DNA of 64,000 nt from Dacryopinax spathularia. Lineage: Eukaryota; Basidiomycota; Dacrymycetes; Dacrymycetales; Dacrymycetaceae. The translations under genes and the position numbers were made by a program. Below are positions 1 through 64,000 of this stretch, piece by piece. Positions within the stretch are counted from its first letter, which is position 1. The number at the start of each line of letters is the position of its first letter. The notes below the pieces were generated by a model, which was not told where the DNA came from, searched no databases, and was given only the letters and a program-made list of their open reading frames with translations. The stretch spans positions 124,001 through 188,000 of the forward strand of contig JBBPFI010000003.1 of assembly GCA_037974965.1 (NCBI GenBank), given 5' to 3'.

Positions 1-13
1 GGCTGCCTCGCTT

Positions 14-944
14 GTGCCTCCGTCCTCATCAAGGACGGCACCATCGAACTCGAGGGGAACCCCCTCGTATGCGAGTGTTGCTCAAACACCCGCATATACT
101 CCTCTGGGTAAACGCCCAGCTGAAGAACCTCCGATGGGTCCCCCTCCCCGCAAACTCCCCACTCCTAGGAGTGGCTCCGTCCCCCTGGGGGACATTCCTG
201 ACGGCTCTACGAGCCATCAGGCTCACCCTCCCCTTCCAGGGGCGCCGGAGCTTCCCCCGGATTCACCATGGAGACGCGTGAGGAGTCCTCACGATATCAC
301 AGCCTTGCGCCAGGCTGGTGGTGAAGTTTGGCGTCGTCTCAAGACTGACGCGCCCGTGTATCGTGCACGGTTTGGGATTACCCGGGAATACCGGAAGTGG
401 GAAGGGCTCGCCGACAAGCCCCTCCTCGGCAAGGATAACCTGCGAAATGCAGGGCGTGGCGTGCGTCGCACGATGGACGGCCGATATTATCGACCGGATG
501 CCGATATCTTCTTCGAGATCGAGAAGATCCGGGAGAACATGGTTAAGAGCAACCATGTAACCAAGGCCATGCGGACCTTGTTCTTCGAGGAGCTCCTTCC
601 CTCGCTCTTCCAAATGCCTACCTCTTGGCGGGAAGCCATGGATGGGTATTCCATCCCGGATCGCCCATCCTCTCGGATGGTGTTCAATATTCTGGCTGCT
701 TTCGAGCCAGTTCCTCGGGGTGCCCCAAACGTCCCCGTTGCGTGGTCCCGGCGCGAGGTGGTGCGTCAGCTCTCCCTCACCGGCTTGGCCCGGGGTTCTA
801 GTGAGAAGTTGAATCACTACTTTGCCCGCAAGAAGGGCGAGCGCCCGTATATCATATACGATCATCAGCTTCCCTATTGGGACGCTGCGGATTTCACGGA
901 GCCCCGCGACGGAGCGGCTCCGACCGCACAAGCGCTCGCGGCGC
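14..944 (+). CDS. Unrecognised ORF of the older LTR element, partial
   Basis: The frame is open at the window edge, so the true start probably lies upstream. The first hundred residues are rich in Pro and Ser (for example SYASVAQTP and GPPPRKLPTP). They are followed by about 200 residues of likely helical, charged sequence with many Arg, Glu and aromatic residues. I see no zinc knuckle, protease, polymerase or transposase motif and do not recognise the protein; a Gag-like structural role is only one possibility. The frame is interrupted at 944 by the young Ty3 element. The remaining Pro/Ala-rich tail of the same ORF is on the other side, at 16669-16869. Confidence 0.45.
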
Positions 945-1387
945 TGTGCGACCTTCTTCCCTTCTAAGGCGAGTGCGACTCTCGGGTAGTGGTCGAGGTT
1001 GGAGGGGTTGGTGTCCGACCCGGAAAGGGGCGATCTGGTAGTTCGGGAAGGGTGGGGGAATTGGGAGCAGGAAGGAGGATCAACAAGGACGATTTGACGA
1101 ACGGTACGCGGGCGGGAAATCGGACGAAGACGCGGAGCTGGGGCTAACTAATTGGATGGTGGTCGAGGATCGAAACGCGGCCACGAGCCGCATAGCTGTA
1201 CAGTTTGTACTTCTAGGTAAACGGAACCCTCCTTTTCCCGTGTGGAGCGGTTTCCCCCGACCCTTCCGCGAATCCCCGTCCGGCACCCGGGATCGATATA
1301 CCGGAGCCGGCCGGAATCCTGCCGGCGAACAGGCCGGTACCGGGCCTCGCTGAGTCATCCGCACCTAGGCGCTTACGAAGCCGCACA
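945..1387 (-). repeat. 3' LTR of the Ty3 element
   Basis: 443 bp, TG...CA ends, identical to 16226-16668 except at one base. In the element's own orientation it is the 3' LTR. The bases just inside it (1388-1393) read GGGAGG on the minus strand, a short purine tract that could prime plus-strand synthesis. Because the first cargo gene starts only 110 bp from this LTR and runs away from it, the LTR or its edge may also supply that gene's promoter; this is inference. Confidence 0.95.
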
Positions 1388-1497
1388 CCTCCCAGGGACT
1401 TTGCATCCGAGGCCGTCCCCGGCCTCATCGTCCGACCTTCCTCGAAAGCCCAACCCCCCTACTCACCGACAGCCCACGCACAGGTGTCTTAGCCCAG

Positions 1498-4400
1498 ATG
1501 GCCGACGACAATCCTCCCGACATACCTGTTCCCCCGGACTACCCGCGATTTGTCGCCGAAGACGCGCCCTGGTCGCCCGAGCTCGCGAAATGGGTCGAGT
1601 ACCCAACCAACTACGAGGCCTTCGAAGGGTGGTTGGAGGGAACGTGGGGAGAATGGGTGCGTCCGTCGTCGTCCATCCGATCGCTGTTTACTAACCCGGA
1701 TTGTCGGCGAAGGCTCGATTGACACGGGAATGGTCCCAGCACGGCTCCTGGAGCGAGGAGAAGATGGAGGCGGCCGCCGCGTACTTGGCGTTTGTCGAGG
1801 CGCGGCAGCGCGAGGACCTATGGGACTACGCCCCCGAGGACGACTCCGGGTGGGACGGGGCGCTGGATGAGGCCCTCCCGGAGGGTGTCCGCCAACGAAT
1901 GAGAGCCCTCGAGGCCCGATTCCCCGTAACGGCGTCCGCCTCCGATTCCCCGAGTCTCCCAGCCGGGCAAGAAACCTCGTCCTCAGCCCCCGTTCCTCTC
2001 CACTCGCATGTGAGCGACGTCCTCGCAAGCCTATTTGGTCCGCCCGACGCCCTGTCGACGCCGAGCGCCGCTTCACCGGCCGTCCTTGCGGCCGACAAGT
2101 CGGTCGTACCCCGTCCGGACCCTCCGCCGAAAACACGCTCGGAGGCGTTCCAGGAGGTTCCTCCGTGCTGGGGCGACGGCCCATTTCCCAGCACGCATCC
2201 CCTGGCGAGCTACCCGGTTTCCCCCCGCGACTACAAGTACTGGCTGCGGGAGACGGGCAAACTCTTCCGTGACTTTAACACGGCCGCCACTCCCACCGAT
2301 TGGAACGGCCAAGCTGTAGAAGCGGCAGCGCGGTGGCTCGCTTTTGTCTCGCTCCGTGCTTTCGTGTGGCAGATCCACCCTGATCCGGCCACCATCGGGT
2401 GGTCCCCCTTGGACGAGTTCCCCGAGACCGTCCAGGCTCGGGCTACCGCTCTGTATGAAGAACATAGGCCGGGATACGAGACCCTACTCGCCGAAAAGTC
2501 GCCGGAGAATCGTCCGTACTCCCCGGGCCTCTCCGTATATCGCGAGCGAATCTCACGGCGCAGCATATCGCGCCACGTTCCCCCTGCCTTGCTCACCCTC
2601 CCCATTAACCGTCTGAACGCAGCCCGCCTCGTCATGCTTGGCGAGTCGATGTGGCGCCTCGAGCTCACGCTCACCCGGGCCATAATTCGTCTGAGGCAGG
2701 GGGAGGCGGCACCGCCGAAAGAGTTCATCCCGGTGCTAGCCGACATCGCCTTCGAATGGCGATCCCACCACGTTTATTTAGGGCCGATCGCGGAGCCCCT
2801 GCGTTTTGCCCTCGCCTTCGCCCGGCAACGCTACCCGGACGAGTACCGCAAGTTTCGATGGCGAATCGCGTTTGGCACCCGCTTTTTGGAGAAGGCTTTC
2901 GACCCCAATAGCCGCACCGCCCAACTTATCGCCATCCTTGGTGCCTCTCCGCCCGACATGCCGGCCGGTCTCCGAAAACCCGTCCGGGCGTTCGAACGAC
3001 TCGCGCTCAGCTTCCCCGGCTTTCGTTCCACTCAGGAAGCCGCGGACGAAATGGGCGACTGGATGACGCTTGCCGCCGAGGAAGTCATATCCCCTTTTGC
3101 CACTGCCCTGTCAGCGAAACGCTCCCAGCCGTTCCACAACTTCCTGCACGCCGCGTGCAGAGTCTTCCTCCCCCTTCTCGCCCGTTATCAAGTCGTACGC
3201 GGGGAGGATGCTCGCATCCCTTGGGAAATTTTGGAGCAAGTCGGACGGGCGAGCCCTTGGCCTTATCCCCCCACCCCATCTTTCCGCTCGGACGGTTTCC
3301 CGGCGCAGTGGCGATATTTCGTCGCGCATTCCGTCTGGCTGATCAATACCGCCCTCAAGTCCGCCCCCGAGGCAAACGCGTCGAAGGAGCAGTGGGGAAC
3401 ATGGGTGGCCGGCCTTCGCCCTTTGGGCACCGCTGTGAAACGATACGCCGACCTCCGTATCGGATATCCCCTTCATTTTTCGGAGTCGTTGTCGACCGTA
3501 ATCGACGCGCTCGAGCGGCTGCAGAAGAGTCGGGGAATTCCCCCTCCTGAATGGGTGTCAGCCATTCCCGCCTTCCTCCTTCGCAAGGTCAAGGCAGACG
3601 GCCTGCTCCTCGGGCTGGAACCGGTATCCGACGCCGACAGCACCGTCTCCCACATTTCCCACGATTCTCGTGATCCCGGCCGGTATTTCGAGCGGGACCT
3701 CGAATCCGTCCTTGTCGATTTCGACGCCCCTGGTCAGTGGCTTGATATCTTCTACCCCGAGCCCGCTGTTCCCCGCCCGGCCAAGCGAGCCCGGTCCTCG
3801 TCTTCGCCGCCCGCCACTCCACGGGCAAAACGCCTTGCTACGCCCAAGTCCCCTCCGCGCGCTGTCCCTTGGCAGCTTCGTTCTGGGCGAAAATATCCCT
3901 CCGCTCCTGCCCCCGAGCAACACGCGCCCCCTCCGTCCGACAGCGACTCCGCCGTCCCCAGCGGCGACGAATGGGCAGGTCCCTCCTCCGACACCCCGGA
4001 CGACTCGGACGCGGATGCGGACGAGAACACGGACTCGGACGAGATCGTCGAGATCTCGGCCCGATTTCGCACCCCGGATGCGGAGGCAAATTCGGGGGCT
4101 AGTTCCGCCTCCGTGTCTTCACGCTCGCCTACTCCTCTCCGCAAACCCGCCACCACTCGTCGCCGTCCATCGACCGCGACCACCACCATTCCCTCCCGCG
4201 ACATGCCCTCCTCCAACGAGCCTTCCGTCTTCGACGCCTCCTCCAAGCAGCCGCGCCCGATTTACGTCGGCCCCCCGAAGAAAGTCCCCAGCAACCTAGC
4301 CGCGCCCGTCTCCGGCCTCACGGCCGACGCCGCTCGTAGTCCCCACCTTCTCGTCTGTCCCTACCTCCCCGCACTCATCGACGTGTCCAAAGACGCGTTC

Positions 4401-5326
4401 AGCATCGCGACGGTGGAAGAGAAAGGATTTGTGAGAGTGGTTGGCGCCGACGTTGGTGGGAGGAAGGGCCGGGATCTGCTGGTACGTCGCCTGGTTTCGA
4501 CTACTCGTCCGGTCATCCGGTTCTAACGCATTTCTAGTTCGCAACCGGCATATATGCGTGCCTCTTGTGCCACGCCACCCAGAAGAGCTCGTGGTCTGGA
4601 CTTCGGCGAGTTTGCATTCGTTTCCCCGGTCACAATTGCCTCAAGGCGCACGACCAGGACGTGAGATCGACCTTCTTCAACTCCCAGTTCACCGAGAGTG
4701 CGTTCGTCTTTTCCCGTATCGTCGTTCCACTAATCTCTCTTCCCCCTTTTCTAGTTCCTTTCGATCACTGGGAGCTGTTGTACGACCGCGGCGTTACGAA
4801 GGCACAATCCGACGACGCGAAGACCTTGTATAGCAGCAAGTTCCATCGCCGAGTCGAGCGCCTCCTGTTCCCCGGCGATCGTGGGCAGCGGGAACTCGGC
4901 CGAGTTATCGCACCGTGGGACCGCCCGACCCCGGGCCTTACGTACGCCACCCTGCCGAGGAAGAAGAAGAGCAAAGGCGAGGCCCCCGTTGCTTCCCCTT
5001 CACCCGTCAGCGTTCGCGTGCCCACCCCCGTGGCGGGACCGTCCGGTTCCAGCTCGCGCAAACGTCCGGCTCCCGAGTCCTCGCCCGTGCCCGAGGCCGA
5101 GTCATCGGCCGATCCTTCGGCGAATGAGGTGCTGGGGGTCGCCCTCGACCTCCTCGAAGCCCTACGATCCTTCATCGACGACGGCCGCGCTACCACGTCT
5201 CGCGATCTCGCCGACGTGTTCCGCCATCGTCGCGTGACTAAGCTGGGCATGCAGCTCGACGAATTGCACGCGCTCGCTGACAGTTACTTGGCCGATCGCC
5301 CGTCTCTTCCCTCCGACCGCGCCTGA
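1498..5326 (+). CDS. Cargo gene 1: unknown 1219-aa protein in the retroelement
   Basis: Four exons (1498-1656, 1713-4481, 4538-4697, 4755-5326) joined by three canonical introns of 56, 56 and 57 bp; the frame closes without a stop. The direction is opposite to gag-pol. I do not recognise the family. Residues about 35-125 and 220-306 look like two copies of one unit (WL..T...., then EAAA..LAFV..R....W, then GW..L.E..PE.V..R..AL). The middle is helical and Trp-rich. Residues about 690-880 are acidic, Ser/Pro-rich and probably disordered, with EIVEIS after an acidic run, like a SUMO-interacting motif, and several basic patches. Exon 3 brings a small Cys/His cluster (CLLC, then C, H, C and H). 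The C-terminus is a predicted helix. No transposase, nuclease, envelope or methylase motif is evident. A nuclear role is a guess from the basic patches. Confidence 0.8.
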
Positions 5327-5746
5327 CCCACGTTTCCAATTCCTTTGTAGTCATCTTCCTCTCTTTTCGTTTCCTCCTCGTCTCCCGTTTACCCGCGGGC
5401 GCCCTCGCCCCCTTACACCTTCCTAGTTGTTGACCCCCGATAGGCATAGTAATCCAGCTTTCTCCACCACGACCCTACCAGGCGCTTTCCGGCCGATATG
5501 TCGGCCGAGTATACGGACGGCGCCTTGTTTTAATTCCCGCCCGTTTTGCTGTGCCGGCCGCCCTTCCCTTGTTCGTTCCGACCCTTCGATCGGCAGGTCG
5601 GTAGTGCGCCATCTTAACGCCCTTGGACGCGTCGTGATGCCGCGGCCCTCCAGGGGAGCGTCTGAATTCTCGGGGCGAGGCCGGCCGTACCCCGGCCGCG
5701 TACACCCTTTATCTATGACCAACGCTCCACCCCACTCCGCGAGTTT
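5327..5746. other. Non-coding spacer after cargo gene 1
   Basis: About 420 bp of pyrimidine-rich then GC-rich sequence between the stop of cargo gene 1 and the DUF2433 fragment. Presumably it holds the 3' end of the cargo 1 transcript. No convincing ORF or repeat. Confidence 0.5.
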
Positions 5747-6250
5747 CTAAACCACCCCACCGCTGTCTAGGCAACGGGTTATGGCCTGATCGAGGACCGT
5801 CGAGTTCTCAATGCAAAACCCTCTGGCCCTGAGCTGCTCGAGTATCTGCACATCCACACGCGCGCCCAGACGGTATACACAGGCACGTTCAGCCGCTGAG
5901 CACCCGACAGGAGCAGTGGAAGCTCGCTCAGTAGGGACGTAGGGTGCGACAGGATCGTTTGTCGGATGACATTTGGCATGGTGTCGCTTCCCAGCCGCGT
6001 CTGCCGCGGTCACGGAGAAACGAGGGCGGAGTAAAGAACCAGATCCCGCAGTGTGCCATCGGTCGTTTATCCTGCCGGCACTGTTGTTGTCGAAGCAGCC
6101 AAAGGCTCCGGTATGGGTAACAGCCTTCGCACCCGTCTCCCGTGCCAGCTCATTGATCAGGCTGATCTTGCCCCGAATGTCCGCCAGACGTAGAAGTGTC
6201 GATGACCTTGACCTGAGTGTTGGCGGTCACAGGCGGCGGACGAGGAGACG
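5747..6250 (-). pseudogene. Decayed DUF2433 phosphoesterase-like gene fragment
   Basis: Minus-strand translation in more than one frame gives clear pieces of the fungal DUF2433 (calcineurin-like phosphoesterase) family: LRLADIRGKISLINELA, a degenerate HTGxFGxFDNNS followed by RINDR, then SELPLLLSGAQRLNVPVYTVW in another frame, then VLDQAITRCLDSGGV. The order is that of the intact family, but the frame shifts at least twice and the metal-binding part is altered, so this is not a working gene. Intact members are several hundred residues long; only an N-terminal to central part is present here. It has the same orientation as gag-pol and sits between the two cargo genes, which suggests capture of host mRNA by the element. 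Family recognition is from memory of the motifs. Confidence 0.7.
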
Positions 6251-6439
6251 GGATTGACTGCGCAGAAGACATGGCTGGCAAAGCGTAGGGCGTCGATGTG
6301 AACAGGCCGATTCCCCCCTACCATGTCCTCGGCCATAGTCCCGGCCTATAACGCGCCTGGTCGACCACGTCTCCGAACGTATCCTCGGCCGTACTCCCGG
6401 CCTGTAACTCGATGCCTCGCCCCGGGGGAAGAGGTTAAA

Positions 6440-6557
6440 CACGTGCTCCGCACGTGTCCGCACGTGTTCTTTCACATGGCCTTAGAGCTTCCGGAAGCTC
6501 GGCGTCGACGCCGTCTTGATGGCCTCGCGGAGTTAAGCGGAGGTAAAGGAATATAAG
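6440..6557 (+). promoter_or_regulatory. Likely cargo gene 2 promoter: three CACGTG boxes and TATA-like box
   Basis: Perfect CACGTG palindromes lie at 6440-6445, 6451-6456 and 6461-6466, with start-to-start spacing of 11 and 10 bp, about one helical turn. TATAAG follows at 6552-6557, 40 bp before the ATG at 6597. CACGTG is the E-box bound by bHLH proteins such as Cbf1 or USF. The arrangement fits a promoter for the plus-strand gene, separate from the LTRs. The role is inferred from position. Confidence 0.6.
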
Positions 6558-6596
6558 GGGGCATGGTGGGCCTGAGGGACGCCAGTGCAACTCAAG

Positions 6597-9524
6597 ATGT
6601 TACGACCACTAGCAGCGAGCGATCCGACACCGGTCGACCCCGACTCGCAGGACCTGACCGTTCTGCTCACGCAGACGAGCAAGAAGACCGAAGAGGATCA
6701 GCTCGCGTCGCAAGAAGGAACGTCGTCGGCGGAACGAGTGTATGCAAGTCTGAAGGAGTACGTTCCTGGCGAATTCCCGGCCGGAACGGGGAGGAGTGTC
6801 CGGGCGTACGTCGAGGACGCGACCGCGCGTTGGGTGCGTCGTCTCAGCGCGCCCTGGTGCTAAGCTAACGTTCGGCGCAGGCTATGATTATAGCGGGCTT
6901 CGCACAGAAGGAGTGTAAGTTCCCGGACGAACTGGAGGAGCGTTTCGCAGCCTGGTTGTCGACCACAAGCGCACGCCGCGTATTCGGGGTCCTTGATCCG
7001 TTCGTTGTCCCGGCCGAACTCGTCCGGCTGGTGTGCCGCCGAGATAGCACGGCAGCAGCTCTCGCCGCACTCCAGCCTTTGTCGCACCTGAAGAAACCCA
7101 ATCCCCCAACGTTCGTTCCCCGTTCCCCGCGAGACAGTATCGTTTGGGGAGTGATAGAGGGCACCCGTTGGCTGCGGCTGCGGGAGGAGGTCGCTACCCG
7201 CCCGGCCAGCAACGAAGGGGCGTTGGTATGGCGAGGGTGGCTAAAGAAAGCGGGAGAGTTATGGGTACGTATGTTTGCGACGTGGCATACGATCTTCACT
7301 AATTTCGGTGTAGCGGGACATCTACGAAGACGTCAAGACGTGCTCGGTCGAGATACCGCCCGAGTTCCAGGACGAAATTCGGCGCCTTTTTAAAATACTG
7401 GACGAACGGTCGATGTTGCAGGGGTTCAAAGAGCGGGATTTGTGGCCGGTCCCCGACTTTTTCACGCAAACCAGCGATCGGTTGGTAACGAAGCATCCCG
7501 GAACTTTCGACGCCTCCGTGCGAGACATCGCCGGTGGGAAGGGTGCCTTCGCGGACGCGTTCCGCAAGTTACTTCGACATGGTCCGTCGCCCGAAGTGCT
7601 CCCAGGCAACGTGGAGCGCTTCGCGGAATGGATGGCCCCAGTAGGGGATGCTCTCGTGAGTTCTGCGCCTGTTCTCCCGTCGGGACCGTTACCTGATGGA
7701 ACTGCCAGGCCGAGGTGTTGTCGGTGGCGCGCGAAAACCCGTCCGCGTTTACGGACGACATGCGGGCGGTATACACGTTGTATGCCGATCTAGAGCTGCA
7801 ATGGGTCGAGAGTTTCCCCGGCCTCGTCCTACCGGTCCTCGAGCGAAACCCCGTACAACTCGGCCCACTGCTTTTGCGGAAGGCCGTCCGTCCGTTCGAA
7901 CCCTGGAAGACGGACGTGAACAAGGACGCCGACGGCCGTTATCACATCCCGCCGAGGTTGTTCCCTGCGCGCCACCGCCTCTTGCTGGAGCGCGGGGTGG
8001 AAGCGGTTAAAAATGGGGAGGTGGAGGGACGGCCGGTGAACCGGGCGGTGCGTTGTCCCGCTTCTGAAGCTCCGGTACCTGTACTGATGTGGAAGCCAGG
8101 TGAACGCGATCCGCGCTCGGTATCGGTTGCTCATGCCCGCCCTTGGGGCGCCGTGGGGAGCGGAAGAGGAGTTCGTGGCCGCGTGGGTGAGCGCCGCTGA
8201 GAAAGCTGGCCGACCCTTGCCGATCGGTCCGCTGTACCTCCCCGCTTACCTACGCCCGCTCGTTCCTCGCGAGAAATGGGGAACGCCCCTGGACACTCTC
8301 GTTCGCGAGACCCCCCTTCTCGACGACGTCGAGAAGGTCGAAGACGGACCCGTATCCCCGGCCGAGAGCGCGGCCGAGGTCACGGCGAGTCTTGTTCAAG
8401 AGCCGTCCGCGGCAAAACCGACGTCCCCTAGACCCGCGGGTAGTACTACGACGCCCTTCGCGGCCGCGTCGTCTGCCACACGCCTCCTTCTGGTCGACCT
8501 CGCCGAGTACGAGAGCGAGACGGAAGAAGAGGGCGAGGAACCGATCGCCGATGGTCCCTTCGCCGGCCCTCCCATCATCCAGGGCCTCGACGTGACTCCG
8601 AAGGAGTTCAACCTTATCCCTTCGTCCACGTCCACCGAGGTCCCGCTGCCGTCGGCCGAACCGGAGACGCCCGCAGCCCCGCACGTCCCACCCGTTCTCG
8701 TTGTTCCACCGACTCCCGCACCTGCCCCGCAACGCACGGTTGCGGAAAGGACCCCGCTGATCGAACGGGTTCACTCAATGAACCCTTCAATCAAAGCGCT
8801 GACCCCCGAGCCCGATACCCCGGACGACGAATCGCCCGAAGGAACGCCCGTCAAGTCGCCGGCGCCCAAGCGCCGTGCCCGCCCCCTCGCCCCAACGGCC
8901 GCATCCCCGTATGATGAGCAGGGCGTCCTCCCCGCCCGGTCCGCGAGAAATGCCGCCCGTGGGAAAGATAAGGGAAAGGGCGCGGCGTTCCACCCCCCGA
9001 AATCGCCTATCGTGCTTTCTTCGGACGACGACAGCCACAACCCCGTCGCGAAACGGCCGCCGCAGCCGGCGCCCCTTGTCCGCCGACTCGAGATCGACGA
9101 CGCCACCGAGAACGAGGAGCAACCCGACGAGGCTGAGGCGCCCGACACGAATTCCGAGCCGGAAGAGGTGTTTGCGGGCCCTGCTACACGGAAGGGCAAA
9201 GCCGCCCGTTCCGGCGTACGCCCCAATCCCGACCCGGGCTGGGAGTCGGCCGGCTGGACGGCCGATTCCTCGGCCGCCAAGCGGGCGAAGCGCGCCCGGA
9301 AGTCCGCTTCCGCATTGTCCCCGGACGACGTAGAAGCGTCTCGGTCGGCGGCGGCTCGTCTTCTGCGACTTACAAAGGCCTCTTCCAGTCTGATGAAAGA
9401 CCTGGACAGCCCGAACTCCGTCGCCCGCGTCCGGGCCCGTAACGCGTTGCTCGCAGAGGCGTCGAATGTGGAGCAAGCGGTTCAAACTATAGCGGATAAA
9501 CTCCAGGAGGACCTCGATTCCTAA
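6597..9524 (+). CDS. Cargo gene 2: unknown 908-aa protein in the retroelement
   Basis: Five exons (6597-6833, 6881-7264, 7314-7655, 7709-8047, 8100-9524) with four introns of 47, 49, 53 and 52 bp, all in phase 0; the frame closes without a stop. The ATG at 6597 was chosen because it lies 40 bp after a TATA-like box and in frame with the exon. An ATG at 6563 is in a different frame. The first about 480 residues are mostly helical with scattered Trp, and I recognise no family. The rest is disordered and rich in Pro, Ser, Asp and Glu, with PIVLSSDDD, a textbook SUMO-interacting motif, and basic clusters such as KRAKRARK. It ends in a predicted coiled-coil-like helix. It shares its general layout, though not clear sequence, with cargo gene 1. 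Convergent with pol, 335 bp apart. Confidence 0.8.
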
Positions 9525-9859
9525 TGCCTCATTGCCTATTCCCTCGTATTCCTTCCATTTCTGCTGCTGTATTCCTTCCCATTTTCCCTGGTATGTTCTT
9601 CCTCCGTTACTTTGTCGCCCGTTGGTATCCGCGTCCCGGTTAGGTCGGTTTTTATTGCAGCTGGAAACGAATGACAGCATGCTTTTCCGGCCCCTTTGTA
9701 CCAGGTCTTTTTCGCCCGTGTGATCGGCGATTCTCCGGCCGTAAATGCCTCAAATTCGCGCCCGGTTTATCGGTAACTTGGTCTATTCGGGTATCGTAAG
9801 TACCGTCCACCGAGCGAAGGTATAGGGTATAAGGCGCTCGGTCGGTTCTTCACTCTGCC
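9525..9859. other. Spacer between convergent cargo gene 2 and pol
   Basis: 335 bp, T- and C-rich at the left, with no ORF. It must contain the 3' ends of both the cargo 2 transcript and any pol-side signal. No clear terminator can be named. Confidence 0.5.
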
Positions 9860-12800
9860 TTACTCATCATCCCCGAGGGGGCCTTCCTCGGCGTCCTCTG
9901 GGAGGGGCTCGACGTCCGGGATAGCTCTCTCGATACGGTCGAGCTCCTCCTCCGACAAACCCGTCAGGGTTGTTACCGGAACTCGTGTGGTAGAACGCGC
10001 AGCATACGGGACCACTCGGAAAGCCGCGTAGGGCACCCTGGAAACCGCGCCCGAGATCTCGGACAACACATACGTTCCGCCAGGTTTTCGCCGTACAACC
10101 ACCATCGGACCAAGGTATCGTGGCTTTGTCTTCCTGTTCAGCTCCTTTTCCACTCTCGTGTTTCGGACAAGGGCCAACTGTCCAGGCTGTAAGTCGTGGT
10201 CGACTATGTTCCCTGCGAACCGTTTCGTAAAACGCGCAGCTGACTCTTTTCGCGCCTTGTAAACCTTCTCACTCAGTTCCGCCAGGTCCATTTCCCGTTT
10301 TGATAGCTGTTTCGCGCGAAAGGCGATCAGGTCCGTTTCCTCGGCCGGGATGTCGGGAGGGTCGACCAAGTACGTAGCTTCCACAACGTCAAAGGGGAAA
10401 ATTGGCTCGACCCCGTGCACCATGAAGTACGGGGACAGACCAGTTGACCGGAGAATAGTAGTCCGTTCCGCCCACATCGTCGCGTGCACCATCTCCGGCC
10501 ACCTCTCTTCCTCCCCGCCGCATGCCTTGATCAGAGACTCCCTGAAATCAAAGTGCCGCCTTTCGACCACCCCGTTTGCTTGGGAGTTATATGGCGAAAT
10601 CGTTATGTGGGCGCACCCATACCGCTCAGCTAGCACCCGTCCAGCTAACAGGAACGAGCTGCCATTGTCGGTGACGATCTCGGATACCGTACCCCACCGG
10701 CATAACACCTCCTCGAACAGGAATCTCGCCAGAGATTCGGCGTCTTCTCGGACGAGCATTCGCCCCTCGCACCAGGAGGTGAGGGAACACCGGGCATGCA
10801 CGAACAACGAATACCGTAGCCTCCCTGTTCCCCACCTCGCTGGAGGCAACGACATCGTGTCTACGTAAACTTTCCCGAATAGCCGGTGGGGCTTGGGTAC
10901 AACAGGCGGTATGTGGATTCTGCGCGTTTGCCGGATCTGGCACTGGTGACATGTTCTGATATACCACTTAACATCCGTAAGTAGACCGGGCCACCAGAAT
11001 CTTTCGAGTAGCCGAGTCCGGACGGTGTAGACGCCTTTGTGTCCTAGCTCATCGTGCGCCTGCCGGAGGAGTCCCAGACGCCGGTTGCTTGGTACAACTA
11101 CTAGATGTCGTCCGTGTCGGTCGCGCCGCCACAGTCGGCCGTCCCTGACGAAGTAACTGGAGGCTCCCTTGACGAATTGTCGGAAACCGTTCTCATCTAC
11201 AGTGGCAGGGCGCGTTCCCTCCTCGAGGAACTTTTGTATTTCCACCAATCGGGCGTCTCGTCTTTTCCCTTTCGCCGACTGAGGAAGCGCGTCCGGTATT
11301 TCGGACGATTCCGCGGCCAAGAACACCGCTGTCCCGGGTAACTCCTTCCCCGTTTTCCCTCCCGGATCCGTGATAGCTTCCAGTGTGGGCGGGGGTCTTC
11401 TATTCTCCACTTCAAAAATAAAACCCATCGCCGTGTCCAGCCAGGCCTCCACTTCGTCCGACGATTCTTCGGCCGCGTCTTCGGGCGACGATTCCCGCCG
11501 CGAAAGACCGTCAGGCCCCTTGTGCTTTTCCGCCGGCACGTGTCGCAAAGTGAACTGGAAGAGATGTATTCCCGCTATCCACCTGTTTACCGCGGCATTT
11601 GGCTGGATATCCGGATTATTCAGCATTCCTTTGATGTACTTCGCATCCACTTCTACCGTGAGGTTCGACACGCCGATCAAATATAGCCTCGTCGCTTTCA
11701 ACGCGCGGAAGAGGCCGTATAATTCCAACTTCGCCTGCGAGTATCGCCGCTCCACATCCGACCACGGGATCGACCCGAATCGAGAGGGGTACCGACGCCG
11801 GCCGTCCTCTCCGACCTGATAAATCACAAAGCCTACCCCGATCACCGAAGAGTCCACAGCCAGGACTACCTCCCTCGCGCTAGCGTAATCGATCGGCCGC
11901 AACGCCGGGGAAGTACAGATCAGCCTCTTCAAGGCGTCCATCGCTGCCTGTTCTCGTTCCCCCCATTCGAAGTCGGCATCTTTCTTGGTAAGGTTCACCA
12001 GGGGCCTTGCGTGTATCGCAAAATCCTTTATAAAAATCCGAACTACCCCGGCCGTGCCCAAAAACCCGCGCACTTCCGTAACACTCTTGCACGGTGGCCA
12101 GTTGCGTATCTTGTCTACACGCGTCTCGTCGGGAACCCGCCCCTCATATGTACACTTATGGCCCAGGATGACCACTTCCGGGACACATATGTGTGATTTG
12201 AGACCAGATACCGTCGCCCCCGCATACTGTATCCGTTGCAGTATCCGATGTGCGGTTGCGCACGTCTCGAAGACAAACCGCCTTATCCGAGGGTTCTCCG
12301 GCAGACAGGCCGGCTTCCCGTCCGCGTCCTCGTATCGCGTCCTCGGGCCGGGGCATCCGATGTCGTCGATGAAGCACACAGCCGAATGTGGTATTTCTTC
12401 CCTTAACACGAACGAGACGTCGCCGTGAAGGATCTGTACCGAATTCGTCCACCCCATGGGCAGCGTTGTGAGCCGCAGCGCCCCCAAGGGAGACTGGAAC
12501 GCGGTAAGGTCGCGCGATTCCGGTGCCAGCTTCCGCTGGTCAAAAGCCACGTATAGGTCGAACATCGCATAAGCCGAGCGCCCGGCGAACGATTCGGCGA
12601 TTTGCTCAACCATGGGAGGGACCGCTGCATCCTTTATCGTTACCGAGTTAAGCTTTTGCAGGTCGTGAACGATCCGAAGAGACTTTCCGTCCTTCTTAAC
12701 CACGCAAAACCACCGGCTCCGGTAAGACGAGTTCGAAGGCTCGTAGACTCCAGTCGCTAGCTTGTCCTTCATTATCGCGCACACTTCGTCAAATATCCCC

Positions 12801-13642
12801 GGCGGTATCGGCATATTTCTCTCCGCCCAGGGGATGTGTTCGACCGTAGGTATGATCACCGGTTCGAAATATTCGTCGTTAAACGCCCCCCTTTCTTCCA
12901 CGCTGAACGCGAACGCCGATTCGTGCTCCGTCATTACCCACCCCACCAGCTTTACTTCTTCCTCCGTAAGGAAACCGTCCGCCCCCACCTTCAAGGAATC
13001 CCAGCGATCCTGCGTAACCCGACCCTTTGGCGCGAAATCGGGCGGATTCGTGGGTAGTTCCCGCATACCATCCAACGGATCGGACGGGAACCGGCGAACC
13101 ACCCGGAAATCTTCCGGCAACGTCGTTGCCACAGGTACTACCCTTTTGTGGACGGGCTTATATTTCTTTCCCGGTTTCGGCCTCCCATCCTTCTGGGCCA
13201 GATACACCCCGATTTTGGGGTCGAACTTAAAGAGACGCGTTATCGTCCGTGCCTTCAGGTATTCCTCTAATGGAGTCGACCCCATTTGGACAAACGGATT
13301 TAGTCGGGAGAATCCGACTGGCGAAAAGTATGAAAGAGAGACTGTTTTTGTGTTTGTTCGGGGTACCCCTTTTTCCGATGTTTTTCGATTTTCGATTTTC
13401 TCGGGCGACTCTTCGGACGGATATGCGGCCGGCCCTCCTCCTGCGTCTCTTACGGACGACGCTTCGGACTCGCCCCTCCCTAAAAATCCGCCAACACTTC
13501 TATACGGGGTTTCCCTGTCGAGTCTTTCGACCGTGCTTTTCGCTCTCGCGGGCGTGTCGGGACGGTGATCTGTCGGAAGTCTCGGTTCGGGTCCCGGATG
13601 GTGATGTGCTGTGTACCGTCTAACGCGTCCGTGGTGACGCAC
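9860..13642 (-). CDS. pol: Pol: reverse transcriptase, RNase H, integrase
   Basis: 1260 codons on the minus strand. RT lies at about residues 260-460 with DLYVAFDQRKLAPESRDLTA and the catalytic FIDDI (YxDD) motif near residue 422. RNase H of the Ty3 type follows (VVLAVDSSVIGVGFVIYQ, then LELYGLFRALK). The integrase has an HHCC zinc-binding motif (H...H...CHQC) near residue 900, a D-D-E core (YVDTMSLPP, VTDNGSSF, SQANGVVERRHF) and a GPY/F module (RYLGPMVVVRRKPGGTYVL). I see no chromodomain after it. The domain order RT-RH-IN places the element in Ty3/gypsy rather than copia. It looks whole. Downstream lies the 8-kb cargo segment instead of the LTR. Confidence 0.95.
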   Translation of the reverse strand: MRHHGRVRRYTAHHHPGPEPRLPTDHRPDTPARAKSTVERLDRETPYRSVGGFLGRGESEASSVRDAGGGPAAYPSEESPEKIENRKTSEKGVPRTNTKTVSLSYFSPVGFSRLNPFVQMGSTPLEEYLKARTITRLFKFDPKIGVYLAQKDGRPKPGKKYKPVHKRVVPVATTLPEDFRVVRRFPSDPLDGMRELPTNPPDFAPKGRVTQDRWDSLKVGADGFLTEEEVKLVGWVMTEHESAFAFSVEERGAFNDEYFEPVIIPTVEHIPWAERNMPIPPGIFDEVCAIMKDKLATGVYEPSNSSYRSRWFCVVKKDGKSLRIVHDLQKLNSVTIKDAAVPPMVEQIAESFAGRSAYAMFDLYVAFDQRKLAPESRDLTAFQSPLGALRLTTLPMGWTNSVQILHGDVSFVLREEIPHSAVCFIDDIGCPGPRTRYEDADGKPACLPENPRIRRFVFETCATAHRILQRIQYAGATVSGLKSHICVPEVVILGHKCTYEGRVPDETRVDKIRNWPPCKSVTEVRGFLGTAGVVRIFIKDFAIHARPLVNLTKKDADFEWGEREQAAMDALKRLICTSPALRPIDYASAREVVLAVDSSVIGVGFVIYQVGEDGRRRYPSRFGSIPWSDVERRYSQAKLELYGLFRALKATRLYLIGVSNLTVEVDAKYIKGMLNNPDIQPNAAVNRWIAGIHLFQFTLRHVPAEKHKGPDGLSRRESSPEDAAEESSDEVEAWLDTAMGFIFEVENRRPPPTLEAITDPGGKTGKELPGTAVFLAAESSEIPDALPQSAKGKRRDARLVEIQKFLEEGTRPATVDENGFRQFVKGASSYFVRDGRLWRRDRHGRHLVVVPSNRRLGLLRQAHDELGHKGVYTVRTRLLERFWWPGLLTDVKWYIRTCHQCQIRQTRRIHIPPVVPKPHRLFGKVYVDTMSLPPARWGTGRLRYSLFVHARCSLTSWCEGRMLVREDAESLARFLFEEVLCRWGTVSEIVTDNGSSFLLAGRVLAERYGCAHITISPYNSQANGVVERRHFDFRESLIKACGGEEERWPEMVHATMWAERTTILRSTGLSPYFMVHGVEPIFPFDVVEATYLVDPPDIPAEETDLIAFRAKQLSKREMDLAELSEKVYKARKESAARFTKRFAGNIVDHDLQPGQLALVRNTRVEKELNRKTKPRYLGPMVVVRRKPGGTYVLSEISGAVSRVPYAAFRVVPYAARSTTRVPVTTLTGLSEEELDRIERAIPDVEPLPEDAEEGPLGDDE

Positions 13643-16080
13643 GACGTGAGGACAAAGAACGGCCGGCCCAGAAGCATTTCGAAAGGCGCCTCATTCACGA
13701 CCTGGATCTGGAGATAGACTTTTACTCCACCCACCGTCACTTCTACATTCTCCAAGAGCCCGGCCGTCTTCACCAAGTCGCCGGCGGCGCCTTCCATGAT
13801 CCACTGTTTATCGGTGACCAGTGGCAACTTCATTTCTTCCCACAGGTCCCACCGGAGGGCGCACACCTGCGCCCCCTGGTCTAATATAGCCGTCACATCG
13901 AGTAAACCCGCGATATTCACTTCCACCGTTCGAAGGGGCAACGAGTCTTGGGCGACGACCACTTTTCTGCGTTTCCCGTCCTCCGGGGGATCTCCAACGA
14001 GGTACATGTTGTGATATTCCGCTGTCTCCGCAGGTGCCTCTTCGAGTTCGAACTGGTGGGCGGTGGCCACTGGAACACGTCGGGTCGTCACGAGATCCTT
14101 TATCCTCCTCCGGATGTCCGGCGCGAGCGCTAGCAGCTCCTCCTGCGTCACTACAATGCTAGCTGCCAGAGACTTCTCTAACACCTTCGAGATTATCCCC
14201 GGGTTTTCTACCGGCGTCTGAATTTTGTATTGGGCGGCCGACCCTCCTTCCTCCTTTTCAGCTCGTTGTCCAGCCGGTTTACCGGGCGGTTCACGTGCGG
14301 CGGCCGGCCGGTTGCCGCCCGGCATTTCCTCAATTGTCGCTCGCGTGGGACCTTGCCTCGTAGGCTGAGTAAGTACCACCTCAGGCACCAGCCTGGTGGC
14401 GGGATTGGTCGGTCTACCAGTCCCCCGCCTCGTGTCTCCCGGAGCCTTTCGGGTTTCCGTCACGCCCTCTCCTTGTCGCCGGCGTTTGTCCTCCACCACT
14501 CGCCTTCTCTCGTTTACCAATACCGTCAACCTTTCCAACTCCAGTTCGTCCTCGTCCTCCGCTATTTTCCCCGTTGCTCCAAAGTTGAAAACCGACTTCG
14601 GCTCGTCAACGTCGACATCCAGCACGTATCCTTCGGCGAGTTCGGTAACTTCATATAAGTTAACGGACGCCACCGACGTCTCTTTGCGCTGTTGTTCCTT
14701 CTGCGCCGCTCGTTGTTCCCACGCGGCATCGATCTTGTCCTTGAACGTCTCTCCGTACCCCCGAATCACCGGCGACCCGTCGGGGTAAGCGATGTGCCCG
14801 GCGGTGTTCCTCACGCACCGTCCCTCCCTCATATACGTATCGGCCACTTGGCAGAACTGGATCCGATGACCCGGTCCTCCGCAGAAGTAGCATATGAGGG
14901 TCATGTGCGGGGGCGGGGCTCGCATTTGCCCGGCGCCTCCTCCCGCCATGTTCCCGGACGGACTCTCGAACCCGCCACGCGGCGGCTCGACGAAGCTCGG
15001 CCTACCTGGCTGGTAGCCACCCGTAGCGTACCGTCCCTGCCCCATCGACTGCCCCACGCCCGTCTGGCCAGAGGGTACCAGAACCGCCAGCAGTTCTTCG
15101 ATTCGTTTCATTCGTTGATCCAGAGCCGTCGGTACCTCCTGTACTTCGGTCTTCACCCGAGTCCCGGCCGTTTTGTCGGACGTAGGTTCCGTCGGGTACG
15201 CTCCCCTCAACTCCGGCACCACCGCCGCACCCGAGCCGTTCAGCAAAAACTCCGCCGCGTCGCGAACATCTTTCCACGAATACGGGTCGTCCAGCGGCTG
15301 AGCCGGTTTCACGATCATGAGGCGATTGAGTAGAAGCGGACGGAACTTCGGGTCGAACCCACGCATGAATGCCTGATTGATTTCTCTGTCCGAAATCTTC
15401 TTGCTGGCCGCTAGGAAGTTCGCAATCGGCAGAAACTCCCTGCAGTATTCCCCGAGTTGATCTCGAGAAGACCCCCACCTTATGTTTCGACCCTCGGTGA
15501 CCCGCTCTAGGTCGTCCAAGCGGTAACGCCGATCCCGGTCCGCGCCCGGATACAGGCTCATGACCTCCTTCTTGAAGGCGAGATAGTCTGGCGCCTCTGC
15601 CTGTGCCGTCGACAACGTCTCCCAGACCTCTGCAGTCTGCGGGTCGAGATATAACGTCGCATATTCGATTTTTTGACCGTCATTCAGCCCGGCCGGTTCC
15701 GCTAAGAGTTCGAGGTCCTTAAAATAACGAGAGAGCCCCAGCGCCGTACCGTCGAACTTCGGCGCCGAGGGACTGTTCCGCGTCGGCATAGGGGTGGCCA
15801 TCGTCGCCCGACTTCCAGACGACAAGACAGTTCTCGGCGAAAGATCGGACGAATAGTTGTCAGGTCCCGAAGGTGACGCTGAAGAGTCCGTGTGTTCAGG
15901 CACCGGGAAACGGTACACCTCCCAAGACGAGGTGGAACCGGCAGAGACTGCGCGTGGTGACCGTGTTTCTCCTGTTGACGCCGTGGCCACAACTCCTTGC
16001 ACGCGCTTAGGGATCCTGGAGATTCCCGCAGAGACGCTATCCCCTGTCGCCCGTCTGCCAGGTTCCCTAGCTTGAACCAC
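13480..16080 (-). CDS. gag: Gag with zinc knuckle and aspartic protease
   Basis: 866 codons on the minus strand, starting 125 nt downstream of the primer-binding site. The N-terminal part resembles a Ty3-type Gag capsid region (helical, with FKKEVMSLYPGADRDRRYRL near residue 160). A CCHC zinc knuckle, CYFCGGPGHRIQFC, is near residue 395. After a long charged and disordered linker comes a retropepsin-like domain around residues 730-830 (TAILDQGAQVCALRW and later PFEMLLGRPFF). The frame overlaps pol by about 160 nt and pol lies in the -1 frame, as in Ty3-like elements that use programmed frameshifting. It looks whole. Confidence 0.9.
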   Translation of the reverse strand: MVQAREPGRRATGDSVSAGISRIPKRVQGVVATASTGETRSPRAVSAGSTSSWEVYRFPVPEHTDSSASPSGPDNYSSDLSPRTVLSSGSRATMATPMPTRNSPSAPKFDGTALGLSRYFKDLELLAEPAGLNDGQKIEYATLYLDPQTAEVWETLSTAQAEAPDYLAFKKEVMSLYPGADRDRRYRLDDLERVTEGRNIRWGSSRDQLGEYCREFLPIANFLAASKKISDREINQAFMRGFDPKFRPLLLNRLMIVKPAQPLDDPYSWKDVRDAAEFLLNGSGAAVVPELRGAYPTEPTSDKTAGTRVKTEVQEVPTALDQRMKRIEELLAVLVPSGQTGVGQSMGQGRYATGGYQPGRPSFVEPPRGGFESPSGNMAGGGAGQMRAPPPHMTLICYFCGGPGHRIQFCQVADTYMREGRCVRNTAGHIAYPDGSPVIRGYGETFKDKIDAAWEQRAAQKEQQRKETSVASVNLYEVTELAEGYVLDVDVDEPKSVFNFGATGKIAEDEDELELERLTVLVNERRRVVEDKRRRQGEGVTETRKAPGDTRRGTGRPTNPATRLVPEVVLTQPTRQGPTRATIEEMPGGNRPAAAREPPGKPAGQRAEKEEGGSAAQYKIQTPVENPGIISKVLEKSLAASIVVTQEELLALAPDIRRRIKDLVTTRRVPVATAHQFELEEAPAETAEYHNMYLVGDPPEDGKRRKVVVAQDSLPLRTVEVNIAGLLDVTAILDQGAQVCALRWDLWEEMKLPLVTDKQWIMEGAAGDLVKTAGLLENVEVTVGGVKVYLQIQVVNEAPFEMLLGRPFFVLTSCVTTDALDGTQHITIRDPNRDFRQITVPTRPRERKARSKDSTGKPRIEVLADF

Positions 16081-16204
16081 TCGACCAGAACGTAACGTTC
16101 TGTTGCTGCGCTCCGTCTTCGGGCGAACCCAGAGGCGACGTAGGTCGACTCAGTCCTTGAGTCGTGGTGGCGATTACCACAACTAACTCGAGCACTTTCA
16201 GACC

Positions 16205-16221
16205 CCTCGCGTTGGGCTCCA
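16205..16221 (-). other. Primer-binding site, tRNA-Lys-like
   Basis: On the minus strand, four bases after the 5' LTR, the sequence TGGAGCCCAACGCGAGG begins with TGG, as expected for the complement of a tRNA 3' CCA end. The implied tRNA end (GTTGGGCTCCA) resembles a lysine tRNA acceptor arm. The match to a particular tRNA of this organism was not checked. Confidence 0.65.
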
Positions 16222-16225
16222 AATT

Positions 16226-16668
16226 TGTGCGACCTTCTTCCCTTCTAAGGCGAGTGCAACTCTCGGGTAGTGGTCGAGGTTGGAGGGGTTGGTGTCCGAC
16301 CCGGAAAGGGGCGATCTGGTAGTTCGGGAAGGGTGGGGGAATTGGGAGCAGGAAGGAGGATCAACAAGGACGATTTGACGAACGGTACGCGGGCGGGAAA
16401 TCGGACGAAGACGCGGAGCTGGGGCTAACTAATTGGATGGTGGTCGAGGATCGAAACGCGGCCACGAGCCGCATAGCTGTACAGTTTGTACTTCTAGGTA
16501 AACGGAACCCTCCTTTTCCCGTGTGGAGCGGTTTCCCCCGACCCTTCCGCGAATCCCCGTCCGGCACCCGGGATCGATATACCGGAGCCGGCCGGAATCC
16601 TGCCGGCGAACAGGCCGGTACCGGGCCTCGCTGAGTCATCCGCACCTAGGCGCTTACGAAGCCGCACA
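16226..16668 (-). repeat. 5' LTR of the Ty3 element
   Basis: 443 bp, the second copy of the terminal repeat. It is followed on the minus strand by AATT and then the primer-binding site, which fixes it as the 5' LTR. The near-identity with the other LTR indicates a very recent insertion. Confidence 0.95.
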
Positions 16669-16672
16669 GCGC
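16669..16672. repeat. 4-bp target-site duplication GCGC
   Basis: GCGC directly follows the right LTR and is also directly before the left LTR (941-944). Ty3/gypsy integrases typically give 4-6-bp duplications. The site lies inside the ORF of the older element. Confidence 0.7.
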
Positions 16673-16869
16673 ACATCGAGCGGTTCGGGGACGGCCATAC
16701 GCCTGCCCCGGCACCTCCTCCTGCTCCTGCTCCGGCACCTCCTACGTCGGTGCCGGCTCTACCGGCCATGGACCCAGTCCGTGATTGGGCGGAACACCCA
16801 GCGCCGGGTGCCCCGGATCCCGACGATATCTGGGATCCGCGCAACCCCGACCCGGCACCCGAGTACTGA
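16669..16869 (+). CDS. C-terminal tail of the interrupted older ORF
   Basis: About 66 codons of Pro/Ala-rich sequence, ending in a Trp/Asp/Pro-rich stretch and a TGA at 16867-16869. It starts directly after the 3' end of the young element's LTR. The composition matches the ORF at 14-944, which is why both are taken as two sides of one insertion. It is followed within 100 bases by a purine tract and an LTR. No domain is recognisable. Confidence 0.4.
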   Translation, partial: AHIERFGDGHTPAPAPPPAPAPAPPTSVPALPAMDPVRDWAEHPAPGAPDPDDIWDPRNPDPAPEY

Positions 16870-16968
16870 TTGACCCGTGCTTCGGCACAGCCTTGCTTCC
16901 TCTTAGCGCTGCCTTATGCAGCGATGGCTCTAGTAAATAGAGGTATACCTCCCTCTAGTTGGGGGGAG

Positions 16969-17146
16969 TGTAAGGGACTACCCTTAGTAATCAACCTGCC
17001 GTAAGCAGGTTGAGGTTTATCTCGTGCCTCTAGGGCACGCGTGGTTTTCCCACGTCTTCTTTCCTACACCCTGTCGTAGGCAGAATCAATACATTGGTTC
17101 TGCGTACTACGGTGTAGATACACCGAAGAGTCTAACGACTCTTACA
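16969..17146 (+). repeat. LTR of the older element
   Basis: About 178 bp with TGTAAG at the left end and CTTACA at the right end, a perfect 6-bp inverted terminal pair, preceded by the G-rich tract at 16961-16968. It lies 70 bp from the stop codon of the neighbouring F-box-like gene. Its partner LTR is not in the window, so target duplication and age cannot be judged. It could also be read as part of a solo LTR. Confidence 0.5.
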
Positions 17147-17215
17147 CAGGGACAACAAAGCGGGGAGCAGGTCTACCGTCTACGCCGCTTGGGGATGAAA
17201 TGTTGCAGAGATGTT

Positions 17216-18805
17216 TCACAGATTGTATTGAGCACTCATTACGGAGTCCTCAGGTACATACAAGCTCTCCTCCTGTTTGGCCCAAACTATTTCTGCAATA
17301 GTATTTTGAACGTCTCGGGCGAACTCACCACGAGTAGTGATGTTTATCTGCCGTCCTTCGAAGAGGGTGCTCAGGAACAACGCTACCTCAGCTCCCGTCG
17401 TCCTTGAAGTATACAAGCATTTTAGAATATCCAGCTCTATCGGATCCTGTGATTTAAGCATGTCTGGAGGAAGCGTAGGATATGCCGGGCATGAGGTGTG
17501 TGGCCATATGATGCAGTCGGTTTCGATCTTCTGGATCATCGGACAGCGAAGAGCGAGCTCATGGACAGCATCCAAGCTGGCGCTGTCCCGTTCGTCTAGG
17601 ATATCGAGGATCCTTTCTTGGCTCACCCGGCCTCGAAATGCATTAATCGATATGGATCGGAGCATCGGCCAAGCCATTGCCGCCTTGTTCAGATTGAACT
17701 TCATGCATGTTATGTTGGGTGGATCCAATTGGTCCAAGACAAGCTCGAAATGCGTCATCGCCCGACACGAGTACAGTGGCGAGAAGTCGACTTCACCCAA
17801 GTTCGCATCGTCATAGCGGAGCACGATGCGGACTTCGGATATAGTCTTTTCTGACTGAGCAATCAGGGAGCAGAGTTGGTGGATGTTCAAGTCACGGGAG
17901 CTGGTTACTGATAAGTCAAACTTTTGCAGGGTCGTCATCTTCGACATCACTGCCAAGAGAAATGTTTGCTCGTAGAAAGTGTCGCAGACGAACTCCTCCA
18001 GACATGGGAAATCGGGCAGATGGGGATAGTCAACCTGGCCCGAAGGAGGCGGAGCTTCCCAGGGAACAAGCGTGAGGACCTTGAGATGAGGTAGCGCTAT
18101 AGCAGCTGAGACGACCGCAGCTGAACTGAGAAAGCTTCCGGTGCAGATCTCCGTCAGGTGTGGGTTCCATCTGAATATTTCTTCTAATGCATGGGCACGA
18201 CGTCCATCGAAACGGAAGGCGATGGTTGTAGTGTCCTTGAAACGGCTTAAACTGTGGATATCGCGGATCTTGTTGTACAGCGGAGCGAAAGTCGTTGACC
18301 AATCGGACCAGTGCAGCGCTCCGCGACAGTCGAGGATGTCGACATGTCGAAGAGACGGCCCCGACACGAGCAGCGCCGCAAGCGCCACCAGTTCGACCGA
18401 GGCGAGCCGCGTTCTCAAGGACTCCAAATGAGGAAATGGCGTTCCCTGGTGGCTCGAAAGGAGCTTGAGCAGGCGTCGAACGAGGCGTTCCTCTTTCTTC
18501 GCAACGATCAGAGACAAGTCCCGGATGTGGGCTGTGTACATCTCAAATCGTTCTCGCGCCTTGCGCATAGATTAGCAGGACGACAATGTTAGATGTATTC
18601 ATTGGCTCACAACATCGGCGTCCGTGTCAAACGGCAGGCAGCTCATCAACCGGAATAAGTCGGTCGCCCCTGCTGAATGCCAGGCAGCGCGTATCCCCAA
18701 TGCGTAGCATCTGCGGCTGCAGCGAAGGAACCCCCGGCGTTGGGGCAAGTCGGCATGCTGCAGAATGCCCTCGACAAGTTCCTGTATGTGCCAAAGAGCA
18801 CGCAT
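17216..18805 (-). CDS. F-box/LRR-like protein
   Basis: Two exons (18805-18611 and 18559-17216) with one 51-bp intron ending in CTAAT...AG; 512 residues. The N-terminus (ALWHIQELVEGILQHADLPQRRGFLRCSRRCYALG) has the pattern of a divergent F-box: Leu-rich helices and a Cys/Arg-rich last helix. The rest has irregular leucine-rich strands (LRHVDILDC, LPHLKVLTLVP, LEEFVCDTF), as in fungal F-box proteins that select SCF ubiquitin-ligase substrates. Two further genes of this general type lie at 50291-52128 and 58802-60567, but this one is distant from them. Its stop lies only 70 bp from the older element's LTR, so its 3' UTR probably runs into transposon sequence. The F-box call is by pattern and moderate in certainty. 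Confidence 0.75.
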
Positions 18806-19017
18806 CCGAGATATGGTACTCTGAATGACCCAGACTAGCGGTGGGAGTATTGACAGGATTAGTGTGAAGGAGTAAAAAACACACAGCCCCGCGCGCGACC
18901 GCCAATTCAATCGGATCACGTGTTTGCGATTCTGTGAAGTTACGACTCTATTCGATACAGCCCTACATCTCCTCGTCTCTAACGACGCACCAAACAACCA
19001 TTGCTCTCACACCCTAC

Positions 19018-20712
19018 TCAAGCAATCAACGTGAGCTCTCTACAGGCATGATCAGTAACTGTTTCCAACCGGGCGAGAAAAGGCGCATACTTCCGCCTCT
19101 GCTTGGCGAACGCGTCTTTGTACGTGTCCCATATCCGCATCAGCTCTTGGATGTATAGCTTCTGCGTCTCCTCCAGCAGCTGCTGGCTAGGGTTAGCCAC
19201 ACGCTCTACGTGGATCGGCCGGCCGCAGACGATCACGATCCGCCGGCGGTAGGGCATCAGCCCGATGGTGTCTGGAAGATTAGTCAGCTCTTTCCGGAGG
19301 GAAAGCGGAAGGATGAGATACAGTTTAAGATGCCTCGCCCGTGGAAGAGCGGGAGCGTGAACCCGAAGAGGTGCTGGAACTTCTTTTGTAGCTTGTAGAT
19401 CGTGGTGCCCTTCTCGCTCGAGAGTTGCTCATAGATCTGTTCTCTTGTCAGCATGACATGAAATTGGCTGAGGAGCTCATTTACATCATTCTCTCCGAAG
19501 GAGAAGACAGGCACAAGATCGGCTCTAAAGCTCCACTTAGTATCCCGACAAGATCGCGGTTGCGCCTGCTTACCCATACTGGATAGCCAGCTTGATAAAC
19601 CCAAACCTCTTTTTGAGCGTCAAGTCCGCCGTCCCAGGATGCGCACTCAAGCTCTCTGCAGCGCCTCCAATAACGATGGTGATGCTGTGCCCCGGTCCCT
19701 TCTTCAGCACATTTGCGCAGGAGCGGCGCGAAACGGAGGCGATTCCCATCCATAGGAGGATGTCGCGGTAGATCGGGAGATAGAAGTTGGAGGAGAGGGT
19801 GAGGAGGTGGGGGGTTATGCCAGGAAAATGCTGGGAGAAGCCAAGACCTGCGCGAATTTGTAGAGCAGATTCGACGATAGATGAGGTGAGAGTGCACTCA
19901 CTCTCGGTTGCGAATGTTGCGAGCGCTCCCCTGCACGGCAAAGGTCAGCAAGAGCGTTGGGCACCGGGTAAATAGACGGACATGCCAATAATCCCATGGG
20001 GATGATAGCCAAAGATATACGGTCTATCTGGAGGAAGAACTGCTTCCTATCCCCACCGGTCAGCCCCTGCTGATACTGAACACGCGCAACATACCTTCAT
20101 CAGCCTGTTCGAATCATCAGATCTTGTTTCTCATAATGCGGATGGATATGCGTACTCAGCAGGATAATACTCGGCAAAATGTTTCCAGAAGCTCAATCTT
20201 CTGAACCACGGCCAAGGTCGTCCACCGTTATTGGGCGCGTCGTCGATGAAGAAGACCCATATCAGGTAAATGGTGATGAGGGGCCAAAATGGCGGGAACG
20301 AGCTAGCGAAGCGTTAGCATACAGAGATGATGTTTGGGCAGGTGGAGATGACGTACCAGAGAATGAAGAAGAGTGACATCGTGAAGGGAATCATGAGAGC
20401 CCAGCACGCTACGGCGGCGGTTTGCAGCCTGCGCTGCCGGGGTACGACGAAGGGTGCGAATCTGAACCGAGTAGGTCAGCCCACATAACCATCGTGAGAT
20501 CTCAGAACGACTCACTCGATATGTGGCAACGGCGCCTCGATCCTGGGAATCTTCAACCTCGGCAGCAAGGACAACGAGACCGACGACGGGGAGCGGGATG
20601 CGCTCGGCGTACTAGCCCCAGACGTCTTCCCCGACTTCGGCTCCCGCTTCTCCTTCTCCCTTTCCTTCTCTCCGTCCACACTGGGCGGCGCATTCGAGTT
20701 CGACCCAGCCAT
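19018..20712 (-). CDS. DGA1: Diacylglycerol O-acyltransferase, DGAT2 family
   Basis: Nine exons (20712-20516, 20461-20357, 20302-20156, 20104-20095, 20046-19982, 19930-19902, 19847-19574, 19524-19322, 19271-19018) give 427 residues with the frame closed throughout. The enzyme transfers acyl-CoA to diacylglycerol, the last step of triacylglycerol synthesis, in the ER and on lipid droplets. Seen: a basic, Ser-rich cytosolic N-terminus, two hydrophobic segments near residues 78-120, WKHFAEYYPAELMK, the active-site-type YIFGYHPHGIIG (HPHG), LGFSQHFPGITPHLLTL, the GGAAESL motif and the C-terminal GRPIHVERVANPS. All are hallmarks of DGAT2. Exon 4 is only 10 nt long. The length is normal for fungal DGAT2. 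I am confident of family and function. Confidence 0.95.
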
Positions 20713-21537
20713 TGTGGGCTAGCAAACGCGCAAGTCGAGCCAGTTGTGGTCGTTGTGGTGGTCGATAGGTGTATGCGCCAATCACTGCCCGCTACGTGAA
20801 AGGGAATGTAGGGCAGCGGAGAACGGTCACTGATGGGGCTAACCCGTCCCTTTCCGGCTGCAATCTGCAGTCCCGACAATAGGGATATCTGTGGCACCCA
20901 AAGGTCGATTGTAGAGCGATGGCCGATTGCGCTAAGCGAGGCTGCTCGTTCGCGTCCTGACTCTTTTGAGGTACTCAGCGACTCGACCGGGGATTCGTCG
21001 GCTCCCGCACGTCAGGGTACAGAAGCGGCTTGGCGATTGCGCACAGGGATAGGCGATTGAGATGTCAGCGCCGGTGTCGTCGGAGGGGGATGGGGATGGC
21101 GCAGAATGAAAGGGCGATGTCGTCGAGAAGTGATATTGATGGGGAAACGGTTTGACAGGCGGGACAATGCAGCTGAAGGGGAAAAGAGGCTTCGAGGCTG
21201 GACGCGATGCCGTCACGGGCGCGCGGTAAGCGCATCATACGGACACACCTACCCTGGCAGGAACGTTCATCTCATTGGTCGCTGAGTCTCCCGGCCGTTT
21301 CTCACAACTCTGATCAGAACAACGCAGACAATCAATCATCTGCGGTCCATACAATAAACGTCTAATGGGACGCATTGCATTTTGAGGTCGTGTAGTTACA
21401 GAATAGAAACGGAAATTGTGGAAGAATAATCCGCCAGCATCATAAGGAGTGCAGGTAAAGTAAGGCTGGGTCAGTGGCCCACGCCCAAGGGTGTCGCGTA
21501 CATTTGGGAGCACTCATCCAAACAACAAACTGTTCTC
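20713..21537. other. Intergenic region, DGA1 promoter and CDC48 3' side
   Basis: 825 bp between the DGA1 start and the CDC48 stop, both on the minus strand. It holds the DGA1 promoter and the CDC48 3' UTR. No ORF with recognisable content and no clear element. Confidence 0.5.
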
Positions 21538-24242
<2,705 letters not shown>

Positions 24243-24817
24243 GATCTATAGTATAGCGCAAAGGATGGGGGTGGTATGGGAGGGGTGAACGATGGTGACA
24301 GTACAGGTTGAAGGCTGACGCGACGTTCCGGCCTTATGAGGGGCGCGAGGTAACGTTGGAAAGTGCGAGAGGGCAACGGGAGCTTTTCTTTTGGGCTGAC
24401 GCGGCTCCAGGACCCCGATCACCGCACATCGACCGGAATGAGCGATACGCGAAGCGACTCCCTCAGCTGGTTACGTGGACGCCTGCAACGGCGGCTCCGA
24501 CTTTGGGCGACTACGACCTCGCCGAGATAGGCAACAATAAGGAGAACATACAGACAATGCGACATCGCCTTCAAATGTCTGCCTTCTGTCGGCTGGAAGC
24601 TATGAGTGGGTTGGGTATGGGGCGGTAATTGGTGCAATGCCTTCGTGTACTCGGGTGCGAGCGGCATTGAGGACCAAGTAAGGCGAGTGTATGCGCTGAG
24701 GGAAGAGTACCGCGATCGGATTGCTCAGATAGCACACTGTGTCGGTCCACCTCACCAAACCATCCTATAATACAACAAGAACACCCTCCAAGAAGAACCG
24801 ATTCATGACCACGACAT
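24243..24817. other. CDC48 promoter region
   Basis: 575 bp between the CDC48 start and the end of the thioesterase gene, both on the minus strand. No plausible gene. No TATA or known motif that I would name with confidence. Confidence 0.5.
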
Positions 24818-25838
24818 CTAGCTCTTCTCCCCTCTCCTCTGCAAGGCGTCCGACAACTCCCTCGGCGGCACGCACTTCTTCCAGATATCGTAGTCGTACC
24901 AGACGCAGACGGCCTCTGCGGTGCATACGGGTGCTTGCTGGGTATAGGAGTACGCCAAGCAGGATAAGGTGAATTGGGTTGGGGTAAAACTGTGCGGCTT
25001 GTGCGCGATCAACAGCTGTCACTACAGTTAGCACGGACACTTGGTAAAAGCAGTCGGAAGGGCGTACGGTATCGGGATATGTGACTGGTCTCTGCGTTCA
25101 TGAAATATATTAGATGTGGAGGAGAGTGAAATGACGAAGTTGTGCCCACCCGAAATCGTACATCTATGCTCTTCAGGATAATGCTCACGCCCCTCCCCTC
25201 CATCATATCCTTCGCCATCCTTGGTCCTCCGACCTCCGCACCAATCTGCTCCGTGAGCCTCATCCGGCCCTGCAGTCCACAACAGTCAGGATCCTTCACG
25301 ATCAGAGCAAGAAGGGTACACGCACCGACTCGAAGAACCGCACATAGCGCACATTGTTCAGATGCCTGAAACTGTCCAGATCGCCCCAAGCAACCTGCTG
25401 CTCCCACATGCTCTCCACATCGTACCCCTCCTTCCTAGCATACTCGCGCCCAGCCATCCAGTTGTCGAACGCCTCTTGGGCCCGATCGAGCGGCTTTTCC
25501 GCTGCATCGGTAGACTTCTGCGGATGTTCGGCAGAGTGGTCGACAGGTCGTTCTCTTCCTATCTCTGGCTGTTTATGCGCTGATTGGGTGGGCTTCTCGT
25601 GCGATTCTAGGCCGGCTCTGGCCAGTGCATGTAAGGAGGGTGGATCATCTGGATCGGCAGGGCCTGCTTCACCAGGAGCCAGGTAGTATGGGGACGATGG
25701 GTCGCTGAATAGCTTGTAGAGTGCCTGCAGCTTCTTCTCGTGTTCGTCATGCCTTACACATGAGCGCGAGAGGTGCCTATATCCTTGCAGACGCCGACAG
25801 GAAGGGGCAACACGCCGCACAAGAGACGAAGTGAGCAT
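24818..25838 (-). CDS. Hotdog-fold thioesterase, probably mitochondrial
   Basis: Four exons (25838-25326, 25269-25150, 25091-25068, 25015-24818), 284 residues. The third exon is only 24 nt, and the introns are 52-58 bp. The first about 30 residues (MLTSSLVRRVAPSCRRLQGYRHLSRS) are basic and lack acidic residues, like a mitochondrial presequence. A low-complexity linker follows. The signature WGDLDSFRHLNNVRYVRFFES is the 4HBT-type thioesterase motif (D-x-D...H-x-N-N). It continues with RPVTYPDTLLIAHKP and AYSYTQQAPVCTAEAVCVWYDY, as in fungal acyl-CoA thioesterase-like proteins. The substrate is unknown. The start at 25838 was chosen because the presequence begins there. It lies 210 bp downstream of TEL1 on the same strand. 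Confidence 0.85.
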
Positions 25839-26048
25839 CCTGCGGGTGGACAGACCTGGTCGAGCAGGACCAGACGCGAGGAAGTATGCGGTCCCTGAAG
25901 GTGGTCCAGGAGGTGAAAGATGAACACATACATCATGCATTACCAACTACAAGAGATGCGGGAAACGTGCTTAGAAGTACAGTGCGGATTGCTCGGTAGG
26001 GAATCATGATGATGGAGGTATACAGAAAATGTAGGGAGTTGGTGCCCG

Positions 26049-35767
<9,719 letters not shown>

Positions 35768-38663
35768 CGTCTATGTCCTTTTGTCTAGGCTGTCCTTTGA
35801 TCTTGCTCGCAGCCTGTGAAGAGGGGTATAATGATGGCGTCGCGCTGATAAGGACGCCAAACTATCAGCGTACACCGCGCCCGACTCACGAACAGAAGCG
35901 CTCAGAAACGGCCAGACGCGGGGAACGTGACGAGAGCTTATGTAAGCCGAGCGGGTGCTTTTGGACGCGTTTTACAGTCACGAAATTTGCGCGTTGGTGG
36001 CCTCTGTCGTCTTGTCCTCTTTCGCCCTCTTGGGCTCTCTAGCTTTTGCTTTTGTCGGCTGACAATGATATCTCGTTCAATCTGGTCAACATAAACGTCT
36101 GCAAGATGACAACTTGATACTGAATCACCCGAGTCACTCCCATTTCTCCTCCCCTTTCGTTTATGTCTCTGGTTCTCTTTCTCCTCTCCGCTCCCATACT
36201 GGCCTCTTTCTGCCCGCGCAGCCTTCCCCAACGCTGCCAGCGGTTCTGGTGAAGGGCCAAAACCGATTCCCGCCCCTCCTCCACCCATGGGTTTGCCCAA
36301 GGTTGGAAGGGGGGGTGAGTGAGGAGACCGCACTTACACCGGCTGCTCTTGATGAGTGGGGTGGTCGGATATGTGGTCGGACAGCTCTTTCCTTCGATTA
36401 TCTTCTGCTTATTGTTGGTGATGGAGCACTTGGGTGGCGTGAGCGTGCCAGTGGGAAGCCAGTTTTTGGATAAGAGCCGCTGCGTGGCCGCACTAGCGCT
36501 GTGTCCATTCCGCAAAGGCAGGAGGTTAATGCTCGATTTGGTATGTGTTCGCGCTCATCATCGACCCTCCTTGTCTACGTTTGATATATTCCGGTCCAAT
36601 CAATTATCACAGGTATTTTCCTCGATAATCCTAGGATCTATGCGTCTGCTTCGTGTCGAACAAACCCAGGAGCCCATTTTCCGTAACTGCATTCATCAGA
36701 CCACGTCCACCTAAGCGCATACAGCGCCATACCCTATGGGACAATCGATTCTTCACCTCTCACCTACGCGATCCACTCATCCCGTGTCTTCCGCATCCCG
36801 CTGGCCGCAATTTCTCCGCCCTTCCCCCTGCCCAACAAGTGTGCTCTACCAAAAAAAAGCCGAAGATCATCCGTCCCGCACGTGCTTTCTCATGCTCGTT
36901 ATCCCACTCACCAGGCGCATGCGTATGCGACCTTCCCGATCTGGCTGAGTTATTTCTCCTTTGCATGCCGTGAGCTGGCTCAGTATGGGTGGGGGTCGCC
37001 TCGATCGAAGAAGGATTTGTTCAGCGTGCAGCGCAGACTTCATGTGCTACGAACGAGGCGAAGGACGATCGGTGCATATGCTCAAAGCGCGGTGGCTGCC
37101 TGCAATAGTCTCGCTTAAGCGCCGACATTGCGGCGCAGCCGCGAAGGTACAACCCAACCACTTTCGGTTTTCCCTTTATCGACAAGTATATGCATACTCT
37201 TCCTACTCAAGTACATACATCCCGCCCGCTCTCTCTCCAATAATAACCCGATGACTCGCGCCGCATGCCTCTCCCGGCTCTCCGGCGCTCTCGGACTCAT
37301 CAAAGCCCACCTCGCCGCACGTCCGATCACGTAAAACGCTCGTAACATCCCCCTCGAGCCACGCATCCTACGCACGCCACCCAGCTCATCGTCCACACCT
37401 TCAAAAGCGCCGAAGCGCCGAACGCCGGTGGCGGTCGTCCGACCGCAAGACCGCACGGCCCGGGTTCGCACAACAGCTCCCGCGGCTCCGTCCTCCCGGC
37501 CTTCCGGGCATGACCGCGTTCCGTTCTCCCAACCCGGGCGAGACAATCCCCTGTGGCAAACCACAGCAAAAGGAAGGGAACGTGCATCCCAGCAAGTCAG
37601 CTCTCCATGCGTGTCATTCGGGTCAGTACGCATGGTGGGTGCAGCTAGCGAGGATGTCGTGTGCTGAGTGAGACTTCTGCGGCTGGGTGATGGGTGGATG
37701 CGATGGAGGGACCACGTGATCGGTCTGAAGGGTGCTGCCCCAAGGGAATTGGGCCTGCCTTGTTAGGTGTGTGTGCCTGCGAGGCACGCGAAGGTGCGAG
37801 ACGACTACTGACTTTGTATAGCCTGCATGCAGCCTTCATTGCATGAGTCGGTGTAGCCTCGTTGTCTATCCCGCTAAATCCGATCATAATACAATCCGAT
37901 ACATATAGTCAGTTAATGTTGTACACTGTCCCAGCCCCTCCTGGTCAACCCTCCATTCCCCATTGTCCAGACCATCTTTTGCTGACCCTGACTGACTCGT
38001 TGTGTGGCGTGCATTTCTGTGCCTCGCAACCCTGACCGCTGCTGCCCCCAGTTACAGTTACCCCTGAGAAGTGGGAAGGAAGTCAATTCGGCCAAATCCC
38101 CCATCTTTTCCTCCCTATAAACCGGCACGCAGCTGCTCGTCGCCGTGCCCCCTCTCCTTGCTCATCGTCCACCCCCGCCTCCAGCCCCAACGACGACGAC
38201 CAGCAGCCCCCCTCCGAACTCCGCTTAGCCCCCCGTCGGCCGCGTAGCTGACGTGCGTCCCTCGTGCTCACAGAACGGAAAATAACTCATCAGCCACGGC
38301 TCCCACGCAGTCCCAACCCTCCCCTTCCGACTCACCACCACCACCACCACCATCAGCGTCGACATCGGCGTCGGCGTCGTCGTCGTCCTCTGCTGCGTCT
38401 ACATCGACCGCCCCGCCACTGCTCTCTAGCCCACCTAGACCCGCTATACCGCGCGTGCTGCTCGACTACGCGTACGACAGATCGTTACCCCCGCAGCTGC
38501 AGGAAGAAGAACGCGTCGTACGTCACTTCCTTCTCCGCTTTTTTGTCGCGTAGGCGCCACTTGCTGATCATCACTCCTTTCCTCCTTTCCCCTCACCATC
38601 CTCACGCGAACTCCTCGCACTCACCCACCTCGACCTTACTGTGCCGCTCGCTCGCCGCTCGCC
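35768..38663. other. 2.9-kb region without a clear gene
   Basis: Between TEL1 and the LC8 gene, whose starts diverge. Several ORFs of 60-170 codons overlap on both strands, but none has a recognisable motif or consistent splice sites. The last 550 bp hold a TATAAA at 38117-38122, a CCA/ACC microsatellite around 38335-38352 and an open Ser/Pro-rich frame (38278-38520) ending at a GTACGT donor-like site, discussed as a finding. The right part is probably the long promoter and leader of the LC8 gene. Confidence 0.5.
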
Positions 38664-39135
38664 ATGCCCCAGATGTCCGAAAAAGACTCCTCCACCCACC
38701 TCTCGGACGACTCCGCCCTCCCCGGCGCGCCAAAGGGCGGCGACCCTTCGACGCCCGAGCCCAAAGCGACCATCAAGTCGGTCGACATGTCCGAGGAGAT
38801 GCAGGCCGAAGCGATCGAGATCACCAGCAAGGCGCTCGACAAGTTCAGCATCGAGAAGGATATTGCGGCGTATATTAAGCGCGAGTTTGATAGGCGGTAC
38901 CAGCCGACGTGGCATGTTGTCGTCGGGAAGAACTATGGGAGCTATGTTACGCATGGTGCGCCTCGCTTACTTCCTCCTTTTTCTCCTCCTCCTCCTCGTC
39001 GCACGCACTCTTTCGCGCACAAGTTGCCTTGCCGGCAAGAAGGGTGTAGGACTAGCACTGACAGCTTGAACAGAGACGAAACACTTCATCTACTTCTACA
39101 TCCGCTCCCTCGCCATCCTCATCTGGAAATCATGA
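38664..39135 (+). CDS. DYN2: Dynein light chain LC8
   Basis: Two exons (38664-38955, 39074-39135) with one 118-bp intron, 117 residues. The conserved core matches LC8/DYNLL along its whole length: [56 protein letters not shown], then [20 protein letters not shown] after the intron. LC8 is a homodimeric hub that binds dynein intermediate chain and many short linear motifs. Typical LC8 is about 90 residues; here an extra 27-residue Ser/Thr/Pro-rich N-terminus is predicted. A second ATG at 38673 is also possible. It is convergent with AXL2. Confidence 0.96.
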
Positions 39136-39866
39136 TCGACCGTACCCAGCAACGGCACGCATCCGTCAACGGCCACGATGATGTATCTCTTACGACCCTC
39201 TTCCGCCTGCCCATCCATCTTCATTCCCACTGCTCTGCCCCCAGCTTCCCGCCTCTGCTCCGTCTCTACACTGTGCTGGTCTTTGATGATAAAGTGAGGT
39301 TGTGGAGTGGAGAGAGTGGGCGAGGGCGAAGGGCGAGCAGCTTATATAGGTAGTCACTACGTTTAATGTTCATTCTTGTGGGTTTTTTGCTTTCCACATC
39401 CCGTGCCGTGCCATCCAACTACCAGTGGCCCACCCTCTACCCGTGGGAAAAGAAACCAGTCGACCTGCCCATCTCGTGCCCATCTTGGGCAGCTCGAGCC
39501 GAACCAAGAACCTTTTGCTGCCTCCTTCGGGCGCTAGCCAAATGCAGGAGACATTGTACTGTCATTAACGAGCTAATTTTGTAGAGAGTTCTGTGCGTGC
39601 ACTGTTAAGCAGCAGAAAACAGCAGAAAGCGGTGGTACTAGAGTAAAGTAAAGTACTAGAGGGTATCCAACGCGAACAACAAACGAAAAACTCAGAAGCA
39701 AAGGGAAAGGGGAAAGCTAGGGATACAGCATCAAGATAATGTGTCTGGTTGTTTTGGGGGTATGTGGGTGGGAGGTAAGAGCCCGCTCGCAGTTGGAGGT
39801 CAACACAGAATAGGAAGGAAGGCCAAGAGACGTCAAAGGAAAGAGACAGCAGGAAGCAGGAAGGCG
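39136..39866. other. Spacer between convergent LC8 and AXL2 genes
   Basis: 731 bp holding the two 3' UTRs. The overlapping ORFs in it have no recognisable content. Confidence 0.5.
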
Positions 39867-42755
39867 TTATTGTGCCCACCCTCCATCATAAATGATGGCC
39901 GACCCCACCACCGGTGTCGCTCCCTGCCCCTGCCCCTGCCCCTGCCCACCAGCAGCAGTCACGCCAGTATTCAGATACCTAAAACTCCCATTCCCCATAG
40001 GAGGCGAAAGCATCGTCACAGCCTTATGCGACTCGAGCCTATTAAGCGTCGTCACCTCATCAGACTTGCGCTCGCTCGTAAAGTCCACCAGGCGCGGTCG
40101 TTTGGGCGTCCCATGCTTGCCGGGAGTAGTGGTGGAAGTGGTGGTAGGGACGAGCGCGGCGCGACTGATGATGACTTCTTCCTCGTCGGCGTCCGTCTCC
40201 CCGTCGACTTCGTCCTCGTCCCCTTCCTCAACACACCCCATCTGCCGAGCTGTTAAGGGAGGGGCAAAGTCCTTTCTCCTCACAGGCCGCTCACTCTCCA
40301 CACTCCCGCTCTTCCCCAGTCCTAGGCCATGTCCATGCCCATGCGAATACCCCTCACTGCTCCCATAACCCGTCCCTTCGGAGGAGGAGAACCCCGCTGA
40401 GCCGCCACTGCCAGAGCCAGTGACGCCGCTCTCTGCTCCTAGCGTACTTGCAAAGCCCGAGTAGGACTCGCGTCGGAAAGGGTTGGAGTCGCGGTCACGA
40501 GCATGCATGAACGGGTTGCTCCCTCTCTTCCCTCCGCCGCCGGGGTGGATGATCCCGCTCGCCATCGAGTCCGGCTGGGAAGGCGGGCTCGTATACCCAT
40601 AGTTATCATACTCATACCCATATCCAGCACTGTCCGACCCAGGCACAGGGGCAAGAGAAGGCGGAGGCGTCCAACTCTCCTCCTGCGGCAAACTCGGCTG
40701 CACAAACCTGACGCTCACCCCTCCGCCTCCCTCCTGTCCCCTAACGAACGCCCGCTCCGGCGCGTCCGGTACGCGGATCAGGATCCCCCGACCGGCGGGC
40801 ACGCCCATCCCCGGATGCGGGACGGGGCCACCGGAGATATGGCGCGAGATCCGGGAGATGGGCTTGGAGATCTGCCATTTCTTTATTGACCCCGTGCGGG
40901 AAGCGAGGGAGCCGGACCCGAGGCGCGTCCACCAGGCTTCTTTCTTCTCCTTGAGGCCCTGGGCTGCAGGAGCAGGGGGAGCAGGCGGGGGTGGGGACAT
41001 GGAGCGGTTGGAGCCTGATCTGGGAAGAATGGGCAGATCTTTGGGGTGGGGGACGTAAGGCTGAGCAGGGATCGAGTCTGCCATCGAGTACGTGCCGAGC
41101 TCGTCCACCGCAGCTTTGGCGTCCGGGGAAGGCGAGCTGAACCCGAGCCCAAGGTACTTCTCCTCGTCCGCTGTCGTACTAGGCGACCCGAGGCTGCTGC
41201 TCCCCCTGCGAGAAGTATCGATCACGTAAGCCTTCCCTATCAGGCTCTTTCGCACTCGCTGTCCTCGCTGAGTGCGCCGGAGGCAGCAGATGAGGAGGAG
41301 GAAGAGGACGAGTACTGCTGCTAGGGAGCCTAGGACGGCTAGTGCGATCCGGGCTGCGGGGGAGAGGGATGCTGCTCCGCTGTCGGAGGCGGATACGCCG
41401 GAGTTGGACGAGGAGGAGGAGATTAGGAGGGGGATGGTGGTGTGCGATGTCGTGTTGGAGGAGGGGGAGAGAGCGGAGAGGGTTATGTTCCCCGAAGTGT
41501 ACTTCAGGTCTTGGGGTGCTGTCCCGGAGAGGCTTGGGACGCCGGAGGAGGAGAAAGAGAGCCAGTCGCTCATCGATGAAGGGGCGAAGTTTGCGGAGAG
41601 CTGGGCATCGGGGATAGAGGCGTTCGAGAGCCATGCTCCGAGGGGCTGGGAGAGCTTCGTCCCCGGAGCGATGGTGATGGCCGGAAGGGAAGCGTGGGAG
41701 AAGTAAGAAGGGAAGAGGGCGATCGTTAGATTCGTAAGGACTGAAGGGGCCGGGAGGGAGGAGGTGATATTGACCGGCACTTGCACTGCACTGGAGGAAG
41801 AGCTTGGAGGTGTACCGGCCAGCGTCGGCGGCGAACCAGACAGCGATAACCAAGACGGTAGTCCCTCCCCACTCTCCTGCAATAGCTGCAGAGACGTAAT
41901 GTTCCCCGCCCCGATCGGCGCGCCATTAACCGTCACCTGCCCTCCCAACGCGTCCAGCAGGGAGACGCTCGTCTCCTCGCCAATGGTCATGTTCACCCCT
42001 ACTGCTCCTCCTTGGGGCAGCTCGATATCCCAGGGCGAGAGCACGAGCTTGAACGCCTCCCTCGCTGCGCTGAACCCCCACACATCGCTAGCGATCAACT
42101 CCACGTCCAGCTCGTACGGGTAAGTCAACGCGTCTTGCCCTGGTGTGACACCAGTAAAGGTAAGGGTGGTATTGGAGAACGTGAGCCAGCTTGGCAATGG
42201 CTCGCCAGAAGAGAGAAGGGCGCTGTAGAACAAACTTGCACCTGTTGGTGAGGAGAACGACGACGGCTGAAGACCAATGGCAAAACTCCATGAGGGCGGG
42301 ATCCGGAGACCTGGTGTTTCTCCGGCGGAGGAGGTGCTGGAGAGCGCATAGGCAGAAGAGATGGAGTGCGAGGCTTGGACTGAGGAGGGGGAGAATTGGT
42401 CGCTCAGGGAAGTGCCGATGCTTGGTGCTGGTGCGTTGGAGACGAGGAGGGTGAACGCGTCTTGTGTTGTTTGTCCGCCTGCTGAGGAAGCGGTGAGGGT
42501 CACGCTCGTCGAGGACACGTCTGACTCTTGTGGTGTTCCGCTCATTGTCAGCGTTGAGGCGTCGAACGTAGCCCATGAAGGGAGGTTGGACGCGCTATAT
42601 GTTGTTTGCTGCGCTTGCCCATCGCTGATGAAAGAGTTGGGCGAGAAAGTGAAGGAGTATGCGCTGCCAGGGCGAGCGATAAGTGGTAGTTGTGAGGCGA
42701 GGGGGATGGGGATCGCGCTGCCCGAGCTCGAACTTGAGCTGGAGCTGGACGCCAT
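39867..42755 (-). CDS. AXL2: Axl2-like membrane protein with cadherin-like repeats
   Basis: A single long exon, 962 residues. Axl2 marks axial bud sites and works with septins in yeast polarity. Seen: from residue about 15, several dystroglycan/cadherin-like (CADG) modules with the recurring pattern LPSWLTF...TLTFTGTP (SNLPSWATFDASTLTMSGTP, LPSWLTFSNTTLTFTG, GLPSWLSLSGSPPTLAGTP). A transmembrane helix lies near residues 470-495 (IALAVLGSLAAVLVLFLLLICC), followed by a basic stop-transfer CLRR and a 460-residue cytosolic tail rich in Ser, Pro and Gly. The predicted N-terminus (a run of Ser) does not look like a signal peptide, although a type I protein needs one, so an upstream coding exon may be missing. 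The CADG plus one-TM layout supports the call; axial budding as such is not implied. Confidence 0.88.
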   Translation of the reverse strand: MASSSSSSSSSGSAIPIPLASQLPLIARPGSAYSFTFSPNSFISDGQAQQTTYSASNLPSWATFDASTLTMSGTPQESDVSSTSVTLTASSAGGQTTQDAFTLLVSNAPAPSIGTSLSDQFSPSSVQASHSISSAYALSSTSSAGETPGLRIPPSWSFAIGLQPSSFSSPTGASLFYSALLSSGEPLPSWLTFSNTTLTFTGVTPGQDALTYPYELDVELIASDVWGFSAAREAFKLVLSPWDIELPQGGAVGVNMTIGEETSVSLLDALGGQVTVNGAPIGAGNITSLQLLQESGEGLPSWLSLSGSPPTLAGTPPSSSSSAVQVPVNITSSLPAPSVLTNLTIALFPSYFSHASLPAITIAPGTKLSQPLGAWLSNASIPDAQLSANFAPSSMSDWLSFSSSGVPSLSGTAPQDLKYTSGNITLSALSPSSNTTSHTTIPLLISSSSSNSGVSASDSGAASLSPAARIALAVLGSLAAVLVLFLLLICCLRRTQRGQRVRKSLIGKAYVIDTSRRGSSSLGSPSTTADEEKYLGLGFSSPSPDAKAAVDELGTYSMADSIPAQPYVPHPKDLPILPRSGSNRSMSPPPPAPPAPAAQGLKEKKEAWWTRLGSGSLASRTGSIKKWQISKPISRISRHISGGPVPHPGMGVPAGRGILIRVPDAPERAFVRGQEGGGGVSVRFVQPSLPQEESWTPPPSLAPVPGSDSAGYGYEYDNYGYTSPPSQPDSMASGIIHPGGGGKRGSNPFMHARDRDSNPFRRESYSGFASTLGAESGVTGSGSGGSAGFSSSEGTGYGSSEGYSHGHGHGLGLGKSGSVESERPVRRKDFAPPLTARQMGCVEEGDEDEVDGETDADEEEVIISRAALVPTTTSTTTPGKHGTPKRPRLVDFTSERKSDEVTTLNRLESHKAVTMLSPPMGNGSFRYLNTGVTAAGGQGQGQGQGATPVVGSAIIYDGGWAQ

Positions 42756-43661
42756 CGCGCTCTTGACCTCGTTAACTAGTGTGGAGTGTAGTGTAGATTA
42801 AGACGCCTTCTGCGAGTTCTTGTTCGTATTAGGTCGGAAACGTCGATATACCGAGACTGAGGCTGAAGCTGAAGCTGATACTGAGGCTGAAGTTGGCGTG
42901 GGGGATTGAAAAGAGTGTAATGACCGCCTTCCTTAGGCTGGTCTGTAAACGAGTGATGGTGGTACTGAGGGAATGGACGAGCACGTTAGCTCTTTAGAGG
43001 TGGGTAGCGCGTACGCAGCGAAGAGCACGCGATGGGGAGAACGAAGGAAAAGGAGAAGGAGATGAAGGGGGGAAACGCAGATAGTCAGCCGTCGAGCTCG
43101 TCGTTGTCGCTGCAGTGTACTGTACTGCCGTTGGCCCCCTCCATCCGCCCCGTGTCTGCCATCGCTGCGTCGCTGTGTGAGACTGTGGCTCAGTGAGGGA
43201 ATGGGAATGGAATGCGATGGTCCGTCCGGTGAGCGGTGTCATTCTCACCCGCGTCGATGTGCGCGCTGAGTGGGACAACATTGCACCCGGAATGAGGATA
43301 AGGTTTCATGTAGATTGGTCACTGAGGCCATAGGGCCGGGGTATGTAGATATTGGGTGGGGGGTTGGGTTATGACGACCGCAGTGGCTGTAAATATGGAG
43401 ACGAGCTTGGTAGCGGTAATATTGTTACTGTGGTGTCGTTGTCGGACGATGTGGAGAAGGGAAGAAGGGAAGAAGCACAACAGTGAGACCCTGGGAAAGA
43501 AGCAGGGAAGACATTCCTTATTTGGTTACGCGTCATAACTCGGCGTAGCAGCCTGTGTACAACCGCAAACAGCAAAGAAAGAAACTACAAGTCCATTCAC
43601 TTCCAGATACTCTTACACAGATGCTTTCCTTGTACTGGGTCATCATCAGAATGCCCGCAAC
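42756..43661. other. AXL2 promoter region and SDR 3' side
   Basis: 906 bp between two minus-strand genes. A short imperfect repeat of CTGAAG/CTGAGG units is at about 42858-42893. Pyrimidine-rich runs on the minus strand follow around 43020-43080. No gene recognised. A short coding exon supplying the Axl2 signal peptide could be hidden here. Confidence 0.45.
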
Positions 43662-44438
43662 TCAGCCGGCAACCTGGATCGTCTGCCCATTCACCCACCC
43701 GCCCTCCTCGCTCACCAAGAACAGCACCAGATTGGCAATATCCTTCGGATACCCCGCCCTCCCCAGCGGCGACATCTTCTTCATCAGCTCCATCACCTGC
43801 TCATCACTCAGCTCCTTCCCATTGGGCACATAGTCCCTCGCGCTCTCCGCAGCCATATCCGTCACCGTCCCCCCAGGAGCAACAGCATTGACCGTCACGC
43901 CCAACGGCCCAAAGTCCGCCTTCAGGCTCCGGACCATGACTTCGATCGCGCCCTTCGAGCTGGCATACACCGAGTGCCGCGGGATAGACATCTCCTTGCT
44001 TATCGAGCTCGTCAGGACCAGCCTGCCGCCATTGTGCGTTATGTGCTTATAAGCCTGCTGGGCGACAAAGAACTGCCCGCGGACGTTCGTGTGGTACACC
44101 TTGTCGAACTCCTCTTGGGTCGTCTTGTCCAAATCTGAAAAATGTTCCACGCCGGCATTGGAAATGACGATGTCGATCTTGCCATAATGCTCCTTAGCCT
44201 TCTGGAACAGAGCCGCAATGTCGGGCACGGAGGTCGCGTCGGCCTTGATGGCGATCCCGTCCCCGCCGAGCTTCTTGATCTCGTCGACGACGGCTTGCGC
44301 GGGGCCGGAGTTGGAGAAGTAGTTCACGACGACGGAGCAGCCTTGTGCGCCGAGGGAAAGGGCGTATTCTTTGCCGATCCCGCGCGAGGCACCGGTGATG
44401 AGGGCGACTTTGCCCTTGAGGTCGTATTTCGCAGGCAT
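43662..44438 (-). CDS. Short-chain dehydrogenase/reductase
   Basis: An intronless frame of 258 residues, full length for a classical SDR. Seen: cofactor motif TGASRGIG (residues 15-22), NAG (94-96), catalytic Asn118, Ser144/145, Tyr158 and Lys162 (YASSK), then the PGG and TD loop after strand 6. Asn39-Tyr40 at the end of strand 2 and Arg19 in the glycine motif fit NADPH better than NADH. Overall it resembles fungal SDRs of the versicolorin/tetrahydroxynaphthalene reductase group, but the substrate cannot be told from sequence. The lack of introns is unusual next to its intron-rich neighbours, as is the case for AXL2. The stop overlaps the GQTIQVAG end usual in the family. Confidence 0.93.
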   Translation of the reverse strand: MPAKYDLKGKVALITGASRGIGKEYALSLGAQGCSVVVNYFSNSGPAQAVVDEIKKLGGDGIAIKADATSVPDIAALFQKAKEHYGKIDIVISNAGVEHFSDLDKTTQEEFDKVYHTNVRGQFFVAQQAYKHITHNGGRLVLTSSISKEMSIPRHSVYASSKGAIEVMVRSLKADFGPLGVTVNAVAPGGTVTDMAAESARDYVPNGKELSDEQVMELMKKMSPLGRAGYPKDIANLVLFLVSEEGGWVNGQTIQVAG

Positions 44439-45432
44439 GGCCGTTCTTGTCTCACTTCAGAGCTTTCAAGCAGATTCGTCGAGTCGAGGGCTAATGATTG
44501 CTGACAATCTTCGCCCTTCCTCATGGGCGAGATTTATACCCATCCGTCCACAGGGCGTTTAGGCAGCTGCAGACAGACAAGGCGGCAAGGCACGCTCCGC
44601 CACACGTGCGCCTCCCCCACACCCAACCGCCCAAATCAGCTTAACCAGTAAAGCGAGACCAACTGAGCTCCATAAGCTTCCCGCCGGGTCATCGGCATCT
44701 TATCAAACGCGGCTTATGCGTTCCCACCTACCTCACATACTTCTGACTTACAGTACTCCAGTCCAAGGGTTGAAGGATTCCAAAGCAGGGGATCACGAGC
44801 CGTGGTTGTGGGCACGATAGGGTCCTGCACCGACAGTACGTCATCACGCTTGAAAAGGCAGCATCGGAGGCTATAGTGGAGGTTGGCGTGGGTGCGACGT
44901 TGGGTTAAGGCGAGGGAACGACTGTAAGAGGGATTTGAATTTGGACTGTTCGGGGAAGTATGGAATTGAGCCGGCTGGGTGGTAGGTGGAGTGGGAAGGA
45001 ATGAGTAGAATGTGTTGAGGGTGAAGGGGTTGGTCGGAGCAGGGTGCGGACGAATATCGGCGCGAGACGTCATGTTCTCCCTTGTTTGGGCTGACGTTGA
45101 TTTAGATGTTTAGATGGGAGGAACGTGGTCGGCGTTGTTGGTCCTTCATTGGCGTAGGTAGGCTTGATAAGGAGCAATTGGCTCGAATTCGAATCAAGTA
45201 GATTGGAGAGAGAAGAGGAGTGGAGAGGTGGGAAGGGAGCAGAGGAGGGGGACGGCGATGCGATTGCATCCGCTCACGTGACAATAGAAATCATCCGCGT
45301 CGCACAGTCAGCGATGTACGGCGCGTCCCCCTTCCAGCGCCTACCGCCTCCTCCACCTTCTCTCCTCCCGCTACCGCCTCCCTCTCTCTACTTTCTTTCG
45401 TCGTCTCCTTCTTCTTGCAGTAGACCTTCGCG
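44439..45432. other. Divergent promoter region between SDR and RAD54, with a doubtful ORF
   Basis: 994 bp. A minus-strand frame of 119 codons (45073-44714) has a Pro/Thr/Ser-rich start and no known motif; a GTAAGT donor-like site near its end could make it the first exon of a small gene. I do not call it a gene. Near RAD54 the plus strand turns CT-rich (45325-45420), as is common just upstream of fungal start codons. Confidence 0.4.
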
Positions 45433-48230
45433 ATGTACAAAGCCCGTCCACCTTCCACACCCGTCACGGTCCTATACAAGCCCTTCCGCCCGCCATCGTC
45501 CGCCCTCCCCACCATAGCCCACACAAAGCCTCAGCGCAAGCGCAAACGCGTCTCGTACAAAGAAGACGCCCCCTCCAGCGACTCCGAAGATGATCGCAAG
45601 CGCAAGAAAGCGAAGGTCACCCGGGGGAAGGAAAATGACCCGGAGTTCGACGAGAATGGCGAAGTGGTCGTCAAGAATATTAATAGGCTGTATGCGACGT
45701 TCGAGCTGTCGGCGCCGAGGGAGAAGGTGCTCGTGAAGAGCTTCTCGATCCCCGAGCTGAGGAACCAGAAGGGGGAGGTTGTCCCGACTGTTGCTTCGAG
45801 GGCGGCGCTGGGGTTGTTGACGCCTAAGACCATTCCTCCGAGGCCGCTCCATGACCCGATGGCGGACCACGCGATTGTGCTGTACGACCCAACAGTCGAC
45901 GACCGCGAGACGGACGAAGAGCGCCGTGAGAGGCTGGAGCAGGAAGAACGGGAGAAGAGGGAAAGAGAGCAGGAAGAGAAGAGTAAAGAGGCTGGGCTGT
46001 GGAACCCGCACGGGAAGAGTCTGAGGGAGGTGCTGGGGATCAAGAAGCCCGAAGAGGGGAAGAAGGTCGATAAGAAGGTTCCTGTCGTGATCGACCCTGT
46101 GCTGGGAAAGGTCTTCAGGCCGCATCAGATTGAGGGTGTCAAGGTGCGCATATACGTGCTCTTCCCGACTGAATGGTGCTGATGCGAGGGCAGTTCTTGT
46201 ATAAATGCACGACGGGCGCGATTGTCGAGAACGCTTATGGGTGCATTATGGCGGACGAGATGGGCCTCGGGAAGACCTTGCAGTGTATTGCTCTACTGCA
46301 TACGCTCCTTCGCCAGTCGCCTCGAGCACGCAAGCCGACCATTGACAAGGCGATTATCGCGTGTCCTTCATCATTGGTCAAGAACTGGGGTAATGAATTA
46401 GGTATGTTTGCCTCAATATGGTTCTTAATGGAAACTGACGTTGTATGCGCAGTAAAATGGCTCGGGAAGGACGGCGCACCAGGCGTACTCTCCGTCGACA
46501 ACAAGGGCACCAAGGCAGAGCTCATCGAAGCCGTCCAGCGATGGGTCGCTGCAAGAGGGAGGAACGTCACTCAGCCCGTCATGATCGTGTCGTACGAAAC
46601 ATTACGGACGTTGTCCGTCGAGCTTACGAACTGCGAGATCGGGCTGTTGTTGTGCGACGAGGGTCACAGGCTGAAGAATTCAGGTACGTGTATGCGCTCA
46701 ATCGTCCTAGATGCTGTCTGACACCAAGACAGATTCACAGACCTTCCAAGCTCTCAACGGCCTCAAAGTCCAGCGGCGCGTAATCCTCTCCGGCACTCCG
46801 ATCCAAAACGACCTCTCCGAATACTTCTCCCTGCTCAACTTTGCCAACCCCGACTACCTGGGCTCACGCATGGAGTTCAGGAAGAACTACGAGCTTGCTA
46901 TCCTTCGTGGACGGGACGCTGATGCGACGGATAAGGAGAAGGAGAATAGCGAGGCTAAGCTGAAGGAGCTTTCGGTCAAGGTTAGCAAGTTTATCATTCG
47001 GAGGACGAATGATTTGCTGTCCAAGTATCGTATGTACACCTTTATTTCACACTTGCGCTCCTAGCTGATGACCCCGGCAGTTCCGGTCAAATATGAGCAT
47101 GTCGTCTTCTGTACTCTTTCACCTCTCCAGCTGGCGCTCTACAGGCACTTCATCAAATCCCCGGAGACGCAGAAGCTTCTGCGTGGACAGGGCTCGCAGC
47201 CGCTCAAGGCGATCAATGTCCTGAAGAAACTCTGCAACCACCCGGAACTGCTGAACCTACCTGAAGACCTTCCCGGCTGCGAGTCAATCCTACCGCCTGA
47301 CTATGGCAACTCCCTCTTCGGCGGCCCCAAGCTGAGCCGCTCAGAGCGAGCCATGCGAGACCGCGGCGTGGGCGAAGAAGTCCGGTGCGACTGGGGCGGC
47401 AAGTTCCTCGTCCTTGAGCGTTTCCTCGACCGGATCAAACGCGAAACGAACGACAAGATCGTGCTCATCTCCAATTACACCCAGACGCTCGACCTGTTCG
47501 AGAAGATGTGCAGGAGCAAGCGGTATGGGTTTTTTAGGTTGGACGGGACGATGACGGTTGTTAAGCGGCAGAAGCTTGTGGATCAGTTTAATGATCCGGA
47601 GGGGAAGGAGTTCATCTTCTTGCTGAGCTCGAAGGCCGGAGGGTGTGGTATCAACCTGATCGGCGCTAATCGACTGATTCTGTTCGATCCTGGTACGTGC
47701 CTTGGCAAGCCGCCATATATTTGCGTTGCTGACACGGTGGCAGACTGGAACCCCGCTGCAGATCAACAAGCACTCGCCCGTGTGTGGCGTGACGGGCAAA
47801 AGAAAGAATGTTTCGTCTACCGATTCATCTCCACCGGCACGATAGAAGAGAAGATCTTCCAGCGTCAGGCACAAAAACAAGCTCTCTCCTCCTGTGTCGT
47901 GGACGAAAAGGAAGACGCGGAACGGCATTTCAGCGCTGATGACCTGAGGAAGCTGTTCTTGTTCAATGAGAATACGCTCTGCGAGACGCATGAGACGTTC
48001 AAGTGTAAGAGGTGTAGGGACGGGAAGCAGTTTATCAAGGCACCGGCCTTACTGTACGGGGATGCTAGCACGTACGTTGCCTTTGCTTCAATGCTTTGCT
48101 ATGTGCTCACGCTGCCCATAGGTGGAATCACTACCAAAATCCAGAATTGAAGAACTTGCATGATGACCTCCTGCGCGCAGAGTGCGGCGAACCGCAGGTG
48201 TCGACGGTCTTCCAGTACATTAGCCATTAG
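45433..48230 (+). CDS. RAD54: Rad54 DNA translocase
   Basis: Seven exons (45433-46143, 46194-46401, 46453-46683, 46733-47039, 47091-47692, 47744-48071, 48122-48230) with six introns of 49-51 bp; 831 residues, the usual Rad54 size. It is a Swi2/Snf2 ATPase that works with Rad51 in homologous recombination, remodelling chromatin and promoting strand invasion. Seen: a basic N-terminus (KRKRKRVSYKEDAPSSDSEDD), RPHQIEGVKFLYKC, motif I DEMGLGKT near residue 257, motif II DEGHRLKN near 375 (DEGH, as in Rad54), ILSGTPIQNDLSEYFSLLNF, VISNYTQ-type ISNYTQTLDLFE, SSKAGGCGINLIGANRLILFD in the C-lobe, and motif VI ARVWRDGQKKECFVYRF near 697. The C-terminal zinc-binding CKRCRDG and ECGEPQVSTVFQYIS ends are typical. 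The frame closes exactly. Confidence 0.97.
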
Positions 48231-48330
48231 ACAATACCCCTCATTGTACATTTTGCATCGCACTTGGCGCATTCTAAGTTATTCGTGGTGACAGGAATGG
48301 GGTATCATAGTGCGTGGATCCGTCACAATG

Positions 48331-49443
48331 TTATGATGCAGACGTGCTCGCAGTCGCTGGTTGGCCCATAGCTTGTCCTTCGACGTTCTCCTTGCCCCCG
48401 CCCTCTTTGCCAGCACCACCTCTTCGTCGTCTCCTACTCTTCTTCTCCTCGCCACCTCCTTCCGTTCTCTGCTGAACAGGTTTCGGCGGAGGCACATAAA
48501 CCGGTCTCTCCCCTTCCCTCAACCACAAATTCACCCAAGGCCTCGTCTCCAGCTCCTTCATCCTACTCGCCGGCGGTAGTGGCTGCTTCCCCGGTCGTGA
48601 GATCCTGGGCACCTCCGGCTCTGCAGCCTGCTCAGGCTCCTTCACCTCCACCTGCTGCTTCTGCACAGTCTTCATAGTCGTTATCGTCGGCCCTTTCCTT
48701 CCTTTCCCCAGGGTGATGACCTTCCTCTCCTGTGGCGGGGGTGGGGGTGGTTGATGGACAGCGGGTGCGGGTCGACCAGTAAGCGTAGGGAACGCCCCTC
48801 CTCCACTCTCTGCCAACCGTCTCTGCCGCTCTTCTTCCTCTTTTCGTTGCCTCTCCCGTTCCTCTGCGTCTAGTACACTGCTCATCTCCTCCTCAAGCCT
48901 GGTGAGCAGCAAATTTCGCTGGCTGACCGTAAGGAGCGCCTCTCCACAGCTCGGACACGCACAAGCCGGAGGCTGCAGCTCGCAAAGGATCAAGCCGCAA
49001 TGCGAGCATATAGGAACATAAGGCGACAGATTATGTGTCCGAGCGAGGCAGAAACACGGATTTGGCGTTGGACTTGGTTGCTTGCCGCCCAGAGCTTGGA
49101 GGGAGTCGATCAAGGCCAGGAGCCGTTTCACGGCTGGTGAAACCGGAGGCGGTTTGGGCGTCGAGCTGCCTGAGCTGGGTTTGCTCGTCCTCCCTTGAGC
49201 GGCATGTGCAGGCTTGGGCTTGCTAAGCAGGTCAGAGACGAACGACCCGGATGGAGCGCGGTGTGAGGATGTTGAGGTTCGGTTGTTGGAGGTGCTGGGT
49301 TGGGGTGTTGTCGACCGGGAATGGTCGCGCGAGGAAGGGCCGCTGCCGGGTTTCTTCTTGCTTGTTGATAGCCAGTCACTTTCGTCTGAGCGGTCTTTGC
49401 GGTACATCGTACCATTTAGACCGAATGGGGTGTTGTTAGCCAT
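48331..49443 (-). CDS. Rqt4/TRIP4-type C2HC5 zinc-finger protein
   Basis: An intronless frame of 370 residues, convergent with RAD54 (100 bp apart). A Cys-rich module at about residues 127-172 (CFCLARTHNL, then CSHCGLILCE, CACPSCG) matches the zf-C2HC5 domain of TRIP4/ASC-1 and its yeast relative Rqt4, a subunit of the complex that splits collided ribosomes. A charged helix follows (LEEEMSSVLDAEERERQRKEEEE), then a Pro-rich and basic tail (RRRRRGGAGKEGGGK). No C-terminal ASCH domain is visible, which fits the fungal Rqt4 form. RPWVNLWLREGERPVYVPPP near residue 310 looks like a conserved short motif. The domain is clear; the ribosome-rescue role is inferred from the family. Confidence 0.85.
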   Translation of the reverse strand: MANNTPFGLNGTMYRKDRSDESDWLSTSKKKPGSGPSSRDHSRSTTPQPSTSNNRTSTSSHRAPSGSFVSDLLSKPKPAHAAQGRTSKPSSGSSTPKPPPVSPAVKRLLALIDSLQALGGKQPSPTPNPCFCLARTHNLSPYVPICSHCGLILCELQPPACACPSCGEALLTVSQRNLLLTRLEEEMSSVLDAEERERQRKEEEERQRRLAESGGGAFPTLTGRPAPAVHQPPPPPPQERKVITLGKGRKGPTITTMKTVQKQQVEVKEPEQAAEPEVPRISRPGKQPLPPASRMKELETRPWVNLWLREGERPVYVPPPKPVQQRTEGGGEEKKSRRRRRGGAGKEGGGKENVEGQAMGQPATASTSAS

Positions 49444-50290
49444 GGTGAAGTTGATGGACGAGCAGAAGAAAGGTCAGCGAGGGTTTGGTTCGGTTGGAGC
49501 AGATCAATCCAAGCTCAACAGGCATTGTTGAACCCTGATAAGACCTTCAACTAGTCTAACATCAACCAAATTGTTGCGATGACTCCGATGATTCTGTCAT
49601 GCGCTGCTGTACCCCTTCTCCGGCTGAGGGAAAGCTCATAAAATCAGCTCCAGGCATCGAACGGCTGTCTTTGGCCACTCGGGCAATAACGAATATCTTG
49701 ACGGCAGCTGGCGGGGTACCCGGCTCTCGTCGACTACTACTACACTCGCCTCAAGTTGGCAGGCGCCGTCGTCGTTGGCCCATCATCCAATCCTCGGTGA
49801 AGTAGAACAGGCGGGTATATCTCTGCTAGAGGCCTTTTCTTCTCATTACTGCTGCGACCCGCCTGCATTCGGCAGAGTATCCCTAAATCGCTCTATTTTG
49901 ACTCGGATGTGGTCTCAGCTTCCTGAAGGCTGCAGCGGCAAGAGCTTCCCGGACCTCACCCAGGAACAGTGAATCAAATTCGCCCGCCATACTGCCGCAA
50001 CCGTCATAGCTACGACTGTCAACAACTAGGCGTACGGATGCTGCCTCGTGCTGTACTGGGGCATGGACTGACAGGGGCCACAACTCAGGGGCACTGCTTT
50101 GGCCCTACACCTGCTCCTCACATATCTACGTGAGTCCACAGGCCACGCGGTGCACAGAGCTATAGGCCAACATGGTACGCGTTCTTTCGCCTCCTATAAA
50201 TCCCATCTTCTCAACATGCTTGCTCAGGCTCCCTGCTTGTCCTCGTTCCTCATCCCCCAAGTGATACCTCCGCTCTGCAAAATGATCGAT
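49444..50290. other. Divergent intergenic region
   Basis: 847 bp between the zinc-finger gene (-) and an F-box-like gene (+). Short overlapping frames show no known motif. It must hold both promoters. Confidence 0.45.
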
Positions 50291-52128
50291 ATGTCTTCTT
50301 CCCGTCGACGGGCTGCTTGTACGGTCTCTCCGAAGCAATCACCGACCCCGCCGCATAGATTCTGGAACATCCCCGAGTTGGTCGACATGGTTGCGCAGAA
50401 GCTGGAGGATGAAACAGAACGCTACCATTTCGCCCTGACCAGCAAGTTCAACTACGGCATTACTATGCGGTATCACTGGTGTGATCCCGATGAGAGCCAG
50501 CTGTGGGCTATGTGCGGGCCTATGCTTGATGCTGCTGAGTCTGTGGAAGGACCATCGGTAAGTGGCGGCGTCATTCGCGTGGAGATCAACACATGATGAG
50601 CATTTTCCTGCAGCCTTTTCCGAATTCTCTCCCTCCGCAGCAACATTGGCACTTTCGCAAGTGCGACTGGGATCGACTAATCGCACACTGCTCCTGTATC
50701 CGCACGCTGAGCGTACCGCAAGCTAGCCCATACGACCCTGATCCGTCGCGCCTCTCCCTTATCTTCTTTCAGTCTGTCCTGGACTGTGCGAGATGTTACG
50801 GAACAGAGGTCTTTCCCTCCCTTCGCCATCTTGAGTTCGACATGGATACAGCGGATTCAATCGAAATGGAGCTCTTCCAGCGACTGCTACAAAGCAGTCT
50901 GGAAAGCATCGCTTTCCCCATTCCGTGGTTCCGCAAGAACCGGCATACTGACTTTCACGACACCGCGCAATCCCTCGCTGCGATACTTCCCGCAGTGTTG
51001 GCCTCTCGTTGTCCTCAGCTGACAGAGCTGACGTTGCTGGACGGGCCACTCGACCTCGACTCCCAGCTGCTCGCGCTGAGATCCTATATCCGAGCTCTTC
51101 CCAACCTCAGGACGCTCACACTGGGGCCAAGCCAGAACCCCGAGTTCGTATCGAGTTGCGCATTCCACCCGGCGCTCCTGCGAGAAGCAGCGGCCATCAG
51201 AGGCTTAGAACATTTGTCGATATCTCTCGCCGAGGGCTATTTCGAGCCGGCTCGCATCCACTGCCCACCGAACGAACGGCTGGACTTCTCCTTCAACACA
51301 CTAAAGTCCCTCCATGTCCGCTCTCTGGGCGCGAACCTTATAGCGACCGCGATCAGAGCCTGTGTATCCCCGCTGCAGAATCTCAAGCTCGAACTCGGTT
51401 GGTGCAGGTCTTGCGAGACTAAGAAACCACACGACGGATTCCACATGCACGCCCTCCACGATTCCAGGGAATTTCAGTTAGGCGACTGTATCTCCTCCGT
51501 CATCTCCGCAATCTGCGAGAATCCTCACACGTCGCATGTCCAAGAACTCGAGCTCAGATTCACACACCCTCTCTGTGCTGGCCCTAGCGAGCGGGACGAG
51601 AACGTCCCATGGGCGCTGTTCGTTCCGCTGCTCAGGCATTGCCCGCATGTGCGGTCGTTCAAGCTGGACCTTTACATGGAGCGAATCGACGAGCAACGGG
51701 GTTTGGAAATGGACGACTCGGAGCTTGCCTCTCTCTCCTCTGCCTGGCCGGAGCTACGCCACCTAAGCCTGACTTGGCTCCCCATGTCGCCCCCTTCCAC
51801 CTGGCCAAGATATTGGGGCTCGGGACCAACCTTCTACGGCGGACTACTCGCCCTCGCCACGTTCAAGCAGCTCCAAACGGCGCATTTCACCTGTCTCCGA
51901 CCGGGCGGCCACATGCCAGAAAGACTGCCCCGCCCGAGCAGGGCACTGAGGCGGTTGAGTCTGCTCACGAGGATGGAAGGACATCCGAGTCGGGGCTTGG
52001 CGTTGGTCTTCTTTAGAGGGTTGTTTCCTGCTGCGCGGATGGAGGGGCTGACGGATGTATTGGAGCTGGAGGACTTTGGGCCGTTTGTGGAGGCTGAGCA
52101 TCCTTATCTTATGATTTACTGTGCCTAG
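50291..52128 (+). CDS. F-box/LRR-like protein
   Basis: Two exons, 50291-50557 and about 50614-52128; some 593 residues. Two in-frame acceptors (50613 and 50640) are possible, and the first agrees better with the paralogue. An in-frame ATG at 50282 could also be the start. RFWNIPELVDMVAQKLEDETERYHFALTSKFNYGI is an F-box with the usual IPEL start. The body has irregular leucine-rich repeats (LRTLSVPQ, LTELTLLDGPLD, LRTLTLGPS). It is a clear paralogue of the gene at 58802-60567: both share WNIPELVDMV/WDIPELVDMV, a splice site soon after the F-box, and a block near the C-terminus (PLLRHCPHVRSFKLDL against PVLKHCPYVRDFQLEI). Likely an SCF substrate adaptor, target unknown. Confidence 0.8.
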
Positions 52129-53068
52129 CTAGGGTATAACTGCAGTACTTGGTTTGGGGACGTACAGCCTGGGATTGTCGTGGAATACCTAGGAATACGA
52201 TGATGATGACCACAAGGTCGCCCCACTAGTCCCAGGCTCCAGCCACAAGCCTACAGTAACGTCCTGGTCCGAACATCGCCAACCGGCGAGAGGAATCGTG
52301 CGAACGAGTTCTGGTCCCCATGGAAACTCGAAAGTGGGCGGTTCCGACCGAATCAGGGACGGAAAGCAGTGCAAGCGGAGAAGCCTCTCATCAGTTACCC
52401 AACAGTCACCGCGGTCCTTCCCATCTAATCTGGCGACTTTCTAGCGTGCAAACACCCAGTCCTTCCAATCTTTGTACCCTTCAGACTCTGCTCTGCCTCT
52501 TTTCACCAGTCCTAGCTTCGTGGAAATGACGGTTCGTCCGTCGGACCGAACCGAACGTGCGCAGCAGGAACTTGTTCCGACCTGACTGCGCACGGCGCGT
52601 CGGGATGACTCGTATCCGAAAAGCGGCTCCTCCTTGCCATGCTCATTCTGATACTGCGGCCGATGCAGCAGTTCTGATCTACGCTGTGCCGGAAAGGGCA
52701 ATACTCGCCCCGAAAAAGGGCGGGACGAGTCTGTGCCGGGTGCCAGAGCAAGGGATCCGACGTACTGGATTTGGTGTTTGATCGCCTGCTGGCGGGGCGA
52801 TGTTCCTGAGACGAGAAACGAGGCTGTAGAACGCCGTTTCGCTCTTGCTCTCATTCTTTCCTCCTGGCTGTCGTCCCTTCTCGTGCTGCATCTCCGACCC
52901 AGGCCCAGACCAAGATGTTCCGCTGAAGTCGACTCTGTCTCCGACACGCTCTTTTGGATATCGGCCTGAGTCCTGACTGCGTCGCCCCGACCCCTCTCTC
53001 GTTCTAGAGATCAGGTCTCCTGTTCCTGCTTGGCAGCTATAGACGCTTAGTCTGGCGACTTGCACAGA
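52129..53068. other. Intergenic region before the mannosyltransferase pair
   Basis: 940 bp. Overlapping frames on both strands (longest about 168 codons, minus strand) show no known motif or splice pattern. Probably non-coding. Confidence 0.45.
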
Positions 53069-54821
53069 ATGTTCAGCGTCTCCTCCACTCTCCGCCTCCC
53101 GGCCTGGGCACAACGACCTCAGCCTAACGGACGCCGATCATGGCTGCTCCCCACCCGCACCCATATCTCCTTTCTCGCACTCACCATCGCCCTGCTCTTC
53201 CTCACCCATCTCTCCCTCACCCGTCTCTACGCTCCCTCACCCCTCCCTCCCCCGATACTCACCCCCCGTCTCCCAGCCTACGAAGGCTGCGCCCCCACAT
53301 CCGCCGAGCTCCTCCCCCGGGAAAACGCGTGCATCCTCGTCCTCGTCCGGGAGGCCGACCTCCCCTCCCTCCTCCCAACACTACGCAACTTCGAGCACCG
53401 GTTCAACGCCCGCTTTCGGTATCCCTACGTGTTCATCTCCTCCCCCGACGAACCCCCCTTCTCGCCCCACTTCCGCTCCAGTATCCGCGAGGCCGTCCAT
53501 CCAGGTGCTGTCCTCGAGTGGGGCCAGGTACCGGAGGAGGAATGGAAGATCCCGGAATGGCTAGATGAGGAAGAGGTGAGGAAGGGGTTTGAGAGACAGG
53601 AGAGGGAGGGAGTGCTGTATGGAGGGAGAGAGGGGTATCATCATATGTGTCGATGGTACTCGGGGTTGTTTGCGACGCATGAGCTGGTGAGGAAGTATGA
53701 GTGGTTTTGGCGGTTGGAGCCGGGTGGTGCGTCGTCCTTTCCCATTTCCCACACCTACATCCACTCTGTCTGCTCTCCACAACCGCTTGAACTAGCTTAC
53801 TGAGTAGCTGCCCGAACACAGTCCGATTCTTCTGCAGCGTAACATACGACCCCTTCCGTTTCCTCGCCCAACGTAACCAGACATACGGGTTCACGATCAC
53901 CCTCGTCGACGCGGCCAACACCCTGCCCACGCTCTGGCCGACGGTCGAGCAGTACGTGCACGATAACGGGCTGGAGCCCAATGCAGAGATGTGGGATTTT
54001 CTTACGCGGCCCAAGAATGGGGGGACGGGGTTTAGTGCGTCCTTTCCCTCTCCCTCTCTACCGCATACATACCTCTCCGGCTCTTCTTGGCCCTAAGCTG
54101 ACGTATGCCGCATGCGTGCGTTTCACGCCCGCACTAGACCGCTGCCACTTCTGGACAAACTTCGAAATCGGCCATCTCCCCTTCATCCGCTCCGAACCGT
54201 ACCAACGCCTCTTCAGCGCGCTAGACCGGGCCGGGGGGTTCTACACCGAAAGATGGGGCGACGCGCCCGTGCGGACTATCGCGCTTGCCTTGCTGCTTGG
54301 TGGTTCGGGTGAGGGTCAAGCAGGAAAGGGGGGAGAGATGGGAGAAGGAGGAAAGGGCGGAGTGGGGGGGTTGGAGAGGGTGCATTGGTTTGAGGACTTG
54401 GGGTATAGACATGCGGAGTTTTTGCATTGTCCTACTGCGGGGGAGGGGAGTGGATGCGAGTGCGTGAGATATTCTCTCTTTTGCCCTCTTCTCACCTTCC
54501 CTCCTTACCTTCAGTTCAACTTCCCTGTTCCTTCATTCATTTCGCCATCCCCTTCTACTTCGTTCTCTTCCTCAGTCGGACTCGGGATTGCTTGCCAACT
54601 TGTCACGGATCATGGACTGATACTGACATGCTACATATAACAGCTGCGACTGCCCCCCATACGACGACACAAAAAACATCGACATAGACAGCCAGAGCTG
54701 GGGGAGCTGTGTGCCCGAATGGAGGGACGTCTCGAGTTTGGAATGGAAGGAGCGGCATTCCTCACCCGCGTCTGGGGTGGGGGTAGGGGCGGGGCAGGGA
54801 GGGGCAAGTGCGGGGAGGTAA
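53069..54821 (+). CDS. Alpha-1,2-mannosyltransferase, GT15 (KRE2/MNT1/KTR) family, copy 1
   Basis: Four exons (53069-53726, 53822-54034, 54138-54459, 54644-54821), 456 residues. GT15 enzymes are type II Golgi proteins that add mannose from GDP-mannose to O- and N-glycans. Seen: a short cytosolic N-terminus, a signal anchor near residues 30-50 (FLALTIALLFLTHLSL), a stem, then the catalytic domain with RFRYPYVFISSPDEPPFS, GREGYHHMCRWYSGLF, FWRLEPGG, CHFWTNFEIG with the Glu that is the proposed catalytic residue in Kre2, and DRAGGFYTERWGDAPVRT. A Gly-rich run after WGDAPVRTIALALLLGG is an unusual insert. The end, CDCPPYDD...CVPEW, is conserved. The start at 53069 is the first ATG in frame. A second copy lies downstream on the same strand. 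Confidence 0.93.
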
Positions 54822-56275
54822 CCAGCACTGCGCTGCTCGACCTTGGAGCGAGGGGGGAGATGGACTCCTTTTTGTAGTGTCTTTGTTCGGAGGTTGGGGA
54901 GTAATATTGTTGACATCATGTTGGGTCGTACCGCACATGATCCGCTAGCCAGTGATTCGCGCTCCACGTCTCCCTCGGCCAGGACAGAAACGCTCCAAAA
55001 CCAAGCTCGATCGCAAACAGACCGAGTCATCCCGACATACAGCATCCTTCCCAGCGGCACACACTCACTCGCTCAAACAATATGTACTTATGAGGCGCGG
55101 AGTCTCGCCCCTCGCCTCTCGTCCCTCGTCCCTGATCATGAACGGACAAAGGAACTGCCTTTGAATGCCAGTTGGTCGCCCTGCGGCACGAGGTGAGGGG
55201 TTAAGGGGGGTGGGGGTTGATGACCAACGGATGACAAAACCCGGTCATCATTCGAGTGCTTCTGGGGCTTCTCGTCCGCTCCCATCGGCACATACATCAC
55301 TACTGATTAAGTAAGTTGAGTGTAAATTCAAATCGATATACAGTACTGCTGCTCTTCAATGTTCGTTCGACGCGCTGTTCTGGCACGTAGCGACCAGAGC
55401 CGAAGAGACGAAAAGAGCTGGGATAGGTAGGAGAGATGCGGAAATGACCGTCAAACATCTCTCTGCTGCGCATCTCCGCCACACCCACAACCCCTCAAAC
55501 CCAAAAGTCAAAAGTCAAAAGCCAAAAGCCACGCGAATAAAAAGAAGCTTGATCCCGCCCAGAAGTCGTTCCTGCCGCGTCTCTCCCGAAGCTCGCGTCA
55601 ATCTCGCGTCGCCGAGCTCGTACCGAGAGCCAATCAGATGCCTGGGCTTAGAGCCGTAATCCCCGGCGCGTCACGCCGACCGTAGGGCATGAGCGGCATG
55701 ACGCGTCGCCGCGTGTGTTTGAGATCGGGAGATCGCCGCCCGTCTTTGCGGCCGGGCCCCTAATCTCGCTCGGTCGCCTTTGTTTTTGCGGCGCGCGACA
55801 AAAATGAGGAAGATTGCTGCGCACTGAATCTTGTCAACTTCTGAAGTCGGATGGGCGCCGATGACCGCACCGGGTCGTCATGTACCGGCAACGGGGTGCT
55901 GGGATGGTCTAATGTGCCGGTGTGCTGGCGGCGATACGCTCAATCCTTCTGAGGTTCTGATTGATTCTGTGGCTGAGCTGCCGAGTTTGCGAGTCGCTGG
56001 CCAATTCGCTGACGGATTCGCTGACGACTGATGGGCGCTGATGGCGCTGATGGGTGGTATCTTCTGCCCGGGAGATTGACCGATGCGGGGTGTGGGTTGA
56101 TCTTCTCACCCTTCCTCGCTGTCCTTCCTCGCTGTCGGTCAAGGCTCTCCAGCTGTGCATCTTCCCTTGCTCATTCCCTCCTCCTCGTTGGCCGTTGTCG
56201 ATGATGCACGCTCGGTAGTCGGCCTCCCATCTCCTCTCAACGGCGGCTCGTATCATCCTCCCGGATAAGGCAGCC
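54822..56275. other. Intergenic region between the two GT15 genes
   Basis: 1454 bp. Short repeats are visible: AAAAGTC/AAAAGCC units around 55500-55530 and CGCTGA-containing units around 56007-56052. No gene recognised. It contains the promoter of copy 2. Confidence 0.5.
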
Positions 56276-58160
56276 ATGCAGCGTCTCACCGACCTCCTCT
56301 CATCCCTCCGCTCCTCCTCCCTCCCTGCCTACGCACGCCTACCAACCTCAGCCCGCCGCCCTCAAGGCCGACAGCGTCAACGTGGCCGAGCGTACAAACT
56401 CGTCCTCCTAGGCTGTATCGCCCTCTTCTCCGCCCTAGTCCTCCTCAGCGCCTCACCAGGCGCACGATCCCTCCTCTTCCCCCTCTCCTCTTCGCCCCTC
56501 TCCAGCCCAGCGCCGACCGAGCCCGACGCACCATTCCAAGGCTGCGCCCCTCCCTCTGCCGCGCTCGAGCCTCGGGAGAAAGCGGCAATCCTCCTCCTGC
56601 TGAGAGAGCAGGACCTGGCAGAACTTCTCCCGACGCTAGAGAACTTCGAAGAGAAGTTTAACGCCCAATTCCGGTACCCTTACGTCCTCCTCTCCACCCC
56701 TGACGAGCCCCCCCTCTCCCCCCACTTCCGGTCCGAAGTCTCGCGCGTCCTTCCCCCTTCCGCAGAGGTGGAGTATGCCCAAGTCCCAGAACAGGACTGG
56801 CAGATCCCGGAATGGCTGAATAAGACGGAGGTTAGGGAGGGGTTTGAGAGGCAGGAAGGGGAGGGCGTGCAGTATGCGGGGAGGGAGGGGTATCATCATA
56901 TGTGCAGGTTTTATTCGGGGCTGTTTGCGAGGCAGGAGGTGTTGCAGGGGTATGAGTGGTATTGGCGGTTAGAGCCGGGTGGTGCGTTCCCTTTCCCCTC
57001 CTTTTCCCTCCTCTCTGTTCCCCCTTCCCTTCCCTTCCCCTCCTCGTCTCCTTCCTCTTGCGCCTCCATGCTGGAGAGCACTGGCTGACAACCATTGTTG
57101 GTAGTTCGGTTCTACTGCAAGATCTCGTACGACCCCTTCCGCTTCCTCCGCCTCCGGAACCAAGTCTACGGGTTCGTAATAACGATCGTCGAAACGCCCA
57201 ACACAATTCCGACTCTCTTCTCCCACCTTCTCTCCCACTTCTCCTCCTCCCCATCCTCCCCATCCCCACCCTCCTCATCCTCATCCCCACAGGCCTCGAC
57301 CAACCTCTGGCCATTCTTCACCCACCCAAAACACGGCTCCCCCCAGGGCCAGTACAACATGTGTCACTTCTGGACAAACTTCGAGATTGGCTCTCTCGAT
57401 TTTTTTAGAGGTGGGGAGTATCAGGCTGTGTTTGAGAGCTTGGATCGGGCGGGAGGGTTTTATGAGGAGCGGTGGGGGGACGCGCCGGTTAGGAGTCTTG
57501 CGCTGGGGGGGTTGGTCGGGAGGGAGAGGGTTCATTAGTGCGTCTTTCCTCTCTACTCTCTCCTCTATTCTTCTTTTAGCTGCTTCTTCCTTATTCCTTG
57601 GTATTCTCGCTCTTCTTCTCCGACCCGGTTTTGTTCTCTCCCTGCGGACCTGCTTGTTTTTTTTCTTTTTCTTTTGGGTCTTTTGGGTTGGGGGCATGTG
57701 GTTGTGTTGTGTTGTGTTGGGAGCTGGGGCGTGTGCTGATGCACTGAGCACAGCTTCGAAGATTTTGCGTATAAGCACGATTGGTTCATGCATTGTCCTT
57801 CCCGCCCCGGGATAGGCTGCGAGTACGTCCCTCTTCTCCCTCTCCCTCTCCCTCTCCCTCTTTCCCCTTTGGCCCTTCCCGCATCCTCTCCCATACCTTC
57901 TTCCCCACCTCATCTCCCACTCATCTCTTTCTCGTCTCCTACCACCCCGCTACTCCCCTCCACATCACTGCCCTCTTTACTACCCGGCTGCTCCCCTCTC
58001 CTATGCGCGCTATAACGCCTATTTTGGGCAGAAGCTGACCAAAGGACGCAGATGTGATTGTCCGCCCTTCGGAGACGGGTATATGGACATTGATCGGGAT
58101 GGGTGGTATTCATGTTTACCGGAATGGAGGGCGCTGCAGCGGGGTGCGCTGGATCCCTGA
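56276..58160 (+). CDS. Alpha-1,2-mannosyltransferase, GT15 family, copy 2
   Basis: Four exons (56276-56981, 57105-57537, 57754-57822, 58052-58160), 438 residues. It is a paralogue of 53069-54821 in tandem. Seen: a basic N-terminus, an anchor near residues 41-60 (LVLLGCIALFSALVLLS), RFRYPYVLLSTPDEPPLS, EGYHHMCRFYSGLFAR, WRLEPGG, CHFWTNFEIG, DRAGGFYEERWGDAPVRS, YFEDFAYKHDWFMHCP and CDCPPFGDG. Splice sites after EPGG and in GC(E/D)CDCPP are shared with copy 1. The intron before CHFWTNFEIG in copy 1 is absent here, and a different one interrupts the segment before YFEDFAYKHDW. A Ser/Pro-rich insert lies before NLWPFF. Likely Golgi mannosyltransferase; linkage not known. Confidence 0.93.
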
Positions 58161-58801
58161 CCACTCGGCCGTTGAGCGAGCCGTTGACCGTCCGATATCC
58201 TACGCATGTTGGCCTCTTTGCTATGCGATCGGTGGAGAAGAGTCGTGCCTGATGCTCCGGTGCGCAGCAGAACGGGAAGTGTAACGAGGCTGGACAGCTG
58301 GAGTGGAGCGGAGTGAAGAGCCCGTGTGCTCAGCTTACTCTGCTGGGCGGCGGTGAGCGCTGAGTGTGGTCAAAGGGTGGTGGTGGTGGTGGTGGTGGGA
58401 AGCCGGACACTGTTACTGTTACCCGGGGGGATGATATCCTAGACGTCGTTACTCTTACTCCTGTTGTATCATGGTTAACGAGGACATGTGCGAGATGAGA
58501 TCGCTATCAGCTCGGATCACCACATTGACTTATTACCCTGTTCTGTTCGGCTGTCCGGTGGTCTAAGTACTGTACTGTACATGACTCTGTGTTCTTCGTG
58601 TGTTCCCCTCCGAACACTGGACAGGACCAGGTTGTCTTATGCAGTATAGGTATATTGCTACGACCGTACCAAAGCTACCAGCCCATGGAACTACAAGGAG
58701 GACAGGAGAACGCTTACAACATGGCAACATGGAAGGAGAGGGAAGACAAGAGTGATATACAGTACAGTACATATCGGTTGACAATCCGCTGCTTGTCGCC
58801 C
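58161..58801. other. Spacer between convergent genes
   Basis: 641 bp between GT15 copy 2 and an F-box-like gene. It holds a GGT microsatellite at 58376-58399 and no recognisable gene. Confidence 0.5.
58376..58399. repeat. (GGT)8 microsatellite
   Basis: Eight GGT units in a row in the spacer between GT15 copy 2 and the next gene. Non-coding by position. Confidence 0.9.
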
Positions 58802-60567
58802 TCAAGGCACCTCCGTGATCATAAGACTCGCCTGAGGATACACGGCCTCACAAAACTGTTCCAGCTCTGAAGTCTCCTCTCCCGCCGGCCAACCCAGGCG
58901 AAGCGATCGGACTCCGTGTGCTGGCGAGGGAAGTCGTGATGGTGCTGGTGATTCCCCGCCGGGCAGGGGCTCCACGAGAGCCAACTCGACCGTCTCCAGT
59001 TTCTTGCATGTGGCTAGCGCAGTGAGTGCGCCGTAGAGTGTGGCCATGTTTGCTGTGGAGCCATCGCCATACCGGCCGTGCTTGCTCCACGTAATAGCGA
59101 GATGGCGCAGGCTTCCGGACCAGGCAGTGGTTATTGCAGTCATATCGGCGTCCGTGAGCTGGAAGAGGCGTTCATCGCGTATCGAGCCAAGGCCGATTTC
59201 TAGCTGGAAATCTCGCACGTAGGGGCAGTGCTTGAGCACCGGGGCGAAGATCGACCATTGAAAGACATTCGGCGCCGACTCTTGCGAGTCGGCCGAGTGG
59301 TGGACGAAGGACAGCTCGAGTATTCGCACACTCGATGTGTAGGGGTTGTCACAGATCGCAGCCACGATTTCCTCTGCACATCTCTCAACGACATCGTCTT
59401 CCGGATACCTGGGGGATCCACGACCGCCGCCTCGACAGGTACACCTCACCCTGGTGCACCACCCGTAGTCGAGCTTGAGCGTCCGGAGATATGATTGACA
59501 GGCTTGGATGGCGAGCAGAATAGGCGCTTTTCCGAATGAGCGAATCTCAAGGACTCGCAACTTCTCGAAGTAAAAGTTCAGCGCCTTCGTCGGAGCTTCC
59601 GTAGTCATCGTAAGTCGTGCTTGGTGTGCCTGCACAAAATCCATGGAGAGGTTTTCCAAGTTGCGAAATTTGGCGATAGTCGACAAAATGATCGGGTAGA
59701 ATGCACGATATGGTTTCGCGTCTGCCTTCGGGCAATGAAATCGCCTCTCGGAGTCTTCCATGTGATGCAGGCGCAGCCTCCTCAGGCCGGGAAGAGCTCG
59801 TGCACAGCAGCTCATCACCTGTACTTGCTGGTCTGGAGAGCGAGGAGGATCGTACAGTTCCAGGGCCGTAAGGTTGGGACACCTAAGAGACAGCAGATCC
59901 ACAAAGTGTGGTACCTGGGTGAGAGTCTGTGTGAGAAGGGTGCGGCGGCCGTGTTCATGTTGTGGAATGGGACGCGCGTTCATAGGAAGGGAGACCAAAA
60001 CGAGAGCTGGTCGAAATAGCTGAAATAGGAGCTGTAAGTCTGCGCCGTCGTCGTCCTCTCTTCCCAAACCAATGCGGCGCAGAGACGGAAAGGCATCGAT
60101 CCCGTTGCAGCCTGCATAGAAAATGATCGTTTTCAGGTATGCCATAAGGAGTCTTTCCGTCGTGCCACACGTTGCGACAATAAGCTGTCGTACGTATCCG
60201 AGGTGACGCAAGCACCGGTTCCATTGACTTTGATACGCTCCGAAACTCGTAGGAGACGGAGGAGACGTAACGACATTCTGGCAATGGAGGTCAGCACAAG
60301 CTGCATTTTGGATGAGAGGCAACATACCGTCGTATCGTCGAATAACGTCGTGCACATCGCGTACATCTGTCCGTACGAGGGCGCGCTCCAAGTATGAGGC
60401 AGGGCAATTGCGTAGTTGCGCTGGCTGGTTTGGGACAGAGAACGCTGGTCTTGACGGGGTAATTCCCTGTAAACCATATCGACAAGCTCGGGAATGTCCC
60501 AAAATCGGTGACCTCGTCGAACGGGACCCGGTCGGACATGCGAAGATGCGCTCCTTATTGTAGACAT
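58802..60567 (-). CDS. F-box/LRR-like protein
   Basis: Two exons (60567-60328 and 60277-58802) with a 50-bp intron; 571 residues. HRFWDIPELVDMVYRELPRQDQRSLSQTSQRNYAI is an F-box, and irregular leucine-rich repeats follow (LTALELYDPPRS, LPGLRRLRLHH, LRVLEIRSFG, LRTLKLDYGWC). It is a paralogue of 50291-52128 with the intron in the same place and the shared block GWC...C. and PVLKHCPYVRDFQLEIG. A Cys/Gly-rich insert (RCTCRGGGRG) follows GWC. It is divergent from the Zn2Cys6 regulator, with 1.3 kb between. Substrate unknown. Confidence 0.82.
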
Positions 60568-61854
60568 GTAGTGCGTATCGTCGTATTTCTTGACGCTGGA
60601 ACGGGTGCAGTCTGGCGAAGGGAGGTGGGATTGACCAGAGTATCCTCAGTCGAGCGTCTTCTGACCCGGTTGTTTTATCTCAGCAACCCAAATGTGGCCA
60701 GTGTGAGGCGACACCTGGTCATACGAGAAAGCCATGGCGGGGTTGCATCCGCCGCACGGACCATCCATAGTCTCCTAATGTGGTTTGTGGTCAATCCCTT
60801 CGAGGCCCCAGGTCCGCCAGTATACCGTCGTGCAAGGCCCTTCGTTGAGACCACATAAGAGCAAGGCCAGAGGAGATGATCGGGGTTAGCGGGGCTGTCA
60901 TACCAGGTACTCTGCACTATGTCATCGAGGATCGGGGGTTGCTGGCTGCTCTTGTACCACGCTGGTTTCTGCAGGAGGCCACAGTCGTGGGGGCGAGAGA
61001 AACTCAGCTCAGTCTTAGAACCTGCCTACGTGCAGGGCGCAACATCGTGGGACCTTAAAGTCCTACGAGAGAGGTATACTTGCAGGTATAGATGAGACGC
61101 AATGCCAAGTGCAGAACTTGATCACTGTTCGTCGGCGAGACTGAATGTGCAGCACGTCGCGCTTTCGTGTAGCTTCCAACAATTGTTTCCGCCCCAGAAG
61201 CAACACGTCAATTCCATATATAGCTTGGAAGTACTCCCGTTGGCTTCTAAAAGCATCCGTCTGGCTACGGCCCACTTGGTCCCTTAGAGGCGCATACACG
61301 ACATGTCGACGGCTTAATACAGTAACGGGCCGTACTGCCACCCGGAACGGCCGTTCATCCCCAGCCGTCCTTCCCCGCTCCCTCTCCTCCACAACCGACC
61401 TTGGCGGCTTGCGTTGCGATTACGACCAGAGCGCACTCTGCATTCAACGGCCTCTTGCTGGCAACTTCGACCTCTGACGCAAACAAAGCGAAAGAAGCTG
61501 GCAGTCATCTGACGGCGACCGCTGGGGACTATATCTGGTAGACTTTGACGATCCCACGGCCCAATCTCGCTGCTCGCCGACAACCTTTCTCCCTATCGCT
61601 TGTCATAACTTCTGCTTTGATCTGACCCGATCTTGGCGGATCTCGCTGTCAGCTGCGTCCTATCTGCGTCGAGTGCTCGCAACTGTTGTTGGCTTGTTCT
61701 TGGGGCAATCTGATGTTCTTGACTGTTCCGTAACAGGAAGGACGACGTTTCCACTCGAACGGGCGAGACCGCAGAGCTTGTACCTGCTCGCAACATCGCA
61801 CACCCATAACCACAGAACCCATACACTATCACTTGCTATACCTGCCAACTGTCC
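60568..61854. other. 1.3-kb divergent intergenic region
   Basis: It holds the promoters of the F-box-like gene (-) and the Zn2Cys6 regulator (+). Short overlapping frames only, none with a recognised motif. A long upstream region is common for fungal regulators. Confidence 0.5.
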
Positions 61855-64000
61855 ATGACAAGGGGCACAACAAACATCGTCATGCATCCCGGATCTGATC
61901 GTCCGCCTCCGCCTGCCCCGGCTCCGATCGCTGAAGCAGAACAGCCATATGCCGCTTCACCATCTACAAGCGTGGGCGATCACCCCGACTCCCCCGATGT
62001 GCCCGATATCCCTCAGCCGGCAAAGAAAAAACGACGGCGCGAGGCGAAAAACTGTACAGGTGCGTGCATGATCTCGCTTTCTTCGTTTTTTGTATGCTCA
62101 TTACATACGATTTACGTAGAATGCAAGCGACGGAAGATAAAGTGCAATCGTGAGAAACCGTGCGACCAGTGCTGTCAACGCGGCGACCCCGAAGGATGCA
62201 AGTGGTCTGAGCTCAAACCTGCGTAGGTTTTCCGCATCACTCGTGCCTGGTCTATGGCACTGAAGATATATATATATATATATACACAGGGATAAACCGA
62301 TCGGACGATCCTCCTACAATGCACTCAAAGAACAGCTCACAACTACGCAAAACGTGTGCAGACAGCTGCAAGAACGCTATCGCACAAAGGTCGAAGAACT
62401 CCGCCTTCTGCGTGCACAAGTCAATGCGCAGGGCGGTTTACCCAATCTCTACGATCAAGCCGAACGGAAGAGCCCGCTTGACCCGGTCAAGCAATTCCAA
62501 GCGCAAGCAGAGTCCTCCGTAGCGGCGGAGAGGATGGATGTCGATGCCGGTCCATCAAGCCAACCGTATCCTGCTCCGGCTGCTGAGGCGCCTGGCAACG
62601 AGCCGGTGCCGAAGGCACTTATACAGGGATTCGAAACGCTTGAAGGCTTCCCTACTTTCCCGGATGTTGTTGCCGGAGCAGGGAAGGCGAGCATGCCAGA
62701 AATCATCGACCCTCGCCAGGTGTGGACCTCCATTCCCGCTAAATGGGTCTGCGACGCTCTGGTGGAGTATTATGTAAGCTTGCCGATCCCTTAACGGAGG
62801 AATGATGCCTTACCGAGCTGGGACAGTTCACGAAAGTCGAGTGGCATATATGCATGTTCCATCGACCGACCTTTGATCGCGCATACGAGAAGTTCTGGAC
62901 ATATCAGACGCCGGAGGAACGGGCGGCGGGCGTGGAGCCGGAGTGGATCACGCTCCTCTGGGTCATCCTCTGTTTGGCCCTGACCAGTATGGATCCTGAT
63001 AGTCCAACCGTAAGTGGCTGCTCGTAAACCGTGGGATACAGTGCTGACACGAGAAGCGTAGGAGCCGAAGATATGTGAAGACCGCGAGAGCTGGAGGGCG
63101 ATGGGTCTACGATATTGGAACCTCGCACGTCAAGCACTTCAGATAAACGGGTGGAACTTCATGTCGAGCCAGAGGATCGAAGTCGTGCAAGCTCTGGTGC
63201 TATTTTCCTACTGTAATCTGGCGCTGGACCACCAGGGGTAGGCAGCGTCTCTCTGCAACGTCAATAATTGCTGATGAGTCGCATCGCAGATACAAGGGAC
63301 AGTCTGTGATGACGTCGTGGGCAATTCGGATCGCAATAAACCAGGGCCTACATCGACTCGGTTCTGAACCGGAAGGTATAATGACCAAAGGCATTGTGTC
63401 TCGCGAGGTACGGTCTACTCGCATCTGGGTTGCTACCTTGCCTGTTTGCTGACCATGCGGCATCAGATCCTGAGAAGAGCCTGGTGGAATGTGGTTTTCC
63501 TTGATTGGAATATCTCCACACAAATGAGCACGACCTACTTTATCCATCCCGATCAGTGCGACACGGCCAAACCGTTGAACCTGAACTGGGAGGACATGGT
63601 CGAAGGACGTCCTTTACGTCCCAAGCCTTCGCGGGAACGCTCAGTATGGTTATCGCCCTATCCCCCGCACCCAGCACTGACGTTTCAACAGAGCGCCTCT
63701 ATGCTCTTGGCTAAGGTTGCATTGGCAGGAACGGTCCGCGAATTGTCCGATCGACTGAACAGCAAGAAAGGCATCGATCAGGCCTATCTGATGGAACACC
63801 AAAAGCAGCTCGAAGCTGTCGGTATGGAGATTCCATTCTGCTGGGGAGTTCAAGACGACGGGTTGGAATCGAAGGAGCCGGTGGTCAAGGTGAGCTCCGT
63901 GTTCATCCGGTTGTTAAGTTGCTGATCGTATGCAGTGGGAGCGAATTCAGTTCCAGCTTCATTGGAATAATAGGCGAATACGGCTGCACCGACGGTTCAT
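61855..64000 (+). CDS. Zn2Cys6 fungal transcription factor, partial at right edge
   Basis: Exons seen: 61855-62059, 62120-62222, 62290-62773, 62818-63009, 63062-63237, 63290-63407, 63467-63889 (perhaps itself split by a 48-bp in-frame intron at 63644-63691) and 63936 onwards past the edge. The binuclear zinc cluster spans the first intron: CTECKRRKIKCNREKPCDQC and then C and C (C-x2-C-x6-C-x6-C-x2-C-x6-C). Next comes a helical coiled-coil-like dimerisation segment (ALKEQLTTTQNVCRQLQERY), and then the middle homology domain (WNLARQALQINGW, VVQALVLFSYCNLALD, AIRIAINQGLHRLG, RRAWWNVVFLDWNIS), which fits the fungal_trans family. The protein would bind CGG-type DNA sites; the target pathway is unknown. 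The ATG at 61882 is an alternative start. Confidence 0.92.
62266..62285. repeat. (AT)n tract in an intron
   Basis: About ten AT units directly before the 3' splice site of the second intron of the Zn2Cys6 gene. Confidence 0.85.

Follow-up and report, generated by a model that had tools for sequence, protein, structure and literature searches.

Two predicted spliced antisense genes between pol and the 3' LTR of a Ty3 element in the fungus Dacryopinax spathularia

Can a fungal Ty3 element carry genes of its own on the strand opposite to gag-pol, and do such genes belong to the mobile unit? This question is raised by a locus of Dacryopinax spathularia (assembly GCA_037974965.1, contig JBBPFI010000003.1, positions 124,001-188,000 of the forward strand). 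The whole 64,000-nt stretch is referred to as the window, and all coordinates below without a contig name are window positions. A preliminary description of the window had proposed a Ty3 element on the minus strand with two antisense genes as cargo that moved with it. The features of this element, the only member of family A and hereafter element A, are as follows.

941-944: target-site duplication, left, GCGC
945-16668, gag-pol on the minus strand: family A Ty3 element, 15.7 kb
945-1387, minus: 3' LTR, 443 bp
1498-5326, plus: c1, 4 exons (1498-1656, 1713-4481, 4538-4697, 4755-5326), 3 introns, 1219 aa
6552-6556, plus: TATA-like box (TATAA), about 40 bp 5' of the c2 ATG
6597-9524, plus: c2, 5 exons (6597-6833, 6881-7264, 7314-7655, 7709-8047, 8100-9524), 4 introns, 908 aa
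9860-13690, minus: pol frame (RT, RNase H, integrase), 1276 codons
13480-16149, minus: gag-protease frame, 889 open codons, first ATG at 15801, overlapping pol in a different frame
16205-16221, minus: primer-binding-like site TGGAGCCCAACGCGAGG, adjoining the 5' LTR
16226-16668, minus: 5' LTR, 443 bp
16669-16672: target-site duplication, right, GCGC

Element A is a Ty3/Gypsy LTR retrotransposon (Metaviridae), in agreement with the preliminary description. Its gag-protease and RT-RNaseH-integrase frames are both uninterrupted. In Pfam, the aspartyl protease, RNase H and integrase zinc domains exceeded their cut-offs; the RT domain (RVT_1) scored 23.8 bits against a cut-off of 29.6, and the zinc knuckle was likewise sub-threshold. 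The domain order, protease / RVT_1 / RNase H / H2C2, is that of Ty3/Gypsy. Among PDB sequences, pol matched Ty3 Gag-Pol best (E 1e-35), and its residues 844-1101 matched foamy-virus integrase. The LTRs have TG...CA termini, are flanked by the 4-bp GCGC duplication and agree at 442 of 443 positions, so that the LTR identity claimed before holds as near-identity, with one base differing. As for the primer site also claimed, the primer-binding-like sequence is present, and no tRNA partner was found for it; the 64-kb window contains no tRNA. A 16-mer taken from this site occurs at 10 places in the genome, nine of them at Ty3 elements (six at elements of family A or of family B, described below) and the tenth at C13:38023. 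The window LTR had no match in the genome beyond the element's own pair, and family A thus consists of one copy. When the element and one GCGC were deleted in silico, the flanks fused into an open plus-strand host frame of 379 codons. The 335-aa protein from this rejoined frame has paralogues at four genomic places, with 96-100% identity and no interruption by an element; one of them contains a stop. Judged from its sequence, element A is a recent insertion and apparently coding-complete.

Between pol and the 3' LTR, c1 and c2 lie on the opposite strand. The earlier reading of two intact spliced plus-strand genes, of 1219 and 908 codons, was borne out at the sequence level: the exons are open, and all seven predicted introns are GT-AG introns of 47-57 bp. 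The distance between the c1 start codon and the 3' LTR, measured to its inner edge, is 111 bp in family A and about 203 bp in family B. Exon 3 of c1 encodes a Cys-rich domain, whose window version is degenerate and lacks the last cysteines, and the c2 protein has a conserved N-terminal part followed by a tail that, by eye, appears disordered. A Pfam scan of both proteins returned no family at E up to 1, and hence neither a bZIP domain nor transposase_28 (PF04195), the mark of Retand-type antisense proteins.

A sister family, B, is represented in the same genome by five LTR-paired copies of 14.6-14.9 kb, with 69-70% identity in pol. In a comparison of A and B by region, c1/c2 are 27-28% identical, against 73% in pol. 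Relatives of c2 are present in all five copies, and relatives of c1 were found in four. Three copies (C1, C5 and C9) were read from pol through the 3' LTR; they have the order 3'LTR-c1-c2-(pol) and introns in common, and their duplications (GCGT, GCGT and ACGC) each lie in different flanks. Several copies with one gene order and distinct insertion sites had been named beforehand as support for a stable family, and these were found. Intron positions are conserved between A and B, at four of four positions in c2 and, in c1, wherever the window gene has one of its three introns. TTATAA stands about 100 bp 5' of the c2 ATG in C5 and C9 and is altered in C1. Some copies of the module look damaged: the last c2 exon of C1 shifts frame, and in C5 some 250 bp are missing close to the c1 end. 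Both have near-identical LTRs, which suggests that the full module may be dispensable for individual insertions.

The differences among family B copies carry a coding signal on the antisense strand. The annotated antisense frame had a pN/pS of 0.18 and no stops, and the five other frames had values of 0.35-1.72 with 50-95 stops; a third-position excess was also seen. Pooled nd/N over sd/S among C1, C5 and C9 was 0.22 for c1 (first 804 codons), 0.23 for c2 (cut at 642 codons in the C1 copy) and 0.13 for pol (with a fourth copy added), and the ratio for the antisense gene of two other Ty3 families was 0.11 (C) and 0.20 (E), all these estimates coming from few and non-independent copy pairs. By these ratios, the c1/c2 antisense frame is under purifying selection within family B. 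Together with the c1-c2 order repeated in family B, this selection upholds the proposal that the cargo belongs to the mobile unit. We are highly confident that the antisense module belongs stably to the element and is maintained by selection. We also consider it likely, taking the reading as a whole, that element A is a recently inserted and apparently coding-complete Ty3 element with a selected c1-c2 module.

Antisense genes after pol are not confined to A and B. They were present in the single copy of A, in five of five copies of B (as c2), in all five examined copies of family C, in 4/4 of family D and in 6/6 of family E, one of these last being split by an insertion. Beyond these copies, the genome has further family C-like copies on C1, C6 and C9 and three distant Ty3 copies, with 25-35% identity in pol, on C1 and C2. 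Families C, D and E have one antisense gene in the same slot; it is not c1 or c2, and it encodes a six-cysteine motif wherever this stretch was covered. Among 30 loci scanned, the motif was found on the antisense strand at 13 and on the sense strand at none; it was missing from 17 loci, of which six are the A/B loci, where the scan reaches only the c2 end, and 11 are RT-centred or interrupted. Queries with c1 and c2 against the C17 copy of family C found no relative (best E 0.32), and comparison of the c1 Cys domain with the C/D/E motifs did not establish homology. The spacing rule of fungal Zn(2)Cys(6) domains is CX2CX6CX5-12CX2CX6-8C. The family E motif fits this spacing, yet is sub-threshold in Pfam (PF00172; E motif 10.7 bits, D motif 13.8, cut-off 21); the same search gave no match for the family C piece or for window c1 exon 3.

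Two loci, C3:881-900 kb, on the contig of the window, and C15:618-631 kb, also hold clustered relatives of c1 and c2. In each cluster there are three relatives of c2 and two of c1, one of the latter seen in its 3' part only; some gene models are rough or partial, and several are long and open with the conserved Cys domain. In both clusters the best hit of the gag and pol searches had an E of 0.46, and the LTR search gave no match. The c2 cores of cluster and element copies are 21-33% identical. Cargo genes standing as ordinary host genes at one locus elsewhere, and in no other copy of the element, had been named in advance as evidence against a mobile unit. Clusters with no detected LTR or pol do exist; they are far diverged and stand alongside element-borne copies, and the mobile-unit reading is therefore not refuted.

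The c1/c2 divergence between A and B is 3 to 10 times that predicted from within-B distances scaled by pol, which counts against a simply inherited essential gene. A and B might instead have acquired c1-c2 separately from different relatives, the slot after pol being a swappable cassette site. This accords with that excess, with the other genes that fill the slot in C, D and E, and with the synonymous distances between copies C1 and C5 (c1 0.034, c2 0.139, pol 0.136), a sign of inter-copy recombination. However, a tree grouping the c2 genes of A and B together was not rejected (p-AU 0.25), two introns of the cluster c1 genes (a and b) are absent from both families, and bursts of fast evolution would yield equal distances. 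We regard separate acquisition as possible, though rather unlikely.

A host c1-c2 pair from a cluster of the C3/C15 type could also have been caught by DNA recombination and be carried as a passenger, with the selection signal stemming from a young capture or from its past in the host. The clusters lack any match to gag, pol or LTRs; their introns a and b, and a third, c, that is absent from the window gene, would fit intron loss from a host-type gene; and window c2 is nearer to its cluster relatives (27-33%) than to the c2 of family B (23%). Nevertheless, selection within B acts between copies already separated by transposition and so is no leftover from the host, and passengers would not account for the antisense genes that B, C, D and E, four Ty3 families besides A, have at the corresponding place. 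We consider such a passenger unlikely. Capture concerns origin more than role, and a host origin is compatible with a present function.

The reverse path, in which the clusters are antisense genes of elements co-opted by the host after losing their LTRs and gag-pol, would suit the presence of antisense genes after pol in five Ty3 families of this genome and the long open models and Cys domain of several cluster genes. It is nonetheless improbable, as it requires at least two intron gains (a and b) common to both clusters, and the terminal branches are longest for the element-borne c2 genes (1.57 and 2.25, versus 0.43-1.02 in the clusters). Nothing was found in favour of an assembly artefact, a concern raised earlier, or of an unrelated segment with genes that inserted into the element, although 8.4 kb is an unusual length for gene-bearing DNA in this part of a Ty3 element, between pol and the LTR. 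Both can be dismissed, given the restored host frame, the four paralogues without an element, an architecture that recurs in three copies on other contigs and an LTR spacing that recurs in five.

For a selected module, we propose the following scheme. Genomic RNA would start in the right-hand LTR and run leftwards. On this RNA the splice signals of c1 and c2 are reversed, and their introns would survive retrotransposition. Transcription of c1 may start where the 3' LTR borders the interior of the element, or close by, and that of c2 may use its own TATA-type promoter. The spliced products could be nuclear proteins acting on element transcription or on the host response, as do the accessory genes of complex retroviruses; that they are nuclear regulators is a tentative suggestion, held at somewhat below even chances. 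In a broader and more speculative form, one fungal Ty3 lineage might have an exchangeable slot for antisense regulators, which holds single six-cysteine genes in C-E and, in A-B, a module of two genes with relatives in host clusters. The module would then be a retrovirus-like accessory system of separate origin from HBZ and the antisense ORFs of plants, and genes would have moved between host clusters and elements.

Similar arrangements are described in plants. According to the available text of two papers, the Ty3 elements Grande (gene23), RIRE2 and Retand have antisense ORFs between pol and the 3' LTR; these are conserved within lineages, with nuclear localisation for Grande and predicted DNA binding for Retand, and gene23 is reported to have its own promoter (PMC7264820; PMC11963269). 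The same text gives 104 antisense ORFs over representatives of apparently about 63 clusters ('37 of the clusters (59%)'), with more than one per element in some cases (PMC7264820; PMC11963269), and their origin and role are called unknown in a review (PMC7264820). Element A resembles these elements in being of Ty3 type and in having, after pol and before the 3' LTR, extra opposite-strand genes that are conserved within the lineage. Unlike them, it has a fungal host, its genes are multi-exon with conserved introns, and their relatives lie in clusters without LTRs or pol; unlike the Retand type, c1 and c2 lack transposase_28.

HBZ of HTLV-1 is spliced and encodes one small bZIP protein. Like HBZ, which regulates the cycle of its own element, c1 begins on the 3' LTR side; unlike it, element A encodes two large proteins with no recognised bZIP. 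HBZ and related deltaretrovirus antisense genes are named in both papers (PMC7264820; PMC11963269), in which the terms 'fungi' and 'intron' each occur 0 times. In the available part of a study of bdelloid rotifers, LTR elements have additional ORF3 types, and extra ORFs are exchanged between retroelement types (PMC5408684). The cassette-like pattern is similar here, whereas an antisense multi-exon pair is not described in that part (PMC5408684). No fungal precedent was found in the open-access literature, including the available text of PMC7264820, PMC11963269, PMC3248453 and PMC5408684, a scope outside which most subscription papers fall. The genes c1 and c2 are probably spliced, conserved antisense accessory genes in a fungal Ty3 lineage, with plant Grande/RIRE2/Retand as the known analogue.

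If the antisense genes are accessory regulators, a complex-retrovirus-like organisation arose in fungal Ty3 elements too. The genome, at 29 Mb, holds several families and candidate host relatives, which makes the origin of antisense ORFs approachable by comparative genomics. With introns on the antisense strand only, these genes also show unambiguously which strand has undergone transcription, splicing and reverse transcription.

The genome searched comprised 29.2 Mb in 24 contigs (written C1, C3 and so on). The window corresponds to C3:124001-188000, and judging by introns and gene content it appears to be fungal, probably basidiomycete. The Ty3 LTR retrotransposon on the minus strand at window 945-16668, the sole copy of family A, has two LTRs of 443 bp that differ at one base and end in TG and CA, with GCGC on either flank. 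Gag-protease (13480-16149) and pol (9860-13690) overlap in different frames, neither with an internal stop. Aspartyl protease, RNase H and the integrase zinc domain scored above the Pfam cut-off and reverse transcriptase (RT) below it, and Ty3 was the top PDB match for the pol. When the flanks were joined with one GCGC, a 379-codon open frame spanned the junction, and a 335-aa protein from the joined flanks gave four uninterrupted matches of 96-100% identity, one of which (C4) contained a stop. These four matches are natural empty sites, and the element boundaries are therefore firm. The frame matches of this host-frame family are:

Window 1-944 and 16673-16866: host frame at the insertion site
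C16:406607: uninterrupted match
C9:817838: uninterrupted match
C4:253462: uninterrupted match
C5:890373: uninterrupted match

The disrupted frame belongs to a recently multiplied family, two copies of which have an 818-codon open frame.

Between the 3' LTR and pol lie two genes antisense to the element:

1498-5326, plus strand: c1, 4 exons, 1219 aa
6597-9524, plus strand: c2, 5 exons, 908 aa

All seven introns are GT-AG and 47-57 bp long. The ATG of c1 is separated from the LTR inner edge by 111 bp, and a TATA-like box lies about 40 bp upstream of the c2 ATG. With E values up to 1 allowed, Pfam gave no family for either protein, and the protein collection searched yielded no relatives at the thresholds applied; the two showed no significant similarity to each other. 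The c1 core gave a low-confidence helical model, for which fold comparison returned no informative match.

The window LTR (query 945-1500) matched nothing in the genome beyond the element itself. Five places had 69-70% identity to its pol and define family B. Of the 13 places found with a 461-bp B LTR query, ten form five pairs that each span 14.6-14.9 kb; the remaining three are single LTRs. We read three B copies (C1, C5 and C9) from pol through LTR; their LTR identities, as aligned by BLAST, were 99.4, 99.4 and 98.9%, and their duplications were GCGT, GCGT and ACGC, with differing flanks. All three carried relatives of c1 and c2 in the order and strand of the window element. The two C6 copies, known from search matches only, had c2 in both and c1 in one. 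B c2 has the same four introns as window c2, and B c1 has introns at all three positions of window c1. TTATAA lies about 100 bp upstream of the c2 ATG in C5 and C9 and is absent in C1. In four of the five copies the only stops in the aligned pol stretch fell within its first 61 codons, ahead of pol proper; the fifth (C6, 314 kb) had an additional premature stop inside pol.

Several minor observations concern these copies. In element orientation, all four duplications read were RCGC: GCGC in the window (941-944) and ACGC in each of three B copies (L058/L059, L060/L061, L062/L063), which suggests a target-site preference. Copies C1 and C5 are closer to each other in c1 (synonymous distance 0.034) than in c2 and pol (0.14), and this mosaic suggests that B copies have recombined. 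Single B-type LTRs adjoin c1-like fragments with a stop at C8:350247-352396 and C1:2496626-2498785, which are probably truncated B-like elements.

Among copies C1, C5 and C9 the pooled nonsynonymous/synonymous ratio was 0.22 over the first 804 codons of c1, 0.23 in c2, where the C1 sequence was cut at 642 codons, and 0.13 in pol, for which a fourth copy was included. In the main exons, the annotated antisense frame had a ratio of 0.18 and no stops; the ratios of the five other frames were 1.69, 1.58, 1.30, 0.35 and 1.72, and these frames accumulated 50-95 stops across the comparisons. The antisense frames were thus constrained between transposed B copies. Against this constraint count two seemingly damaged modules, with a frame change in the c2 tail of C1 and about 250 bp missing near the c1 end in C5, and the small number and non-independence of the pairs compared.

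Identity between A and B was 73% in pol, but only 27% in c2 and 28% in c1. Scaled by within-B distances, c2 was 3 times and c1 10 times too far apart, the latter figure being inflated because C1 and C5 seemingly exchanged the c1 region. A and B were the longest branches of the c2 tree, which left the direction unsettled. These distances would fit replacement of the cassette as well as bursts of rapid evolution.

Antisense genes also occurred in three further Ty3 families. In an RT tree of 22 rows, A and B lay apart from the other families (C, D and E). Each of B, D and E was recovered as a single group with support, and three rows without a label clustered with family C. The C17 copy of family C has an apparently multi-exon antisense gene after pol with CX2CX6C...CX2CX8C (rough model), to which c1 and c2 had no significant match. 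Its Cys and C-terminal pieces were present in 5/5 family C copies for which the 1.5 kb downstream was covered, a count to which neither three distant Ty3 copies nor the further C-like ones on C1, C6 and C9 contributed. A six-cysteine pattern, composed after inspection of families C and D, was found on the antisense strand at 13 of 30 loci (5 C, 4 D, 4 E) and on the sense strand at none. The 17 others were six A/B loci, with only the c2 end in reach, and 11 RT-centred or interrupted loci, and therefore do not count true absences. A 260-aa exon of the E gene outside the motif matched six places, the six E-type pol copies (the C15 copy being assigned by gene and motif, not by the RT tree); one is split by a family C element at C7:1305933-1315860, inside the antisense gene. 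The D gene was present in 4/4 copies; in the C7 copy it is broken into two pieces and contains a stop. Selection ratios were 0.11 in C (five loci) and 0.20 in E (four loci); for D, the three of four loci that the pattern used here recovered had together 4 synonymous differences and no nonsynonymous one. Comparison of the c1 Cys domain with the C/D/E motifs did not establish homology. Isolated 36-39% matches to this domain lie at C12:115311, C8:1419521 and C11:866407, away from the Ty3 copies found.

Relatives of c1 and c2 form two gene clusters, one on the window's contig at C3:881-900 kb and one at C15:618-631 kb; each comprises three c2 relatives and two of c1, of which the second is represented by its 3' part only. 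Over all but about 3.0 kb and 0.5 kb, respectively, of these two stretches, gag and pol searches gave a best E of 0.46 and element DNA including LTRs gave no match. Several cluster genes have long open models with a six-Cys domain, some of them rough. Introns a and b are extra in cluster c1 genes and absent from A and B c1; intron c is shared by the two clusters and B but missing from the window element. Precise loss of a and b from A and B, together with that of c from the window element, would be the expected trace of reverse-transcribed spliced antisense RNA. Across contigs, the c2 pairs C3b/C15c and C3c/C15b were supported, and C3a and C15a were 50% identical; from their sequences the clusters look like diverged duplicates.

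Beyond the observed location, orientation, introns, conservation and selection of the antisense genes, we propose that the right LTR would drive gRNA transcription, that antisense mRNAs would start at the edge of the 3' LTR and at an internal promoter, and that only antisense RNA would be spliced. The c1 and c2 proteins might act in the nucleus; possible hints are a Cys domain, tails that by eye look basic and acidic, and the analogy with plant antisense proteins. For the latter, PMC11963269 reports nuclear localisation for Grande and predicted DNA binding for Retand, and describes plant Ty3 elements with antisense ORFs after pol, some with more than one. The fungal elements share antisense coding after pol, and the window element and the B copies read also share the presence of more than one such gene. 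As far as the open-access literature was searched, three features are new: the fungal host, antisense genes that are large and multi-exon and keep their introns conserved, and the relatives of these genes in clusters. A 16-mer of the primer-binding-like site (window 16203-16218) occurs at ten places, being common to A, B and three D elements, with the tenth, at C13:38023, unassigned; the site may reflect a tRNA gene at C13:38023, a shorter tRNA match or self-priming.
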